From Thermomonas sp. (GTDB lineage: Bacteria > Pseudomonadota > Gammaproteobacteria > Xanthomonadales > Xanthomonadaceae), in contig NZ_JAQSDO010000015.1 of NCBI RefSeq assembly GCF_029945965.1, forward strand, positions 933,952 to 997,951: DNA of 64,000 bases, given 5' to 3'. Positions 1-64,000 of this stretch are shown piece after piece. Below the pieces are notes generated by a model. The model ran no database searches. It was not told where the DNA came from and saw nothing but the letters and a program-made list of their open reading frames with translations. Numbering within the stretch: position 1 is the first letter of the stretch; the number at the start of each line of letters is the position of its first letter. Both the position numbers and the translations under genes were made by a program.

Positions 1-54
1 CATCAACCGTTCGGAATCGCCACGCTTTACCACCGTCCAACCCGGAGACCACCC

Positions 55-1818
55 ATGCGTCGTACCCTGCTGCTTGCCGCCCTGCTCGCCTGTTCGTTCG
101 GCGCCACTGCGGCCGATACCCCACTCAGCACGGTCTCCGAGCGCTCCGGCTTCACCATTACCGGTCGTTACGATGAGGTCATCGCACTGTGCGATGCATT
201 CGCCAAGGCCTACCCGGCATCGGTGCGTTGCTTCGATTTCGGCACCACGCCCGAAGGCCGGCCGATGAAGGCGATGGCGGTGTCGACCAGCGGCGCGCTG
301 GATGCCAAGACCGCACGAGCGAAAGGGCTGCCGGTAGTGCTTGCGCAGGGCGGCATCCATGCCGGCGAGATCGACGGCAAGGACGCCGGGTTCTGGCTGA
401 TCCGCGACCTGCTGGAAGGCAAGGTCGGCAAAGGCGTGCTGGACAAGACAGTGCTGCTGTTCGTGCCGGTGTTCAACGTTGATGGCCACGAGAACTTCCG
501 CGCGTGGAACCGCCCCAACCAGCGCGGCCCGGAGCAGATGGGCTTTCGCGTCACCGGCCAGCGCTACAACCTCAACCGCGATTACGTGAAGGCCGATACG
601 CCCGAGATGCAGGCCCTGCTCGGCTTGGTCAACGCGTGGGATCCGCTGGTGGAACTCGACCTGCACGTCACCGACGGCGCCAAGTTCCAGCACGATGTGT
701 CGATCACCGGCGAGCCCACCAACTCCGGCGATGAAGCGCTACGAACAGCCGGGCGCGCGCTGCGCGATGGAATGGTGGCGAAATTGTCCACGCAGGGTTC
801 GTTGCCGGTGGCGTTCTATCCCAGCTTGGCGACCTACGACGACCCGACCTCGGGCTTCGTGCATGGCGTCAACACGCCGCGTTTCTCCGATGGCTATTAC
901 GTGCTGCGCAACCGCCTCGGCATCCTGGTCGAAACCCATTCTTGGAAGAACTACGCGCATCGCGTGCGCACGACCTACAACGCCGTGCTGGATGCGCTGG
1001 AACTGACCGCCGCCAACGCCAGCCAATGGCAGGCCCTGGCGCATGATGCCGACCAGCATGCACGCAAGCTGGGAGGGCAGCCGGTGCCGCTGGATTACAA
1101 GGCCACCGACAAGGTGCGCATGATTGATTTCCTCGGCTATGCCTATACGCGCACGCCATCGGATGTATCCGGCACGCTGATGACCCACTACGACGAAACC
1201 ACGCCGCAGGTATGGAAGCTGCCGCTGCGCGACGAGATCGTGCCAAACGTGATCATCACCGCACCCAAGGGCGGTTACCTGGTCCCGCAGCAATACGCCG
1301 TCGCCGTAGCGAAGCAGTTGTTGATTCACGGAATCGACTTCCGCGTGCTCATCAATGCGACCCGCGGCATGCAGGCACAGGTATTCGTTGCAGACAGCGC
1401 GAAGTTCGCGCCGAATTCGGTCGAAGGCCATCAGCGCGTGAGCCTCAAGGGTGAATGGCGCAACAGCACTGCCGACATCGCCGCAGGTTCGCTATACGTG
1501 CCGATCGCGCAGGATAAATCTCGCTTGGTGATCAACGTCCTGGAGCCGCAAGCGCCGGACTCAATGGCGGCCTGGGGCGACTTCAACAATGCGTTCGAAC
1601 AGAAGGAATACATGGAACCGTACGTCGCCGAGGAACAGGCGCGCTTGATGATGGCGCACGATCCGGCGTTGAAGGCTGCGTTTGAAAAGAAGCTTCGCGA
1701 CGATGCCGACTTCGCCAAGGATCCGTCCGCACGGCTGGATTTCTTCTATCGCCGCCATCCGGCCTGGGACAACGGCACCAACCGCTATCCGGTCATGCGT
1801 ACCGATACGGTGTACTAG
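55..1818 (+). CDS. M14-family zinc carboxypeptidase, exported
   Basis: Predicted secreted metallocarboxypeptidase of 587 residues. A cleavable signal peptide (hydrophobic core ending near AATAAD) leads into an M14 fold. Visible zinc-site elements are HAGEIDGKD (His and Glu ligands), a third histidine in ELDLHVTD, a substrate-binding NLNRDY, and the likely catalytic Glu in VETHSWKNY. The ATG at 55 has a GGAG motif about 6 bases upstream, which supports the start. Members of this branch trim C-terminal residues from peptides outside the cytoplasm; the specificity here is unknown. The C-terminal ~200 residues lie beyond the catalytic core and I do not recognise them. It appears monocistronic, with a dispersed repeat immediately downstream. 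Confidence 0.88.
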   Translation: MRRTLLLAALLACSFGATAADTPLSTVSERSGFTITGRYDEVIALCDAFAKAYPASVRCFDFGTTPEGRPMKAMAVSTSGALDAKTARAKGLPVVLAQGGIHAGEIDGKDAGFWLIRDLLEGKVGKGVLDKTVLLFVPVFNVDGHENFRAWNRPNQRGPEQMGFRVTGQRYNLNRDYVKADTPEMQALLGLVNAWDPLVELDLHVTDGAKFQHDVSITGEPTNSGDEALRTAGRALRDGMVAKLSTQGSLPVAFYPSLATYDDPTSGFVHGVNTPRFSDGYYVLRNRLGILVETHSWKNYAHRVRTTYNAVLDALELTAANASQWQALAHDADQHARKLGGQPVPLDYKATDKVRMIDFLGYAYTRTPSDVSGTLMTHYDETTPQVWKLPLRDEIVPNVIITAPKGGYLVPQQYAVAVAKQLLIHGIDFRVLINATRGMQAQVFVADSAKFAPNSVEGHQRVSLKGEWRNSTADIAAGSLYVPIAQDKSRLVINVLEPQAPDSMAAWGDFNNAFEQKEYMEPYVAEEQARLMMAHDPALKAAFEKKLRDDADFAKDPSARLDFFYRRHPAWDNGTNRYPVMRTDTVY

Positions 1819-1828
1819 ATGCCTGGCA

Positions 1829-1900
1829 GGCGGCGAGACCGCCGAGCGCTCGCGTAGCGGCATTTCGAGCCGCGTAGCGAACGCTTGGCGGTAGGCGCCG
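1829..1900 (+). repeat. dispersed intergenic repeat, copy 1
   Basis: The space between the M14 peptidase and the ydeI-like gene contains a GC-rich element. Its core reads GTAGCGGCATTTCGAGCC, then GCGTAGCGAACGC, then GGCGGTAGGCGCCG. From 1848 to 1900 it matches the reverse complement of 23469-23521 with about 6 differences in 53 positions. A shorter match lies at 56422-56449. No coding potential is evident. Confidence 0.7.
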
Positions 1901-1925
1901 CCGTTGGTTGGATCGCCCGCAGCGC

Positions 1926-2525
1926 TCAGCAGTTTTCGTACTTCCAGTTGCGACGCTTCCCTTCAGCCAGCCACTCTATGGTTTGCGCGATACGCTTGGT
2001 GCGGGTTTCTTCGCGCTTGGCTTCGGTGATCCACTCGATGTACTCGCGCCTGCAGCCGGGCGGAAACGCATCGAAAGTCGCCTTCGCCACCTTGTTCTTC
2101 TTCAATGCAGCGGCGAGTTCGCCAGGGACTTCCGGCGCGGGCTTCGCTGCCGACTTACGCGCGGCAGGCGCCTTGACGCCGTCCTCATTGAGCTTCACGG
2201 CCTTGCGGATATCGGCGTGCAATTGCTTCTTCGACGGGATGTCCTTGATCGAGGTCATCTTGCCGTAGCTGCCCATGCCGTCGCGCTCGACGCCCTCGCC
2301 CATCACCAGCGCATGCTTCCAGTAGCCGAACGACGCGTGCTGCTTGAATGCCGCCATCTGGCACACGATGCCGCCGGCGTGGCTGAAGCTGGGCATGCTC
2401 CAGCGGATCGATTCCTCGACCTGCGGACATGCCGCATGCACGGCCTCGCGCAACTGGCTCAGGATCGGCTGGGCGAACGGCGCGGCGCGTTCGATGTAGG
2501 CGTCGATGCGAGGATCCTGGGTCAT
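1926..2525 (-). CDS. YdeI/OmdA-type protein (DUF1801-like)
   Basis: 199 residues starting at MTQDPRIDAYIE. An upstream in-frame ATG at 2582 would add 19 residues unlike the family, so the inner ATG at 2525 is preferred. The N-terminal part (CPQVEESIRWSMPSF, FKQHASFGYWKHALV) matches the DUF1801/YdhG-like fold. The C-terminal part (FPPGCRREYIEWITEAKREETRTKRI) is the YdeI/OmpD-associated motif. In Bacillus a YdeI homologue is linked to resistance to a secreted peptide; no function is established in proteobacteria. A K/A/P-rich linker joins the halves. It is divergent from the next gene, so a shared promoter region near 2526-2593 is likely. Confidence 0.8.
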   Translation of the reverse strand: MTQDPRIDAYIERAAPFAQPILSQLREAVHAACPQVEESIRWSMPSFSHAGGIVCQMAAFKQHASFGYWKHALVMGEGVERDGMGSYGKMTSIKDIPSKKQLHADIRKAVKLNEDGVKAPAARKSAAKPAPEVPGELAAALKKNKVAKATFDAFPPGCRREYIEWITEAKREETRTKRIAQTIEWLAEGKRRNWKYENC

Positions 2526-2593
2526 GGGCTTGCATGCATTTTGGGACAGCGCCATTCTGCACGCCCAACCCGACTGCCGCACAGGAGCCCGCG

Positions 2594-2839
2594 ATGACCG
2601 ATGAACGCCGCAAGGACGCCGAGCGCAGCAAGCACGAACTTCGCACCGACTTGAATGCGGCCCAGCTGGAAACCCTGGGCGACCTGGAGCGCTTTGGCTG
2701 GCAACTCAAGTTCGTACGTCGCCCGATGTTCCAGCCGTCGATCCCGGTGGTGTTCGATGGCGACCGCAATACCTTCGCCATCCTTGAAGCCGACGGTAAT
2801 CTCAACCAGCACCCGCCGTTCGATATCCGCAGCGACTGA
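2594..2839 (+). CDS. small uncharacterised protein upstream of the RNase/inhibitor pair
   Basis: 81 residues beginning MTDERRKDAERSK, with AGGAG 5-10 bases upstream of the ATG. It is soluble, with a charged N-terminal helix, then LETLGDLERFGWQLKFVRR and PVVFDGDRNTFAILEADG, and no signal or membrane segment. The stop is 3 bases before the start of the barnase-like gene, so the three genes probably share one transcript. I do not recognise the family beyond short hypothetical proteins of Xanthomonadaceae. A role linked to the RNase system is inferred from position only. Confidence 0.65.
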   Translation: MTDERRKDAERSKHELRTDLNAAQLETLGDLERFGWQLKFVRRPMFQPSIPVVFDGDRNTFAILEADGNLNQHPPFDIRSD

Positions 2840-2842
2840 GCG

Positions 2843-3337
2843 ATGCCCAAGTCGAACAACCCGCGCATCCACTGGGCCTGGTGGCTGCTTGCCATCGCAT
2901 TGCTGCTGGCATGGCAATACTGGCCGCATGACACGGCGCCACGGCAGATATCGCCGGTCGCAAGTACTCCAGCACCAACCCGCGTGCCAGCGCCGGTCGA
3001 ATTCCCCACTCCATCGGCTGCGCAATCCCTGCCCGATGCACGCTTGCCGGGCTTCCTGCCCGCCGAGGCACGCAACACCATTGCACTCATCCAGCGCGGC
3101 GGCCCTTTCCCGCATCGTCAGGATGGCAGCGTGTTCGGCAACCGCGAAGGCCACCTTCCACGCAATCCGCGTGGCTGGTACCACGAATACACCGTCGACA
3201 CGCCAGGCCTGTCGCATCGCGGCACGCGCCGAATCATCACCGGCGGCAATCCACCACAAGTCTGGTACTACACCAGTGACCACTACGACAGCTTCCGCGC
3301 CTTCGACCCAGGCACGGCCAGCGGAGCATTGCGATGA
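2843..3337 (+). CDS. barnase-like guanyl-specific ribonuclease, membrane-anchored or exported
   Basis: 164 residues. An N-terminal hydrophobic stretch (residues ~11-27, WAWWLLAIALLLAW) acts as signal or anchor, followed by a Pro/Ala-rich linker. The microbial RNase domain (barnase/RNase T1 superfamily) covers about residues 65-160. Catalytic residues align with barnase: Glu115 in YHEYTV, Arg129 in GTRRII and His147 in SDHYDSF. The domain would cleave RNA after G. Its stop overlaps the start of the barstar-like gene by four bases (ATGA), which couples toxin and inhibitor synthesis. The protein is short and is not the tip of a polymorphic toxin. Confidence 0.82.
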   Translation: MPKSNNPRIHWAWWLLAIALLLAWQYWPHDTAPRQISPVASTPAPTRVPAPVEFPTPSAAQSLPDARLPGFLPAEARNTIALIQRGGPFPHRQDGSVFGNREGHLPRNPRGWYHEYTVDTPGLSHRGTRRIITGGNPPQVWYYTSDHYDSFRAFDPGTASGALR

Positions 3338-3768
3338 GTGAATCCGGGTTCGACCTTGGCCTGGACGACCCTGGCCAAGCCGGTGTGTACTTCGCCACCA
3401 ATGAAGATCTGCGCACCATTGGCATGGCCGCGCGCGATGCCGGCCTGTTGGCACGCAGCATCGACCTGCGTGGTTGCAAGACCAAGGCGACCTTGCTGCT
3501 GCGCATGTCCAGCGCGCTCGACACCCCGACCGGCAGCGGCCGCAACTGGGATGCACTCAGCGACCAGCTGCGCGACATGGCCTGGCTGCCTGCAGCGGGC
3601 TATGCATTGCTGTTCGACGATGCCAGCGACTTGCGTAATGCCGACGAAGCCAGCTTCGACACCCTGCTGGATATCCTGCAGGAAGCCGCCACCGACTGGG
3701 CACAGCGCGAGGTTCCGTTCTGGGCGTTCCTGGCATTGGCAGAGGATGAGTTCGAGCAGCCGCAGTGA
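3334..3768 (+). CDS. barstar-family ribonuclease inhibitor
   Basis: 144 residues. The central and C-terminal part is a barstar fold: IDLRGCKTKATLLLRMSSAL, then GRNWDALSDQL, where Asp73 and Asp77 correspond to the acidic helix with which barstar plugs the barnase active site, then YALLFDDASDL. It is cytoplasmic, with no signal. The ATG overlaps the upstream RNase stop, giving stoichiometric translation. About 40 extra N-terminal residues (FDLGLDDPGQAGVYFAT) are common in proteobacterial barstar-like proteins. Role: protects the producer from the RNase encoded just upstream. Confidence 0.85.
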   Translation: MSESGFDLGLDDPGQAGVYFATNEDLRTIGMAARDAGLLARSIDLRGCKTKATLLLRMSSALDTPTGSGRNWDALSDQLRDMAWLPAAGYALLFDDASDLRNADEASFDTLLDILQEAATDWAQREVPFWAFLALAEDEFEQPQ

Positions 3769-3832
3769 CTTGCTGACCCGAGCTTCTGTTGCCCTCCCCC
3801 CCTTCTTTATTCTCTTTTCCGAAAGGTTTTTC

Positions 3833-3862
3833 TTGGACAGGATTTGAATAATATGCTATACT
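3833..3862 (+). promoter_or_regulatory. sigma70-type promoter for the four-enzyme cluster
   Basis: TTGGAC at 3833-3838 (or TGGACA at 3834-3839), a 17-18 base spacer, then TATACT at 3857-3862, five of six matches to the -10 consensus. Transcription would start near 3869, giving a leader of about 275 bases before the ATG at 4145. It is the most consensus-like promoter I noticed in the window. Confidence 0.6.
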
Positions 3863-3870
3863 ATTCAAAT
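3842..3870. promoter_or_regulatory. palindromic operator overlapping the promoter
   Basis: Perfect inverted repeat ATTTGAATA (3842-3850) and TATTCAAAT (3862-3870) with an 11-base spacer. The left arm lies between -35 and -10; the right arm overlaps the end of the -10 and the start point. This geometry fits a dimeric repressor that blocks RNA polymerase. No regulator gene is adjacent. Confidence 0.55.
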
Positions 3871-3881
3871 ACTTAAGAATC

Positions 3882-3902
3882 TTAAGCTTTAATAAAGCTT
3901 AA
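3882..3902. promoter_or_regulatory. second AT-rich palindrome downstream of the start point
   Basis: Perfect palindrome: TTAAGCTTTA (3882-3891), A, TAAAGCTTAA (3893-3902). Two CTTAAG hexamers (3872-3877 and 3881-3886) precede or overlap it. It could be a second operator site or an early mRNA hairpin. There is no run of T long enough for a terminator. Confidence 0.45.
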
Positions 3903-3921
3903 TTTCGATCCCGCAGTGTCC

Positions 3922-4029
3922 GGCCGCACGTACGGCCAAGGGCATCTTGCGGTGAGGGCTCCCCGCCCATTCAACATTCCACCGGCCAAGCGCCGAAAGT
4001 GATTTGGCCCTGTTGATGGATTGCCATCA
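3922..4029 (+). promoter_or_regulatory. hairpin-rich 5' leader, possible cis-regulatory RNA
   Basis: Within the predicted leader three stem-loops can be drawn: GGCCG/CGGCC (3922-3937), GGCCAA/TTGGCC (3984-4009) and TGATGG/CCATCA (4014-4029). A GCGG...CCCCGC pairing is also possible around 3950-3966. I do not recognise a known riboswitch class. Function is unproven. Confidence 0.3.
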
Positions 4030-4144
4030 CGGCGGCCTAACTCTGCGCCGCTGATCTTTAGATCGTTGTGCTTCCATTTGACGCGACTGGCCGATCCCCT
4101 CGTTCCCTGCTTCCCGAGCGGGATCTACTACAAGAAGGAACTCC

Positions 4145-5083
4145 ATGAGCGTCCCCTTTGCTATTGCCGGCGTCCAGATGCACGTGCCGGCCATGACCAG
4201 CAATCTCGTTGCCATGCTCCATCGGATGGATCTGGTGATGCTGCGATTCCCCTGGACCCAGATGATCGTGTTCAGTGAGCTGGCCATGTGCGGACCAGTG
4301 CCCAACCACCCGGTGGCATTGCCGGGCCCGGAAGAAGAAGCATTGCAGGCCGCTGCCGCCAAACATGGCGTGTGGCTGATCACCGGTTCGGTTTTTGAAC
4401 GCGGCGCGGATGGTGCGCTTTACAACACGGCATCCGTGATCGATCCGACGGGCACGGTCGTTACCCGTTACCGCAAGATGTTTCCATTCCGCCCGTACGA
4501 AGCAGACGTTACCGCCGGCAAGGAATTCTGCGTTTTCGATGTGCCATCGGTCGGCCGCTTCGGTCTGTCGATTTGCTATGACATCTGGTTGCCGGAAACC
4601 ACGCGCACCCTCACCGCCATGGGTGCCGAAGTGCTGCTGCATCCGGTGCTGACCGGCACCATTGATCGTGACGTTGAGCTTGCCATCGCTCGCGCAACCG
4701 CTGTGCAGTTCCAGTGCTATGTATTCGACATCAACGGATTGGCCGCAGGCGGCATCGGTCGGTCCTGCATTGTCGATCCGTCGGGGACGGTACTTGCACA
4801 GGCGGCAGGCGCCTCGGAAACACTGCCCGCCGAAATCGATTTCGCACGGGTCCGTCGTCAGCGCGAGACCGGGGTCAATGGCCTGGGCCAGCCCTTGAAG
4901 AGTTTTCGCGACCGCGAGGTCGACTTCTCAGTCTATCGCCGCGACTCCAACGTGGCTGCCTTCCTTGACACGCTCGGCCCCCTGGCCATGCCGGCCAAGG
5001 GCGGCATGGCCGGCATGGGGGCGGGAGCGCCTGAAACTGTCGCGCCGCTTTCTGCACACATCCCGGGCAAGATGACCTACTAG
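4145..5083 (+). CDS. carbon-nitrogen hydrolase (nitrilase superfamily)
   Basis: 312 residues, cytoplasmic. The nitrilase triad is complete: Glu45 in FSELAMCG, Lys111 in RYRKMFPF and Cys144 in SICYDIWLPE. Enzymes of this fold hydrolyse amides, N-carbamoyl compounds or nitriles, or transfer the acyl group through the cysteine thioester. The sequence resembles aliphatic amidase/N-carbamoyl amidase branches, but the substrate cannot be assigned. The C-terminus carries an unusual Gly/Met/Ala-rich tail (KGGMAGMGAGAPE). GAAGGAA lies about 6 bases before the ATG. It is first in the cluster, 181 bases ahead of the decarboxylase. With that partner, hydrolysis of a polyamine- or arginine-derived amide is a reasonable guess. 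Confidence 0.85.
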   Translation: MSVPFAIAGVQMHVPAMTSNLVAMLHRMDLVMLRFPWTQMIVFSELAMCGPVPNHPVALPGPEEEALQAAAAKHGVWLITGSVFERGADGALYNTASVIDPTGTVVTRYRKMFPFRPYEADVTAGKEFCVFDVPSVGRFGLSICYDIWLPETTRTLTAMGAEVLLHPVLTGTIDRDVELAIARATAVQFQCYVFDINGLAAGGIGRSCIVDPSGTVLAQAAGASETLPAEIDFARVRRQRETGVNGLGQPLKSFRDREVDFSVYRRDSNVAAFLDTLGPLAMPAKGGMAGMGAGAPETVAPLSAHIPGKMTY

Positions 5084-5264
5084 CCTTGAATCCGTCAGAG
5101 GCCGTCCACGGACTGTAGGTTGTGGCGCGCCACCACAAATTCATCACACTCTTAATAGGGAGTATCCAGTCAACAAATCATCAGCGCCCCCTCGAAATCG
5201 TCGGGCCAAGCGCGACACACCCATAGCTGGCGAGCCTGAATCCCGCCCTGAATTTGGTACCGGC
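5084..5264 (+). other. 181-base gap with an orphan Shine-Dalgarno sequence
   Basis: No gene is assigned. A strong AGGGAG (5157-5162) is not followed by ATG, GTG or TTG within range. Seven bases later comes GTC, in frame with the decarboxylase, and the frame is open from there to the ATG at 5265. No clear terminator or promoter is visible, so read-through from the nitrilase gene is likely. Confidence 0.5.
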
Positions 5265-8039
5265 ATGGAATTCGCGCGAAGCGAAGACAGAGCGCCAGCG
5301 CCGCTCAGTGATTACTACTCCGCATCGCACCTGCGCAATGATCGTTGGACGTCCCTGAAGAGCGTTGCCAAGCAACTCGGCAACGTTACCGATAGCGAGA
5401 GTCGCGAAAAGTTGCTCGACAAGGCTCACTCCCTGCTCTGGGCGCTGGGTCCCATCGAAGCCTACTGGGCGTTTCCCGGGCGCCGCGGGCTTGAACAACT
5501 GCATCGGATCCTTGCCCGTGATGATCACGAAGCATTCTCGATTGCCATCAACCGGATGGTTCGCACGTTCCAGACCGGTGCATATCGCAGGCACCTGGAC
5601 GAGTTCGTAATCGATCCCGAGCGCGAATCAGCGGATGAGCCAGAGCACATGGAGCCGCAGCACAAGACACGTGCGCGGCCCTTCTTTGAAGTGCTGATCG
5701 TGGACAACATGAGTGCAAGCCAGCAGGATTCGCAATGCCAGGCACTTCGCGATGAACGCCAGCCTGACGATAGATTTGTTTACGAGCCGGTGATCGTCGG
5801 TTCGTTCGAAGACGCACTGATCGCCGTACTGTTTAACCACGACATCCAGTCCGTGGTGGTGCGATACGACTTCGCATTCGCCTCCGCCAACAAGTTGGAA
5901 GTTCTCAACCGGTACCTGCGCCGGGTCGGTGACGAAAACCTCGCTTCGATGGATCCGGAAGACTACGGCCCAGAGCTTTGCCGGTTGTTACGGAAGATCC
6001 GCCCGGAGCTGGATATTTTCCTCGTGACTGATCGGTCGGTGGAACAGATCGCTTCCCGGAACCTCGGCGAGTGCGCTCGCGTGTTCTACAACCAGGAAAA
6101 TTTCACCGAGCTGCACCTGAATATCCTGCGTGGCATCAGTTCCCGTTACAACACGCCTTTCTTCACCGCCTTGAAGGAGTATTCCAAGCAGCCAACAGGT
6201 GTGTTTCATGCAATGCCGATCAGCCGGGGCAAGTCGCTGATCCGTTCGCATTGGATACAGGACATGAGCGAGTTCTACGGCATGAACATCTTCATGGCGG
6301 AAACTTCAGCGACGTCCGGTGGCCTTGACTCCCTGCTGGAACCGGTTGGTCCAATCAAGCGGGCACAGGAACTGGCGGCGCGTGCTTTTGGTGCCAAACA
6401 CACATTTTTCGCGACAAACGGTACGTCAACCTGCAACAAGATCGTGGTCCAGGCCATCGTCAGGCCGGGCGACATCGTATTGGTCGACCGCGACTGCCAC
6501 AAATCGCACCACTACGGCATGGTGCTCTCCGGTGCCCATGTCATCTATCTGGATAGCTATCCACTCAGCGAATACTCGATGTACGGGGCGGTCCCGCTGC
6601 GTGAAATCAAGCATCAGCTACTGAAGCTCAAGCGGGCCGGAAAACTGCACCGCGTGCGGATGCTGCTGCTGACCAACTGCACCTTCGACGGCATCATCTA
6701 TAACGTAGAGCGGGTGATGGAAGAATGCCTGGCGATCAAGCCGGACCTGGTGTTCCTGTGGGATGAGGCCTGGTTTGCCTTCGCGCGCTTTTCGCCCACC
6801 TATCGCCAGCGTACGGCCATGGCAACGGCGCAAGTGCTGCGTGACCGATACCGCGCGCCGGCAAGTGTCGAGCGTTACGCGGCACACAAGCAGGAGATCG
6901 AAGGGCTGAGCGACGAGGAACTGCTCGACGTGCGGCTGATCCCCGATCCCGGCAAAGCCCGCGTTCGCGTCTACGCCACGCAATCCACGCACAAGACCCT
7001 GACCTCGTTGCGACAGGGTTCGATGATCCATGTGCATGACCAGGACTTCAAGGGCGAAGTCGAACAGGCGTTCCACGAAGCCTATATGACGCATACATCC
7101 ACGTCGCCCAACTACCAGATCATCGCCTCGCTCGATGTGGGCCGACGGCAGGTTGAACTGGAGGGCTTCGAACTGGTGCAGAAGCAGATCGAGGCGGCGA
7201 TGTCGATGCGCAAGGCGATCGACTCGCATCCACTGTTGCGTCGCTATTTCAAGGTGCTGTCGGTCAATGAGCTGATTCCCGAGGCACACCGCCAATCGAA
7301 CATCAAATCCTACTGGGACTCCGAGTCGGGCTGGAACGACACCTGGAATGCCTTTGCCAAGGACGAGTTCGCGCTGGACGCCAGTCGCGTCACACTCGCA
7401 GTAGGCAAGGCGGGTTTCGATGGCGACACGTTCAAAAACGAAATCTTGATGAACAAGCACGGCATCCAGATCAACAAGACCTCGCGCAACACCGTGCTGT
7501 TCATGACCAATATCGGTACGACGCTGTCTTCCGTTGCGTATCTGGTCGAAGTGCTGGTGCGCATCGCCCGCGACCTTGAATCGCAATCCGAGGACGCCAG
7601 TGCGGTCGAACAGCGTGCATTCGAAGGCAAGGTTAAATCACTCACCGAAGACTATCCGCCACTACCAGATTTCTCGCGATTCCACGACAGCTTTCGGCGT
7701 GGCCTCGACGAAGGAACCGACGAGGGCGACATCCGTTCCGCATTCTTCCTCGCATATGACGAAGCCAAGTGTGAATACTTCCTGCTGGAGGACGGCTCGA
7801 TGGAGGCGGCCATGGATGCGGGTCGCGAACTGGTATCGACGGCTTTCATCATTCCCTATCCGCCCGGATTCCCGATCCTGGTGCCGGGGCAAATCATCTC
7901 GAAAGAAATCCTGCGATTCATGCGTGCGCTCGACGTCAAGGAAATACATGGCTACAGGCCTGACCTTGGCTTGCGCATCTTCACCGAGGAGGCGCTCGGC
8001 GACTCCGCACTGACGCATTCGATGCCTACGGAGGCCTGA
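5265..8039 (+). CDS. Orn/Lys/Arg-type PLP-dependent decarboxylase, long form
   Basis: 924 residues. Residues ~1-130 are an unrecognised helical region. Residues ~135-300 resemble the response-regulator-like wing domain of bacterial inducible decarboxylases (EVLIVDNM, VIVGSFEDALIAVLFNHDIQ, PELDIFLVTDR). The PLP fold-type I core follows: FFATNGTSTCNKIVVQA, DRDCHKSHHYG, FLWDEAWFAF and the Schiff-base lysine Lys577 in QSTHKTLTSLRQ. The C-terminal lobe has YPPGFPILVPGQ. The family decarboxylates arginine, lysine or ornithine to agmatine, cadaverine or putrescine; the exact amino acid is not readable here. At over 900 residues it is longer than E. coli AdiA, CadA or SpeC (~710-760). Its stop is 2 bases before the ATP-grasp gene, so the two are translated together. 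The start is uncertain. Confidence 0.85.
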   Translation: MEFARSEDRAPAPLSDYYSASHLRNDRWTSLKSVAKQLGNVTDSESREKLLDKAHSLLWALGPIEAYWAFPGRRGLEQLHRILARDDHEAFSIAINRMVRTFQTGAYRRHLDEFVIDPERESADEPEHMEPQHKTRARPFFEVLIVDNMSASQQDSQCQALRDERQPDDRFVYEPVIVGSFEDALIAVLFNHDIQSVVVRYDFAFASANKLEVLNRYLRRVGDENLASMDPEDYGPELCRLLRKIRPELDIFLVTDRSVEQIASRNLGECARVFYNQENFTELHLNILRGISSRYNTPFFTALKEYSKQPTGVFHAMPISRGKSLIRSHWIQDMSEFYGMNIFMAETSATSGGLDSLLEPVGPIKRAQELAARAFGAKHTFFATNGTSTCNKIVVQAIVRPGDIVLVDRDCHKSHHYGMVLSGAHVIYLDSYPLSEYSMYGAVPLREIKHQLLKLKRAGKLHRVRMLLLTNCTFDGIIYNVERVMEECLAIKPDLVFLWDEAWFAFARFSPTYRQRTAMATAQVLRDRYRAPASVERYAAHKQEIEGLSDEELLDVRLIPDPGKARVRVYATQSTHKTLTSLRQGSMIHVHDQDFKGEVEQAFHEAYMTHTSTSPNYQIIASLDVGRRQVELEGFELVQKQIEAAMSMRKAIDSHPLLRRYFKVLSVNELIPEAHRQSNIKSYWDSESGWNDTWNAFAKDEFALDASRVTLAVGKAGFDGDTFKNEILMNKHGIQINKTSRNTVLFMTNIGTTLSSVAYLVEVLVRIARDLESQSEDASAVEQRAFEGKVKSLTEDYPPLPDFSRFHDSFRRGLDEGTDEGDIRSAFFLAYDEAKCEYFLLEDGSMEAAMDAGRELVSTAFIIPYPPGFPILVPGQIISKEILRFMRALDVKEIHGYRPDLGLRIFTEEALGDSALTHSMPTEA

Positions 8040-8041
8040 TC

Positions 8042-9502
8042 ATGACAGCACACAAGAAACTCAAGAACATTTCAGAAGTCCGTCGCTTCTTCCATCGTCA
8101 CGAGGAGCCCATCTACTTCATCAGCGCGACCAACTTCAACCTGCTCGGTCTCGATGAATGGGCCAAGAACTTCAGCTTCATCTCCTATATCGACTGCTAC
8201 GACGGCCAGCATCCGAACGTGTTCTGCCCGTCGGAACAACCGCATGCCGAATTCGAGTCCATCGAAGACATCAACAACTACCTGTTGCAACACAAGGAAG
8301 TGATCGATCACATCGCGCAGCGCGGTGGCGAGCCGAAGTTCATCTTCCTGATGTTCGACGAACAGACAGAGGCGCTGTCGAAAGAGCTTGGCGCGAAGAT
8401 ATGGTTTCCGCCCGCCGAGTTGCGCAGCCGCCTGGACAACAAGATCGAGACGGTCCGGATCGGCAACAAGGCAGGGGTTCCAAGCGTTCCGAATGCCTTG
8501 TCGCAGATCAATGACTACAAGCATCTGACCGAGGTTGCCGCGAAAGCCAAGCTCGGCGATGACCTGGTGCTGCAATCGGCATATGGCGATTCCGGGCACA
8601 CCACGTTCTTCATCAAGTGCGAGGCTGATTTTGCCAAGCACGCGGATGAAATCATCGGCCATGGCGAGATCAAGGTGATGAAGCGGATCAACTGCCGCGG
8701 CGCCGCGATCGAGGCCTGTGCGACCAAGTCGGGAACGATTGTCGGACCCTTGATGACAGAATTGGTCGGCTTCGGTGAACTGACGCCTTACCGGGGCGGC
8801 TGGTGCGGCAATGAAATATTCGCCAATGCATTTTCTGCCCGCGTCCGCGCCAAGGCCCGCGATTACACATTCGCCTTCGGCGAGCAGCTGCGAAAGGAAG
8901 GCTATCGGGGTTATTTCGAGCTCGACTTCCTGATCGACATCAAGACCCGCGAAATCTTTCTGGGTGAATTGAACCCGCGAATCACTGGCGCAAGTTCCAT
9001 GACCAACCATGCGGCATTCGCCCATGCCGATGCGCCGCTGGCGCTGTTTCATCTCCTGGAATTCTCGGGTGTCCCGTTCAACGTGGACATCCCCGAGCTC
9101 AACGCCCGCTGGGCCGATCCACAAAATATTGATTCGTGGTGCCAGATGGTGATCAAGCACACCGACGATTCGATTGATCGCATTACCCGTGCGCCGGAAA
9201 CGGGGATATGGCGGATGGACGACGATGGCAAGGTGACGTTCTCGCGTTTCGATTATCACAGGCGTGCCGTGCGCAACGAGAACGAGGCGTTCTTCCTGCG
9301 TATCCTCAAGACCGGTGACTACCGCTATGAAGGCGCCGATCTGGGCATCCTGGTGACCCGCGGCCGGGCCATGACCGACGGCTTCGCGCTCACCGAACGA
9401 TCACGCAAGTGGATCGACGGGATTCGCGGCCAGTATCTGGCCGAGCCGCTCACAGGGCCGGTAAAAGAGGAAATCGCCGCGCACGATTTCAAGTTTCTCT
9501 GA
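8042..9502 (+). CDS. ATP-grasp ligase (biotin-carboxylase-like fold)
   Basis: 486 residues. The N-terminal domain (~1-130) resembles a pre-ATP-grasp domain. The ATP-grasp core shows VRIGNKAGVPSVPNALSQI, DLVLQSAYGDSGHTTFFI (glycine-rich phosphate loop), MKRINCRGAAIEACAT and the metal-binding GELNPRITGASS (Glu309, Asn311). There is no biotinyl domain or carboxyltransferase nearby, so a carboxyl-amine ligase that activates an acid as acyl phosphate is more likely than a true biotin carboxylase. It starts 2 bases after the decarboxylase stop and ends 39 bases before the C45-type gene. With those neighbours it plausibly forms an amide between an amino acid and another amine; this is inference. Confidence 0.8.
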   Translation: MTAHKKLKNISEVRRFFHRHEEPIYFISATNFNLLGLDEWAKNFSFISYIDCYDGQHPNVFCPSEQPHAEFESIEDINNYLLQHKEVIDHIAQRGGEPKFIFLMFDEQTEALSKELGAKIWFPPAELRSRLDNKIETVRIGNKAGVPSVPNALSQINDYKHLTEVAAKAKLGDDLVLQSAYGDSGHTTFFIKCEADFAKHADEIIGHGEIKVMKRINCRGAAIEACATKSGTIVGPLMTELVGFGELTPYRGGWCGNEIFANAFSARVRAKARDYTFAFGEQLRKEGYRGYFELDFLIDIKTREIFLGELNPRITGASSMTNHAAFAHADAPLALFHLLEFSGVPFNVDIPELNARWADPQNIDSWCQMVIKHTDDSIDRITRAPETGIWRMDDDGKVTFSRFDYHRRAVRNENEAFFLRILKTGDYRYEGADLGILVTRGRAMTDGFALTERSRKWIDGIRGQYLAEPLTGPVKEEIAAHDFKFL

Positions 9503-9541
9503 TGGCAGCCTTGGCATAACTCAAGTCACCAGGATGTCATC

Positions 9542-10516
9542 TTGAACATCACGTTTACCGCGATGGCAGACGATGCGTCCGGACACGCCTGGCAGGGTGT
9601 GTTCGGGCGTTTATGGCCTGCGTATCGTCAGTGGTATGTCCGCGACGGCAGCCTGGCGCGCCCAAGCTTCCTGGCGTGCCGAAGAGCGCTTGAATTGCAC
9701 ATGCCGGAGTTCGTGCCGCGATGGGCGAAACTGGCCGAGCTAGCAGGTGGCGGCGACCTGGCAGCCAGGTTCCTCAGTCTCTGGTGCCCGCCGGCTTATG
9801 ACAGTGCCTGCTCGCAGGCCATCTGGCCGGGGCACGAGCCGCTGTTGGTTCGCAATTACGACTATTCTTCGAAACTCTTCGACGCGCTGATCCTGCATAC
9901 GCAGTGGGGTACGCGTCGAGTGCTGGGCACCAGTGATTGTCTGGTAGGCCTGGTCGATGGAATCAACGAAGATGGCTTGGCGCTGTCGCTGACGTTCGGA
10001 GGCAGGCGCGAGGTTGGCGTGGGATTCGGCGTTCCAATCGTGCTGCGTTATGTACTCGAGACATGCTCAACGGTCGCCGAGGCAGCGGTGGCACTTGCCC
10101 GCATCCCGACGCACATGGCCTACAACGTCACCGCTCTCGACGCCAGCGGAGCCCGTGTAACGGTTCACCTGTCGCCCGACAGACCCGCTCAAGTGACGAC
10201 CGCAGCCGTGGCTACAAACCATCAGCCTGGCTTCGAAGTCAGCGGCCATGTGTATCAAACAGCCACCATAGAACGCGAACATTATCTGTTGCGGCGGTTG
10301 ACCCTGCACCAGGAACCACAGGACAAATTCATCGCCGCATTCCTGCGTCCGCCGCTTTTTTCACTCGCGCATGAACGCAGCCGTGCAACCCTGTATACCG
10401 CCGCCTTCCGACCCAGGCAGAAAACGCTCACCTACCTCTGGCCGAATATCCAGTGGACGCTGGACGTCAATCATTTCGAGCCTGGTAGCAGGCACATTTA
10501 CTATCCGACGGATTAG
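9542..10516 (+). CDS. C45-type Ntn-hydrolase (acyltransferase/amidohydrolase)
   Basis: 324 residues from a TTG at 9542. AGGA (9531-9534) sits 7 bases upstream, while the first ATG (9563) has no ribosome-binding site, so TTG is preferred. The sequence fits the penicillin acyltransferase-like family C45: Cys90 in DSACSQAIW would become the N-terminal nucleophile after self-cleavage, followed by LLVRNYDYS, LVGLVDGINEDGLALSLTFGG and VVATNH-like AVATNHQPG. Such enzymes swap or remove acyl groups on amines. No signal peptide is visible, so it should act in the cytoplasm. It is last in the cluster and is followed directly by a terminator. A final acyl-transfer or deacylation step is inferred. Confidence 0.8.
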   Translation: MNITFTAMADDASGHAWQGVFGRLWPAYRQWYVRDGSLARPSFLACRRALELHMPEFVPRWAKLAELAGGGDLAARFLSLWCPPAYDSACSQAIWPGHEPLLVRNYDYSSKLFDALILHTQWGTRRVLGTSDCLVGLVDGINEDGLALSLTFGGRREVGVGFGVPIVLRYVLETCSTVAEAAVALARIPTHMAYNVTALDASGARVTVHLSPDRPAQVTTAAVATNHQPGFEVSGHVYQTATIEREHYLLRRLTLHQEPQDKFIAAFLRPPLFSLAHERSRATLYTAAFRPRQKTLTYLWPNIQWTLDVNHFEPGSRHIYYPTD

Positions 10517-10540
10517 TTGCAGACCAGTCCGGGGCCAAAG

Positions 10541-10567
10541 AAAAACCCGCATCGCTGCGGGTTTTTT
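10541..10567. terminator. Rho-independent terminator, possibly bidirectional
   Basis: Stem ACCCGCA (10545-10551), loop TCGC, stem TGCGGGT (10556-10562), then a T run to 10567, with AAAA on the other side. It lies 24 bases after the C45 gene stop and just beyond the 3' end of tRNA-Leu, so it can serve both converging transcripts. Confidence 0.85.
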
Positions 10568-10579
10568 GTTACTTCTAAT

Positions 10580-10664
10580 TGGTGCCCAAGAGGGGACTCG
10601 AACCCCTACGACCTAAATCGCTACCACCTCAAGGTAGTGCGTCTACCAATTCCGCCACCTGGGC
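10580..10664 (-). tRNA. tRNA-Leu (anticodon GAG)
   Basis: 85 bases with an encoded CCA end. The acceptor stem GCCCAGG pairs with CTTGGGC (one G-T). The anticodon stem CTACC/GGTAG encloses loop TTGAGGT, giving anticodon GAG, which reads CUC/CUU. The variable arm is long, as expected for leucine, and the T-loop is GGTTCGAGTCC. It sits 43 bases downstream of secG on the same strand and is probably co-transcribed with tpiA-secG. Confidence 0.95.
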
Positions 10665-10707
10665 AAACAAACGGGTGCAGCTTGCGCCGCCAATATTGTA
10701 AGGCCGA

Positions 10708-11172
10708 TTACTTGCCTTGCGCCGGTGCCGCTGGCGTGGGTGCCTGCTGCGCAGGCGCCGATCCGGCCGGGGCCTTCTGGTCATACTGCGGCAGGTTGAC
10801 CGGGCTGGCCGGCTGCGTTGCGCCTGCTGCGGGGACTTGTGCGGTCGGCACCTTGGCAACGGGAGCCGGCTGCTTGGTCTGCGCAGTCTGCCCCATCACG
10901 CCGAGGTCGGCTGCGGTCGGTCCATTGCCTTCGCGTGCAGTCTTGCTGGCGTAATACGCCATGCCCAGGCTGATGCCGAAGAACAGCACCCCCAACCATT
11001 TGGTGCTCTTGGTCAGGAAATTGGACGACCCACGGGAACCGAACACGGTGGCCGACGCGCCGCCACCAAAACCCGAGCCTGCCTGCGCGCCTGTACCGCG
11101 CTGCATCAGGATCAGGCCGATCATGGCAATGGCCACCAGAACGTAAAGCACATTCACGAGTTGCAACAGCAT
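10708..11172 (-). CDS. secG: protein translocase subunit SecG
   Basis: 154 residues. Two membrane helices (LLQLVNVLYVLVAIAMIGLIL and WLGVLFFGISLGMAYY) flank the conserved cytoplasmic loop MQRGTGAQAGSGFGGGASATVFGSRG, written here across residues ~23-50. SecG assists the SecYE channel during export. The C-terminal ~65 residues form a long Ala/Pro/Gln-rich tail absent from E. coli SecG but common in Xanthomonadaceae. The ATG at 11172 gives the canonical N-terminus; longer upstream frames are non-homologous. It lies 40 bases downstream of tpiA and upstream of tRNA-Leu. Confidence 0.95.
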   Translation of the reverse strand: MLLQLVNVLYVLVAIAMIGLILMQRGTGAQAGSGFGGGASATVFGSRGSSNFLTKSTKWLGVLFFGISLGMAYYASKTAREGNGPTAADLGVMGQTAQTKQPAPVAKVPTAQVPAAGATQPASPVNLPQYDQKAPAGSAPAQQAPTPAAPAQGK

Positions 11173-11212
11173 GGTGCGTGGTTCCGTATCAGATGGTGCG
11201 AATTGGGCTGGA

Positions 11213-11965
11213 TCAGACGGCAGCAGCCGCCACGATGGCCAGGAAGTCGGCAGCGACCAGGGAGGCGCCGCCGATGAGCCCACCGTCGACATCTGCCTGC
11301 GAGAACAGGCTGACGGCATTGTCGGGCTTGACGCTGCCGCCATAGAGGATCGGCAGTGAATCCGCAATTGTAGCATCGCGCGCGGCGATCTCGCCACGGA
11401 TAAACGCATGCACGGCCTGGACCTGGGCCGGGCTGGCGGTCTGGCCAGTCCCTATCGCCCACACTGGCTCGTAGGCGACCACCGCACCGGCGAATGCATG
11501 TTTCCCGGCAACATCGAACACCGCCTGCAGCTGCTGCTCGATACGCCATTCGGTCTGGCCTGATTCGCGTTCACGCAGGGATTCACCTACGCACAGGATC
11601 GGGATCAGGCCGGCGTTCTTGGCAGCCATGAACTTGGCTGCGATCAGCTCGTTGCTTTCCTGATGGTAATGGCGCCGCTCGGAGTGGCCGACCAACCCGT
11701 AGCATGCACCGATGTCTTCCAGCATCGAAGCGGACACTTCGCCGGTATAGGCCCCCTGCTCATTGGCGCTGACATCCTGCGCGCCGAACTTCAGGCCGCA
11801 GGCATCGCAGCGGTCGATCAGCTCGGTCAGGTACGGCAGCGGCGGCAGGATCACCCGAACGACGCCGGCGGGTGCCGGGCCGGCGATGACCGCATCGACC
11901 AGCATGCGCGCAAACACGCGATCGCCATGCTGCTTCCAGTTTCCGGCAACGATCCTCTGGCGCAT
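11213..11965 (-). CDS. tpiA: triosephosphate isomerase
   Basis: 250 residues, the usual length. It interconverts dihydroxyacetone phosphate and glyceraldehyde 3-phosphate in glycolysis. Active-site Lys11 (AGNWKQ), the histidine in GLVGHSERR and the catalytic glutamate in VVAYEPVWAIGTG are present, with the phosphate loop YGGSVKPDN. The start MRQRIVAGNWK at 11965 matches the family. It forms a unit with secG and tRNA-Leu and is divergent from the DUF6445 gene, leaving about 69 bases for two promoters. Confidence 0.97.
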   Translation of the reverse strand: MRQRIVAGNWKQHGDRVFARMLVDAVIAGPAPAGVVRVILPPLPYLTELIDRCDACGLKFGAQDVSANEQGAYTGEVSASMLEDIGACYGLVGHSERRHYHQESNELIAAKFMAAKNAGLIPILCVGESLRERESGQTEWRIEQQLQAVFDVAGKHAFAGAVVAYEPVWAIGTGQTASPAQVQAVHAFIRGEIAARDATIADSLPILYGGSVKPDNAVSLFSQADVDGGLIGGASLVAADFLAIVAAAAV

Positions 11966-12034
11966 GATTTCTTCCGATGGTTGCAGTATTTGCAGTTTAG
12001 CAAGGCATCTACGCCAGCCGGTATAGTCGGCGCG

Positions 12035-12712
12035 ATGAATCGCCCCGCACAATCGATGCGCATCTTGCCGTACCGCAAGCCCACCGAAGGGCGCGACTAC
12101 TGGTTGTTCGACGATGCCCTGCCCGACCCTGATGCCGTGCGCGCAAGGACATTGCAGCGTACAGACTGGATCGATGGCTACCCGTTCAAGCAGGAAAGCT
12201 GGCCTGGCCGGAGGGTGATCCCCGGCCTGCTGCCTGATGAGCTGGATATCATCGAGGACAAGGTCAGGGCCGCGACTGGTGCGAAGAAACTCTGGGTCGG
12301 CGACACCGGCGACGACAACGCCCGGCTCAACCACAACTGCATCCAGGTCGTCGGCGCCGGAGAATGCGAACCGCGCCCGCACACGGACTCGCGCAGGTTG
12401 TGTCGCTACGCTGCGGTTCTCTACCTAAACCCAGGCGTGCCCGCCCATTGCGGCACCAGCTTCTACCGCCAGCGGCTGCCGATGGGACGGCTTGGCGGCA
12501 ACATCGCCCCGCCACCGAACGCAAACCTGGTTGAAGCGCTGGGCACACGTTTCGTGCCACCCGACTCGTTCGTCGAGGATGTCTCGATCCCGTACCGATA
12601 CAACAGCCTGCTGCTCTACCAGAGCAACATGATCCACAGCGCCACCGCCTATTGCGGAGACACACTGGAGGCCAAGCGCATGGCTGCGGTGTACTTCTGG
12701 ATGGCCAAGTAA
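12035..12712 (+). CDS. DUF6445-family protein, 2OG-Fe(II)-oxygenase-like
   Basis: 225 residues from the ATG at 12035; a second ATG at 12056 (MRILPYRK) would give 218. I recognise the DUF6445 pattern. A possible iron-binding triad is RPHTDSRR (His, Asp) and NMIHSATAY (His), followed by EAKRMAAVYFW, resembling prolyl-hydroxylase-like dioxygenases. The substrate is unknown. It is the only plus-strand gene inside the 10.6-25.6 kb minus-strand block. Confidence 0.7.
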   Translation: MNRPAQSMRILPYRKPTEGRDYWLFDDALPDPDAVRARTLQRTDWIDGYPFKQESWPGRRVIPGLLPDELDIIEDKVRAATGAKKLWVGDTGDDNARLNHNCIQVVGAGECEPRPHTDSRRLCRYAAVLYLNPGVPAHCGTSFYRQRLPMGRLGGNIAPPPNANLVEALGTRFVPPDSFVEDVSIPYRYNSLLLYQSNMIHSATAYCGDTLEAKRMAAVYFWMAK

Positions 12713-12755
12713 AGCCAGCGGGTTCTAAACCCAGCATGCACCATCCTGATCTGGC

Positions 12756-13709
12756 TTACTTCAGCTTGATCTCGCGCAGGCGTTCTTCCAGATAATCCTG
12801 TGCGGTGATCGGCTCCGGATAGCGACTGGGGTTGTCCGCGGACATCGTGGACGGCAGCACGTCGATCAGGAAATCCGGATTCGGGTGCAGGAAGAACGGC
12901 GTGGAATAGCGCGGCTGGCGCGCCTGTTCTCCAGGTGGGTTCACCACGCGATGCGTGGTCGATGGATACACATGGTTGGTCAGGCGCTGCAGCATGTCGC
13001 CGATGTTGACGACGATCGTGTCGGCGTCCGATGTAAACGGCACCCACTCGCCCTTCTTCGACAACACTTCCAGGCCAGCGGCGCTGGCACCGACCAGCAA
13101 AGTGATCAGATTGATGTCCTCGTGCGCACCGGCGCGGACATTGGGGATGTCATCGGCGGTGATTGGTGGATAGTGGATCGGGCGCAGGATCGAATTGCCG
13201 AAGTCGGTCTTGTCGGCGAAATAGTCCACGGCCAGCCCGATATGCAGGGCCAGTGCCGACAGTACTTGTGAACCGAGTGCATCCAGCGATTGGTACAGGC
13301 CATAGCCGACCCGCTGGAAACCGGGCACTTCGTCCGGCCACAGGTTCTCGGGCATGTCCGTGGCATATTGCGAATCGCGCGGGATTTCGCGACCGATGTG
13401 CCAGAACTCCTTAAGGTCGGAATACTGCGCGCCCTTCGCGGTTTCCACGCCGAACTGCGTGTAACCACGCGCACCGCCGCCACCCGCCACGTGGTACTTG
13501 CGCTTGGCCGCTTCCGGTAGTACGAAAAAGGCCTGGAAAGTCCGGTAAGCCTCATCGATCTGTTGCTGCGGAATGCCGTGGCTGCGGATGCCGGCAAACC
13601 CCCATTCGCGGTACGCGGCGCCAAGCTCGTCGATGAAGGCCTGGCGGTCTTCAGGGCTTGTTGGCTGGGTGAAACGGCGAATATCGAGGGTCGGGATCCG
13701 GCTGCTCAT
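12756..13709 (-). CDS. isopenicillin-N-synthase-like 2OG-Fe(II) dioxygenase
   Basis: 317 residues starting MSSRIPTLDIRRF. It has the N-terminal DIOX_N-type domain and the C-terminal jelly roll of plant-type 2-oxoglutarate dioxygenases. The iron ligands are visible in AGAHEDINLITLL (His, Asp) and STTHRVVNP (His), and the arginine of RYSTPFFLHPN would bind 2-oxoglutarate. Bacterial members are common and mostly uncharacterised; there is no evidence of beta-lactam synthesis. It lies 67 bases downstream of glmM on the same strand and may be co-transcribed with it. Confidence 0.85.
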   Translation of the reverse strand: MSSRIPTLDIRRFTQPTSPEDRQAFIDELGAAYREWGFAGIRSHGIPQQQIDEAYRTFQAFFVLPEAAKRKYHVAGGGGARGYTQFGVETAKGAQYSDLKEFWHIGREIPRDSQYATDMPENLWPDEVPGFQRVGYGLYQSLDALGSQVLSALALHIGLAVDYFADKTDFGNSILRPIHYPPITADDIPNVRAGAHEDINLITLLVGASAAGLEVLSKKGEWVPFTSDADTIVVNIGDMLQRLTNHVYPSTTHRVVNPPGEQARQPRYSTPFFLHPNPDFLIDVLPSTMSADNPSRYPEPITAQDYLEERLREIKLK

Positions 13710-13776
13710 GGCATCTGGCCTGCAAGGGTTGCGCGGAGTGTGGATCCGCCGCGGGGCTATAGGTTTGAGACTTCGA

Positions 13777-15146
13777 TCAGGTCGCTGCAACGGCGGCAGC
13801 ATCGTGCACGGCTGCGGCGAGGCGTTCCAGTGTGGCATCGACCAGCGCGACGTCATCGGCTTCGACCGTGACCCGCACCACCGGCTCGGTGCCAGACGCA
13901 CGCAGGAAGGCGCGACCACGTCCCTCGACGCTGGCCTGTGCCTGCACGAGCGCAGCCTGCACGCTGGCGGCTTCGGCCGGCTTGCTGGTGCCGGCATAGC
14001 GCACGTTGATGGTTTTTTGCGGAACCTTGTGCAAGCCCTGCAATGCTTCGGCCAGGCCAATACCCCGCCGCTGCAACACTTCCAGCACCTGCAACGCACT
14101 GACAATGCCGTCGCCGGTACTGGTACGGTCCAGGCACAGCAAATGCCCCGATGCTTCGCCACCAAGTACGCCGCCATGCGCCAGCAACTGCTGGTGCACA
14201 TGACGGTCGCCGACCTTGGCGCGCAGGAAGTCGATGCCGCGCTCGCCAAGCGCACACTCGAAACCATAGTTGGTCATCAACGTCCCGACCACCGGGCCAT
14301 CCAGGCGCCCACTTTGCTGCCAGTCGCAGGCCAGCACGTACAGCAGGTCGTCGCCGTCATGCACGCTGCCATCGGCATCGACAAACAGCACGCGGTCGCC
14401 GTCGCCATCGAAGGCGATGCCGAGGTCGGCGCCGGTCTCGCGCACGCGCGAAGCCAACAACTGAGGATGCGTTGAACCGACGCCTTCGTTGATGTTCAGC
14501 CCGTTCGGCTCGACGCCGATGGCCTCGACACGAGCGCCGAGTTCGCGCAGCACCAGCGGGGCGAGTTGGTAGGTCGCTCCGTTCGCGCAATCCACAACGA
14601 TCCGCATGCCGTCCAGGTTGAAGCCCTTCGGTACCGAATTCTTGCAGGCTTCGACATAGCGGCCAATGGTGTCGCGGGTTCGCACCGCCTTGCCCAACAA
14701 CTCCGATGCCACCGTACTGAACGGCTGGTCGAGTGCGGCTTCGATTGCCAGTTCGGTTGCGTCGTCGAGCTTTTCACCATGTGCGGAGAAGAACTTGATG
14801 CCGTTGTCGTTATGCGGGTTGTGCGAGGCGGAAATGACGATGCCGCCATCGGCGCGCATCGATCGGGTCAGGTGCGCCACCGCAGGAGTCGGCATCGGAC
14901 CCATCAGTTGCACGTCCACGCCCGCGGCGACCAGGCCGGCTTCAAGTGCAGCCTCGAACATGTAGTTGGAAATCCTGGTGTCCTTGCCGATCAGAACCAT
15001 GGGATTGCGCCAGACCCGGTCCTGCTCGCGTGCCGCCGCGGTCAGTGCATGACCATAGGCATTGCCCAGGCGCAACACGAAGTCTGCCGAGATCACGCCC
15101 TCGCCGACCCTGCCGCGGATACCGTCGGTGCCGAAGTAACGCCGGC

Positions 15147-15150
<4 letters not shown>
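13777..15150 (-). CDS. glmM: phosphoglucosamine mutase
   Basis: 457 residues. It converts glucosamine-6-phosphate to glucosamine-1-phosphate for peptidoglycan and LPS precursors. The phosphoserine loop is [14 protein letters not shown], with Ser109 the predicted phosphorylated residue. The metal loop is [13 protein letters not shown], the sugar loop GGEASGHLL and the phosphate-binding [14 protein letters not shown]. The start overlaps the accD stop by four bases, so it is translationally coupled as the last gene of the trpFBA-accD-glmM series. Confidence 0.96.
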
Positions 15151-16034
<884 letters not shown>

Positions 16035-16128
16035 TCGGAAGCATCACCTTCGTTCATCAGGCGCATCGGCTTGATTCGTCATCCAGGCGGGTGCCCGAAT
16101 GACCGCCGATGAGTCTAGCGCAGTCGAC

Positions 16129-16947
16129 TCAGGCGGCTACGACAGCCGGACTGTCCAGTGCCATGCGCAACGGACGCAGGAATGCCGCGGCGCGCGTTGC
16201 CGCTTCGTCGGCATCGACACTGCCAGCCAGCGCGGAGACCAAAGCACTGCCCACGACCACGCCATCGGCATGCTCGGCCATTGCGCGTGCACTAACTGCA
16301 TCGCGGATGCCGAAACCGGCGAACACCGGCGCAGGACCCAGCGAGCGTAGTTGCTGCAGACGTTGGCCGGCATCGCTCACGTCCAGCCGATCCGCCCCGG
16401 TCACGCCGGCGAAGCTGACGTAGTAGAGGTAACCGTCGGCCTGGGCGCACAGGCGTTCGAGCCGTGCTTGCGGTGTAGTTGGCGACGCCAGCGAAATCAA
16501 CGCCAGGCTGTGATGCCTGAACGCAGCGCGGTATTCGTCGGCTTCTTCCGGCGGCAGGTCCACCAGCAGCACTCCGTCGACGCCAGCCTCGGCCGCATCG
16601 GCCGCGAACGTGGCCACACCGCGGATCTCGACCGGATTCAGGTAGCCCATCAGCACCACCGGCGTCGCCTCGTCGCGCTCGCGGAAGCTGCGCACGCAAT
16701 CGAGCACGTAGCGCAGGCCGGCGCCGCGCAGCAGCGCGCGTTCGGAACTGCGCTGGATGACCGGCCCATCCGCCATCGGGTCGGAGAACGCCACGCCAAG
16801 TTCAATCACGTCCGCGCCGGCTTCAGCCAGCGCATGCATGACCGGCACCGTCGCCGCCAGCGATGGATCGCCCGCGGTGATGAACGGCACCAGCGCCTTG
16901 CGCCCGGCTGAACGCAAGGCGCCCAGCCGTTGCTGCAATCGGGTCAT
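16129..16947 (-). CDS. trpA: tryptophan synthase alpha chain
   Basis: 272 residues. It cleaves indole-3-glycerol phosphate to indole and passes indole to TrpB. Catalytic Glu49 (VIELG) and Asp60 (FSDPMADG) are at canonical positions. The usual GVPFSDP reads GVAFSDP here, an uncommon Pro-to-Ala change. The ATG overlaps the stop of the DUF3144 gene by four bases, so the alpha chain is coupled to that gene rather than directly to trpB. Confidence 0.96.
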   Translation of the reverse strand: MTRLQQRLGALRSAGRKALVPFITAGDPSLAATVPVMHALAEAGADVIELGVAFSDPMADGPVIQRSSERALLRGAGLRYVLDCVRSFRERDEATPVVLMGYLNPVEIRGVATFAADAAEAGVDGVLLVDLPPEEADEYRAAFRHHSLALISLASPTTPQARLERLCAQADGYLYYVSFAGVTGADRLDVSDAGQRLQQLRSLGPAPVFAGFGIRDAVSARAMAEHADGVVVGSALVSALAGSVDADEAATRAAAFLRPLRMALDSPAVVAA

Positions 16948-17405
16948 TCCTTGGCCGGAGCAAGCGGTGGCACGGCGCCGGCGGCAGACACGTAGTCATT
17001 GGCCGGGGTGGCAGCGCCTTCCGCAGGCGTGGCCATGCGACCGACCTGCAGGCCTGCGTCTGCGTATTCCGCTGCCAGCTCGGACTCGCCCACGTCGATG
17101 TTGCGTTCCTGCCCCAAACCATCCAGATGTTCATTGAGCATCCGGCGATACATATGGGTCATGTAGTCCAGGAAATCGGTGCGCTCGCCCGGCACACGGG
17201 ACGGGTCGATCATCGTCAGGAACACATGCGAATTGAAGCGTGCGGCGGCAAACATGCTGGCCAGACTGATGCGCTTGTCGCCGAACTGCTGGGCCTGCCG
17301 ATGGGTGAGCTCGAGGTATTCATTGACGCACTCGAAGAACTTCGGGTCCACATTGGATTGTTGATTGGCCTCGGGCTGGGCCTGGGCATTGTCTTGGTCG
17401 GCCAT
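16944..17405 (-). CDS. DUF3144-like protein inside the trp operon
   Basis: 153 residues. Residues ~20-95 (FFECVNEYLELTHRQA, ISLASMFAAARFNSHVFL, YRRMLNEHLDGL) match my recollection of DUF3144, a small helical domain of unknown function. A Gln/Asn-rich start and an Ala/Pro-rich tail flank it. There is no signal or membrane segment. It lies 69 bases after trpB and overlaps trpA by four bases. Insertion between trpB and trpA is unusual because the two enzyme subunits work together; whether it affects the complex is unknown. Confidence 0.72.
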   Translation of the reverse strand: MADQDNAQAQPEANQQSNVDPKFFECVNEYLELTHRQAQQFGDKRISLASMFAAARFNSHVFLTMIDPSRVPGERTDFLDYMTHMYRRMLNEHLDGLGQERNIDVGESELAAEYADAGLQVGRMATPAEGAATPANDYVSAAGAVPPLAPAKE

Positions 17406-17474
17406 GGCCGGACTCCTGGATCGTTGATTAGCCGGCTATTGTCGCGCAACTGGGCGCTCCGGGCCAGCTTCCCC

Positions 17475-18713
17475 CTACAACGCAAATCCTTCGCGGCCCG
17501 CGATCGTATGCACGTCCTTGTCACCGCGACCTGACAGGTTGCACAGCACGATGCCGTCGGGCGGCAGTTCGCGCGCCAGTTTCAAGGCCTGGGCGATCGC
17601 ATGGCTGGACTCCAGCGCAGGCAGGATGCCCTCGGTCCTGGCCAACAGGTGGAACGCCGCCAGTGCTTCGTCGTCGGTCACACCCACGTATTCGGCGCGG
17701 CCGGCATCCTTCAGGAAGGCGTGCTCCGGACCGACGCCGGGGTAATCCAGGCCGGCCGAGACCGAATGGGTTTCGGTAATCTGGCCGTCGTCGTCGCAGA
17801 TCACATAAGTGCGGTTGCCGTGCAGGACGCCCGGGCGCCCGGCTGTCAGTGACGCCGCATGATGGCCGGTCTCGATGCCCTCTCCCGCCGCTTCAGCGCC
17901 AACGATGCGCACGCCAGGATCGTTGAGGAACGCATGGAACACGCCGATCGCATTGCTGCCGCCACCCACGCAGGCGGTCACCACGTCTGGCAGGCATCCG
18001 TATTCGGCCAGCATCTGCGCACGCGCCTCGCGCCCGACCACGGCATTGAAGTCGCGGACCATGCGCGGATACGGATCCGGGCCAGCCACCGTGCCGATGA
18101 TGTAGTAGGTGTCGCGCACATTGGTGACCCAGTCGCGCATGGCCTCGTTCAACGCATCCTTGAGCGTGGCCGAACCACTGGTCACAGGCACCACGGTCGC
18201 GCCCAGCAGCTTCATCCGGTAGACGTTGATCATCTGCCGTTCGATGTCGGTGGCGCCCATGTACACCACGCATTCCAGCCCCAGCCGCGCGGCGACTGTC
18301 GCGCTCGCCACGCCATGCTGGCCGGCGCCGGTCTCGGCGATGATCCGGGTCTTGCCCATGCGGCTGGCCAGCAGCCCCTGGCCGATGGTGTTGTTGATCT
18401 TGTGCGCGCCGGTGTGGTTCAGGTCCTCGCGCTTGAGCAGGATGCGCGCGCCGCCGTTTTCACGGCTCAGCCGTTCGGCGAAGTAAATCGGGCTGGGGCG
18501 GCCGACGTAATGGGCCAGGTCACGCTCGAATTCATCGATGAAGGCAGGATCGACGCGTGCGGCATCGTAGGCCGCAGCCAGTTCCTGCAGCGGCTCCATC
18601 AGTGTTTCAGCGACGAAACGCCCGCCGTAACGACCGAAATGCCCGGACGCATCCGGCCATGCGTGGAAATCGATCGGAACGTTGGGATCAGCGGCCACAG
18701 GCGTTACAGCCAT
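17475..18713 (-). CDS. trpB: tryptophan synthase beta chain
   Basis: 412 residues from [12 protein letters not shown] longer start at 18752 would add 13 residues and overlap trpF by 65 rather than 26 bases, so the shorter form is preferred. It condenses indole with serine to tryptophan. The PLP lysine lies in [11 protein letters not shown]-like [10 protein letters not shown], the catalytic Glu in ETGAGQHG, the phosphate loop in [10 protein letters not shown] and the monovalent-cation region around [13 protein letters not shown]. It follows trpF and precedes the DUF3144 gene. Confidence 0.95.
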
Positions 18714-19386
18714 GGACGCTGTCGCCCTCGCCAAGCTCGATGCAATCGGCACGTCTCACTTCCTCCACGAATCGGCGCATCAGGGCGCCATCCTTGATCC
18801 CAGGTGCGGACTCGATGCCGCTGGATACATCCACGCCCCAGGGCGTTGCCGCGCGCACTGCGGCACCGACATTATCAGGGGAAAGCCCACCGGCAAGCAC
18901 ATAAGGTTTGCTCATGTCGTCCGGAATGCGCGCAAGCGCCATGCGCAGGCCGCTACCACCGGCCGCGCCGGGCGCATGTCCATCCAGCACGAAGCCTGCT
19001 GCATGTGGATAGCGCGCATGTAGCAGGCGGCCGGATAGCACTGCCTCCTCGCCGCCCATGCCGATGCCCTTCAGGTAGGGCAAGCCAAACCGGCGGCAGA
19101 ACGCATCGTCCTCGTTGCCATGGAACTGGAGCAAGGTCGGGCGCGCATGGGCGATCGCGGCGCGTACTTCATCCACTTCGTTGTCCATGAACAACGCCAC
19201 CGCATCGACCAGGGGACCCAAGGCATCGCGCAGGCCACGGGCTGCCTCTGGCGCGATCCGGCGCTTGCTTTGCCCCGCGAAGACCAGGCCGACCGCATCC
19301 ACGCCCAACTCGCCCGCAAGGCGCACGTCGCCGGCTCGGGTCAGGCCGCAGAACTTGATTCGGGTACGGAACAGTGCGCGATTCAT
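18688..19386 (-). CDS. trpF: phosphoribosylanthranilate isomerase
   Basis: 232 residues, about 20 more than typical because of a C-terminal extension ([13 protein letters not shown]) that runs into trpB coding sequence. It performs the Amadori rearrangement in tryptophan synthesis. Catalytic Cys13 (IKFCGLT) and the aspartate in [10 protein letters not shown] are present, as is the phosphate loop [10 protein letters not shown]. It begins 9 bases after the truA stop and overlaps the trpB start. Confidence 0.95.
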
Positions 19387-19395
19387 CGTGTGTCC

Positions 19396-20196
19396 TCAGC
19401 CGACGGCGTCATCGCCACAGACTTCCGGCGGGAGACCCCATTCTGGCGGATAACACGGCCCGAGGAACACCAGCCCGGCAGCAGGCGCGGTGGGGCCTGC
19501 CACGCTGCGGTCGCGCCCATCCAGTAATTGGGCGATCCACTCGCGTGGTTGTTCGCCACGCCCGACGCACAGCAACGAACCCACGATATTGCGCACCATG
19601 TGGTGCAGGAAGGCGTTGGCCTGGACCTCGACAATCGTTTCATCGCCGTCCTGACGCACATCGATCCTCTGCATATCGCGACGTGCATGGCTGGCCTGGC
19701 ATTGAGAGCTGCGGAACGCGGAAAAATCCTGCATGCCATGCAAGGCCTGGGCAGCTTCATGCATCGCTTGCCCATTCAGCGGCATCCGTTCCCAGCCCAG
19801 GTACTGGCCCATCAGGGCCGGTCGGGTGATGCGACTGAAGAGCCGGTATTGGTAGCGGCGCGCGCGCGCGGAAAAACGCGCACTGAAATCATCGGCCACC
19901 GGCACGCACCAGCGCACCGACATACCCCGCGGCAGGTTGGAAGTGATGCCTAGTTGCCAGGCGCGCGCGTCGCGCACGACATCGGTGTCGAAATGCACGA
20001 CCTGGCAGCGTGCATGCACGCCAGCGTCGGTTCGCCCGGCGCAGATCGTGGTAGTCGGCACATTGGCTACCTTGGAAAGTGCATTTTCCAGTGCGGTCTG
20101 CAGGCTGCCATCTCGCACCTGCGATCCTGCCGCGCTCAGCCTTTGCCAGCCGGAGAACCCACTGCCGTCGTATTCGATCCCCAGCGCCAGCCGCAT
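19396..20196 (-). CDS. truA: tRNA pseudouridine(38-40) synthase
   Basis: 266 residues. It isomerises uridines 38-40 in the anticodon arm of many tRNAs. Catalytic Asp57 lies in [11 protein letters not shown], and other family motifs are RRYQYRLFS and [13 protein letters not shown]. It sits between fimV (20 bases upstream) and trpF (9 bases downstream), an arrangement also found in Pseudomonas and Xanthomonas. Confidence 0.96.
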
Positions 20197-20216
20197 GCCT
20201 GTCCTTAGTGCGTGCC

Positions 20217-22346
20217 TCAGCCAATGTCGCGCAACAGCTTCGAGGCTTCGGTGCGCAACATGGAATCTGCGGCGCCTTCCTTCAGCTCGATCAGCAACTG
20301 CTTGGCCGAATGCTCATCGCCGATATCCAGGAAAGCACGCGCCAGTTTCATTCGTTGTTCGGCGCTGGCCGGCTCCGGCAGCGGCTCTGGCGGAAGCTCG
20401 ACTAGCGGCACAAAGCGGGGTTTGCTTGCCGTCGGCGCAGCCGCGTCTGGCTCCGGTCCAGCCTTCACCCAATGACCGGAATGCCAGGTGGGCGCTTCGA
20501 CATGTGCCGCCGGCGTGGTCGGCAGATCGGCGACGTCGATTACCCGTCCCACTTCGCCCTGTGCCGCTGTTGGCGGCGCCACATTTCCAACCTCGGTGGT
20601 GGCAGCTTCGAGCTCTGGTGCAACCGCCACGGCTGCGAGCGGACGGCGCATGCTGGCCGCAAGCGCCTCGCTGTCGAAGCTGCGACGGGTGGTTGGCGCA
20701 ACTGGTGCCGGCCGACGGCGGGAGAGCAGCCATGCCAACAAGCCAAGGCCAACGACCGCCAAGCCACTCCATAGCCACGGCATGATATTGCTGGCATGCG
20801 GTTGTTGCGGTTCTTTCGCTGGCTGGGTTGTCTGGGTCGCCTGAGTTGCAGCCTGGGCAGGTTGTTTCGCTACCGCGGCGTTGGCCGCAGTACGCGCATC
20901 CGCCAGGCGCTGCTGCGCTGCGGCCAGTTCGCTGTCCTTCATGGTCAGCAACTGCGCTTGCTGCTGCTTGAGCTTTTCGAGTTCGGCGACTCGTTCCTTC
21001 AGGTCGCTGACCTCAGCCTTGCGTGCAGCCAGGTCTTCGTCGCGTTGCTGCAATTGTTGTTGGAGCATGCTGCCCTCGCCTCCGGCACTGGTGCCGGATT
21101 TTGTACTTGTGGCCTTGCCAGGAACCGCCGCCGGCACGATTTCCAGCCGCGCCTGCACCTGACTTGGCGTCTTTGCAGGCTTTGCGGCTGCCGCTACTGT
21201 TGCGGCGGGTTTTGCCGTCTCTGCAGGCTTGGCCGGGGCCGGTTTCGATGTGGCTTCCTTGAGTCTGTCTGGAGTCACATCGCGCTTGGTGGCATTTCCG
21301 GCGACTGCGGCATCGGGCTGCAGGACTGGACGCCTGGCTTGTCGCCACTGCTGCATCTGTTCGCGCACGACGAGCTTTGCTTCATCGGTGCTGATGCTGC
21401 CCAGGCCCTCGCCGCCAGGAACGCGCAACACCGAACCCTGCCGAAGCAGGTTGATGTTGTGGTTCAGGAAGGCATCCGGATTGGCACGCAGCAAGGCCAA
21501 CATGGTCTGGTCGAGGCTGTATGGGCTCGCCTGACCCAGGCCCCTGGCGATCTTCGACAGGGTTTCCCCAGCCTTGATCGGGCCGTATTGCGACGGCGGC
21601 TTGGTGGCTGGTGCTGGTGTTGGTACTGCAGCGGCGACGGTGCGCGGCGGCGTGGGCGTGGCAGCTGGCTGTGGCTGGCGCGGCGCTGGTGTGATTGCAG
21701 TGGAAGCTGACGCAGGCTCAGCCGCAGGCATCGAAGGTGGAATCGGTTCGACAGCAGGTGCCGGTGCCATGGCCACTGGCGCTGGCTTCGCTGCAGGTGG
21801 AAGCGGCGCAGTGGCGATTTGTGTTTCCACCGTCGCAGGCGCGGCGACCGGCATCGGTGCAGCCGGACGTTGCACCACATTCGGTGCGGCCACGACCGGC
21901 GCACTGATCGCGGGTTGCACCGGTGCGCTGGCGGTGCGGGGAGCATCGATCAGGGCCGAGTACTCACGCACCAGGCGACCCTGGCCCCAATCCACTTCGA
22001 TCAGGAAATTCAGCACCGCCTGGTTGACGGGCGCAGTTGTCGTGACCCGGATCACCGGGCGGCCTCGGGCATCGTTGCCCAGGCTGAACCTCAGGTCGGC
22101 GGCGATGCCCTGGGGTGGCTCCAGGCCTACCCTGCGGAACGTGTCTGGCGATGCCAGGCGTGCCTGCAATGCCTGCAGCTCGCCGGGCGTTGTCGAAACA
22201 ATCGGGATTTCCGCCAACAAGGGCTGGTTGATCCGCGACTTGACTTCAATCTGCCCCAGGCCCAAGGCAAGCGCATTGCCCGCCACAAGCAGCAATCCTG
22301 TGGCTATCGCGGTGCGCAATATCTTGTTCACAAATGCCCTGATCAC
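20217..22346 (-). CDS. fimV: FimV-family polar/pilus-assembly protein
   Basis: 709 residues from a GTG at 22346 (GGGAA five bases upstream). A second GTG at 22331 with AGGG upstream is equally possible and gives a cleaner signal peptide. The signal peptide ends near GNALA. The conserved FimV N-domain follows ([20 protein letters not shown]), then a Pro/Ala-rich region, a LysM-like part ([14 protein letters not shown]), a coiled coil (~residues 460-500), one membrane helix ([20 protein letters not shown]) and a C-terminal FimV helical domain ([21 protein letters not shown]). FimV is an inner-membrane hub for type IV pili and polar organisation. No peptidoglycan-binding data are available here. 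Confidence 0.9.
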
Positions 22347-22375
22347 AAAAATTCCCTTGTTATCCCGCAGCGACT

Positions 22376-23422
22376 CTAGCCGTGCGCGGCCTTGGCCGGC
22401 AACCCGTCCGCCACCAGCACCTCTGCAATCTGCACTGCGTTGAGGGCCGCGCCCTTGCGGATATTGTCGGCCACTACCCACAAATTCAGGCCACGCGGAT
22501 GCGAGAGATCCTCACGGATACGACCCACGTATACCGGATCCTTGCCGGAGGCGTGCGTGACCGGCGTCGGATAACCCCCGCCACGCGCCTCGTCAACCAC
22601 CTCGATACCCGGCGCAGCTTCCAACAATTCGCGCGCACGCACGGCGGTCAGCTTGTCGCGGGTTTCGATCGTCACCGCTTCGGAATGGCCATAGAACACC
22701 GGTACGCGGACCACGGTGGCATTCACCAGGATGGTGTCGTCAGCCAGAATTTTTCGGGTCTCCCAAACCAGCTTCATTTCCTCGGTGGTGTATCCGTTGT
22801 CCATGAAATCGCCGCCATGCGGGATCACGTTGAAAGCGATCTGCACCGGGTAGACTTCGGGCTCGGCCTCCCTGAAGGCCAGCAGGTTTGCGGTCTGCCT
22901 GCCGAGTTCTTCCAGCGCTTTCTGCCCGGTGCCGGACACCGACTGGTAGGTCGCGATGTTGATGCGCTCGATCCTGGCTGCATCGTGCAATGGCTTGAGC
23001 GCGACCATCAGCTGCATGGTCGAGCAATTCGGATTGGCGATAATCCCGTGCGGACGCTCGCGTGCGGCTTCGGGATTGACTTCGCTGACCACTAGCGGCA
23101 CGTGGTCGTCATTGCGGAACGCCGAGGAGTTGTCGATGACGACAGCACCCGCAGCAGCGAACTTGGGCGCGTATTCCTTTGATACCGAACCACCCGCCGA
23201 GAACAGTGCGATATCGATGTCACTGGGATCGAACGTCGCCAGATCCCGTACGACGATGTCGTGATTGCCGAACTTCACCTTGCTGCCCGCCGAACGCGCA
23301 CTCGCCAGTGCGATCACTTCGCTGGCCGGAAACCCGCGCTCGTGCAGGATCGACAGCATCACCTCGCCAACTGCGCCGGTCGCGCCTACTACTGCCACCT
23401 TGAATTGCCTGGAATTACTCAT
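22376..23422 (-). CDS. asd: aspartate-semialdehyde dehydrogenase
   Basis: 348 residues starting MSNSRQFKVAVVGATGAVGE (NADP-binding GxxGxxG). It reduces aspartyl phosphate to the semialdehyde for lysine, diaminopimelate, threonine and methionine. The nucleophile is Cys133 in NPNCSTMQ, and the substrate loop RIREDLSHPRGL is intact. An in-frame start 34 codons upstream lies in repeat DNA and is rejected. The stop is 29 bases before fimV. Confidence 0.95.
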   Translation of the reverse strand: MSNSRQFKVAVVGATGAVGEVMLSILHERGFPASEVIALASARSAGSKVKFGNHDIVVRDLATFDPSDIDIALFSAGGSVSKEYAPKFAAAGAVVIDNSSAFRNDDHVPLVVSEVNPEAARERPHGIIANPNCSTMQLMVALKPLHDAARIERINIATYQSVSGTGQKALEELGRQTANLLAFREAEPEVYPVQIAFNVIPHGGDFMDNGYTTEEMKLVWETRKILADDTILVNATVVRVPVFYGHSEAVTIETRDKLTAVRARELLEAAPGIEVVDEARGGGYPTPVTHASGKDPVYVGRIREDLSHPRGLNLWVVADNIRKGAALNAVQIAEVLVADGLPAKAAHG

Positions 23423-23468
23423 GACGTCCTTTGTTGGATGCTGATGACGCGCCTTCGGAGGGAAGCAA

Positions 23469-23541
23469 CGGTGCCTACCGCCGGGCGTTCGCTCCGCAGC
23501 TCGAAACGCCGCTACGCGAGCCACCCGACGCTCTCACCGCC
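23469..23541 (-). repeat. dispersed intergenic repeat, copy 2
   Basis: Lies between asd and aroC, in inverted orientation to copy 1. The reverse complement reads GTAGCGGCGTTTCGAGCTGC, then GGAGCGAACGCCC, then GGCGGTAGGCACCG. A conserved flank GGCGGTGAGAGCGTCGG is shared in part with both other copies. Confidence 0.7.
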
Positions 23542-23553
23542 GCACGCAAGGTT

Positions 23554-24663
23554 TCACATCGTTGGGTTTGGCGGGATGTGTGGTGGAATTTTTGGCGAGA
23601 CCTCGCCGACATCGCCACACTGCGCGCGATGGCGCAAGGCCTGGTCCATCAGCACCAGTGCCAGCATCGCCTCGCAGATCGGTGTCGCGCGCAGGCCAAC
23701 GCAGGGATCATGGCGACCGGTGGTGATGATTTGGGCGACTTCGCCGTGGATATCCACGCCATCCACCGGTAGGCGCAGGCTCGAGGTCGGCTTGAATGCC
23801 ACTGACACAACCACCTGCTGGCCGCTGGAAATGCCACCCAGCACGCCACCGGCATGGTTGGACTGGAATCCTCCAGGCGACATCTGGTCGCGATGCTCGC
23901 TGCCTTTCTGCGCCACGCTGGCGAATCCGGCGCCGATCTCCACGCCTTTGACCGCGTTGATCGACATCATCGCCGCGGCGAGTTCGGCGTCGAGCTTGCC
24001 GTAGATCGGCTCACCCCAACCCGGCGGCACGCCATCGGCAACCGCGACCAGGCGCGCGCCGACTGAATCACCGGACTTGCGCAGCGCGTCCATGTAGGCC
24101 TCGAGTTCAGGCACCTGCGCCGCATCCGGCCAGAAGAACGGATTGGTTTCCACCGCGCTCCAGTTGTGGCTATGCGGCACTACTTCGCCGATCTGCGCCA
24201 CGTGGCCACGCACCTGCACGCCATGGCGGTGGATGAGCCACTTCTTGGCGATCACGCCCGCGGCAACGCGCATCGTGGTTTCGCGCGCCGACGAACGCCC
24301 GCCGCCGCGCGGATCGCGCAGGCCGTATTTCTGCCAATAGGTGTAATCGGCGTGGCCGGGACGGAACTGTTCGGCAATCCGGCTGTAATCCTTGCTGCGC
24401 GCATCGGTATTGCGGATCAACACAGCGATCGGCGCGCCAGTGGTGAGGCCTTCATACACGCCGGACAGGATTTCGACCTCGTCGGCTTCATGCCGTTGCG
24501 AGGTATGCCGCGAGGTACCGGTCGCGCGACGTGCCAGGTCATGCGCGAATTCTTCCGGAGCAATCGCAAGGCCTGGAGGACAACCATCGATCACGCAACC
24601 GATTGCCGGTCCGTGCGATTCGCCGAACGTGGTGACCCGCAGCAGGTGGCCGAACGTATTCAA
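23554..24663 (-). CDS. aroC: chorismate synthase
   Basis: 369 residues. It makes chorismate from EPSP using reduced FMN, the last shared step to aromatic amino acids. Signatures include [18 protein letters not shown] (N-terminal), [17 protein letters not shown] and [18 protein letters not shown]. It starts 3 bases after the prmB stop, so the two are co-translated. Confidence 0.97.
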
Positions 24664-24666
24664 GGG

Positions 24667-25623
24667 TCAGAACAACCCGGCGCCAGTTGCTGCTTCGAGC
24701 GCCTTGTTTTCACGCGCATCGGCCAAGCGAGTGATCTTCGTGTTGTGCGCAACCAGGTCGGTGCATTCGGCGACGAAGATGCCCATCTGCCCGACCTTGA
24801 ACTCGACCCAGACCAGCGGCAGTTCCGGCAGCAGCTTGACCAGTGCGTGTTCGGCCTCGCCTACTTCGCAGATCAGCAAGCCGTCGCGGTCCAAATGCAG
24901 CGGCGCATCGCGCAGGATCCGCAATGCAAGATCCAGGCCGTCGTCGCCCGCACGCAGGCCGAGCTCGGGTTCATGCGCATATTCGCTGGGCAGCGCATCG
25001 GTCTCGTCGTTGGTGACGTAGGGCGGATTGGTGACGATCAGGTCGTAGTGCTGGCCGGACAAGCCGGCGAACAAGTCGGACTTGAGCAGGCGCACGTTGT
25101 TGGCATGCAGGCGCTGCTTGTTCTCGTTGGCCAGCGCCAGCGCGTCATCGCTGATGTCGGTGCCATCCACTTGCCAGCCTGGATTGTGATGCCCCATCGC
25201 GATGGCAATACAGCCAGAACCAGTACACAGATCGAGCGCCCGGCGCACTTCGCGGTCACCCAGCCACGGCTGGAAGCCGGATTCGATCAACTCGGCAATG
25301 GGCGATCGTGGCACCAGCGCGCGCGGATCAGACTTGAAACTCAACCCGGCGAACCAGGCCTCGCCGGTCAGGTAGGCGGCCGGGATGCGTTCCTCGATGC
25401 GGCGCAGGAACAGGCTGAGGACTTCTTCCTTTTCCGCCTCGGTCACCCGCGCATTGCCATACACCGGCGACAGGTCGTGCGGCAGATGCAGCGCATGCAG
25501 GGTCAGTTGGGTCGCCTCATCCAGCGCGTTGTCATAGCTGTGGCCGAAGGTCAGCCCGGCCGCATTGAAGCGGCTGCCGCCGTAGCGGATCAGGTCGATG
25601 ATGGTCTGCAATTCCTGGGACAT
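24667..25623 (-). CDS. prmB: 50S ribosomal protein L3 glutamine methyltransferase
   Basis: 318 residues from MSQELQTIIDLI; an upstream ATG at 25650 would add nine residues and is less likely. A helical N-domain is followed by a Rossmann methyltransferase with the SAM motif LDLCTGSGCIAIAMG and the glutamine-methylating signature VTNPPYV. Length and the partner aroC favour PrmB over PrmC/HemK. It methylates a glutamine of ribosomal protein L3. Confidence 0.92.
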   Translation of the reverse strand: MSQELQTIIDLIRYGGSRFNAAGLTFGHSYDNALDEATQLTLHALHLPHDLSPVYGNARVTEAEKEEVLSLFLRRIEERIPAAYLTGEAWFAGLSFKSDPRALVPRSPIAELIESGFQPWLGDREVRRALDLCTGSGCIAIAMGHHNPGWQVDGTDISDDALALANENKQRLHANNVRLLKSDLFAGLSGQHYDLIVTNPPYVTNDETDALPSEYAHEPELGLRAGDDGLDLALRILRDAPLHLDRDGLLICEVGEAEHALVKLLPELPLVWVEFKVGQMGIFVAECTDLVAHNTKITRLADARENKALEAATGAGLF

Positions 25624-25724
25624 GACGTGTGGTTCGCAGTGGCGTGGCACCAGACCGCGCAGTATAGCGGTGGCGGGTCGGTATCATGGTGCATCGCCTT
25701 GATGCCTACATATTGCAGATCGCC

Positions 25725-26378
25725 ATGTCGAAACGTGCGTTGCCCCTGTTGATCATCGCTGCATTTGCAGCAGCCGGAGGCTTGTGGGCCGCGCAAGGCC
25801 TGTTCGGATCGCATACGGGCGGTGCAAGCACATCGTCATTGCCCGCGGTCAGCAGCATCACCTTGATGGCGACGCCGCGCGTGCTGCCGGCGTTCTCGCT
25901 GCAGCAGTCCGACGGCACCGCACTGACTGGCGAGGAACTGCATGGCCACTGGACGCTGGTGTTCATCGGTTTCACCCATTGCCCTGACGTGTGCCCGACC
26001 ACGCTGGCGCAGCTGGCCGCTGCACAGAAACAATGGGCCGCATTGCCCGAGGCCTCCCGACCGCGCGTGCTGTTCGTGTCCGCCGACCCGGCCCGCGATA
26101 CGCCGAAGATCACCGGCGACTACGCGCACGCATTCAATGCCGACTCGCTGGCAGCCACCGCGCCGGTGTCGGAACTTGAAGCTTTCGCACGCTCGCTGTC
26201 GCTGGTGTTCATGAAGGTAGCGGGCCCCAGCGGGCGCGCCGATGACTACAGCATCGACCATAGCGCGAGCATGGTCGTACTTGATCCGCAGGCGCGCATG
26301 GCCGGCGTGATCGTGCCACCGTTCGACCCCAAGGCGATTGCGGCGGATCTGATTGCCCTGACCAAGGCCTCGCCATGA
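25725..26378 (+). CDS. SCO1/SenC-family copper chaperone
   Basis: 217 residues from MSKRALPLL, with an N-terminal hydrophobic anchor and a thioredoxin-like periplasmic domain. Copper-binding Cys86 and Cys90 ([10 protein letters not shown]) and the distal histidine in [10 protein letters not shown] are present. The family delivers copper to the CuA site of cytochrome c oxidase or controls thiol redox. The upstream in-frame ATG at 25686 gives no better signal. The stop overlaps the psd start by four bases. Confidence 0.9.
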
Positions 26379-27247
26379 GCTTCGTCACTGCCCTCACCCA
26401 TGTTTTGCCACATCGGGTGCTGTCCTCGCTGGCGCGGTCGCTGGCGTATTCGCGCAGTCCTGCCATCAGCCGCTGGCTGATTGACACGGTCACCCGCAAG
26501 TTCGGCGTCAATCTGTCGGAGGCCGCCGAGCCCGACCCGCGCGCCTATCCGACCTTCAATGCGTTCTTCACCCGCGCGTTGAAGTCTGGCGCACGCGAGG
26601 CCGAACCTGACCCCGCCGCGTTGGTGATGCCGGCCGATGGACGCATCAGCCAATGCGGCGACATCGTCCCGCTCGGCAATGGTGATGGCCGGATCTTCCA
26701 GGCCAAGGGCCAGTCGTTCACCGCCGCCGAACTGCTGGGCGATGCCGAAGCCGCCAAGCCATTCGCCGACGGTGTGTTCGCCACCGTGTACCTGTCCCCG
26801 CGCGACTACCACCGCGTACACATGCCATGGACCGGCACCCTGCGCGAAACCGTGCATGTGCCGGGCCGGCTGTTCTCGGTCGGGCCGGATGCGGTGCGCA
26901 ACGTATCGCGCCTGTTCGCCCGCAACGAACGCCTGGCCTGTCATTTCGACACCGACTTCGGCCCAATGGCGATGGTCATGGTCGGCGCCCTGCTGGTCTC
27001 CGGCGTGGAAACGGTCTGGAGCGGTATCGAAATCCCGGCCTATGGCGACCGGATCACCACCAAGGACTATCGCGGCCAGGGCATCACCCTGCAACGCTTC
27101 GCCGAAATGGCCCGCTTCAATTACGGCAGCACGGTGATTGTGCTGCTGCCGAAGGGCGTTGCCGCACTGAATCCCGAACTCAAGCCCGAGATGCCGGTAC
27201 AGCTGGGGCAGCGTCTGGCGATGCGCGCTTCCCACAATATCGCGTAG
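26375..27247 (+). CDS. psd: phosphatidylserine decarboxylase proenzyme
   Basis: 290 residues. It makes phosphatidylethanolamine from phosphatidylserine at the inner membrane. The self-cleavage site is YGST instead of the common LGST; Ser252 would become the pyruvoyl group. Catalytic MPADGRI and the YHRVHMPW histidine are conserved. It is translationally coupled to the SCO gene. Confidence 0.95.
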
Positions 27248-27248
27248 G

Positions 27249-27266
27249 AGCGCCCGTTCGGGCGCT
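27249..27266. repeat. REP-like hairpin directly after psd
   Basis: AGCGCCC, loop GTTC, GGGCGCT, starting two bases after the psd stop codon. Together with the preceding GTAGG it resembles the GTAGGAGCG-type palindromes scattered in Xanthomonadaceae genomes. No T run follows, so terminator function is doubtful. Confidence 0.5.
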
Positions 27267-27405
27267 ATCTTGATTGAATCCTACGTCCGATTCCGCCGGA
27301 TCGTACGTCTGGAAACGGCTATCGGGTGCGGTTCCAGTGGTCCGGACGACTGGGCGTGGCGGCAATGGCAACCTGATTGCATCACCCGAAACTGGAGACG
27401 ATGCA

Positions 27406-28071
27406 ATGTGGCGATGGTTGGGAATCATGGGACGCTTCAGCGCCAAGACGATATTCGTGCTGCTGGCACTGGCCGTCGCCTCCTACGCTTTCGCCTTCCT
27501 GTATCTCCCGTTCCAGACCGGCAACCCGTTTTCGGCGCAATTCGCGATTTCGGGCGTGGACGTGCCACTGCATTTCTTTCTCGGCGGGCTGGCCTTGGCG
27601 CTGGCGCCGCTGCAGCTCAGCGCCGGCTTGCGTCGACGCGCCCCCGCATTACACCGGCTATCTGGCTGGCTCTACGTCGCAGCCGTGCTGATCGGCAGCG
27701 TGTCCGCATTCTCACTGGCACTAAATGCCCAGGGTGGAGTGCCAAGTCGCGCGTCCTTCATCCTGATGGCGCTGCTGTGGCCGTGCCTGACCGTGATCGG
27801 CATCCAACGCGCCATCGTGGGCGACACCGCCGGCCATCGCCGCTGGATGTGCCGCAGCGTCGCCCTGACCTACTCGGCGGTCACCCTGCGGCTAGTCCTG
27901 GGCATCGGCACGGGCGCCCTGCAACTGCCCTTCATACCGGTCTACATCGCTGCGGCGTGGTCCGGCTGGACAATCAATCTTGCGGTCTGCGAACTGCTGC
28001 TGCGCTGGCCCGCAATCCGTTCGCGCCGCAGTTCGCTACGAGTGGCAGGCCTGGACACAGTCGCCAGCTGA
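27406..28071 (+). CDS. DUF2306-family membrane protein
   Basis: 221 residues from the ATG at 27406, with GGAG about 10 bases upstream. About seven predicted membrane helices. DUF2306 features are PLHFFLGGLALALAPLQL, LHRLSGWLYVAAVLIGS and HRRWMCRSVALTYSAVTLR, with conserved histidines that could bind haem. Function is unknown. The stop is 9 bases from the stop of the convergent membrane-bound AraC-type regulator. Confidence 0.75.
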   Translation: MWRWLGIMGRFSAKTIFVLLALAVASYAFAFLYLPFQTGNPFSAQFAISGVDVPLHFFLGGLALALAPLQLSAGLRRRAPALHRLSGWLYVAAVLIGSVSAFSLALNAQGGVPSRASFILMALLWPCLTVIGIQRAIVGDTAGHRRWMCRSVALTYSAVTLRLVLGIGTGALQLPFIPVYIAAAWSGWTINLAVCELLLRWPAIRSRRSSLRVAGLDTVAS

Positions 28072-28080
28072 AACGCCAGG

Positions 28081-29235
28081 TCAGGCGGGCGGCGAACGTC
28101 CCGCGTGTTGCTCGCGATAGGCACTTGGTGTCTGCCCTGCCTGCCGCTTGAACGCCGCATTGAAGGTCGATTTCGATGTGAAGCCGCAAGCGTAGGCGAT
28201 CTCGAGGATGGTGCGGACATCATCGCGGTCGGCGAAGCAGGTACGCGCAGCGTCGATCCGGTGGCGGTTGATGTAGTCCCAGAAATTGCCGCCCAGGCGG
28301 CGATTGATGACCGCCGAGACCAGGTATTCAGGATAGCCGCTGCGCTTGGCGACCTGGCCTATCGTCAACGCCGGCTCACGGTACAGCGCATCGCGCGTCA
28401 TGAGCTGCGACAGCCGCACCTCGACTGCCGGGAAGCGCGCGTCATCGTCGAGGGCATCGCCCTCGCCACTACTCTCGCCACTGCCATCCCGAGTGCCATC
28501 TACAGATGCTGCGCTGACGTGCTCCAGCGACTCATCAACCACCGGCGGCTGGCCAAGGCTGAACCAGCCGACCACACAAACCCAGGCCGCCACGGCGCCA
28601 TAGATCAGGTAGTAATCAACGAACGGGATCCGCACCAACACCTGCGCGGTCGCAATGCACCAGATGATGATCTGCCCGATCCCCAGTGTGAAGAGCCAGC
28701 GCAGCGACATGCGGTCCGCATCCGAGCGCCGCTGCAGCAACACACGTCGATAGCGCTGGATGCTTACCAGCGCGGCGATCACGTAGGACAAGCTGTAGAT
28801 GAAGAGCGAGGCGTTGTACCACCAGTACGGCGGCGGTCGGCTGGTAAACCAGAACGTGAACTCACCACCAATGTGCTTCGGGCCTGTCAAGAGCCACGAC
28901 GCGGTGAGCGCACACATCAACAGGAAGCCGGCAAGATGCTTTACGTCGCGCAATGCGAAGCCACGCGCCATGGTCAACGCGCGTACGTAGAGATAAAACA
29001 GGCTGCCATACAGGAATGGGAAAAGCGCCACGAACCGAGAGGCCCGCAACAGGTCCGGAGCTGGTCCTGGCGAAGCCAGATAAAATGCCTTGACCGTCAG
29101 GTCCACTCCCACGATCCCCAACCACACCGCCAGGATGCGGTTGGCTTGCGGATTACTCGTTCGCCACCACAACGCCAGCGCCAGCAGTACGGCCTCTGCG
29201 GCGCCGATGGCGTAAATGGTCACCCAGACATTCAT
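28081..29235 (-). CDS. membrane-bound AraC-family transcriptional regulator
   Basis: 384 residues from MNVWVTIYAIG. Residues ~1-230 hold about seven membrane helices like a sensory 7TM module. An acidic Ser/Gly/Glu/Asp-rich linker (GSGESSGEGDALDDD) follows. The C-terminal ~100 residues form an AraC/XylS HTH pair (LTIGQVAKRSGYP, EIAYACGFTSKSTFNAAFKRQ). It likely senses an envelope or membrane signal; the target is unknown. It follows the lytic transglycosylase by 28 bases on the same strand and converges on the DUF2306 gene. Confidence 0.85.
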   Translation of the reverse strand: MNVWVTIYAIGAAEAVLLALALWWRTSNPQANRILAVWLGIVGVDLTVKAFYLASPGPAPDLLRASRFVALFPFLYGSLFYLYVRALTMARGFALRDVKHLAGFLLMCALTASWLLTGPKHIGGEFTFWFTSRPPPYWWYNASLFIYSLSYVIAALVSIQRYRRVLLQRRSDADRMSLRWLFTLGIGQIIIWCIATAQVLVRIPFVDYYLIYGAVAAWVCVVGWFSLGQPPVVDESLEHVSAASVDGTRDGSGESSGEGDALDDDARFPAVEVRLSQLMTRDALYREPALTIGQVAKRSGYPEYLVSAVINRRLGGNFWDYINRHRIDAARTCFADRDDVRTILEIAYACGFTSKSTFNAAFKRQAGQTPSAYREQHAGRSPPA

Positions 29236-29263
29236 GCGTGGCGAATCGTTTTGTGTGGCCGGC

Positions 29264-30799
29264 CTAGTCCTTGCAACCCTGCAGGCTGAGCGACTGACCC
29301 GGTCGGATCGCGTATTTCGGCGCCTTGAGCTTGTTGGCCTTGGCAATATCTCGGATTTCACAACCTTGCTTGCGGGCGATGCTGCTCAATGTATCGTCGC
29401 GCTGCACTTTGTAACGCTTCGATTTCGCGGGCCTGGAGGATTTGGCGGGCGCAGGCGACACGGTCGCAGTCGTAGGCGCAGAGGTCGATGTCACCGGCCC
29501 GACCTGTACCAGCGCGGATTGCACGTTGCTGGTCACCAATTGCTTTGCCAGTTCCGCGCGATGCTTGCCGGCCGTGCAGTAGCGGTCGTACAGGGTGGCC
29601 ATGCGAGCAGTCGCATTCAACGCAGTGCCTGCCGGCATCCAGCTATCGGCGTCGTAACGCGGGTTGAGGTTACGCAATGCACGCATATAGCCATCGCGCG
29701 AACCGCTGTTGCCCAGGCAGATGGTCAGTTCGTAGATCGAGCTGGGCTGTGTCAGCCGGATCAAAGCCGGCTTGCTGCTGACCTGCGGCCACTGGATGCC
29801 ATAGTCGCGCGGATGCAGGTACAGCCATGCGGCGGCGATCACCATCGGCACATAGTCCTTGGTTTCCGCCGGGAACTGGTTGTAGACATCGGCATCCCAG
29901 AAATTGCGCCCGCCAGTACTTTGGAACACGCGTGCGGCGCGGCCTTCGCCGCCGTTGTAGGCCGCAAGCGACAATTCGATGCTGTTATTGAGCCCGCGCA
30001 TGCGCTCGCCCAGGTAGGCCGCCGCGGCATCGGCTGCGGAACGAGGGTCGTAGCGGGTATCGAAGCCGGTGCCGTCATCACCCAGGCCAAATCGCTTGCC
30101 GGTCGCCGGCATGAACTGCATCGGCCCTACCGCACCGGCACGTGAACCAACATGTACCTTGCCGTTTGATTCCTTGGCCATGATCCCGAACAGCAGCGCT
30201 TCCGGCAGCCCCTGGCGCTTGAACGCGGGCGACATCAGGTGCCGCATGTAGCGGTAGTTCTCATAGCTATCCATCAGCGACGGCCGCATGTCGGTCAGCC
30301 AACGGCGGATCCCGGCCTGTACCGCCGGGTTGAACTGCACCATTCGCACGAAGCGCTGGCCGTCCTCACTCAACAAGGCTGCAGCGCTGGCAGTATCGGG
30401 AACGTCGCCATCAGCCAGGTCGCCCGCATCGATCGGATCTTCGCCGCCTTCGCCTACCACAGCATCGCCTGCCGCCGGCGCGGTCGCCTTGAGCAGGCGC
30501 TCGTAGGTCGCCAGCATCGTGCTTATTTCACAACCACGCTGTTTTGCGCAGGCCGCCACAACCGCCTCCATTTCACCCAGTGCAGCCTTGGCCGCAGCAC
30601 TGGTCGCAGCGTCATCCTCCGCCAAGAGACCGTCGCGATACTGCTTTTCAGCGGCATCCATGCGCTGTTGCAGGACGGTGACTGCGGCTTGGTCGCGACG
30701 CGAGAGCGCCTGCGCCGGGGGCGCGGCAAGAGCCGCAAACAAGGTCGCCGCGAGTGCAGCCAAGGTGGGGGTTGAATGAAACGACCAACGAAATGACAT
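29264..30799 (-). CDS. LysM-containing lytic transglycosylase (MltD-like)
   Basis: 511 residues from MSFRWSFHSTP, with a signal peptide ending near PAQA. The SLT-type domain lies near residues 200-330: the catalytic glutamate is in FGIMAKESNGKV, followed by GAVGPMQFMPATG and ELSLAAYNGGEG. A single LysM module sits at the C-terminus (KVQRDDTLSSIARKQGCEI). It cleaves peptidoglycan glycan strands to 1,6-anhydro ends. A Ser/Thr/Pro-rich linker connects the parts. It is transcribed divergently from the HerA-like gene. Confidence 0.88.
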   Translation of the reverse strand: MSFRWSFHSTPTLAALAATLFAALAAPPAQALSRRDQAAVTVLQQRMDAAEKQYRDGLLAEDDAATSAAAKAALGEMEAVVAACAKQRGCEISTMLATYERLLKATAPAAGDAVVGEGGEDPIDAGDLADGDVPDTASAAALLSEDGQRFVRMVQFNPAVQAGIRRWLTDMRPSLMDSYENYRYMRHLMSPAFKRQGLPEALLFGIMAKESNGKVHVGSRAGAVGPMQFMPATGKRFGLGDDGTGFDTRYDPRSAADAAAAYLGERMRGLNNSIELSLAAYNGGEGRAARVFQSTGGRNFWDADVYNQFPAETKDYVPMVIAAAWLYLHPRDYGIQWPQVSSKPALIRLTQPSSIYELTICLGNSGSRDGYMRALRNLNPRYDADSWMPAGTALNATARMATLYDRYCTAGKHRAELAKQLVTSNVQSALVQVGPVTSTSAPTTATVSPAPAKSSRPAKSKRYKVQRDDTLSSIARKQGCEIRDIAKANKLKAPKYAIRPGQSLSLQGCKD

Positions 30800-30974
30800 G
30801 GGCAAGCCGACAGCGTGGGGAACCTGCAGAGTAGCTGGCCGCCGGAAGCCGGGGCAACCTGCTGAAGTAATGGGCACGCGTGATGGACATGCGCAACGGG
30901 CGCTTGGTGTCGCATCCGAATAGAATCGGGCGGTCGCATATCTCCTCTCTCTCTTCTCTCCGCCACGAGGCACC

Positions 30975-32501
30975 ATGGACCAGGCACAACTTCCGCCCAT
31001 CCTTGTCGGCAAGGCCGTCACCACCGAAACCAGCGGGCTCGTTCACTTGCTACCCAGATATGCCAACCGCCATGGGCTGGTAGCAGGCGCCACCGGCACC
31101 GGCAAGACGGTGACCCTGATGACCTTGGCCGAAGGCTTCAGTCGCATCGGCGTGCCGGTATTCCTGGCCGACGTGAAAGGCGACGTGGCCGGGCTGGCAG
31201 TCCCGGGCACGATGAATGACCGCATCGCCCAGCGCATCGAACAGATGGGCATCGGCGACTACCGCAACGAAGCTGCTCCAGTGGTGTTCTGGGACCTGTG
31301 GGGCAAGGCCGGGCATCCGGTGCGAACCACAGTCAGCGAGATCGGGCCGGTGCTGCTCAGCCGCATGCTGGAACTCAACGACACCCAGAGCGGCGTGCTC
31401 GACATCCTGTTCAAGCTGGCCGATGACCGCGGCCTGCTGCTGCTGGACCTGCACGATTTCCGCGCCCTGCTCGGCCTGGTCGCCGACGAGCGCAAGGATA
31501 TTTCGACCTCGTACGGGCTGGTCAGCACGCAATCGATCGGCGCGATCCAGCGCTCGCTGCTGCGGCTGGAAGCCGAGGGCGCCGAAATGTTCTTCGGCGA
31601 ACCCGCGCTGCAACTGTCTGACCTGATGCGCACTACCACCGACGGTCACGGCGTGATCAATATCCTGTCCGCCGACCAGTTGATCCTGAAGCCCAAGCTG
31701 TACTCGAGTTTCCTGCTGTGGCTGCTGTCGGAGCTATTTGAAACGCTGCCCGAAGTCGGCGACATGGACAAACCCAAACTCGTGTTCGTGTTCGACGAAG
31801 CGCACCTGCTGTTCGACGACGCTCCGCCTGCCTTGCAACAGCGCATCGAGCAGGTCGTACGGATCATTCGCTCGAAGGGCGTGGGTGTGTATTTCTGCTC
31901 GCAATTTCCGGACGACGTGCCAGACCAGATCCTGGGTCAACTCGGCAATCGTTTCCAACACGCACTGCGCGCGTTCACCCCGCGCGACCAGAAGGCTGTG
32001 CGCACCGCGGCCGAAACCTTCGTACCCAACCCCGGGCTGGATGTGGCGGCCACAATCGGCCAATTGGGCGTCGGCGAAGCGCTGGTCTCGACCCTGCAGG
32101 ACAAGGGCGTACCGATGCCGGTAGAACGCACCCTGATCGCCCCGCCACGTTGCCGGATGGGCGCGATTACCGATGCCGAACGCGCCCAGGTGCGCGCCAG
32201 CAGCCCGGTGGGAACCCACTACGACACTCGCATCGACCGCGACTCCGCTTCGGAGATACTGGCGCGCAAGGCCGAACAGAAAACCGAACAGGCGCAAGCG
32301 CCACCCGCGATAACCTGCGAACACGATGATGCGGAAGAAGGCGGATTCGGCCAATCAATCAAGGATGCAGTGTTCGGCACCAAGCGCCGCCAGGGCATGG
32401 TCGAATCGATGGCCAAGCAGACCGCGCGCACCATGGGCAGCCAGATTGGCCGGCAGATCCTGCGCGGGATCATGGGCAGCGTGTTCGGCGGCAAGCGCTA
32501 G
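30975..32501 (+). CDS. HerA-like P-loop ATPase (DUF853/YjgR family)
   Basis: 508 residues. Walker [13 protein letters not shown] (near residue 36), Walker [13 protein letters not shown], and the family hallmark [12 protein letters not shown]. The C-terminal basic segment [21 protein letters not shown] is typical of YjgR. Related to the HerA DNA translocases, but the physiological role of this branch is unknown. No nuclease partner (NurA) is adjacent. GAGG is close to the ATG, and a 20-base pure pyrimidine tract lies just upstream (30941-30960). Confidence 0.9.
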
Positions 32502-32512
32502 GCGTCGCCGCC

Positions 32513-33016
32513 ATGGGTAGGTGGCGTCCGCCCGCACAGGCCAGCACGGCGTTGATCACCCGTGCCGGGCATGACCGGCTGAAGGTGGAACTCGACGACC
32601 TCTGGCGTGTGCAGCGTCCCGAGGTCGTGCGCGCGTTGGCGGCGGCGGCGGCCGAAGGCGACCGCTCGGAAAACGCCGAATACACCTATCGCAAGAAGCA
32701 ATTGGGCGGCATCGACCGCCGCGTGCGCTACCTGAGCAAACGACTGGAAGCGTTGCGCGTGGTGGACACCGCGCCCAGCGACCACAGCGCTGTGTTCTTC
32801 GGTGCGTGCGTGACGCTGGAGCGGATCAGCGACGGGGTCGAACTGGTGTATCGGATCGTCGGGCCCGATGAGACCGATGCCCCGCTGGGCCACATCAGCA
32901 TCGATTCGCCGCTGGCACGTGCGCTGTTGAAGAAGCGCGCGGATGACGAGTTGCAGGTCGAGTTGCCAACCGGACCGACGGATTTCGTGATCGTGGATGT
33001 GTGTTACCAGGCGTGA
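32513..33016 (+). CDS. greB: transcription elongation factor GreB
   Basis: 167 residues. The N-terminal coiled coil ([29 protein letters not shown]) carries the acidic tip that reaches the RNA polymerase active site, and the C-terminal FKBP-like domain has [16 protein letters not shown]. It rescues backtracked polymerase by transcript cleavage. YRKKQLG at the tip favours GreB over GreA. It starts 11 bases after the HerA-like gene. Confidence 0.92.
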
Positions 33017-33037
33017 TCGCGGCTAGCGGCGGACCCG

Positions 33038-33466
33038 CTAGCGATCAACATCGGGCGAACCGGTATCGTCATCCTCATCGTTATCGTCCTTCGGCCGGCC
33101 TGCGCGGGCGCGCTTGGCCAGGGCCTCGTAACGATTCTTCAGCGTCTGCAATTCACCTTCTTCCAGTTCCTCAAGATCCAGCAATGTATTGTGCGCGCCC
33201 TTGGTGGCACGGATCAGCTCATCCAGCTTGATCTGCAGTGCCTTGCTGTCCCGGTTCTGGCTGTTCTGAATCAGGAACACCATCAGGAACGTGATGATCG
33301 TGGTGCCGGTGTTGATCACCAGTTGCCAGGTATTGCTGAACTTGAAGATCGGGCCTGATACCACCCACAAGACCACCACCGTGATCGCCAGAATGAAGCT
33401 GGCCGGGCTGCCCGTGAAACGGGACGCCGCGTTGGCAAACCGGGTGAACTTGCCTCTCGTTGCCAT
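33038..33466 (-). CDS. low-affinity iron permease-like membrane protein
   Basis: 142 residues from MATRGKFTRFAN, with GGAGG about 9 bases upstream, which decides against the ATG at 33496. Two membrane helices (FILAITVVVLWVVSG and NTGTTIITFLMVFLIQN) are followed by QNRDSKALQIKLDELIRA, the hallmark of PF04120. An acidic C-terminal tail (DDNDEDDDTG) is present. The iron-transport name comes from a fungal homologue and is not secure for bacteria. Confidence 0.82.
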   Translation of the reverse strand: MATRGKFTRFANAASRFTGSPASFILAITVVVLWVVSGPIFKFSNTWQLVINTGTTIITFLMVFLIQNSQNRDSKALQIKLDELIRATKGAHNTLLDLEELEEGELQTLKNRYEALAKRARAGRPKDDNDEDDDTGSPDVDR

Positions 33467-33526
33467 CGACGTGTGCCTCCATTCCAAACCAGCCAACTTG
33501 ATACGCGGTCACATGTCGAGACGGCG

Positions 33527-34297
33527 TCAGATTCCGCCGTACCAGTCATAACCCAGGTCTTCCCAGTACCCACCCTTGCCGCCGGCCATGCGCGCATAAC
33601 TATCGACCAGTTCAACCGTATGCACGTACTTGGGCTGTTTGTAGCCCAGCTTGCGCTCGATCCGCATCCGCAACGGCGCGCCGTTGGCTACCGGCAATGG
33701 CGAACCGTTGAGTGCATACGCGGCGATGGTCTGCGGATGCAAGGCATCGCGCAGGTCCACGCTTTCGTAATAGCGGCTGCCATTGTTGGACAGGTCATCG
33801 AAGCAGTGGAACACCGCGTACTTCGCTGCCGGCTTGATGCCCGCCAGGCCGAGCAGTTGCGCAAGCGGCACGCCGGTCCATTGCCCGATCGCGCTCCAGC
33901 CTTCCACGCAATCATGCCGAGTGATCTGGGTGCGCGAAGACAACGCACGTAGTGCATCCAGGGTGAACTCCATCGGCCGTTCCACCAGCCCACGCAGCCG
34001 CAACTGATAGCCGGCAAATTTCTGTGCCTTCAACGCGAGGTATTCGAGCGTCTGCGGATTGATTGAGCCATTCGGGCGGAAGCTCGGCGAGATCATGTTG
34101 GCAGGGTACTCACGCACCAAGCGGTCACCTGACAGGAAACGCTGCGCCGTGCGATTCAGCGGCTCGGCGGCGCTCAATACATCGATGAATCCTGTGCGAT
34201 TCGACAGGGCATCACACCCTGCAAGCAGGCCAGTGCCAGCACCCGCCGCAGCGATACGCAGGAAGCGGCGACGCGGCAACAGCAGACGATCACTCAT
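33527..34297 (-). CDS. molybdopterin-dependent oxidoreductase (sulfite-oxidase fold)
   Basis: 256 residues with a Tat signal (RRRFLRIAAAG) and a possible lipobox (LLAGC). The Moco domain shows the molybdenum-ligand cysteine in RHDCVEGWSAIGQWTGV and SVDLRDALHPQT. It should act in the periplasm. Its start overlaps the end of the cytochrome b gene by 8 bases. The pairing recalls MsrP-MsrQ or YedY-YedZ, but the membrane partner is a different cytochrome b type, so the substrate is open. Confidence 0.85.
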   Translation of the reverse strand: MSDRLLLPRRRFLRIAAAGAGTGLLAGCDALSNRTGFIDVLSAAEPLNRTAQRFLSGDRLVREYPANMISPSFRPNGSINPQTLEYLALKAQKFAGYQLRLRGLVERPMEFTLDALRALSSRTQITRHDCVEGWSAIGQWTGVPLAQLLGLAGIKPAAKYAVFHCFDDLSNNGSRYYESVDLRDALHPQTIAAYALNGSPLPVANGAPLRMRIERKLGYKQPKYVHTVELVDSYARMAGGKGGYWEDLGYDWYGGI

Positions 34298-35165
34298 TGC
34301 CCGGCCCCCCGTTCTTCGACTGTGAATTGGTGCGAATCCGGAAGCGTCCGCTCAGCATGGAACGCATCTCGTTGATCGGCCCGGCATACACCACCATCAG
34401 CAGATGCACGGCTGCGAATATCAGGAACGAGCTCATCACAATGAAATGCAACGTGCGCGCCGACTGGCGCCCGCCGACCAGTTCAATGAAACCACCCATC
34501 ACCGGATCCAGCTGCGGCGACATCGATAGCCCAGTCAGCACGATCAATGGGGTCAGCACGAAGATCACGCCCAGATAGGCGAGCTTTTGCAGCGGGTTGT
34601 AGCGCATCGCCTCTTCGCCAACCGGATGCCGGAAACGCAGGTGGTCGATGATGGATTTCGGGATCTCGCGCCAGTCACGGCGACGCATCGCGAGGTCGCG
34701 TTGCAGATGACGGCTAGCCAGCGACCACAGCAGGTACGTGCAGCCATTGATTACCCAAGCCCAGGCGAAGAAGAAATGCCAGCGACGGCCAACCGCGAGA
34801 TTGCGTGAGCCCGGAATCATCGCCCACGACGGCGCAACTGCACGTACACGAACACCATTCGGATTATTGGTCGCGCCCAGCAGGCCGGTGCTGTCGAAAC
34901 GGGTGTTGCCGACCTGGGTGACGCCATGCAATTCGCCGCCACGCTGCACGGCCTTGGTCGATGCCAGCGGCGCTGCGAAATTCGAGGCTTCGCCCCAGTA
35001 CAGCGCTGGGTGCGCATTGAGGATCTGCAGGCCACTGCCGACCATGGCCAGCATGCAGGCGAGGTTGACCCAGTGCATCAGTCGCAGCGGCCAGCGATGG
35101 CGCAACACGGTGCGCCATTTTTTTTCCGAAGTAACTGGTTGGACCGGAAGCGATGTTGCCGACAT
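34290..35165 (-). CDS. di-haem cytochrome b membrane subunit
   Basis: 291 residues with four main membrane helices of the cytochrome b561/Ni-Fe-hydrogenase type. Candidate haem histidines are in LRLMHWVNL, GRRWHFFFAW, RTLHFIVMS and FAAVHLLMVVY. It likely passes electrons between the quinone pool and the Tat-exported Moco protein encoded just downstream; the two reading frames overlap. Confidence 0.82.
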   Translation of the reverse strand: MSATSLPVQPVTSEKKWRTVLRHRWPLRLMHWVNLACMLAMVGSGLQILNAHPALYWGEASNFAAPLASTKAVQRGGELHGVTQVGNTRFDSTGLLGATNNPNGVRVRAVAPSWAMIPGSRNLAVGRRWHFFFAWAWVINGCTYLLWSLASRHLQRDLAMRRRDWREIPKSIIDHLRFRHPVGEEAMRYNPLQKLAYLGVIFVLTPLIVLTGLSMSPQLDPVMGGFIELVGGRQSARTLHFIVMSSFLIFAAVHLLMVVYAGPINEMRSMLSGRFRIRTNSQSKNGGPGNE

Positions 35166-35258
35166 ACGAAATCCCGGGCGGACGAGCGTTGCATCACCTT
35201 ACGCGCAACGGGGACGAATGGTTACACCGCAAGGCTGTTACCGGGCGGCTCTGCCGGA

Positions 35259-36608
35259 TCAACCTGCGGCGTAATCGACCTCGCCGTAGAGGTCGTGCTC
35301 GTCGTTGCCCATTATCATCACGTCGACAAACTCACCCGGCTGCAGGCCGGCCTCGCGCCCGTCTTGTATCTGCACCAGGCCGTCGATTTCCGGCGCATCG
35401 GCCATTGAGCGCGCAATGGCAAGATCACCATCGATGTTATCGACGATGCAGCGTTGCACCGTACCAACCTTTGCTTCCAGTCGCGCTTCGCTGATCAAAG
35501 CCTGGCGTTCCATGAAGCGCGCCAGCCGTTCCTGCTTGACGGCTTCGTCGACCGGGTCCGGCAGGTCGTTGGCCTTGGCGCCCTCGACCGGCGAATAGGC
35601 GAACGCGCCGACGCGGTCGAGCTGGGCTTCATCGAGGAAATCCAGCAACTGCTCGAACTCGTCCTCGGTCTCGCCCGGAAATCCGACAATGAACGTGCTG
35701 CGGATGGTCAGCTCCGGGCAGGTCGAACGCCAGCGCTGGATACGCTCCAGGGTCTTGTCGACCGCACCGGGCCGCTTCATCAATTTGAGGATGCGCGGGC
35801 TGGCGTGCTGAAACGGGATGTCGAGGTACGGAAGGATCTTTCCTTCTGCCATCAGCGGGATGATGTCGTCCACGTGCGGATACGGATACACGTAGTGCAG
35901 GCGCGTCCACACTCCCAATTCGCCCAGTCCTTCGCACAGCGCCTTCATCCGCGTCTGGTAGGACTTCTCGCGCCACGTGTGCTCCGCGTATTTCACGTCA
36001 ACACCGTAGGCGCTGGTGTCCTGCGAGACCACCAGCAGTTCCTTGACGCCGCCGCGCACGAGCTTCTCCGCTTCGCGCAGCACTTCATCGACCGGCCGCG
36101 AGACCAGATCGCCACGCATCGACGGGATGATGCAGAAGCTGCAGCGATGGTTGCAGCCTTCGGAAATTTTGAGGTAGGCATAGTGTTTCGGCGTCAGCTT
36201 CAGACCATAGTCCGGCAACAGGTCGATGTACGGATTGTGTTGTGGCGGCAATGCCAGATGCACCGCATCCATCACGCTGGCGTAGTCCTGCGGTCCGCTG
36301 ATCGACAACACACCCGGATGCGCTGCGCGGATGATCTCCGCGCGCTTGCCCAGGCAGCCGGTGACGATGACCTTGCCGTTCTCCGCCATCGCTTCGCCGA
36401 TTGCGTCCAGCGATTCAGCCACCGCGCTGTCGATGAAGCCACAGGTGTTGACCACCACCACGTCGGCATCGTCATAGGCCTGGACCAGGTCGTAACCTTC
36501 AACCCGCAGCTGAGTGAGGATGCGCTCGGAATCGACCAGGGCCTTGGGGCAGCCAAGGCTTACGAATCCGACTTTAGGGCTTGTAGATTTAGAAGATTGC
36601 AGGGACAT
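35259..36608 (-). CDS. rimO: ribosomal protein S12 methylthiotransferase RimO
   Basis: 449 residues from [20 protein letters not shown]. It has the N-terminal MTTase domain ([20 protein letters not shown]), the radical-SAM motif [15 protein letters not shown] with three cluster cysteines, and a C-terminal TRAM domain. It methylthiolates an aspartate of ribosomal protein S12. The family-specific [12 protein letters not shown] distinguishes RimO from MiaB. Longer upstream in-frame starts are not homologous. Confidence 0.95.
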
Positions 36609-36729
36609 CGCATCACACGGGGACAGTGCGAGCCGGCCTGACGCCGGGCATTCGCGGGGCGCGAAGTATAGCGCTGCACCTCCCAAGGCCGCCCGGGCGT
36701 ACCATCGAGGCGACTGCAAGGAGCACCGA

Positions 36730-37395
36730 ATGAGCGAATGGATCTCCCTTGATACCCCGACCGGCCGCATCCGCGCCTGGCGCGCAAACCCGGCGATCCC
36801 GCCGCGCGGCGCGCTGGTCGTAGTGCAGGAGATCTTCGGGGTCAACGGCCATATCCGCGATGTCTGCAGCAGCTTCGCTGCACACGGTTACGTGGCGATG
36901 GCGCCGGCCTTCTTCGACCATTTCGAACACGACGTCCAACTGCAATACGACGCCGAGGGCGTGCAGCACGGCAAGTGGCTGGTTGACCGGCTCGGGTTTG
37001 ATCGCGCGCTGCAGGACGTGCACAGCGCGGCCACCTCCCTGGAGGAATACGGCGATGTCGGCGTGGTCGGCTATTGCTGGGGCGGAACGCTTGCGTATCT
37101 CGCCAATACCCGCCTGTCGCTGCCTGCGGTGAGTTATTACGGTGCACGCAGCGTGCCATTCCTGTCCGAGCCACTCGCAGCACCGATGATGTTCCACTTC
37201 GGCGAACGTGATGCCAGCATCCCGGCCGCGGATATCGCCAGCCACCGCGCGCATCATCCGGATGCCGAACTCCATGTCTATCCGGCAGGGCACGGCTTCA
37301 ACTGCAACCAGCGCGCCGATTACGACCAACCAAGTGCCACGCTTGCCCTCGAACGAACGCTCGGATTCTTCGGGCAGGCGCTGCATTCCGCATAG
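36730..37395 (+). CDS. dienelactone hydrolase-family protein
   Basis: 221 residues with an alpha/beta-hydrolase fold. The triad Cys116 (GYCWGGT), Asp161 (GERDASIP) and His188 (PAGHGFNC) matches dienelactone hydrolase, and [16 protein letters not shown] is the usual N-terminal motif. The natural substrate is unknown; chromosomal copies outside chloroaromatic operons are common. AAGGAG lies 7-12 bases upstream. It is followed by the HIT gene after 16 bases. Confidence 0.9.
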
Positions 37396-37411
37396 TTCAA
37401 GGAGCGCCATC

Positions 37412-37840
37412 ATGGGCCACCACCGACATCCGCCAATGCATTTCCAGTTGCACCCGCAACTGGCCGAAGACACCGTCCCAGTCATCGAATTGGCGCTGTG
37501 CGAAGTGCTCCTGATGGACGATGCCAACCATCCGTGGCTGGTCCTGGTGCCGCGGGTCGCGAATGTCACCGAGCTGATCGACCTCGATGCCACCCAGCGC
37601 ATACAACTCACGGCGGAGATCGATGCGACTTCGCGTGCACTAAATTCCTTGTTCAAGCCGGACAAGCTCAACATCGCCGCACTCGGCAACCTGGTCCCGC
37701 AATTGCATGTGCATGTGATCGCGCGCTTCCGCAATGACATCGCCTGGCCGCGCCCGGTCTGGGGTGCAGCGAACGCGCGACCTTATGCACCGGAAGAATT
37801 GATTGAACGCGTGCAGGCCTTGCGCAACGCACTGGCATGA
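37412..37840 (+). CDS. HIT-domain nucleotide-binding protein
   Basis: 142 residues. The histidine-triad motif QLHVHVIARF is at the end of the domain, with the conserved WLVLVPR and DKLNIAALGN elements. Such proteins hydrolyse adenosine phosphoramidates or dinucleotides. AAGGAG (37399-37404) supports the start at 37412; a second ATG at 37436 (MHFQLHPQL) would drop a His-rich leader (MGHHRHPP). It likely shares a transcript with the dienelactone hydrolase. Confidence 0.88.
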   Translation: MGHHRHPPMHFQLHPQLAEDTVPVIELALCEVLLMDDANHPWLVLVPRVANVTELIDLDATQRIQLTAEIDATSRALNSLFKPDKLNIAALGNLVPQLHVHVIARFRNDIAWPRPVWGAANARPYAPEELIERVQALRNALA

Positions 37841-37987
37841 TGATTGCCCGCAAACACTGCAGGATGATCGAGGCCAAACTCGATCGCTGAATTGGCACCG
37901 GGTACGGCGGCACGAGCACTGGCAGGCGACGTTGTGCGCCAGCCGGCATGGGCATAGGCTGGCGCTCCATTCCTGCTGGAACTGCCC

Positions 37988-39772
37988 ATGCAACCGCTCC
38001 GGATCCTGGCACTCACGTCCTGCATCACCCTGGCGCTGACTGCTGGCTGCAAGCAGGACACGACGCCCACGGCATCGCCCGATGCCACTGCAACAGCCAC
38101 GACCGCCAATGCCGATGCCGCATTCCAGACTGCGGTCGACGCCTTCATCGATGGCTCGTTCCAGCACAACCCGGTCTTCGGCGCGAATTCCGGCAAGCAC
38201 GAATACGACGGCAAGTTGCCCGACTATTCGCCGGAAGGGCTGAAGGCCACTGCTGATTGGTTGCATGCACAGCGCACTGCATTCGCGGCGTTCGGCGACG
38301 AAAAGCTCGATGAAAAGGGGCGCTTCCAGCGCGATTACGTGTTGACGGTGATCGATGGCCAACTGTTCTGGCTGGAAGACTCCGGCTTCCCTTACAGCAA
38401 CCCCAGCTTCTATACCGGCGACCTGTCACCGAGCATGTACCTGACCCGTCCATATGCGCCGCTACCGACACGCATGGCCGCGTTCGTGACCTACCAGGAA
38501 GCGCTGCCGAAGGCGATCGCGCAGATAAAAGCCAACTTCAAGCTGCCGTTGCCGGCGAGCTATATCGACCTGGGCGTGAATTCGTTCGCCGGTTATTCCA
38601 GCTTCTTCAAGAGCGACGTGCCGGCGATCTTCGCCGAGGTCAAGGACGACGCCTTGCAGGCGCGCTTCAAGGCGAGCAATGAGGCGGCAATCGAGGCCAC
38701 CCAGGACATGGCCGACTGGCTGAAGGCGCAGGCGCCGAACGCCACCCAGGACTACGCCCTGGGCGCGGACAAGTTCGCCAAGATGCTGCATGCCACCGAA
38801 CTGGTCGATATCCCGCTTGATCAACTCAAGGCCGCGGCCGATGGCGACCTCGTCCGCAACCTGGCATCACTGAAAACGGCATGCGATGCGTACGCGGCCG
38901 GCAAGTCGCTTGCCCAATGCATGGACAAGGTCAATGCCGACAAGCCCGTGGGCGGTGCGGTCGAAGGTGCACGCAACCAACTGGCGGGCCTGCGCCAGTT
39001 CATCATCGACAAGGACCTGCTGACGATCCCGGGTACCGAGCAAGCCAAGGTCGAGGAAGCGCCACCGTTCAACCGCTGGAACTTCGCCTACATCGAGATC
39101 CCCGGCCCCTACGAAAACGGCCTGCCCTCGGTCTATTACATCGCCCCGCCCGACCCGACCTGGCCCAAGGCCGAACAGGACGCATACGTGCCCGGCAAGT
39201 CGGTTCTGCTGTTCACGTCGGCTCACGAAGTCTGGCCCGGCCACTTCCTGCAATTCCTGCATTCCAACCGCGCGGACTGGAAGTTTGGCCAGCTGTTCGT
39301 CGGCTACGCCTTCGCAGAAGGCTGGGCGCATTACACCGAGGAAATGATGTTCGATGCCGGGCTTGGCGATGCGACTCCGGAAACCCACATCGGCCAACTC
39401 AGCGAAGCGTTGCTTCGCGATGTGCGCTTCGTTTCGGCGATCGGCTTGCATACCGGCGGCATGACGATTGCCCAGTCCGAGCAGATGTTCAAGGACAAGG
39501 CCTTCCAGGATCCTGGCAACGCACGCCAGCAGGCCGCGCGTGGCACCTATGACCCGGCCTACCTGAACTACACCATGGGCAAGCTGATGATCATGCAGCT
39601 ACGCCAGGACTGGACTGCCGCGCATCCTGGCCCCAAGGCCCTGAAGACCTTCCACGACCAGTTCCTCGGCTATGGCGGCCCGCCGATTCCACTGGTGCGC
39701 GCGCAGATGCTGGGTGGCAAGCCGGAAGCCAAGCTGTGGACGGCATCCGCAACCGTGAAACCAGCGCAGTAG
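37988..39772 (+). CDS. DUF885 lipoprotein metallopeptidase
   Basis: 594 residues. The signal sequence ends in a lipobox (LALTAGCKQ), so the mature protein is lipid-anchored. The zinc-peptidase motif is HEVWPGHFLQF, followed by EGWAHYTEEMM with the third ligand, as in DUF885/M32-like enzymes. The peptide substrate is unknown. A low-complexity Thr/Ala stretch links the lipid anchor to the catalytic domain. Confidence 0.85.
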   Translation: MQPLRILALTSCITLALTAGCKQDTTPTASPDATATATTANADAAFQTAVDAFIDGSFQHNPVFGANSGKHEYDGKLPDYSPEGLKATADWLHAQRTAFAAFGDEKLDEKGRFQRDYVLTVIDGQLFWLEDSGFPYSNPSFYTGDLSPSMYLTRPYAPLPTRMAAFVTYQEALPKAIAQIKANFKLPLPASYIDLGVNSFAGYSSFFKSDVPAIFAEVKDDALQARFKASNEAAIEATQDMADWLKAQAPNATQDYALGADKFAKMLHATELVDIPLDQLKAAADGDLVRNLASLKTACDAYAAGKSLAQCMDKVNADKPVGGAVEGARNQLAGLRQFIIDKDLLTIPGTEQAKVEEAPPFNRWNFAYIEIPGPYENGLPSVYYIAPPDPTWPKAEQDAYVPGKSVLLFTSAHEVWPGHFLQFLHSNRADWKFGQLFVGYAFAEGWAHYTEEMMFDAGLGDATPETHIGQLSEALLRDVRFVSAIGLHTGGMTIAQSEQMFKDKAFQDPGNARQQAARGTYDPAYLNYTMGKLMIMQLRQDWTAAHPGPKALKTFHDQFLGYGGPPIPLVRAQMLGGKPEAKLWTASATVKPAQ

Positions 39773-39798
39773 TCGCTAGAGACCGACGCTGCCGAATT

Positions 39799-39819
39799 GC
39801 GGGGCAGATACTGCCCCGC
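39799..39819. terminator. hairpin between the DUF885 and GntA-like genes
   Basis: GCGGGGCAG, loop ATA, CTGCCCCGC, beginning 26 bases after the DUF885 stop. Only two T residues follow, so it may be a weak or Rho-assisted terminator that insulates the next operon. Confidence 0.45.
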
Positions 39820-39900
39820 CTTCAAGCTGTTTGCGCAGTTCACGCAGCCTTGCAACAGCGCTCTGGATCATGCCCGCTGACGACATGGACACCGCGCCGC

Positions 39901-40569
39901 ATGCACGCATCCCCTGACAAGGCTGCCACCAAATTCCAGGCACACATCCTCGAAGCCGGATTCCCCTGCCTGGGTGCAAAGTCCGCCCTGCGCCGTGGTC
40001 AACTTGAACAGATCGTTGCCGGCGACTTGCGCTGTGGTCGGCACGATGCAGCAATCCTCGACGCGCTCGTCGACTTCAGCAGGCGCCACGACCGCGATTC
40101 AGTCTTTTTCTCCTGCGTGGTGCTGTTCCCCGGCACCCCTTTGCTCGACGAACCCTGCTTTGAAGCCGCGCTCTGGGACAGGCTTGCCGCGCTGCATCGG
40201 CTTGATGCGAGCCAGCATGCATGGGATCCACGGGTCAGCAGCGATCCTTCATCGCCCAACTTCAGCATGAGCCTTGGTGGACATGCGTTCTATGTCGTTG
40301 GCATGCACCCCGGCGCAAGCCGGCAGGCACGTTGCTTCGAGACTGCCGCACTGGTCTTCAATCCGCACAGCCAGTTCGAAACGCTGCGTGCGAATGGGCG
40401 TTATGACGCGTTGAGGGATACCGTGGCCAGCCGCGACCTTGCCTTTGCCGGATCCCGCAACCCGATGCTCGCGGCCCACGGCAGCGCGTCGGCAGCACGC
40501 CAGTACAGCGGCCGGGCGGTAGCGCCGGACTGGGCTTGCCCGTTCCAGACATCGAAGAGCCAGCAATGA
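39901..40569 (+). CDS. YqcI/YcgG (GntA-like) haem-dependent N-hydroxylase family
   Basis: 222 residues from MHASPDKAATKF. Conserved features are GFPCLGAKSALRRG, AWDPRVSSDPSSPNFSMSLGG, VVGMHPGASRQARCF, ALVFNPHSQFE and ARQYSGRAVAPDWACPF. The family includes GntA, a haem enzyme that N-hydroxylates an arginine-derived intermediate of the cyanobacterial toxin guanitoxin; most members are untested. No strong ribosome-binding site precedes the ATG. The stop overlaps the DUF1989 start by four bases. A role in oxidising a guanidino or amino group is inferred. Nothing here argues for guanitoxin itself. Confidence 0.85.
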   Translation: MHASPDKAATKFQAHILEAGFPCLGAKSALRRGQLEQIVAGDLRCGRHDAAILDALVDFSRRHDRDSVFFSCVVLFPGTPLLDEPCFEAALWDRLAALHRLDASQHAWDPRVSSDPSSPNFSMSLGGHAFYVVGMHPGASRQARCFETAALVFNPHSQFETLRANGRYDALRDTVASRDLAFAGSRNPMLAAHGSASAARQYSGRAVAPDWACPFQTSKSQQ

Positions 40570-41156
40570 TCCAGGTAATCCCTCCCCGGTCCGGGGTTGC
40601 CTTCCATCTGGCTGAAGGCCAGACCCTGCGCGTAATCGATCCTGAAGGCGAACAGGTCGCCGACCTGATTGCCTTCAATGCGCTGGAGACCAGCGAGTGG
40701 CTGTCCTCTGGCAGAACGCTGGATTACGCTAGCTCGATTCGCATCGGCAGCGGCGACACCCTGTATTCCAACCGCAGCACGCCGATGCTGGTGATCGGCC
40801 AGGACGACGTGGGATGCCATGACTTCCTGCTTGCCCCTTGCTCGGCAGAGATGTTTCGCAAGCTTTACGGCGACGAAGCCCCGCACCGCGGCTGTTTCGG
40901 CAATCTCGCCGCGGCATTGGCGCCCCATGGCATCGGACCGGATGCCATTCCCACGGCCTTCAATGTCTTCATGAACGTGCTGGTGGATGGCACGACCGGG
41001 CGACTGAGCGTGGAGCCACCGCGTAGCCGCGCCGGCGATGCCACCGAGTTCCTGGCGCAGATGCCGCTGATCATCGGCCTGACGGCTTGTTCGGCCGGCC
41101 AGTCCAACAATTTCCGTTACAAGCCGATCCACTACCAGATCCTCGATGCACGCTGA
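40566..41156 (+). CDS. DUF1989 / urea-carboxylase-associated family protein
   Basis: 196 residues. Family motifs are RVIDPEGEQVADLIAFNA, DVGCHDFLLAPCS, TAFNVFMNV and LTACSAGQSNNF with a conserved cysteine. DUF1989 proteins include the two subunits of carboxyguanidine deiminase in guanidine degradation, so action on a guanidine-like or carbamoyl compound is possible. No urea or guanidine carboxylase is nearby. It is coupled to the upstream GntA-like gene (ATGA) and overlaps the ATP-grasp gene by 11 bases. Confidence 0.85.
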   Translation: MIQVIPPRSGVAFHLAEGQTLRVIDPEGEQVADLIAFNALETSEWLSSGRTLDYASSIRIGSGDTLYSNRSTPMLVIGQDDVGCHDFLLAPCSAEMFRKLYGDEAPHRGCFGNLAAALAPHGIGPDAIPTAFNVFMNVLVDGTTGRLSVEPPRSRAGDATEFLAQMPLIIGLTACSAGQSNNFRYKPIHYQILDAR

Positions 41157-42216
41157 CACGGGTGGCGTGGGCCGTTTCGAGCAGTTGCCGAAATGGCTGA
41201 ACCTCGTGCCGATGGTGCTGCAGTGGATTTGGCTGGGATTGCGCCATGGCAGTTTCACGTTGCCATCGGCGGCGAACCCCGGGATCACGTCTGGTGGCCT
41301 GGTCGGCGAAGGGAAGATGGAGTATTTCGACGCGATGGGTGAGACGGGACGCGCTGCCACCGCGCGGCATGTCGTCATCATTGCTGCCGCGCAGCGGGGA
41401 CTACGCGATCTCCTGTTGCGCATGCAGGACGCGGGTTTGGACTTCCCAGTGGTCGCCAAGCCCGACATCGGCTGGTGCGGCTATGGGGTTCGCCTGCTGC
41501 ACCAAGCAGAAGATCTGGCGGACTATGCAAGGAGGTTCCCGGCCGGCGCCGACTTCGTTCTGCAGCGATACCTGCCTGATCCGGGCGAAGCCGGCCTGTT
41601 CTACATGCGCCATCCCGGAGAAGCTTCTGGGCGCTTGATCGGCATCCTGCTGCGTGACTATCCGGTTGTCCTAGGCAATGGCCACGACTGCATCGCCACC
41701 TTGGTGGCCAAGGATGCGCGGATCCAGCGCGGCAGCGCTGATCCCATGCATGAGATCAGTTACGACGCCACGCGCATTCCCCTGCCTGGCGAACAAGTCC
41801 GGCTGTCCACGGTGGCCTCGACCCGGGTGGGTGGACGCTATCGGGATGGCAGCACGCTGGCGACACCGGCGCTGGTCGCCGCCGTGGACGCGATCGCCAA
41901 GGACATGGGCGATCCGGCGACACGCCCGTTCCTGGTTGGCCGCTACGACGTGCGCTACCGCGATGAGGAATCCCTGCAACGCGGCGATTTCACGATCATG
42001 GAGGTCAACGGCGCCGGCTCCGAAGCGGTGCACGCCTGGGATCCTAAATATCGCATCCGTGACGTTTACCGCATCGTGTACGCCAAGCAGCGACGACTGT
42101 TCGCGATCGGAGCCGAGCAGCGGCGCCGCGGTCATCGACCCATAAGTCTGGCGGCACTGGCCCGCCTCTACTGGCGGCAGCAACGCCTCATCGCGCGTTA
42201 TCCCGCATCCAATTGA
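41146..42216 (+). CDS. ATP-grasp ligase with hydrophobic N-terminal segment
   Basis: 356 residues. An amphipathic/hydrophobic segment near the start (LVPMVLQWIWLGL) suggests membrane association. ATP-grasp elements are PVVAKPDIGWCGYGVRLL, FVLQRYLP and the metal site FTIMEVNGAGSEAVHAWDP (Glu286, Asn288). It resembles D-Ala-D-Ala ligase-type enzymes but lacks the cell-wall context. It begins inside the DUF1989 gene and its last 19 bases overlap the tail of the convergent flippase-like gene. Ligation of an amino acid to a lipid or small molecule is inferred from the facing lipid operon. Confidence 0.78.
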   Translation: MHADTGGVGRFEQLPKWLNLVPMVLQWIWLGLRHGSFTLPSAANPGITSGGLVGEGKMEYFDAMGETGRAATARHVVIIAAAQRGLRDLLLRMQDAGLDFPVVAKPDIGWCGYGVRLLHQAEDLADYARRFPAGADFVLQRYLPDPGEAGLFYMRHPGEASGRLIGILLRDYPVVLGNGHDCIATLVAKDARIQRGSADPMHEISYDATRIPLPGEQVRLSTVASTRVGGRYRDGSTLATPALVAAVDAIAKDMGDPATRPFLVGRYDVRYRDEESLQRGDFTIMEVNGAGSEAVHAWDPKYRIRDVYRIVYAKQRRLFAIGAEQRRRGHRPISLAALARLYWRQQRLIARYPASN

Positions 42217-43130
42217 GCCGCCTGACACGCTGCGGCCGCCGGCCTGCGATGCAGCCAACGCCACAGCAACCAAGGCACGCCCAGCGTCGCAAACGGCAGC
42301 AGCCCATACAGGGCACGATAGGCGAGGATCGCGGCCAGCAAGCCCGGACGGGCCTCCGCGGGTACGCTCGCCAGCATCGCCGCCTCGAACACCCCCAAGC
42401 CACCCGGGGCATGACTGGCTACCCCGATCGCCTGCGCCAGTACACACGTCACCACGAAGGCCGGCCAACTGGAGAAGGTTCCCGCCGGCAACAGGACCCA
42501 CAAGGCGGTCATGCCGGCGGCTGCCTCCAGCAAGGCAATGGGGAAGATCGAAGCCGCATGTTGCAGCCGGGGGACTATCCGGCGCCTGGATCCCGGTGCC
42601 TGGGTTGCGCCACCACCGCGCCGCCGACCGAACACGGCGAACGCCATTACGCCGCCGACCATGAGCCAAGCCGACAGCGGCGAGTGCAGGGCGGCGGCGC
42701 CAATGGCCAGACTCGAGGCGGCGCCGGCGAAAACGGCAGCACCCACTGCAAACAAGATGCGGAGCAGCTGCGGCCGATCCGCGTGATACGCCTTGCGGCG
42801 CACCAGCGTGCCAAGCACCGCGTGCCAGCCCAGGACGTGGCCCAACGCGTGGCTGGCAGCGCCGGTGTACATGGCGGTGACAGTGGAAACCTCCAGGCTT
42901 GGCTGCCTTCGCACCGCCCATGCTTCGATCAGGGCCAATCCCATGAAACTCCCAGCGGTCGCAAGCACGCACTCCCACAGGGACACCGCACCGATCCGCG
43001 AGAACGCCATCCGCAGCGCGGTCCAGTCCATCGCGACCGCCTGGCGTCGGATCTCGAATAGGGTGAGCCCGAGAATCACCACCGGCAACAGCACCGGGCC
43101 GGCGCGGCGCAAACATGGCCACGCCGTCAC
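42198..43130 (-). CDS. flippase-like membrane protein (PF03706, MprF N-terminal type)
   Basis: 310 residues from a GTG at 43130, whose GTGA overlaps the olsA-like stop; this decides the start over the ATG at 43160. About eight membrane helices. The hallmark is ASHAPGGLGVFEAAML, followed by AYRALYGLLPF, as in the lysyl-phosphatidylglycerol flippase half of MprF. No aminoacyl-transferase domain is present. It probably translocates the lipid made by the two upstream acyltransferases. A basic loop (FGRRRGGG, SRRRIVPR) is notable. Confidence 0.8.
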   Translation of the reverse strand: MTAWPCLRRAGPVLLPVVILGLTLFEIRRQAVAMDWTALRMAFSRIGAVSLWECVLATAGSFMGLALIEAWAVRRQPSLEVSTVTAMYTGAASHALGHVLGWHAVLGTLVRRKAYHADRPQLLRILFAVGAAVFAGAASSLAIGAAALHSPLSAWLMVGGVMAFAVFGRRRGGGATQAPGSRRRIVPRLQHAASIFPIALLEAAAGMTALWVLLPAGTFSSWPAFVVTCVLAQAIGVASHAPGGLGVFEAAMLASVPAEARPGLLAAILAYRALYGLLPFATLGVPWLLWRWLHRRPAAAACQAAQLDAG

Positions 43131-43936
43131 GGCGCAGGCACCCCATTCGTCAATCCCCAAGCAACCTGCTCATGCAGGCGCATGGCCAATCTGCGCCGGT
43201 CCGCGAAATCGGAAGGGATCAACGATTGATGGAAAATCACCTGCAGGCGGGCACCCCGCAAGCGCAGGAATGCGCGCAGGTGAGGCAGCAGCGTCATCTC
43301 ACGGTGGTAGGCGTAGAGATCGCGGAGCCATGTCTCGTTCACGTCCCGGCCATCCACTTCCAGCAGCCGCAGCGTGAATCCCTGGACCGGGGACCCGAAC
43401 CCAGCCGGCGCCATCAGGACCTCGAGGAGGCTCGGGCGGAAAGGCAAGACTGCGCTGCCATCACTTGACGTGCCTTCGGGAAACAGAACAACTACGCCAC
43501 CGGCTCTCACTGCCTCGGCGAAGCCCGCTGCCGCGGCAACAGCTTGGCGCGGTCGACGGCTGATGTAGACGGTGCGCTGCAGGTTCGCCAACCAGCCGAA
43601 TAAAGGCCAACCCGCGACCTCCTGCTTGGCAACGAAGCGCATCGGCCCCAAGCTGCCCAGGATCGGGATGTCGAGGTAGGAAAGATGGTTTCCCACCCAC
43701 ACCGCGCCCTGATCGAATGACGGATTGCCCCGCAATTCGACACGTATGCCCAGGATGCGAAGCGCCAGCGAATGGATCAGGCGCGGCAACGGCCCTGGCA
43801 GGCAGCGTGGACACAGCACGCGCCAAAACGCCTGCGGCATGACCAGCACAACCGCTACGGCGATCAGCAGCACCCCGCGCACCCACGCCCGCAGGACACC
43901 AGCGCCTGATCGGCGGCCGGGGCTTGCCGGAGTCAC
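43127..43936 (-). CDS. OlsA-like 1-acylglycerol/lyso-ornithine lipid O-acyltransferase
   Basis: 269 residues from a GTG at 43936 overlapping the upstream stop (GTGA); longer starts extend far into the olsB-like gene and are rejected. An N-terminal membrane helix (GVLLIAVAVVLVMPQ) precedes the PlsC domain with HX4D in GNHLSYLDI and FPEGTSSDG. Paired with an OlsB-type enzyme, it should add the second, ester-linked acyl chain to a lyso-aminolipid. A role as PlsC in phospholipid synthesis is the alternative, but the operon partner favours the former. Confidence 0.8.
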   Translation of the reverse strand: MTPASPGRRSGAGVLRAWVRGVLLIAVAVVLVMPQAFWRVLCPRCLPGPLPRLIHSLALRILGIRVELRGNPSFDQGAVWVGNHLSYLDIPILGSLGPMRFVAKQEVAGWPLFGWLANLQRTVYISRRPRQAVAAAAGFAEAVRAGGVVVLFPEGTSSDGSAVLPFRPSLLEVLMAPAGFGSPVQGFTLRLLEVDGRDVNETWLRDLYAYHREMTLLPHLRAFLRLRGARLQVIFHQSLIPSDFADRRRLAMRLHEQVAWGLTNGVPAP

Positions 43937-44724
43937 GATGAATGTGCCGAGATATCGGGTGCGTCTGGCTGCTGGAAATGCCGCTGATAGCGAGGAGTGA
44001 GCTTGCTGGTCGGCATCACGATGCAGACATCGACACAGTCGAATGCATCGTCGCGGGCGCCTCCGTCGCCAATCCATGCGCCGGCACGCAGGTAGCCTCG
44101 CACCAGTGGTTCAAGGGCCCGTTGCCCGCGTCTTCCGTCGCTTCGGTCGGTGGGCAGCGAGGCGGGTTCCACTCGACGCCCCGGCAACGCCACCGGACGC
44201 AGGTGCGGCGGCGCCAGATAGGCATGATGCAGCAGGGCCAGCTGCGCCTGGATGGAACGTTCCGGACCCTCGCGCAGGCTCGCGCAACCGAACAGCAGTT
44301 CGATGCGATGGCTCGCGCCGTATTCCGCAATGCCACGCCACAGCATCTGCAAGACCGGCAGCGCGCGGTACTCGCGCTTGACGCAACTCCGGCCAAGTTC
44401 CAGCAGGCGCAAACCAGATCCAAGCAGCGGCGCGAGGTCGAATTCCGCGCTGCTGTAGAACGCATCACCTGCACCCAGCCGTTCTGCCGGCAGCAGGCGA
44501 TAGTTGCCGACCACTTGTCCCGCCGCTGCCGAGCGCGCATGGTCGATGACCAACAGGTGGTCCATGATCGCGTCATGGGGATCGACATCGAGTCGGCTGC
44601 CAAGCATCGCCTGGTCAGGACGCGCACCGTATTCCTCGTAGAAAACCTCGTATCGGAGTCGCTGCGCCTGGGCGATTTCATCGCCTGTACGCGCCAGCCT
44701 GACTTCGATCTGTTGCAAGCCCAT
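43933..44724 (-). CDS. OlsB-like N-acyltransferase (GNAT-fold, acyl-ACP dependent)
   Basis: 263 residues from the ATG at 44724 (GGGAG five bases upstream; a GTG at 44727 is too close to it). Features of the ornithine-acyl-ACP acyltransferase/haemolysin family are EVRLARTGDEIAQAQRLRYEVFYEEYG, DVDPHDAIMDHLLVID, VGNYRLLP, LELGRSCVKREYR and IELLFGCASL. The reaction would put a 3-hydroxyacyl chain on the alpha-amine of ornithine or a similar amino acid. It is first of three genes joined by GTGA overlaps. The actual amino acid is not known. Confidence 0.85.
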   Translation of the reverse strand: MGLQQIEVRLARTGDEIAQAQRLRYEVFYEEYGARPDQAMLGSRLDVDPHDAIMDHLLVIDHARSAAAGQVVGNYRLLPAERLGAGDAFYSSAEFDLAPLLGSGLRLLELGRSCVKREYRALPVLQMLWRGIAEYGASHRIELLFGCASLREGPERSIQAQLALLHHAYLAPPHLRPVALPGRRVEPASLPTDRSDGRRGQRALEPLVRGYLRAGAWIGDGGARDDAFDCVDVCIVMPTSKLTPRYQRHFQQPDAPDISAHSS

Positions 44725-44833
44725 CACATCTCCCGCCGAGTGGTCATATCCATGCCATGGTCAATGCCTAACGCATGGCCCGACCGAGCGATAGCATTAT
44801 CGCGCCCGAGTCAACGTGGGATGACGGCAGCAC

Positions 44834-45406
44834 TCAAGTCTTGGGCAGGGTGACTCCGGTCTGTCCCTGGTATTTGCCACCGCGGTCCTTGTACGAGGTC
44901 TCGCAGATGTCATCGGCATCGGCCTGGAAGAACAGCATCTGCGCCACGCCTTCGTTGGCGTAGATGCGTGCCGGCAGCGGCGTGGTATTGGAAAACTCAA
45001 GGGTCACGTGGCCTTCCCACTCCGGTTCCAGCGGGGTCACGTTGACGATGATCCCGCAGCGCGCGTAGGTGCTCTTGCCCAGGCACACCACCAAAGTATC
45101 GCGCGGGATGCGGAAGTATTCGACCGTACGTGCAAGTGCGAAGGAATTCGGCGGGATGATGCATTCGTCCGCTTCGATATCCACGAAGCTTTTCGGGTCG
45201 AAGCGCTTGGGATCGACAATCGTCGAATTGATGTTGGTAAACACCTTGAATTCGCGCGAGCAGCGCACGTCGTAGCCGTAGCTCGAGGTGCCGTAGCTGA
45301 CGATGCGCTGGCCGGCTGATTGCTTGACCTGGCCGGGCTCGAACGGTTCGATCATGCCCTGCTGCTCGGCCATGCGGAGGATCCAGCGGTCGCTCTTGAT
45401 GCTCAT
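44834..45406 (-). CDS. dcd: dCTP deaminase
   Basis: 190 residues. It deaminates dCTP to dUTP for thymidylate synthesis. Motifs include [32 protein letters not shown] and [28 protein letters not shown] (read over residues ~105-140), with the catalytic glutamate in the last. It belongs to the trimeric dUTPase fold. It is separated from apbC by about 60 bases on the same strand. Confidence 0.96.
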
Positions 45407-45466
45407 CGTGGGTTCGTCTTGTGGCGTTGCGAAGCGGGTGATTCTAACGGCCTTGTGTGCCGGCGA

Positions 45467-46315
45467 TCAGCCACCCAGCAGCGAGGCCATGATCGAGCTG
45501 CGCACTTTCGGCCTCTTGTCGAGCGCCGCCAGCAACGCCTTGGCGGTCTCTCGATAAGCCTTCGCAGCACTGGAATCCGGTTGCGCGACGACAATCGGCA
45601 CCCCGCCATCGCCGTGTTCGCGGATGCCGATTTCCAGCGGCAGCGAACCCAGCACCGGCACGTCATATTGGATCGACATCTTTTGCGCACCGCCCTGGCC
45701 GAAGATGTGCTCGGCATGCCCGCAGTTCGTGCACACATGCACGGCCATGTTTTCGACCAGCCCCAGCGTGGCGATGCCGAGCTTTTCGAACATCTTCAGC
45801 GCCTTGCGCGCATCCAGTGTGGCGATGTCCTGCGGCGTGGTCACGATCACCGCCCCGGCGACCGGAATCTTCTGCGCCATGGTCAGCTGGATGTCGCCGG
45901 TACCCGGCGGCAGGTCGACCACCAGCACGTCCAGGTCGCCCCAGCAGGTTTCATTGAGCAACTGGGTCAGCGCCGAAGTGGCCATCGGTCCGCGCCATAT
46001 CATCGGCGTGTCCTGGTCGACCAGCAGGCCGATCGACATCGCCTCGATCCCGTGCGCGCGCATCGGCTCGATAGTCTTGCCATCCGGGCTGTCAGGCCGG
46101 CCAGACAGGCCGAGCATCATCGGAACACTGGGACCATAGACATCTGCATCCAGAACACCAACCGCCAGTCCTTCGGCAGCCAATGCCAATGCCAGGTTGA
46201 CCGCGGTGGTGGACTTGCCCACCCCGCCCTTGCCCGAACCCACGGCGATGATGTTGCGGACGTTGGCGAGGGGCTTGAGTTCGCCCTGGACGGCGTGCGG
46301 GGATAAACGGGGCAT
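45467..46315 (-). CDS. apbC: Mrp/NBP35-family iron-sulfur carrier ATPase
   Basis: 282 residues from MPRLSPHAVQG; longer frames to 46399 are less likely. A deviant Walker A GSGKGGVGKST (residues ~26-36) and the MinD-like LDADVYGPSVP are present, as is the Fe-S bridging motif CTNCGH. It assembles or carries [4Fe-4S] clusters. The N-terminal MIP18 domain seen in E. coli Mrp is absent, the short form common in Xanthomonadaceae. Confidence 0.92.
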   Translation of the reverse strand: MPRLSPHAVQGELKPLANVRNIIAVGSGKGGVGKSTTAVNLALALAAEGLAVGVLDADVYGPSVPMMLGLSGRPDSPDGKTIEPMRAHGIEAMSIGLLVDQDTPMIWRGPMATSALTQLLNETCWGDLDVLVVDLPPGTGDIQLTMAQKIPVAGAVIVTTPQDIATLDARKALKMFEKLGIATLGLVENMAVHVCTNCGHAEHIFGQGGAQKMSIQYDVPVLGSLPLEIGIREHGDGGVPIVVAQPDSSAAKAYRETAKALLAALDKRPKVRSSIMASLLGG

Positions 46316-46429
46316 CAATGGTTCCTGACCAGCGGGCCAAACGGCAGGCGATGATTTTAACGGACTTCCGCGCATGACCAGCTGATACGCTTGGAACATT
46401 CATCAGGCTATCAATGGGGAGTGCCGGGA

Positions 46430-48460
46430 ATGTCGTTCATTACCACTATGAAGTTGAGCTTGCTCGCAACGGGCCTGCTGCTCTGCAGCCATCCTGCGCA
46501 AGCAGGTGATCCGATTTCAATCGAGACGCTGGCGCGGGTTCCTGCAATCCAGTCGGTGTCCATGAGTACAGATGGCAAGAACGTGGTCGCGATCGTCGAA
46601 GCACCGGGGTCGAACCACCAGGACACCGCACTGGCCGTCTGGGACCTGGACAACCTGGACGCTGGTTCCAAGATCACGCCATCCGGTGACCGCATGAAGT
46701 TCATCGCTGCCAATGCGATGAAGGCGGACCGCGTCCTGGTCATCGGCCGACAGGAATGGACCGGGCAACTGGGCAGCTGTGGCGAGGGCAAGACCACGGG
46801 CGCCACCAAGACCTTCGTGACCAAGACCTACCTGACGGATACTTCGCAGAAGAAGTTTGACGAAGCATTCGCCAGCAAGACCCGAAAGACCGGGATGAGC
46901 GAGGACATGCAGCGCTGCCTGGAGATCGCCGGGACGTCGTCGCTGATCAGCACGCTGCCGCTTGACCCGGATAACGTGATCATCACCCAGCTAAGCGGGA
47001 TGACACTGAGCGGCGACTACTACCTCTACAACCTGCGGACTGGCAAGACCAAGCTCCTGTTAAAGGCGGGAGGGCGGACCAGTCCCGGTCTGTTCGATCC
47101 GCGCACCGGCGATGTGCTGACCAAAACCGAGATGGAGCCGATCAGCTCTGGCGAGTACGAGCAGCGCGTGCTGATCAAGAATCCGCAGACCGGGGAATTC
47201 GAAGTCCACGACAACCTGACCCGCAAGATCAGCGAGCGATACACCGTCGATATCGTGGGTCGTGACGAGAAAACCGGAAAATTCTATGTGTTGACGGACT
47301 TGTTCTCGGATCAGGTCCAAGCGTGGATGTACGACCCGACCACCCGCAAGTTCGAGGACGAACCACTCATCGCGCACCCAAAGTTTTCGATCGGTAGCAT
47401 CATCCTCGGAATCCAGCCGGGGAACTTCAACCGCATCCTGGGATACACGGTCGATGGGCCGCAACGGGAGGTGACATATGTCGACCCGGACATGCACGCC
47501 ATCCAGGCCATGCTGCAAAAGGCATTCCCAGGGCAAATGATTGCCCTGAACAACTACAACGATGGCCTGTCGCGCGTGCTCTTTACGGCCCAGAGCGCAC
47601 AAAATCCACCGAGTTACCACGTCCTGCTCGACCGCAAGCGCATCGTGACCCTCGGCAGCCAGCGGCCAGGTATCGATCCGAAACAAATAGGTGAGCAACG
47701 TTGGGTCGAATATCCAGCACGCGATGGCCTCACCATTCCAGCGCTACTGGACCTGCCGGCCGACTGGAAGCAAGGCAGCGCCCCGCTGCCGCTGATCATC
47801 CATCCGCATGGCGGACCGTGGGCACGCGACTACGGCGGATGGGACGTGTCGGGCTGGGTGCCCTTCATGACCTCGCGCGGTTACGCGGTATTGCGCCCGC
47901 AGTACCGTGGGTCAACGGACCTGGGCCGCAAATTGTGGATTGCAGGCGATGCCGAGTGGGGCCAGAAAATGCAGGATGACGATGACGACGCGGCCGCATG
48001 GGCGGTGAAGCAGGGCATCGCCGATCCGAAGCGACTGGCTATTTTCGGCTATTCCTATGGCGGCTTCTCCGCTGCTGCAGCCGTAGTGAGACCCAACAGC
48101 CCCTATCAGTGCGCAATTGCAGGCGCACCCGTGACCGACCTGGGCAATATCGACCGAAGCTGGAGTGATAACCGCCTCCAGCGCATCCTGCAGGGCAATA
48201 CGGTGAAGGGAATGGATCCCATGCTCAACACCGACAAGGCAAACATCCCGGTCTTGCTGTTTGTGGGTGATCGCGATGTACGCGTGCCCTCCTTCCACGC
48301 CAAGGGCTTCTATGACGCTGTGCGCGGCAAGGTCAATGCCAAGTTCGCGTTGATCCCGGACATGCCCCACAGCATGCCTTGGTACACCTCGCACCAGGTC
48401 CAGACGCTCGGATTGATGGAATCATTCCTGAAAAACGACTGCGGAGATGGCGGCCTCTGA
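46430..48460 (+). CDS. S9-family prolyl oligopeptidase-like peptidase, exported
   Basis: 676 residues from MSFITTMKLSLL, with GGGGAG 8 bases upstream. The signal peptide ends near PAQAGD. An N-terminal beta-propeller region (~30-410) is followed by the alpha/beta-hydrolase: PHGGPWARDYGGW (oxyanion loop), the serine in GYSYGGFSAAA, the aspartate in GDRDVRVP and the histidine in MPHSMPW. Exported S9 peptidases of this group release dipeptides or oligopeptides. It lies upstream of a TonB receptor, separated by a 159-base regulatory-looking gap. Confidence 0.92.
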   Translation: MSFITTMKLSLLATGLLLCSHPAQAGDPISIETLARVPAIQSVSMSTDGKNVVAIVEAPGSNHQDTALAVWDLDNLDAGSKITPSGDRMKFIAANAMKADRVLVIGRQEWTGQLGSCGEGKTTGATKTFVTKTYLTDTSQKKFDEAFASKTRKTGMSEDMQRCLEIAGTSSLISTLPLDPDNVIITQLSGMTLSGDYYLYNLRTGKTKLLLKAGGRTSPGLFDPRTGDVLTKTEMEPISSGEYEQRVLIKNPQTGEFEVHDNLTRKISERYTVDIVGRDEKTGKFYVLTDLFSDQVQAWMYDPTTRKFEDEPLIAHPKFSIGSIILGIQPGNFNRILGYTVDGPQREVTYVDPDMHAIQAMLQKAFPGQMIALNNYNDGLSRVLFTAQSAQNPPSYHVLLDRKRIVTLGSQRPGIDPKQIGEQRWVEYPARDGLTIPALLDLPADWKQGSAPLPLIIHPHGGPWARDYGGWDVSGWVPFMTSRGYAVLRPQYRGSTDLGRKLWIAGDAEWGQKMQDDDDDAAAWAVKQGIADPKRLAIFGYSYGGFSAAAAVVRPNSPYQCAIAGAPVTDLGNIDRSWSDNRLQRILQGNTVKGMDPMLNTDKANIPVLLFVGDRDVRVPSFHAKGFYDAVRGKVNAKFALIPDMPHSMPWYTSHQVQTLGLMESFLKNDCGDGGL

Positions 48461-48539
48461 TAGGCACCACCTATCGACGCCTCATGCAGATCGGGCATTA
48501 CCGGAAGGTTGCAGGTTCATTACATCGCAAATACACTGG

Positions 48540-48570
48540 GTTAACAATTTGTCAACAAGTTTGTCAACAA
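48540..48570. promoter_or_regulatory. tandem GTYAACAA repeats upstream of the TonB receptor
   Basis: Direct repeats TTTGTCAACAA at 48548-48558 and 48560-48570, plus a related GTTAACAA at 48540-48547. The spacing of 11-12 bases, about one helical turn, suits cooperative binding of a regulator on one DNA face. I do not recognise the cognate protein. Confidence 0.45.
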
Positions 48571-48595
48571 TTGTCCGAAGGGGGCTTCGGACAAT
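48570..48595 (+). promoter_or_regulatory. hairpin in the TonB receptor leader
   Basis: Perfect 11-base inverted repeat ATTGTCCGAAG (48570-48580), loop GGGG, CTTCGGACAAT (48585-48595), 24 bases before the ATG and just upstream of a purine-rich ribosome-binding site. It could be an operator or an mRNA stem. No T run follows the stem. Confidence 0.45.
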
Positions 48596-48619
48596 CATCC
48601 AGCAAGGGGAAAGGGGAAA

Positions 48620-51574
48620 ATGATGAGGAATACCGCAAAGAGCCTGAAGCTCCGCAAGCTTCCGTTGTTCGTCGCCTTGGCAAGCTGCCTGTATGGTAGC
48701 GTCGGAATGGCTCAGCAAGCGCCTGCGCCTGCACAGGATCAGGCTGCTGAACAGGCCAAGAAGGATGAGGCCAAGAAAGCCGAACCCAAGACCCTTGAGA
48801 AAATCACGGTCACCGGCTCGCTGCTGAAACGCCTGGAATACGACACGACGTCGCCGGTACAGGTCATCAGCGCGGACGTCAGCGCGGACGTCGGCCAGAT
48901 CAATACCGCCGAATTCCTGCAAAAATCCAGCGTGGCCGCGGGCTCTACCCAGATCAGCAACCAGTTCGCTGGCTTCGTGGTGGAAGGCGGTACCGGTGTG
49001 CAGACAATCAATCTTCGCGGCCTCGGCGCCCAGCGCACCGCCGTCCTGCTCAATGGCCAGCGTCCCGGCCCCGCCGGCACCCGCGGCCAGGTGCTTGCAT
49101 TCGACCTGAACGTGATCCCGCAAGCGATCCTGCAACGTGCCGAGATCGTGAAGGATGGCTCGTCCTCCATCTATGGGTCCGATGCGATCGCCGGCGTGGT
49201 CAATCTGATCACCCGCAAGAACTTCGATGGCCTTGAGTTCAGCTTCAATGGCCGCGGAACCCAGCATGGCGGGGCCGAGACAGTCAGCTTTTCGCTGGCA
49301 AACGGCTGGAACTTCAGCAATGGCAACATAGCCGCTGCCGCGGAATACTACATCCAGGAGCCGTTGCGCATACGTGACCGCGACTTCCTGAAATGCCCGC
49401 AGGACTTGGCGTTCGATGCCAGCGGCAACCGGATTGATCGCCAGGATCGCTCGATCACCGCAGGCACGCCACTGACCGGCTGCACCAGCGGCAACCTGTA
49501 TGCGAATACCGTGTTCGACGCATTGACCGGCCGTCGCTACATTCCTTCGCCTGATGGCACAACAATTGGCCTGATCCCGGGTTACCGTCCACGCACCAAC
49601 GCCGGCTATGGGCCTGGCAACACTGGACAGGCCTTTTACGAAGACGTGCTGAACTTCGACTTCTATGGTGAGCAGCAGATCGTTGATCGTCAGGAGCGTT
49701 TCAGCGTGTTTGCGACGTCCGATTTCAGATTCGGCGACGTGAACTGGACCAATGAGGTCCTGTTCAATCGGCGTGGCACTGATACCCATCGCTGGCGCCA
49801 GTTCTTCCCCGTGGTTGGTGGCGCGACGTCACCGTACGCAGCTTATCGCTATGCGAATGATCCGACCTACGTTGCCAAGGTGCCGTCAGGTGTCGCACAG
49901 CCGGTGATGCCGTTCCCGTCTGACTCGAAGACCCGTGTTAATTACTACTACCTGCATACCGGACTCGACGGGCTGATTGGCAAGACCGACACCTGGTCCT
50001 GGGCTACCAACCTGTCCTACACGCGTTCGGATGGCGACTACAGCGTCCTGTCGATCCTGGCCTCGAAGTCTGGCGACGTGACCTACAGCCCCAACGCGCC
50101 GACCGTGGACTATTTCAGCCCCTGCGTGCTGAGTGGCAAATGCATGAGTGAGCTGGTCTCGGCCGTCAGCCAGTGGCATACCGGCAACACCATTTACGAC
50201 CAGATTCTCTTCAACGCTACGGCGACCGGCGAATTGTTCAACGTGCCGGCAGGTGCCGTGGGTGCCGCGTTCGGCGTCGAATATCGCAACTTCGGCATCA
50301 ACGACCAACCCAGCGACGTGGAGCGCAACGGCGACCTGTGGGGCCAGAGTTCCGCGAAAGTCACCAAGGGCCGCGATCACGTGAAGGAAATCTTCACCGA
50401 AATCGAAGTGCCGCTACTGAAGGGGTTACCCGCGATCGAGGCGTTGACAGCCAACTTCTCTGCACGCGCGTTCGACTATGGCTCGGTCAGCAAGTCGGAC
50501 TATGTCTGGAAGACCGGCCTCAGCTGGCAAGTGATCCCGTCGGTGCGCCTGCGTGCCACCAAGGGCACGTCCTACCGTGCGCCTGGTCTGTACGAGCTCT
50601 ACCTCGGCAACCTGTCGAGCTTCACCAGCCAGCTGAGCATCGACCCCTGCATCGATTGGGGCACAAGCACCAACGATTTCATCCGCGCCAATTGCGGGGC
50701 CGCAGGCATTCCGTCTAATTACGTGGGCAATCCATCCTCTGCCAAGGTGTTCCAAGGCGGCGGCGCCGGCTTCCTGAAGCCGGAGACGTCCAACGCCTTT
50801 ACCGCTGGCATCGTGCTGACGCCGACGGTATGGCCGTTCAGCGTGGCGCTGGACTACTTCGACTATGAGGTTCGCGACCAGATCACCAACCTCGGTGCCA
50901 CCTCGATCTTGAGAGGCTGCTATGGCGCCCAGGTCTACCCGAACAGCTTCTGCAGCATGCTCAAACGCAATCCGTCGACCGATCCGACCGCGCCGAACAA
51001 GATCGAAGAGGTTTACGCGACCTACGTCAACATCAACAAACAAAAGGTCCGTGGTTACGACTTGCTAGCCCGCTTCGACAAGGACTATTCGTTCGGCAAG
51101 CTGGAAGTCGAAGGCCAGGTCACCTACACGATGGAGGACTTCGAGCAATTGTTCAGCACCACGTCCGCCAGTGGGTTCAGTAATTCGGATCGAAATGGTC
51201 AGATCGGCCGCCCGAAGCTGGTCGGCAACCTGCGGACGTTGCTCAAGCGTGGTGACTGGAACTACACCTGGTACATGGACTACGTGGACGCGACCAAGGC
51301 GTTGACGTTGTCGCCGACCTACCCCACCGGCTATTCAGGGTGGATCGGCGCGCAGCGTGACATCGTTGCTGAGTCCCGCCTGTACCACACGGTTTCGGTG
51401 CGCTACAACCAGCCGAAATGGTCGGTGCTGTTCGGCATCCAGAACCTGCTCGACTCGAAGCCGCCCTACGTGTCCAGCGGCGTCGCAACCCGCTACGGCA
51501 ACGTGCCGGCGTTCGCTACCCAGTACGATCTGATGGGCCGTTCGTTCTTTACCCGCCTGAATTTCAAATTCTAG
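48620..51574 (+). CDS. TonB-dependent outer-membrane receptor
   Basis: 984 residues. The signal peptide is followed by a Gln/Ala/Lys-rich segment (QAAEQAKKDEAKKAEPK) and the TonB-box-like TLEKITVTGSLLKR. The plug has VQTINLRGLGAQRTAVLLNGQR and IYGSDAIAGVVNLITRKNF. A 22-strand barrel ends in the aromatic C-terminus FFTRLNFKF typical of outer-membrane insertion. The substrate is not readable; the length and plug resemble the large receptors of Xanthomonadaceae that import sugars or peptides. The upstream S9 peptidase makes peptide uptake plausible. A purine-rich AAGGGGAAAGGGGAAA precedes the start. Confidence 0.92.
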   Translation: MMRNTAKSLKLRKLPLFVALASCLYGSVGMAQQAPAPAQDQAAEQAKKDEAKKAEPKTLEKITVTGSLLKRLEYDTTSPVQVISADVSADVGQINTAEFLQKSSVAAGSTQISNQFAGFVVEGGTGVQTINLRGLGAQRTAVLLNGQRPGPAGTRGQVLAFDLNVIPQAILQRAEIVKDGSSSIYGSDAIAGVVNLITRKNFDGLEFSFNGRGTQHGGAETVSFSLANGWNFSNGNIAAAAEYYIQEPLRIRDRDFLKCPQDLAFDASGNRIDRQDRSITAGTPLTGCTSGNLYANTVFDALTGRRYIPSPDGTTIGLIPGYRPRTNAGYGPGNTGQAFYEDVLNFDFYGEQQIVDRQERFSVFATSDFRFGDVNWTNEVLFNRRGTDTHRWRQFFPVVGGATSPYAAYRYANDPTYVAKVPSGVAQPVMPFPSDSKTRVNYYYLHTGLDGLIGKTDTWSWATNLSYTRSDGDYSVLSILASKSGDVTYSPNAPTVDYFSPCVLSGKCMSELVSAVSQWHTGNTIYDQILFNATATGELFNVPAGAVGAAFGVEYRNFGINDQPSDVERNGDLWGQSSAKVTKGRDHVKEIFTEIEVPLLKGLPAIEALTANFSARAFDYGSVSKSDYVWKTGLSWQVIPSVRLRATKGTSYRAPGLYELYLGNLSSFTSQLSIDPCIDWGTSTNDFIRANCGAAGIPSNYVGNPSSAKVFQGGGAGFLKPETSNAFTAGIVLTPTVWPFSVALDYFDYEVRDQITNLGATSILRGCYGAQVYPNSFCSMLKRNPSTDPTAPNKIEEVYATYVNINKQKVRGYDLLARFDKDYSFGKLEVEGQVTYTMEDFEQLFSTTSASGFSNSDRNGQIGRPKLVGNLRTLLKRGDWNYTWYMDYVDATKALTLSPTYPTGYSGWIGAQRDIVAESRLYHTVSVRYNQPKWSVLFGIQNLLDSKPPYVSSGVATRYGNVPAFATQYDLMGRSFFTRLNFKF

Positions 51575-51600
51575 AGTCCCATTGAGGTGCGTGACCAAGG

Positions 51601-51629
51601 GCCCGGCGCAAGCCGGGCTCTTTTTTTTT
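51601..51629 (+). terminator. Rho-independent terminator after the TonB receptor
   Basis: GCCCGGC, loop GCAA, GCCGGGC, then TC and nine T residues. It sits 26 bases after the stop, the clearest terminator in the window. Confidence 0.93.
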
Positions 51630-51711
51630 CGCCCTGACTTCCGGCTCTCATGTCGGCTCGCTTCGCAGCCTATCCTGTTACTTCCTGTCACCTTTCACGC
51701 GGTAGATCCTG

Positions 51712-52458
51712 ATGCGAATTTCACGAATGACCTGGTTGCTCCCCAGCTTGGCGTTGTTGCTCGGCCTGCCTGCGCATGCGGCGGCCCAGGCACAAGCAGA
51801 TCCGAGCAGTGATGACACCATGCTTGCCTCCGGATTTCTTGACGGTCACCCGGACTTGCTGTTCCGATCGCAAGGACTCAGTGCCTATGGCGAACGCGAT
51901 TTCGGCAAGGCCATTGAGCGCTTCCGCAAGGCCGCCTATTACGGCGACAAGGCATCCCAGGCCATCATTGGGGAGATGTCGTGGTCGGGTGTCGGCGTTG
52001 AACGCGACCGGGTGATGGCGCTGGTCTGGATGGATCTGGCCGCTGAACGCGGATATCCACGCTTCGTGAATACCCGCAATGGTTACTGGAATGCATTGAG
52101 CCCGGCCGAACGCCAGCGGGCTCGTGATCGCGTCGACGACATCTATGCGGAGTACGGAGACGCCGCTACTGAGCCGCGCCTCGCAAAAGAGCTGCGACGG
52201 GGACGCTCCAAGATGACGGGAAGCCGGGTCGGCTCGCTTTCCAGCAATATGCAGATCATCGTTCCAGGCCACGGCAGCATTGATGGCTCCAAGTTCTTCG
52301 ATCCGAAATACTGGGATCCCAAGCTATATCGCGCCTGGCACGACAACTTCTGGGAAAACCTCCGGGATGGAACAGTGACTGTCGGAGAACCGGAAAAACT
52401 GGATGACAGCACCCCATCACAACCGAAGCCATCACAAAAACAAGACACGCCGCGCTGA
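51712..52458 (+). CDS. exported Sel1/TPR-repeat protein
   Basis: 248 residues. The signal peptide ends near AHAAAQA. One or two Sel1-like repeats are visible around residues 60-110 (DFGKAIERFRKAAYYGDKASQAIIGEMSWSG, then DRVMALVWMDLAAERGY). The C-terminal half (KFFDPKYWDPKLYRAWHDNFWENL) has no recognised domain. Sel1 proteins are usually scaffolds for protein contacts in the envelope. Function unknown. Confidence 0.75.
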   Translation: MRISRMTWLLPSLALLLGLPAHAAAQAQADPSSDDTMLASGFLDGHPDLLFRSQGLSAYGERDFGKAIERFRKAAYYGDKASQAIIGEMSWSGVGVERDRVMALVWMDLAAERGYPRFVNTRNGYWNALSPAERQRARDRVDDIYAEYGDAATEPRLAKELRRGRSKMTGSRVGSLSSNMQIIVPGHGSIDGSKFFDPKYWDPKLYRAWHDNFWENLRDGTVTVGEPEKLDDSTPSQPKPSQKQDTPR

Positions 52459-52623
52459 CTTTCTTCGTCCGGTGCCTGACGCCGCCCGGCTGAATCCTTG
52501 CTGATCCATATGCAGGTTCAAGCCGAACACATCGCAGTCGAGTGTTCCATACCACTGCGAATGGGGTATAAAACAGGTGTCGGGTGCCATCGCGCCCCAT
52601 CATTCCCTGGGAGAGCACAGCAC

Positions 52624-53064
52624 ATGCGCAAGATCATCCTCACCGTCGCGCTCGCGTCGATCGCGTCGATCACATTCTCGGCCTCGGCACAGGACCACAA
52701 TTCGCCGATCGGCAAATGGAAAACTCTGGATGACAAAACCGGCAAGGCCATGACCGTCACCGAGGTCTATGCGGCCAAGAACGGCACGCTTGCGGCCAAG
52801 ATCGTGGAGAACCTGGGCCTTCCGGCCACCTGCGACGAGTGCAGCGGCGCCAACAAGGGCAAGTCCTTCGTTGGCATCGTCACCGTCTGGAACATGAAGG
52901 CCGACAAGGATGGCACCTGGGGCGGCGGCAGTGGCTACAAGCCGTCTGAGGACATGAACTTCACCGCGAGGTCGATGAAGCTGGTCGACGGCGGCAACAA
53001 GCTCGAGCTCAAGGGCTGCAAGGCGTTCTTCTGCCGCACCGCCACCTGGGTACGCGCGGACTGA
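52624..53064 (+). CDS. DUF2147-family exported protein (first copy)
   Basis: 146 residues from MRKIILTVALASIAS, with a signal peptide ending near FSASAQD. DUF2147 features are IGKWKTLDDKTGKAMTVTEVY and CDECSGANKGKSFVGIVTVW, ending KGCKAFFCRTATWVR. A lipocalin-like beta fold is likely. Cysteine pairs (CDEC, CKAFFC) suggest disulfides. A TATAAA-containing stretch about 50 bases upstream (52566-52573) may be its promoter. The next gene is a paralogue. Confidence 0.82.
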   Translation: MRKIILTVALASIASITFSASAQDHNSPIGKWKTLDDKTGKAMTVTEVYAAKNGTLAAKIVENLGLPATCDECSGANKGKSFVGIVTVWNMKADKDGTWGGGSGYKPSEDMNFTARSMKLVDGGNKLELKGCKAFFCRTATWVRAD

Positions 53065-53098
53065 ACCTGTCGATGTGACTTCATCAGTATGAAACCGC

Positions 53099-53124
53099 GA
53101 AACGGCCCGCCTGCGGGCCGTTTC
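53099..53124. terminator. hairpin between the two DUF2147 genes
   Basis: GAAACGGCCCGC followed by GCGGGCCGTTTC with a CT centre: a 12-base perfect stem located 34 bases after the first DUF2147 stop. The T content is only that of the stem end, so termination efficiency is uncertain. Confidence 0.6.
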
Positions 53125-53147
53125 CATGTCTGGACGAGGAACTGACG

Positions 53148-53588
53148 ATGCGTACGATTACATTTTTCGCAATGCTGGCCTTGCTTGCGCTGCCGATGTT
53201 GCCCGCGCATGCGCAACAGGCGGCGACTGGCCGCTGGACGACGATTGATGATGCGACCGGCAAGCCGAAGTCGGTGGTCGAGATCTACCAGGCGCGCGAT
53301 GGGAGCTTTGCCGGCCGCGTGACCGAGGTCCTCGATACCAAGCATGGCCCGGATCCAAACTGCATCAAGTGCAGCGGCAGCAACAAGGACAAGCCGATCA
53401 AGGGCATGGTGATCCTGTGGGGACTCAAGCCCGACGGCGCCGGGCATTGGAGTGGAGGCCGGGTGCTGGACCCGGACAACGGCAAGACCTACAAGTCCAA
53501 ACTTGAACTGCTGGATGGCGGCCGCAAGTTGGGGATGTCCGGTTGCATCGCGTTCTTCTGCCGGCAGCAGGTGTGGATCCGGCAATAA
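53148..53588 (+). CDS. DUF2147-family exported protein (second copy)
   Basis: 146 residues, a paralogue of the preceding gene and the same length. The signal peptide ends near AHAQQ. Conserved are TGRWTTIDDATGKPKSVVEIYQ, CIKCSGSNKDKPIKGMVILWG and GCIAFFCRQQVWIR. Cysteine positions match the first copy, while surface residues differ, pointing to an old duplication. ACGAGGAAC lies just upstream of the ATG. Cellular role unknown. Confidence 0.82.
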   Translation: MRTITFFAMLALLALPMLPAHAQQAATGRWTTIDDATGKPKSVVEIYQARDGSFAGRVTEVLDTKHGPDPNCIKCSGSNKDKPIKGMVILWGLKPDGAGHWSGGRVLDPDNGKTYKSKLELLDGGRKLGMSGCIAFFCRQQVWIRQ

Positions 53589-53618
53589 GCCGCAACGACG
53601 CGCACCTTGCAACATCCT

Positions 53619-53641
53619 GAAACCCCGGCAGCCGGGGTTTC
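53619..53641 (+). terminator. terminator-like hairpin before metG
   Basis: GAAACCCCGGC, A, GCCGGGGTTTC: perfect 11-base arms 30 bases after the second DUF2147 stop. The TTTC ending provides a short T run. It separates the DUF2147 pair from metG. Confidence 0.7.
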
Positions 53642-53703
53642 GCATTCCGGGCCTCATTCGCCTGCATGCGATAATCGCCGACCGCTTCGCACCGATACCC
53701 ACG

Positions 53704-55815
53704 ATGTCCCGCAACGCACTCGTCACCAATGCCCTGCCCTACGCCAACGGTCCGCTGCACCTTGGCCACCTGGTGGGCTACATCCAGGCCGACGTCTGGG
53801 TGCGCGCGCGGCGCATGGCCGGCGATACGGTGCATTTCGTCTGCGCGGACGACACCCATGGGACCCCGATCATGCTGGCCGCTGAAAAGGCCGGGGTCAC
53901 GCCGGAAGCCTTCATTGCCGATATCCAGGCCAGCCACGAACGCGACTTCGCTGACTTCGGCGTTGCCTTCGATCACTACGACTCGACCAACTCGCCGCGC
54001 AACCGCGTGATGACCGAATCGATCTACACGGCGCTGGAAGCAGGCGGCCACATCGGACAACGCTCGGTGCAACAGTTCTACGATCCGGCAAGGGGCATGT
54101 TCCTGCCCGATCGCTACGTCAAGGGTATCTGTCCGAATTGCGGCACACCCGACCAGTACGGCGACAACTGCGAACATTGCGGCGCGACCTACGCGCCCAC
54201 CGAACTCAAGGAACCGAAGTCGGTGGTGTCCGGCGCGACACCCGAACTCCGCGATTCCGAACATTTCTTTTTCGAAGTGGGCCAGTTCCAGGATTTCCTA
54301 CGCCAGTGGCTTGAAAACGATGTCGCGGTGCCTGGCGTCAAAGCCAAACTGCGCGAGTGGCTGGATGCCGAAGGCGGCCTGCGCGCGTGGGATATCTCAC
54401 GTGACGCGCCATATTTCGGCTTCCAGATTCCCGGCCAGCCCGGCAAGTTCTTCTACGTCTGGCTGGACGCACCGATCGGTTACCTGTCCAGTTTCCAGGC
54501 CCTGTGCGAAGCACGCGGGATCGACTTCGACGCCTACCTGCGTCAGGACAGCGACACCGAACTGCATCACTTCCTCGGCAAGGACATCGTCAATTTCCAC
54601 GGCCTGTTCTGGCCTGCGGTGTTGAACGGCGCCGGCATGCGCGCGCCGACCCGGCTGCACGTCAACGGTTACCTGACCGTGGACGGCGCCAAGATGAGCA
54701 AGTCGCGCGGCACCTTCGTGATGGCGCGGACATATCTCGATGCCGGCCTCGCGCCGGAAGCGCTGCGCTATTACTTCGCCACCAAGACCTCAGGCGGCGT
54801 CGATGACCTCGACCTCAACCTGGGCGACTTCGTGGCGCGGGTTAATAGCGACGTGGTCGGCAAGTTCGTGAACATCGCAAGTCGCTGCGCGAAATTGCTG
54901 GAAACTCATTTCGAAAATACGCTTTGGGCTGCGCCCTCCGGTACCAGCGAAGCCGAGGAACTCGGTGACATCTGGAAACAGCGCGTCGCCTTGCTCGGTA
55001 GTGTTGCTGCCCACACGCACAATCTGGCTGTCGAGTTGTATGCGGAGGACAACGCGGCGGCAGTCGCGCGCAATGCAATGACGGCTGCAGATCAGGTCAA
55101 CGAATACATTGCGCAAACCGCTCCCTGGGCGTTAGCAAAGGATGCGACTCGTAGAACCGAGTTACACGTCGTCCTGAGTACCGCCATGCAGGCATTTGCC
55201 GACATCGCCGGCGTGCTGAAGCCGATCCTGCCCGCGACAGCCACCAAAGTAGAGCATTACCTTGGTACGGAATTGACGCTAGAAAAGGGTGTCGAACTCG
55301 AGGGGCGAACGCTGGCACAAAACTACACGCCCCTGTTCACCCGCATTGACCCGAAGCATATCGAAGCCATGATCGACGCCAGCAAGGACACACTCACGCC
55401 CGCCCCCGCCCCCGCCGCGCCAGCTGTCACCGTGAGCAAACCAAAGACGTCTGCACCTGCAGAGGCAAGCAAGCAAACGGGTGAATTCATCGGCATCGAC
55501 GATTTCGCCAAGCTCGACCTGCGCATCGGCAAGGTGCTCGAATGCGGCTTCGTCGAAGGTTCGGACAAGCTGCTGCGGTTCCTGCTGGATGCCGGCGAGC
55601 TTGGGCAGCGGCAGATCTTCTCCGGCACTCGAGCCAGTTACGCCGAGCCGGACACACTCATTGGCCGCAACGTGGTGTTCATCGCCAACCTGGCGCCGCG
55701 CAAGATGCGCTTCGGCATCAGCGAAGGCATGATCCTGTCGGCGGGTTTCGATGGCGGCGGACTGTCGCTGCTGGACGCTGATACCGGCGCGCAGCCGGGT
55801 ATGCCGGTGAAGTGA
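53704..55815 (+). CDS. metG: methionyl-tRNA synthetase
   Basis: 703 residues from [16 protein letters not shown]. Class I signatures are HLGH (residues 19-22) and KMSKS (330-334). A zinc knuckle is seen in [19 protein letters not shown]. After an Ala/Pro linker ([15 protein letters not shown]) a C-terminal EMAPII-like tRNA-binding domain follows ([20 protein letters not shown]). It charges tRNA-Met. The stop overlaps the rnfB-like start by four bases (GTGA). Confidence 0.97.
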
Positions 55816-56240
55816 GCGCACGCGCGCCGCTGGGATCATCCGAACTGGTCGAACGCCTCGACCGCATCCTGCCGCAGACCCAGTGCGGTCAATGCGGCTA
55901 TGGCGGCTGCCGCCCGTACGCCCAGGCAATAGCTGCCGGCGAAGCGGGGATCGACCATTGCCCGCCTGGTGGCGATGCCGGTGCACGCGCACTCGCACAT
56001 GTGCTGGGCTTGCAGGCGAAGCCCTACGACCGAAGTCGCGGCGAACAGCAGCCAGCATTGGTCGCGATGATCGTCGAAGCCGACTGTATTGGGTGTACCA
56101 AATGCATCCAGGCCTGCCCGGTGGACGCGATCATCGGCGCCAGCAAGCACATGCACGTGGTAATCGAATCGCTATGCACCGGCTGCGCGCTGTGCGTGAC
56201 GCCCTGCCCGGTGGATTGCATCGTGATGGTGCCTCTCTAA
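55812..56240 (+). CDS. RnfB/RsxB-family ferredoxin-type protein
   Basis: 142 residues from a GTG overlapping the metG stop. The first Fe-S motif is [15 protein letters not shown] with a distal HCPPGG (4Fe-4S), then two ferredoxin sites [12 protein letters not shown] and [12 protein letters not shown]. It lacks the N-terminal membrane helix of full RnfB, and no rnfA, C, D, G or E gene is visible nearby, so it may act as a free electron carrier. The metG-rnfB pairing recurs in Xanthomonadaceae as I recall. Confidence 0.88.
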
Positions 56241-56242
56241 CG

Positions 56243-56266
56243 CCTCTCCCTGCGTGCAGGGGGAGG
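56243..56266 (+). terminator. hairpin after the rnfB-like gene
   Basis: CCTCTCCCTGC, loop GT, GCAGGGGGAGG (one mismatch), followed by TTT. It lies just after the stop and resembles GGGAGAGG-type palindromes frequent in related genomes. Confidence 0.65.
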
Positions 56267-56328
56267 TTTGGATGGGCTCGCTTTGCCGGTATCAAAACAC
56301 CATCAACGACATTATTGAGTCGCAGGTT

Positions 56329-56466
56329 CGACGGCGAGAGCGTCGGGGTGAACGGGGAATTCGAGCGGCGCAGCCGCGAGCCCGAGAACGCCCGTCGGCA
56401 TGCAAGCCGACGGGCCGGGAAATAGCGGCATTTCGAGCCGCGGAGCGAATTATCCGACGCTAGGCG
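56329..56466 (+). repeat. composite intergenic repeat, copy 3
   Basis: Contains GACGGCGAGAGCGTCGG, matching the flank of copy 2. A strong stem follows: GCCCGTCGGC (56390-56399), loop ATGCAA, GCCGACGGGC (56406-56415). Then comes the core ATAGCGGCATTTCGAGCCGC with GGAGCGAA (56422-56449). There is no open frame of its own. It fills most of the 240-base gap between rnfB and the TraB/GumN gene. Confidence 0.65.
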
Positions 56467-56480
56467 GCGTCGCAGTTTGC

Positions 56481-57515
56481 TCAGGGCTTTCTACCCGACT
56501 TAGCGACTTCACAGGTATCGCAGATGCGCTCGACCTTATAGCCCTTCGCACGCAGTTTTTCGACGAGGCCGTCCTTGCCCAGCAAGTGCAGGCTACCGAC
56601 CACGACCAACGTGTCGTCATGCTTGGAACCGGTCAGGCGCTGCTCGATCAATGGCACCCAGATATTGTTGCGATCCACATCCAGCAGCTTGTAGGAGATT
56701 GGCGTTTTCTTGGCCATGTCGACGCGCATCCCGCTATCGAGTTTGGCAACATCGCCAGCACGCCACCAGGCATGCATGTCCGTTATCTGCTTTGCTGCTT
56801 TCATCGGATCATCGAGGAATTCGTCCAGGCCCTCTGCCTGCTCGTCATACGGCACCGAATCCATCGCCTTCAGCTGTGCATCCACGGTTTCCAGCCCGGC
56901 AGTGGGCTTGCCGGCCTTCGCAGCGCGTTCCATCAGGTTCCGGTCCAGTCCCAATTCCGCCTTGAAACCCATGGTCTGGGTCACCGCTAGAATCATGCCA
57001 AGGCTGACCGCCCAGGGTTCGCTCTGCTCCATCGCCTGCACCGAGCCGCCACTCGCGGCCATCACCTTGTCCAGCTTCTCCAGCGTGGGCTTGGGCAGCA
57101 CCGTACTGAGCGACTTGCCCGGCGCGTACGCCATGTACTTGCGCGCAGCGGCCATCGTGTCCGGGGAATTCATTTCGCGCGGATCAATCTCGAACAACAG
57201 CGATTCGGCATCGTCGAACGCACGAACAACTTCGGCCGGCAACGGATAATCGTCGGCCTTGAGCAGATGGAACGAACCCAACAGGTACACGCTGTTGTCG
57301 GCATCGGACACCTTCCATAGTAAGGGCCGCTGAATGGATGCGGGAGCCGATGCAGGAGTCGAGACCGACGTTGATGCCGGCTTTGCGGTGGCAGCAGGCT
57401 TGGCTTGTCCAGGCTTGGCTTGTCCAGGCTTGGCTTGCCCCGCATTGGCCATCGGCATGGTGAACGACACGGCGAGCATGACGGCCAGGGCAAGCGGGAG
57501 GCGACGGATGTTCAA
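56481..57515 (-). CDS. TraB/GumN-family exported protein
   Basis: 344 residues with a signal peptide ending near ANAG. A triple GQAKP repeat follows, then an Ala/Pro/Ser linker. The TraB/PrgY/GumN domain has VYLLGSFHLLK near the start, SLLFEIDPREM, AGKPTAGLETVDAQL and the closing VVVGSLHLLGKDGLVEKLRAKGYKV. The family is proposed to be a metal-dependent hydrolase of the EreA/ChaN fold; GumN itself has no proven role. It is followed by the DUF1684 gene upstream on the same strand. Confidence 0.85.
   Translation of the reverse strand: MNIRRLPLALAVMLAVSFTMPMANAGQAKPGQAKPGQAKPAATAKPASTSVSTPASAPASIQRPLLWKVSDADNSVYLLGSFHLLKADDYPLPAEVVRAFDDAESLLFEIDPREMNSPDTMAAARKYMAYAPGKSLSTVLPKPTLEKLDKVMAASGGSVQAMEQSEPWAVSLGMILAVTQTMGFKAELGLDRNLMERAAKAGKPTAGLETVDAQLKAMDSVPYDEQAEGLDEFLDDPMKAAKQITDMHAWWRAGDVAKLDSGMRVDMAKKTPISYKLLDVDRNNIWVPLIEQRLTGSKHDDTLVVVGSLHLLGKDGLVEKLRAKGYKVERICDTCEVAKSGRKP
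57396..57440 (-). repeat. three tandem 15-base repeats in the TraB/GumN gene
   Basis: Unit AGGCTTGGCTTGTCC repeated three times on the plus strand, the last with one change (GCCC). The unit is a multiple of three, so copy-number change would alter only the number of GQAKP units after the signal peptide. Confidence 0.85.
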
Positions 57516-57556
57516 AGGCAGATCCTCGTTCGATATGGGCGTGATGCCTGCTCGCC

Positions 57557-58492
57557 TCAGTGCGTGGATTTCGCGTAGGCCTTCTCGCCGGCTTCGATTG
57601 CCAGGTCAAGCCGGTTTTCCGGCGGCGGCAGCGGACATGTCGCGAAAGGCGTGAACGCACATGGCGGGTTGTAGCCCTGGTTGAAGTCAATCACCACATT
57701 GCCCTGCGCATCCGGCATCGGCGCATCGATGAAACGGCCCGCACCATAGCTGCCGTGGCCACTGGTCCGGTCCGCGAACACCAGGAACAGGGTGCCCTCG
57801 CCTTCGTCCAGCGCTTCAAGCCGGAACGTCTTGCCTGCATACTGGAACTCCAGCACGCCGGGATTGGCCATCTCGTCGATGCTGCCAATGATATTGGCGA
57901 CCGGCATGGTCTTGCCTGCAGCATTCGGGATGAAATGGGCCTTGACCTGCCAGTCCCGGCCACCCGGCCAATAGTCCAGTCCGACGAAATGCAGGCGGGT
58001 GTCGGCATCGGCATGTTTCACCCGCAGCCGATAGCCGCCGGCGCGCACGATGACCGTCGCCACGCCCTTGCCATCGTCGAAACTGATCCGACTTGGGCCA
58101 TCCGGCTTGGTGTCGTCGCGCAGGCTGACGCTGCCCTGCACCGGCGCATCGTCGACTTTCACATCGACACCGCGCTCGGGCACAAAGCTCAATGCGTCCT
58201 TTTTCACGGTAAGTACGCCCAGGTGCGCCGGCCCCATCGCCAGGCGAATGCCGTTGTCCTCGGCGCTGCCCAGGCGATGCGCACCCGGGTCCAATAAATG
58301 CAGGCCGATCAGGCTGGCCCAGCCATCTGGTTTGGTCAACTTGGCCAGGCGCTCGGCGCGCCAATCCTGTTGTTGTTTCACGAACGCTGCCTTCGCCATC
58401 GTGTCATCGACCGCCTTGGTGGGTGGTGGGCTTTTCTGGCAGGCCGCGCACAACAGTGCGATCGCCAGCACTGTCACCGTTTGTTTCATCAT
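57557..58492 (-). CDS. DUF1684 lipoprotein
   Basis: 311 residues from [20 protein letters not shown], with a lipobox LCAAC. DUF1684 signatures are [57 protein letters not shown] (read over residues ~265-300) and [10 protein letters not shown]. The ATG overlaps the mutL stop, so it is coupled to mutL. Members are often annotated as uncharacterised; a periplasmic fold with an FHA-like or beta-sandwich part is possible but unproven. Confidence 0.82.
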
Positions 58493-60273
58493 CGTCCGCG
58501 CAGGAACCATCGATCCATCTCCGCCAGGTTGAAACGCGTCCAGGTTGGACGGCCGTGGTTGCATTGCCCCGAGCGTTCGGTGGCTTCCATCTCACGCAGC
58601 AATGCATTCATTTCGTGGAGCGTCAGGCGCCGGTTGGCGCGCACGGCGCCATGGCAGGCCATCGTCGATAGCAATTCGTCGCGGGTTTCCTCGATGCGGC
58701 GCGTGCTGCCATGTTCGCGCAGGTCGGCGAGCACGTCGCGCAACAAGGCTTCCACGTCGCCCTGCGCAAGCAACGCCGGCACGCTGCGCATCAGCAAGGA
58801 TTGCGGGCCACTGCGTGCGACCTCGAAACCCAGCTTGGCCAAGGTATCGGCCTCGCGTTCGGCTATATCGGCCTCGCGTTCGGACACAGACATGCTGGCT
58901 GGCACCAATAACGGCTGCGTGCGAAGGCCGGCGCCATCGTGCGCAGTCTTGAGTTTTTCGTAGCCGATGCGTTCGTGCGCGGCATGCATGTCAACCACGA
59001 TCATGCCGTCGACGTTTTCGGCCAATATGTAGATGCCATGCAACTGCGCAATCGCAAAACCGAGTGGCGGCATGCCCTGTTCGTCATCCGCCGGCATCGA
59101 CACGAAGGACTCTGAAACTTCATTCATAGCACTATCGGCATACAGCGCGGCATAGGCGGCTGACGCGTCACCCACCTGCAATCCAATGCCAGCTTGTCGC
59201 GGCGGCGGCATCGTCCAGCCGATCGATGCAGGATGCGAGACATCATGGTGCGGCATGCTGCCGGCGCGGGTCTCTGCCAATGCCTCGTGCAGGGTGCGAT
59301 AAACGAAGTCATGCACCAGCCGCGATTCGCGGAAACGCACTTCATGCTTGGCCGGATGCACGTTGACATCCACGCCGCGCGGGTCGAGTTCGAGGAACAA
59401 CACATAGGCCGGATGCCGGCCATGGAACAGCACGTCGGAAAACGCCTGGCGCACCGCATGCGCGACATTCCGATCACGCACCGCACGACCGTTCACGTAC
59501 AGGTATTGCTGGTCGGTGCTGGCGCGGTTGTAGGCCGGCTGCGCGATCCAGCCGTGCAGGCGCAGGCCGGCACCGCTGTGGTCCACACGCAATGCGTTAC
59601 GCGCGAAGTCCTGACCGAGCGCCTCGTGCAGGCGCACATCGCTCAGGAGATCGCCTTCTCCCTTCCAGCGTCGCGACGGCTTGCCGTTGTGCGACACCCG
59701 CAGCTCGACATCGGGCCGCGCCAATGCCAGCGAGCGCAGCCATTCCTCGATATGCGACAGCTCGGTGCGCTCGGCGCGCAGGAACTTGCGCCGCGCTGGC
59801 ACGTTGTAGAACAAGTCGCGCACTTCGACCGTGGTTCCCGATGGATGCGATTGCGGCATCACCTGACCGATGCGGCCGCCATCGACTTGCAGCATCGCGC
59901 CGTGTTCGGCGCCGTTATGGCGCGAGATCAGCGAAAAACGGCTCACCGATGCAACCGAGGGCAAGGCCTCGCCGCGAAACCCCAGCGTGGCCACGGCTTC
60001 CAGGTCCTCGATGCTGGCGATCTTGCTGGTCGCATGCCGGGTTACCGCCAGCGGCAATTCGTCCGCAGGAATGCCGCCACCGTCGTCGCGGATGCGGATC
60101 AGGCGCACGCCGCCTTCCTCCAGGTCGATGTCGATCCGGCGCGCACCGGCATCAAGCGCGTTCTCGACCAGTTCCTTGACCACGGAGGCAGGACGTTCAA
60201 CAACCTCGCCAGCAGCGATCTGGTTGATGAGTGTGTCTGGCAGTTGACGAATGCTGTGTTGGCGGATGCTCAC
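58489..60273 (-). CDS. mutL: DNA mismatch repair protein MutL
   Basis: 594 residues. GHKL ATPase motifs are [23 protein letters not shown], and [16 protein letters not shown]. The C-terminal domain carries [14 protein letters not shown], close to the DQHA(X)2E(X)4E metal site of MutL proteins that nick DNA themselves, which suggests endonuclease activity and no need for MutH. It links MutS recognition to downstream repair. The stop overlaps the DUF1684 start. Confidence 0.96.
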
Positions 60274-60336
60274 TCAGTGAGTTTACCGCGGGAGTCTCGC
60301 GCAGCAGTTCTCTCCAAGAAATTCAGCGTCCAGCTT

Positions 60337-61827
60337 TCAGGGACTGCCGCCCGCTGCCGCGGTTGCAGACTGCGATACCTGCGCGCGCGCTGCGTACAGC
60401 GTGCCCGGCGGCGGTTGCCGGGAGAAATAATCGTCCACGCCATCCAGGATGGCCGCGGCCAGCGTGCGCTGGAAGCCGGGATCGGTCAGCCGTTTTTCTT
60501 CGTCCGGATTGGAGATGAATGCGGTTTCCACCAACATCGCCGGCATCTTGTCGGAGGTGCGCAACACCGCGAAATTGGCGCGCTCGATGTCCGGCTTGTG
60601 GTTGTTGCCGACTCGCTTCAGCCCGCTGAGCACATGATCGGCGGCGTCTTCAGACGCTTTCATATTGCCACTCTGGGTCAGGTCCAGAAGCACCGAAGTC
60701 AAGGTGTTGCCGGCCGTGCGTATGCGCTCGCCACCGATCACATCGGCCGCGTTTTCCTTGTCGGCCAGCCAGCGCGCACGCTGCGACGATGCCCCGCGGG
60801 TGGACAGCACATAGACCGAGGAACCACGCGCGGAACGGTTTTCGGCCGCATCTGCATGGATCGACAGGAAGATATCGGCCTTGTTGGCGCTGGCCCGGCG
60901 CGCGCGCTGCGGCAGCGGGATGAATTCGTCGGTATCGCGGGTCAAATAAGCCTTGAGACCAGGCGTGGCATTGACCTGGCGCGCCAGTTCACGGGCTATT
61001 GCCAAGGTCACGTCCTTCTCGCGCGAACCGTTCTTGCCGTGGGCGCCAGGATCCTGGCCGCCGTGGCCGGCATCAATGGCCACCACCAGCGGGCGCATCC
61101 CGGCCTGCATGGTGCGCCGAACGATTGGCGCCGGTTCGTTTTCGATCGTTTGCGGAGCAACTGCGTCGTTAACAGGCTGTCCGGTCGCGATGCGGGTGGG
61201 AATACCGGTTGCAACCACACCCGGCATCGACGTTGCGGTCGGCAACGTGCTGCTGGCGGCTACCTTGTCTGTTGCAGCCGCATCGGCCACAACAGCGGCA
61301 GTCACCGGCGTGTCAGCAGCCTTGCGTGCGATCTCGGCAATTGGATCAAGCGGGCTCTTTGCAGGTTGGTTCGTCGCAGGCCGAGTCGTTGCAGACTGCA
61401 CTGGCAATGCCGTGTGGGCTACGTCATCACCCGGCCACTCGAGCACCAGCCGTGGGCCTTCGGCAGACTGCTCGATGCGCGGCTTGAGTGGACTTACATT
61501 GCTGGCCAGGTCGAACACGATGCGCACGGTGCCAGGCTGCGGCTGGCCGCTGCGCACGCCCTTCACCACGCCTGCTGCTTGCGGCATCGTCAGGTTTTGG
61601 CTGATCCGGCTGTCCGGGAAATCCAACACCAGGCGGTCGGGGTTGCGCAGGTCGATCAGCTTGTACTGGCCTTCGCGGTCCAGCAGCAGCTCGGCGCGGG
61701 TGCCTGTGGCACCGGCATTCACACGCAAGCCCTTGATTTCAGAGGCATCCGCAAGGTTCCAGCACAACGCACCAATCAGTGCGGCGCTGAGTAGTACCTG
61801 TTGCAGGTTGAGCTCCTTCACGCGCAT
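60337..61827 (-). CDS. amiC: N-acetylmuramoyl-L-alanine amidase (AmiC type)
   Basis: 496 residues with a signal peptide. An AMIN domain lies near residues 30-130 (VNAGATGTRAELLLDREGQYKL, RLVLDFPDSR), then a long Ala/Thr-rich linker (~135-260). The Amidase_3 catalytic domain has IDAGHGGQDPGAHG, SREKDVTLAIAREL, FLSIHADA and MLVETAFISNP. It cuts the lactyl-amide bond to separate daughter cells. AMIN suits septal targeting. Members with the C-terminal domain alone are AmiA-like; the AMIN domain favours AmiB/AmiC. Confidence 0.93.
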   Translation of the reverse strand: MRVKELNLQQVLLSAALIGALCWNLADASEIKGLRVNAGATGTRAELLLDREGQYKLIDLRNPDRLVLDFPDSRISQNLTMPQAAGVVKGVRSGQPQPGTVRIVFDLASNVSPLKPRIEQSAEGPRLVLEWPGDDVAHTALPVQSATTRPATNQPAKSPLDPIAEIARKAADTPVTAAVVADAAATDKVAASSTLPTATSMPGVVATGIPTRIATGQPVNDAVAPQTIENEPAPIVRRTMQAGMRPLVVAIDAGHGGQDPGAHGKNGSREKDVTLAIARELARQVNATPGLKAYLTRDTDEFIPLPQRARRASANKADIFLSIHADAAENRSARGSSVYVLSTRGASSQRARWLADKENAADVIGGERIRTAGNTLTSVLLDLTQSGNMKASEDAADHVLSGLKRVGNNHKPDIERANFAVLRTSDKMPAMLVETAFISNPDEEKRLTDPGFQRTLAAAILDGVDDYFSRQPPPGTLYAARAQVSQSATAAAGGSP

Positions 61828-61935
61828 GTGACGGAGTTAAGCACTTGTTACAAGTATTGGCAAGCACTTTTCCCTTAATAATCCGTGACCTGCCGTACTT
61901 TCCTATTCAGGTCTTGCAACAACATTCCGCAAACC

Positions 61936-62391
61936 TCACTTCTGAGTGAGTGCTGCCACCCATGCCTCGCCGACGGGGCTTGCAGGTCGTAGCCGGCAGC
62001 GCCGGCCCATGCCTTCGACTTCAAGCTCAATCCTGAGCTCCGGATGCGGCAGCGCACCCTGCCCGCGCTCCGGCCATTCGACCAGCCACAGTCGGATCTC
62101 GCCGGCATCCAGGCCCAGGAATTCCAGCTCGCCGGGATCGCCAATCCGATACAGGTCCAAGTGCAAGGCCATTCCGCCGGCCGGCAGCGGATATTGCTCG
62201 ACCAGGGTGTACGTCGGGCTGCGGATGGTGCCGGTAACGCCGAGCGCGCGCAGCAATGCGCGCGCCAGCGTGGACTTGCCGGCACCGAGGTCGCCGTGCA
62301 GTTCCACCACCGCTTGCGCCGGGAGGTGTTGGGCCAGGCGCGCACCAAGTTCGGCGGTGGCATCGGCATCGGGGAGGAACAGATCGTGCAT
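61936..62391 (-). CDS. tsaE: tRNA threonylcarbamoyladenosine biosynthesis ATPase TsaE
   Basis: 151 residues from MHDLFLPDADAT. Walker A HGDLGAGKSTLARALL, then IRSPTYTLVEQY and LDLYRIGDPGELEFLGLD, all standard for TsaE. It drives the TsaB-TsaD complex that makes t6A37 in ANN-reading tRNAs. Upstream in-frame starts lie within the nnr gene. It follows nnr by four bases. Confidence 0.95.
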   Translation of the reverse strand: MHDLFLPDADATAELGARLAQHLPAQAVVELHGDLGAGKSTLARALLRALGVTGTIRSPTYTLVEQYPLPAGGMALHLDLYRIGDPGELEFLGLDAGEIRLWLVEWPERGQGALPHPELRIELEVEGMGRRCRLRPASPVGEAWVAALTQK

Positions 62392-62395
62392 GTGC

Positions 62396-63892
62396 TTATC
62401 GTCGCACCGGGTTAGCCAGCCGACGCAGCCACGGCAGCAGATCGCTGGGCAGCAGGCCGCGTTCACCGTCCTCGCGCGATGCCGCATCACCTGCGCTTGC
62501 ATGCAGCAAGGGACCTGCGATCACCGCATCACGTGGCGACAGTCCTTGCGCCAGCATTGCCGCTATGCAGCCGGTCAGCAGGTCGCCCATGCCGCCGACC
62601 GCCATCCCCGGATTGCCCGCAGCGATCACCACGGGCCGTGCGTCTGGTGAGGCGATGATCGTGCCCGCACCCTTGAGAACGACCTGCGCGCCGAAGCGTT
62701 CGCATAGCAACTTCGCAGCAGCAAACCGGTCGCGCTGGATCTCGCTGGTGTCACAACCCAGCAGGCGTGCGGCTTCGCCCGGATGCGGTGTCAACACATC
62801 GCAGGGACGCAGCATGCGTGGTGCCTGCGCGATCAGGTTCAACGCATCGGCATCCACCACGCGCGGCTTGTTACTGGCCATGACCGCATCGAACAAGCCA
62901 CGACCCCACTCGGTTTGGCCGAGCCCCGGCCCGATCGCGACCACATCCGCACGACCAAACAATGCATGCAGGTCCGCTCCCGATGCAACCGCATGCGCCA
63001 TGACCTCGGGACGATGCGACAGCAGCGCCGACACATGTTCGCTACGCGTGGCCACGCTGACCAGACCCGCGCCACAGCGCAATGCGGCTTCGGCGGCCAG
63101 CAACACCGCGCCACCGCCACCGTGGTCGCCACCGATGCACAGCACATGACCATTGCGGCCCTTGTGGGTATTGCGCGCACGCAGCGGCAGCATGGCCTGC
63201 AGTGCATCAACCGTGCAGGTTTGCGCGCTGGCTTCGACACCAACGAACAGTGAAGCGGGCAAATCGAGCGTGGCCAGTTCCAGTTCACCGACATGCTCGA
63301 GCGCGTCGCCCGTGTAAAGCCCGCGATGTGCGGCGATGAACTGCAACGTGCGCAGCGCATTGATCGCTGCACCCGCTGTGTAGCCGGTATTGGCATCGAC
63401 GCCACTTGGCACATCCAGCGCAAGTACGGGTGTTGGCTGCGCATTGATCGCATCGATCAATGGCGATGTGGCAGCATCCGGTGCACGCGACAGACCGATG
63501 CCGAACAATGCATCCACGACCAGGTCGGCATCCGCCAACGCGGCTTGCACATCAAGGAATTCGACGATGCGGCCACCGCTGGTGATGTACTCGTCGCACG
63601 CCTGCTTGGCCAGTGGTGTCGCCGGTGCATGTCCGAACAAGCGCAGGACGCGCACATCGCACCCTGATTCATGGGCATGGCGGGCCAGCACATAGCCATC
63701 GCCGCCATTGTTGCCCGGTCCACACGCCACCACGATCCGCCGGGCTTGCGGCCAGTGCGCGAGCACGCAACGCCATGCCGCCTCGCCTGCACGGGCCATC
63801 AATGCGAAGCCATCGTCATCGCATCGTTCGATGCCGCGTGCTTCCAGCAAGCGCAGGGCATCGATGTCGTACAGGGTGGTGGTCGGTGACAT
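62396..63892 (-). CDS. nnr: bifunctional NAD(P)HX epimerase/dehydratase
   Basis: 498 residues. The N-terminal YjeF_N epimerase domain has ACGPGNNGGDGYVLARH and VDALFGIGL. The C-terminal carbohydrate-kinase-like dehydratase has NTHKGRNGHVLCIGGD, GPGLGQTEWG and AGNPGMAVGGMGDLLTG. Together they repair hydrated NADH and NADPH using ADP. It starts an nnr-tsaE-amiC-mutL-DUF1684 run on the minus strand and is divergent from queG, leaving about 51 bases for two promoters. Confidence 0.95.
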   Translation of the reverse strand: MSPTTTLYDIDALRLLEARGIERCDDDGFALMARAGEAAWRCVLAHWPQARRIVVACGPGNNGGDGYVLARHAHESGCDVRVLRLFGHAPATPLAKQACDEYITSGGRIVEFLDVQAALADADLVVDALFGIGLSRAPDAATSPLIDAINAQPTPVLALDVPSGVDANTGYTAGAAINALRTLQFIAAHRGLYTGDALEHVGELELATLDLPASLFVGVEASAQTCTVDALQAMLPLRARNTHKGRNGHVLCIGGDHGGGGAVLLAAEAALRCGAGLVSVATRSEHVSALLSHRPEVMAHAVASGADLHALFGRADVVAIGPGLGQTEWGRGLFDAVMASNKPRVVDADALNLIAQAPRMLRPCDVLTPHPGEAARLLGCDTSEIQRDRFAAAKLLCERFGAQVVLKGAGTIIASPDARPVVIAAGNPGMAVGGMGDLLTGCIAAMLAQGLSPRDAVIAGPLLHASAGDAASREDGERGLLPSDLLPWLRRLANPVRR

Positions 63893-63943
63893 GTAGAGAT
63901 TCTAATGGGCGCAGGCCATCGGGCGCGCTCCTATACTTCACGG

Positions 63944-64000
63944 GTGGACACGCCCCTGCCCGACTACACCGCCCTCGCAGCCCGCATCCGCACGCTGGCG
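63944..64000 (+). CDS. queG: epoxyqueuosine reductase QueG, N-terminal fragment
   Basis: 19 codons from a GTG at 63944: VDTPLPDYTALAARIRTLA; the window ends inside the gene. Assignment rests on the start resembling QueG N-termini and on the conserved position next to nnr-tsaE. QueG performs the cobalamin-dependent last step of queuosine synthesis. The true product must be confirmed from the next window. Confidence 0.6.
   Translation, partial: MDTPLPDYTALAARIRTLA

Follow-up and report, generated by a model that had tools for sequence, protein, structure and literature searches.

Facing operons in a Thermomonas genome: a possible pathway for a ligated and flipped aminolipid

The six genes and their conservation

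The window, by which is meant the whole stretch of 64,000 nucleotides of Thermomonas sp. DNA that was analysed, contains six genes arranged in two operons that face each other (Table 1). Re-reading of the sequence bore out the junctions described in the original prediction, namely the ATGA that joins the GntA-like and DUF1989 genes, the 11-base overlap between the latter and the ATP-grasp gene and, on the opposite strand, the two GTGA overlaps that join the OlsB-like, OlsA-like and flippase-like genes. The overlap of 19 bases between the facing operons themselves was absent from that prediction.

Table 1. Position, strand and supporting matches of the six genes and of the overlap between the two operons
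Feature	Coordinates	Strand	Remarks
GntA-like YqcI/YcgG heme-thiolate N-oxygenase gene	39901..40569	+	222 aa; PF08892 2.8e-50, NF041366
DUF1989 metal-dependent enzyme gene	40566..41156	+	196 aa; PF09347 4.8e-54
ATP-grasp carboxylate-amine ligase gene (predicted)	41146..42216	+	356 aa; PDB profile and predicted fold
MprF N-domain-type (LPG_synthase_TM) flippase-like membrane protein, without synthase domain	42198..43130	-	NF033480, PDB 6lvf
OlsA-like O-acyltransferase gene	43127..43936	-	269 aa; PF01553, HX4D, FPEGT
OlsB-like GNAT N-acyltransferase gene	43933..44727	-	264 aa; PF13444; start GTG 44727 or ATG 44724
Convergent overlap of both operons, 19 bases	42198..42216	.	Sequence

The OlsB-like protein matches PF13444, the GNAT family of OlsB type, with 98 bits (cut-off 22.4), and the OlsB models are its best NCBIfam matches; a search of the PDB with the single sequence gave no match. 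The OlsA-like protein matches PF01553 at 1.7e-20 and its motifs are intact, HX4D being present as HLSYLD together with FPEGT. Since both proteins score below the curated equivalog cut-offs of NCBI (231 of 350 and 211 of 320 bits with NF052554 and NF052555 for OlsB; 160 of 300 and 152 of 300 bits with NF052553 and NF052552 for OlsA), ornithine as their amino acid stays a prediction.

The adjoining membrane protein had been described as a PF03706 flippase-like protein; of this description the homology to the N-domain of MprF stands, whereas the family match does not extend to the window copy, which is one of the three members of the flippase alignment without a PF03706 match in Pfam, the other 12 of 15 having one. 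The homology is borne by NF033480 (2e-30, over the MprF N-domain only and below the whole-protein cut-off of the model) and by the comparison of the flippase profile (A6) with MprF/LpiA in the PDB (6lvf; 2.9e-49, residues 37–321 of 882). To judge from these alignments, the protein is homologous to the MprF-type domain over the whole transmembrane domain, and flipping is its predicted function.

The link between the two operons is the ATP-grasp gene. Its product has no match in Pfam or NCBIfam and is identified as an ATP-grasp from its predicted fold and from a profile comparison in which ATP-grasps of the PDB were matched (3.7e-11 at best; identity to the best matches ~17–21%). K105, E286 and N288 are kept in 43 of 43 sequences; we take the first to be the catalytic Lys and the other two the Mg-binding Glu and Asn. 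Some relatives are recorded as D-alanine--D-alanine ligase, a name rejected for the window protein, which has no Dala_Dala_lig_C match; one relative (L140) reaches 22.6 bits with this model, the cut-off being 24. Nor is a membrane anchor claimed for the hydrophobic helix 16–34, which resembles one, since its mean hydropathy is only ~0.6, its best 19-residue window reaches 1.07 and it lies inside the range (17–321) that aligns with cyanophycin synthetase.

The GntA-like protein exceeds the cut-off of its family model (NF041366, 241 bits; cut-off 145). The PDB search with its single sequence gave nothing, while a profile of 19 sequences matched AglA at 1.3e-5, with Cys23 aligned to Cys44 of AglA; this heme-thiolate Cys is found in 17 of the 19 copies, Ser taking its place in L061 and L063. 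The DUF1989 protein matches 3oru (2e-24) and the TMAO demethylase 9q59 (3e-11) in the PDB. Its zinc cysteines, Cys92, Cys110 and Cys175, are present in 20 of 20 sequences and align with cysteines of 3oru and 3di4, and its scores lie below the equivalog cut-offs of UAAP1, UAAP2 and TMAO demethylase (88.6 of 284.7, 80.2 of 206 and 69.2 of 1100 bits, respectively). A guanitoxin label, suggested by the NCBI name GntA, was rejected because GntA has no other such gene beside it: among the cluster genes and the two flanking genes scanned, no other guanitoxin or D-cycloserine gene was found. A homologue of DcsG, the sole such gene searched for genome-wide, lies on another contig.

The convergent layout of the six genes is conserved in G002, G161 and a MAG (L049), with protein identities of ~32–76%, and this recurrence indicates that the cluster is more than a product of chance. 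Thus, co-occurrence of the six genes in relatives, on which the original prediction had been staked, was found in three further genomes. The same convergent order occurs in 3 of 198 genomes of the family (G000, G002 and G161), and the ATP-grasp gene in none of the seven congeners sampled. Pho regulation was rejected: an 18-base Pho box consensus pattern, with at most three mismatches allowed, matched once in the window (position 51634; 4.05 matches expected) and nowhere near the cluster.

Linkage of the ATP-grasp family with OlsB, OlsF and translocator-type proteins

At least eight layouts place OlsB or OlsF beside a relative of the ATP-grasp (Table 2). Some of the neighbouring genes were called by a simple in-house scoring, and those not run against Pfam were named by eye.

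Table 2. Layouts in which the ATP-grasp gene is linked to OlsB or OlsF
Layout	Loci
OlsB-OlsA-flippase facing ATP-grasp operon	Window, L048-L050
OlsF-like piece (339 aa) ahead of GntA	L051
DUF1989, OlsB, ATP-grasp (OlsB inside + operon)	L060
OlsB, then VTT-ATP-grasp	L118
OlsF, then VTT-ATP-grasp	L105
ATP-grasp, then OlsF	L013-L016, L145, L163
VTT-ATP-grasp, then OlsF ~3 kb on; DinB-like, TANGO2 and YHS genes between	L137-L144
ATP-grasp, then OlsB	L166 (Variovorax)

Of the 348 genomes in the phylum sample, 15 contain the ATP-grasp; every one of these encodes OlsB or OlsF, compared with a background of 209 of 348 (hypergeometric 3.9e-4, relatedness being ignored), and in 11 of the 15 OlsB/OlsF lies within 5 kb of the ATP-grasp; as eight of these 11 form one clade, the independent events in that sample are few. 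When genomes were reached through ATP-grasp loci, OlsB/OlsF was found in 49 of 49, this search having taken 50 of 80 loci and covered the genomes of all but L082; the loci set aside were mainly short contigs and near-duplicates from Azospirillum and Komagataeibacter. On an ATP-grasp tree of 104 rows, 22 are linked to OlsB/OlsF, 47 are unlinked (none within 5 kb, with at least 5 kb of flank on both sides) and 35 are unscored, their flank being too short; the linked or unlinked state changes at least eight times. Duplicates and near-copies (L048, L050, L014, L015 and L150) are omitted from this tree, which takes in five hand-picked plasmid matches of 28 and does not count L161, apparently the same record as L056.

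The genomes G000, G002 and G161 carry the OlsB of the cluster only; OlsF occurs in 5 of 7 sampled congeners of the first, in the one of the second and in 1 of 2 of the third. In four genomes of one genus (g5) the OlsF linked to the ATP-grasp falls among other linked OlsF and is separate from the resident copy. The VTT-ATP-grasp-DinB-NRDE arrangement of Salinivibrio kushneri has no OlsF within 6 kb on either side. In Bacteroidota, 7 of 8 ATP-grasp loci belong to genomes encoding OlsB/OlsF (the eighth, L114, lay outside the set searched), and as to a glycine-lipid link, OlsB/OlsF was seen in the available flank of none of the eight.

The family is likewise accompanied by translocator-type proteins. 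A DedA/VTT membrane protein is fused to or adjoins the ATP-grasp in 47 of 84 distinct loci (86 in all, two having been entered twice, L011 as L048 and L012 as L050), the corresponding partner in the window being the MprF-type domain. A flippase gene and the ATP-grasp gene are convergent in 15 of the 20 loci L047–L066, the two overlapping or lying no more than 98 bases apart in 14 and 4.3 kb apart in L055.

These arrangements bear on the possibility that the two operons are mere neighbours, the first making a soluble metabolite derived from guanidine by a route like that of D-cycloserine biosynthesis, through N-hydroxylation by GntA, hydrolysis by DUF1989 and ligation by the ATP-grasp, and the second an ordinary ornithine lipid that is flipped. 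This is unlikely, since the link to OlsB/OlsF and VTT proteins is also seen in members of the ATP-grasp family without GntA and DUF1989, since flippase and ATP-grasp face each other in the 15 loci just mentioned and since OlsB is found inside the + operon in L060. An action of the ATP-grasp on another membrane lipid or in the undecaprenyl cycle, OlsB and OlsF being its neighbours through shared stress regulation, would fit the BacA/UppP-like gene that follows the ATP-grasp at a distance of no more than 1.3 kb in L112, L117, L124 and L147 (of these copies only that of L112 was run against Pfam; five such genes make up one cluster), the 47 unlinked rows of the tree and the presence of VTT/DedA proteins, which are known undecaprenyl phosphate flippases. 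Nevertheless, with OlsB/OlsF encoded by every ATP-grasp genome tested in both searches and standing as direct neighbour in the eight layouts, we regard such an action as very unlikely.

A possible aminolipid pathway

What, then, could the six genes make? In view of their co-occurrence and of the gene-order tie between the ATP-grasp and OlsB/OlsF, the best reading is a shared lipid pathway with an ATP-dependent ligation and a translocator. The facing operons may form a single pathway for a modified, phosphorus-free aminolipid that is ligated and flipped, a proposal for which our belief and our doubt are about evenly balanced and whose substrates, order of steps and use of GntA and DUF1989 we infer to be the following. 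N-acylation by the OlsB-like enzyme would put a 3-hydroxyacyl chain on an amino acid, probably ornithine or a closely related one, and the OlsA-like enzyme would add the second acyl chain; the ATP-grasp would convert a carboxylate, most likely the free carboxylate of the OlsBA-type aminolipid, to an acyl phosphate and couple this with an amine or an amino acid, whereupon the MprF-type membrane protein would flip the product outward. The extra unit, probably arginine or another guanidine, would be prepared or trimmed by GntA and DUF1989 through N-oxidation and metal-dependent hydrolysis.

Of the two head-group reactions originally proposed, ATP-dependent ligation has gained support from the gene-order tie to OlsB/OlsF, which is found in several unrelated lineages. 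Head-group N-oxidation we infer from a GntA that has its heme-thiolate Cys, yet in the order sample the GntA-DUF1989 pair is without the ATP-grasp in 10 of the 12 genomes that have it, and this share of the model is less well supported than the ligase share. To our knowledge, a head group N-oxygenated by GntA-DUF1989 is known from no published lipid.

The order of the steps could also be reversed, the ATP-grasp first making a dipeptide-like head group that OlsB would then acylate in soluble form. ATP-grasp relatives of solved structure do join free amino acids or peptides, and the OlsB-like proteins considered here are divergent enough for a different substrate, but the existence of relatives fused to a VTT membrane protein domain better suits a membrane substrate. 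Furthermore, passages of PMC12186959 describe OlsF VCA0646, encoded in a putative four-gene operon which presumably corresponds to the operons seen here, as making an ordinary ornithine lipid in E. coli, and according to PMC12493201 the modification of ornithine lipids, including the transfer of taurine, follows their synthesis. We consider head-group synthesis ahead of acylation quite improbable and retain ligation onto the finished aminolipid.

The ATP-grasp family is uncharacterised and, recurring as it does beside amino-acid-lipid genes in many bacteria, may fill a gap in the known enzymes of bacterial lipid chemistry. In a broader proposal, which we offer as distinctly tentative, the family would be a widespread aminolipid head-group ligase that has its own translocator of MprF or DedA/VTT type and makes two-unit aminolipids; its branches could include the ornithine-taurine enzymes of Acetobacteraceae and the glycine-serine enzymes of Bacteroidota, while in the window branch the added unit would be N-oxygenated by GntA-DUF1989. 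Aminolipids substitute for phospholipids under stress and also act as signals. If true, the ligase family and its paired translocator would be candidate genes for head-group ligation and aminolipid translocation, and the structure of lipids would be easier to predict from the genomes of Proteobacteria and Bacteroidota.

Comparison with known systems

The openly licensed literature searched agrees with the earlier opinion that the combination is uncharacterised as a pathway, and no aminolipid translocator was found in it. As in the ornithine-lipid synthases OlsBA/OlsF (NF052554, NF052553, NF052615), a GNAT N-acyltransferase and an HX4D O-acyltransferase share one operon, but the window genes fall below the curated cut-offs, have a flippase gene next to them and are faced by a ligase operon. 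Tailoring of aminolipids is also represented by the head-group hydroxylation of ornithine lipids by OlsC/OlsE, neither of which was seen among the six cluster genes and whose enzyme families differ from those of the cluster. Known aminolipids whose amino acid bears a second unit are, according to PMC12493201, PMC10191378 and PMC4484230, the ornithine-taurine lipid cerilipin and the glycine-serine lipid flavolipin, the route to the latter being stated as unknown in a passage of PMC10191378.

The N-terminal flippase domain of MprF/LpiA (PF03706; 6lvf) resembles the window flippase in a family profile that aligns over almost its entire length, but the window protein is without the lysyl transferase domain and stands beside OlsBA, outside any aminoacyl-PG synthase. 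Cyanophycin synthetase, GshAB and RimK share with the window ATP-grasp the fold, the conserved Lys and Glu/Asn and the expected carboxylate-amine chemistry; unlike them, it stands alone with 356 aa and has VTT-fused relatives, no curated family having been found for it. Finally, the YqcI/YcgG guanidine N-oxygenases GntA, AglA, ChmN and DcsA have the family and the heme-thiolate Cys in common with the window GntA, which differs from them in being coupled to DUF1989 and an ATP-grasp.

The six-gene cluster and its conservation

What links the cluster to lipids is the ATP-grasp protein, a putative carboxylate–amine ligase encoded in the first of two convergent operons that share 19 bases in the window sequence. 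The window lies on contig 15 of a 3.24-Mb genome in 20 contigs (G000).

Genes of the two convergent operons (window coordinates)
Gene	Position	Strand	Junction
GntA-like	39901-40569	+	shares ATGA with DUF1989 gene
DUF1989	40566-41156	+	11-base overlap with ATP-grasp gene
ATP-grasp	41146-42216	+	third of + operon
OlsB-like	44727-43933	-	GTGA overlap with OlsA-like gene
OlsA-like	43936-43127	-	GTGA overlap with flippase-like gene
Flippase-like	43130-42198	-	third of - operon

A query of 198 genomes of the family with the ATP-grasp gave 10 matches (seven strong) at a threshold of E 1e-3. All six genes occur in the same convergent order in G000 and two further genomes (G002 and G161). The layout recurs in a MAG locus (L049), and a locus at a contig end (L047) retains GntA, DUF1989, ATP-grasp and a partial flippase gene. 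Within the window's genus, none of the seven further genomes sampled has the ATP-grasp (0/7). Since no second OlsB or OlsF beyond the cluster copy was found in the three genomes at E 1e-10, while most of their congeners carry the OlsF fusion (5/7, 1/1 and 1/2 for G000, G002 and G161, respectively), the cluster OlsBA pair seems to stand in for OlsF in these genomes.

Elsewhere in the window, a separate operon-like run (4145-10516, +) encodes a carbon-nitrogen hydrolase (PF00795), an Orn/Lys/Arg decarboxylase-like protein of 924 aa (PF01276), the product of an ORF at 8042-9502 that gave no Pfam match, and an AAT-type acyltransferase (PF03417). This run possibly represents another amine or peptide pathway.

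The ATP-grasp and the aminolipid synthases

A genome-contig scan returned 332 relatives of the ATP-grasp, the best 80 of which, together with four of the six from the family, gave 84 distinct loci whose neighbours were detected by iterated profiles. A VTT (DedA-type) domain is fused to or adjoins the ATP-grasp in 47/84, the other neighbours being DUF1989 (19), GntA (18), the flippase (15) and OlsB/OlsF (11). The window and L047-L066 form a single clade (21 rows, support 100/99), most members of which have GntA-DUF1989; in 15 of the 20 loci L047-L066 the ATP-grasp gene is faced by a convergent flippase gene, with an overlap or a gap of at most 98 bases in 14.

The ATP-grasp stands next to or near OlsB or OlsF in at least eight layouts. 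Among these, OlsB lies within the + operon in L060 and directly follows the ATP-grasp on a Variovorax plasmid (L166), and OlsF closes a seven-gene run in L140 (VTT, ATP-grasp, DinB-like, TANGO2, YHS, MauE/DoxX-like, OlsF), where the DinB-like and MauE/DoxX-like matches score under Pfam's cut-off. On a 104-row tree, the linked (OlsB/OlsF within 5 kb; 22 rows) and unlinked (47 rows, each with at least 5 kb of flank on both sides) states need at least eight changes, 35 rows being unscored.

DinB-like, TANGO2 and YHS genes accompany OlsF and the ATP-grasp in L137-L145 and in L013-L016, the loci of one genus of the window's family; these calls were made by eye in L137-L145 and by Pfam for L140, and the testing in that genus covered the DinB-like gene of L015. 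A Salinivibrio kushneri record is annotated in the order VTT, "D-alanine--D-alanine ligase", DinB, NRDE, and OlsF was not found in the flanking 6 kb on each side; in Vibrio sp. THAF191d, OlsF is 3.2 kb from the ATP-grasp. In L112, L117, L124 and L147, VTT-ATP-grasp is followed at a short distance by a BacA/UppP-like gene, and a cluster of such genes has members from L108, L112, L121, L124 and L126.

Among 348 genomes of the phylum (E 1e-20), 15 have the ATP-grasp and 209 have OlsB/OlsF; all 15 of the former also have the latter (hypergeometric 3.9e-4, relatedness ignored), within 5 kb in 11, eight of which belong to a single clade. OlsB/OlsF was likewise present in 49/49 genomes reached through ATP-grasp loci (best matches 2.7e-44 or better), one of which, Mariprofundus erugo, seemingly belongs to the phylum sample as well. 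Four genomes of the genus represented by L013-L016 each have two OlsF proteins, one resident and one adjoining the ATP-grasp. In the OlsF tree, some long branches of which join and in which linked and unlinked OlsF are close in other lineages (e.g., L141, L051), the adjoining copy groups, apart from the resident one, with linked OlsF found beyond the family, which suggests that ligase and synthase were transferred jointly into this genus.

The GntA-DUF1989 pair and the putative head group

Members of the YqcI/YcgG family, to which GntA is likened, are on record for guanidine N-oxygenation. Carboxyguanidine deiminases are reportedly proteins formerly annotated for urea metabolism, and we infer a tie to DUF1989 through UAAP models. 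In a sample of 200 genomes of the order, 12 carry GntA (a partial copy in G689) and 14 carry DUF1989. Wherever GntA occurs it adjoins DUF1989 (12/12), but only G000 and G707 have the ATP-grasp as well. Because the ten remaining pairs (L151-L160) lack the ATP-grasp and share no neighbour common to all, GntA-DUF1989 is an independent two-enzyme module, coupled to the ligase within a single clade. An EAL-like gene lies near the pair in three genomes of one genus.

In Komagataeibacter the ATP-grasp adjoins a methyltransferase and a PF14518 protein, an iron-containing redox enzyme. Four Rhodanobacter loci (L052, L053, L056, L059) have a second, DcsG-like ATP-grasp (D-cycloserine synthetase; 3e-27 for the L053 copy) ahead of the flippase and in the same orientation. 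That oxidation and N-O type neighbours recur would be consistent with an N-oxygenated head group. A DcsG-like gene is also present in G000, outside the window's contig (C19:105237-106040, 8.7e-36).

In the most likely mechanism, OlsB and OlsA would produce an acyloxyacyl amino acid, the carboxylate of which the ATP-grasp would join to an amine, and the MprF-type protein would move the product to the outer leaflet; to this core we give an even chance, and a smaller one to preparation of the amine for ligation by GntA and DUF1989.

Comparison with known aminolipid systems

No match to the ligase family was found in Pfam or NCBIfam, and none of the matches listed in the openly licensed literature described a pathway of ligase, aminolipid synthase and translocator; a single paper there, a review (PMC11631085), mentions both ornithine lipid and ATP-grasp, the latter in its reference list only. 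Each individual fold of the cluster is already known; that the ligase family is paired with synthases and translocators of aminolipids seems not to have been reported among those matches. According to excerpts of the respective papers, an OlsF closing a putative four-gene operon yields ornithine lipid in E. coli (PMC12186959), the flavolipin pathway is called unknown (PMC10191378), ornithine-taurine and glycine-serine head groups are listed and, citing other work, taurine is transferred to ornithine lipids post-synthesis (PMC12493201), and an ornithine-taurine lipid of Gluconobacter cerinus is named (PMC4484230). In L067-L075 and L167 (Komagataeibacter, Novacetimonas and Acetobacter musti) the ATP-grasp is divergent from the methyltransferase, with the PF14518 enzyme in most, and this neighbourhood is a candidate for the ornithine-taurine lipids of Acetobacteraceae.
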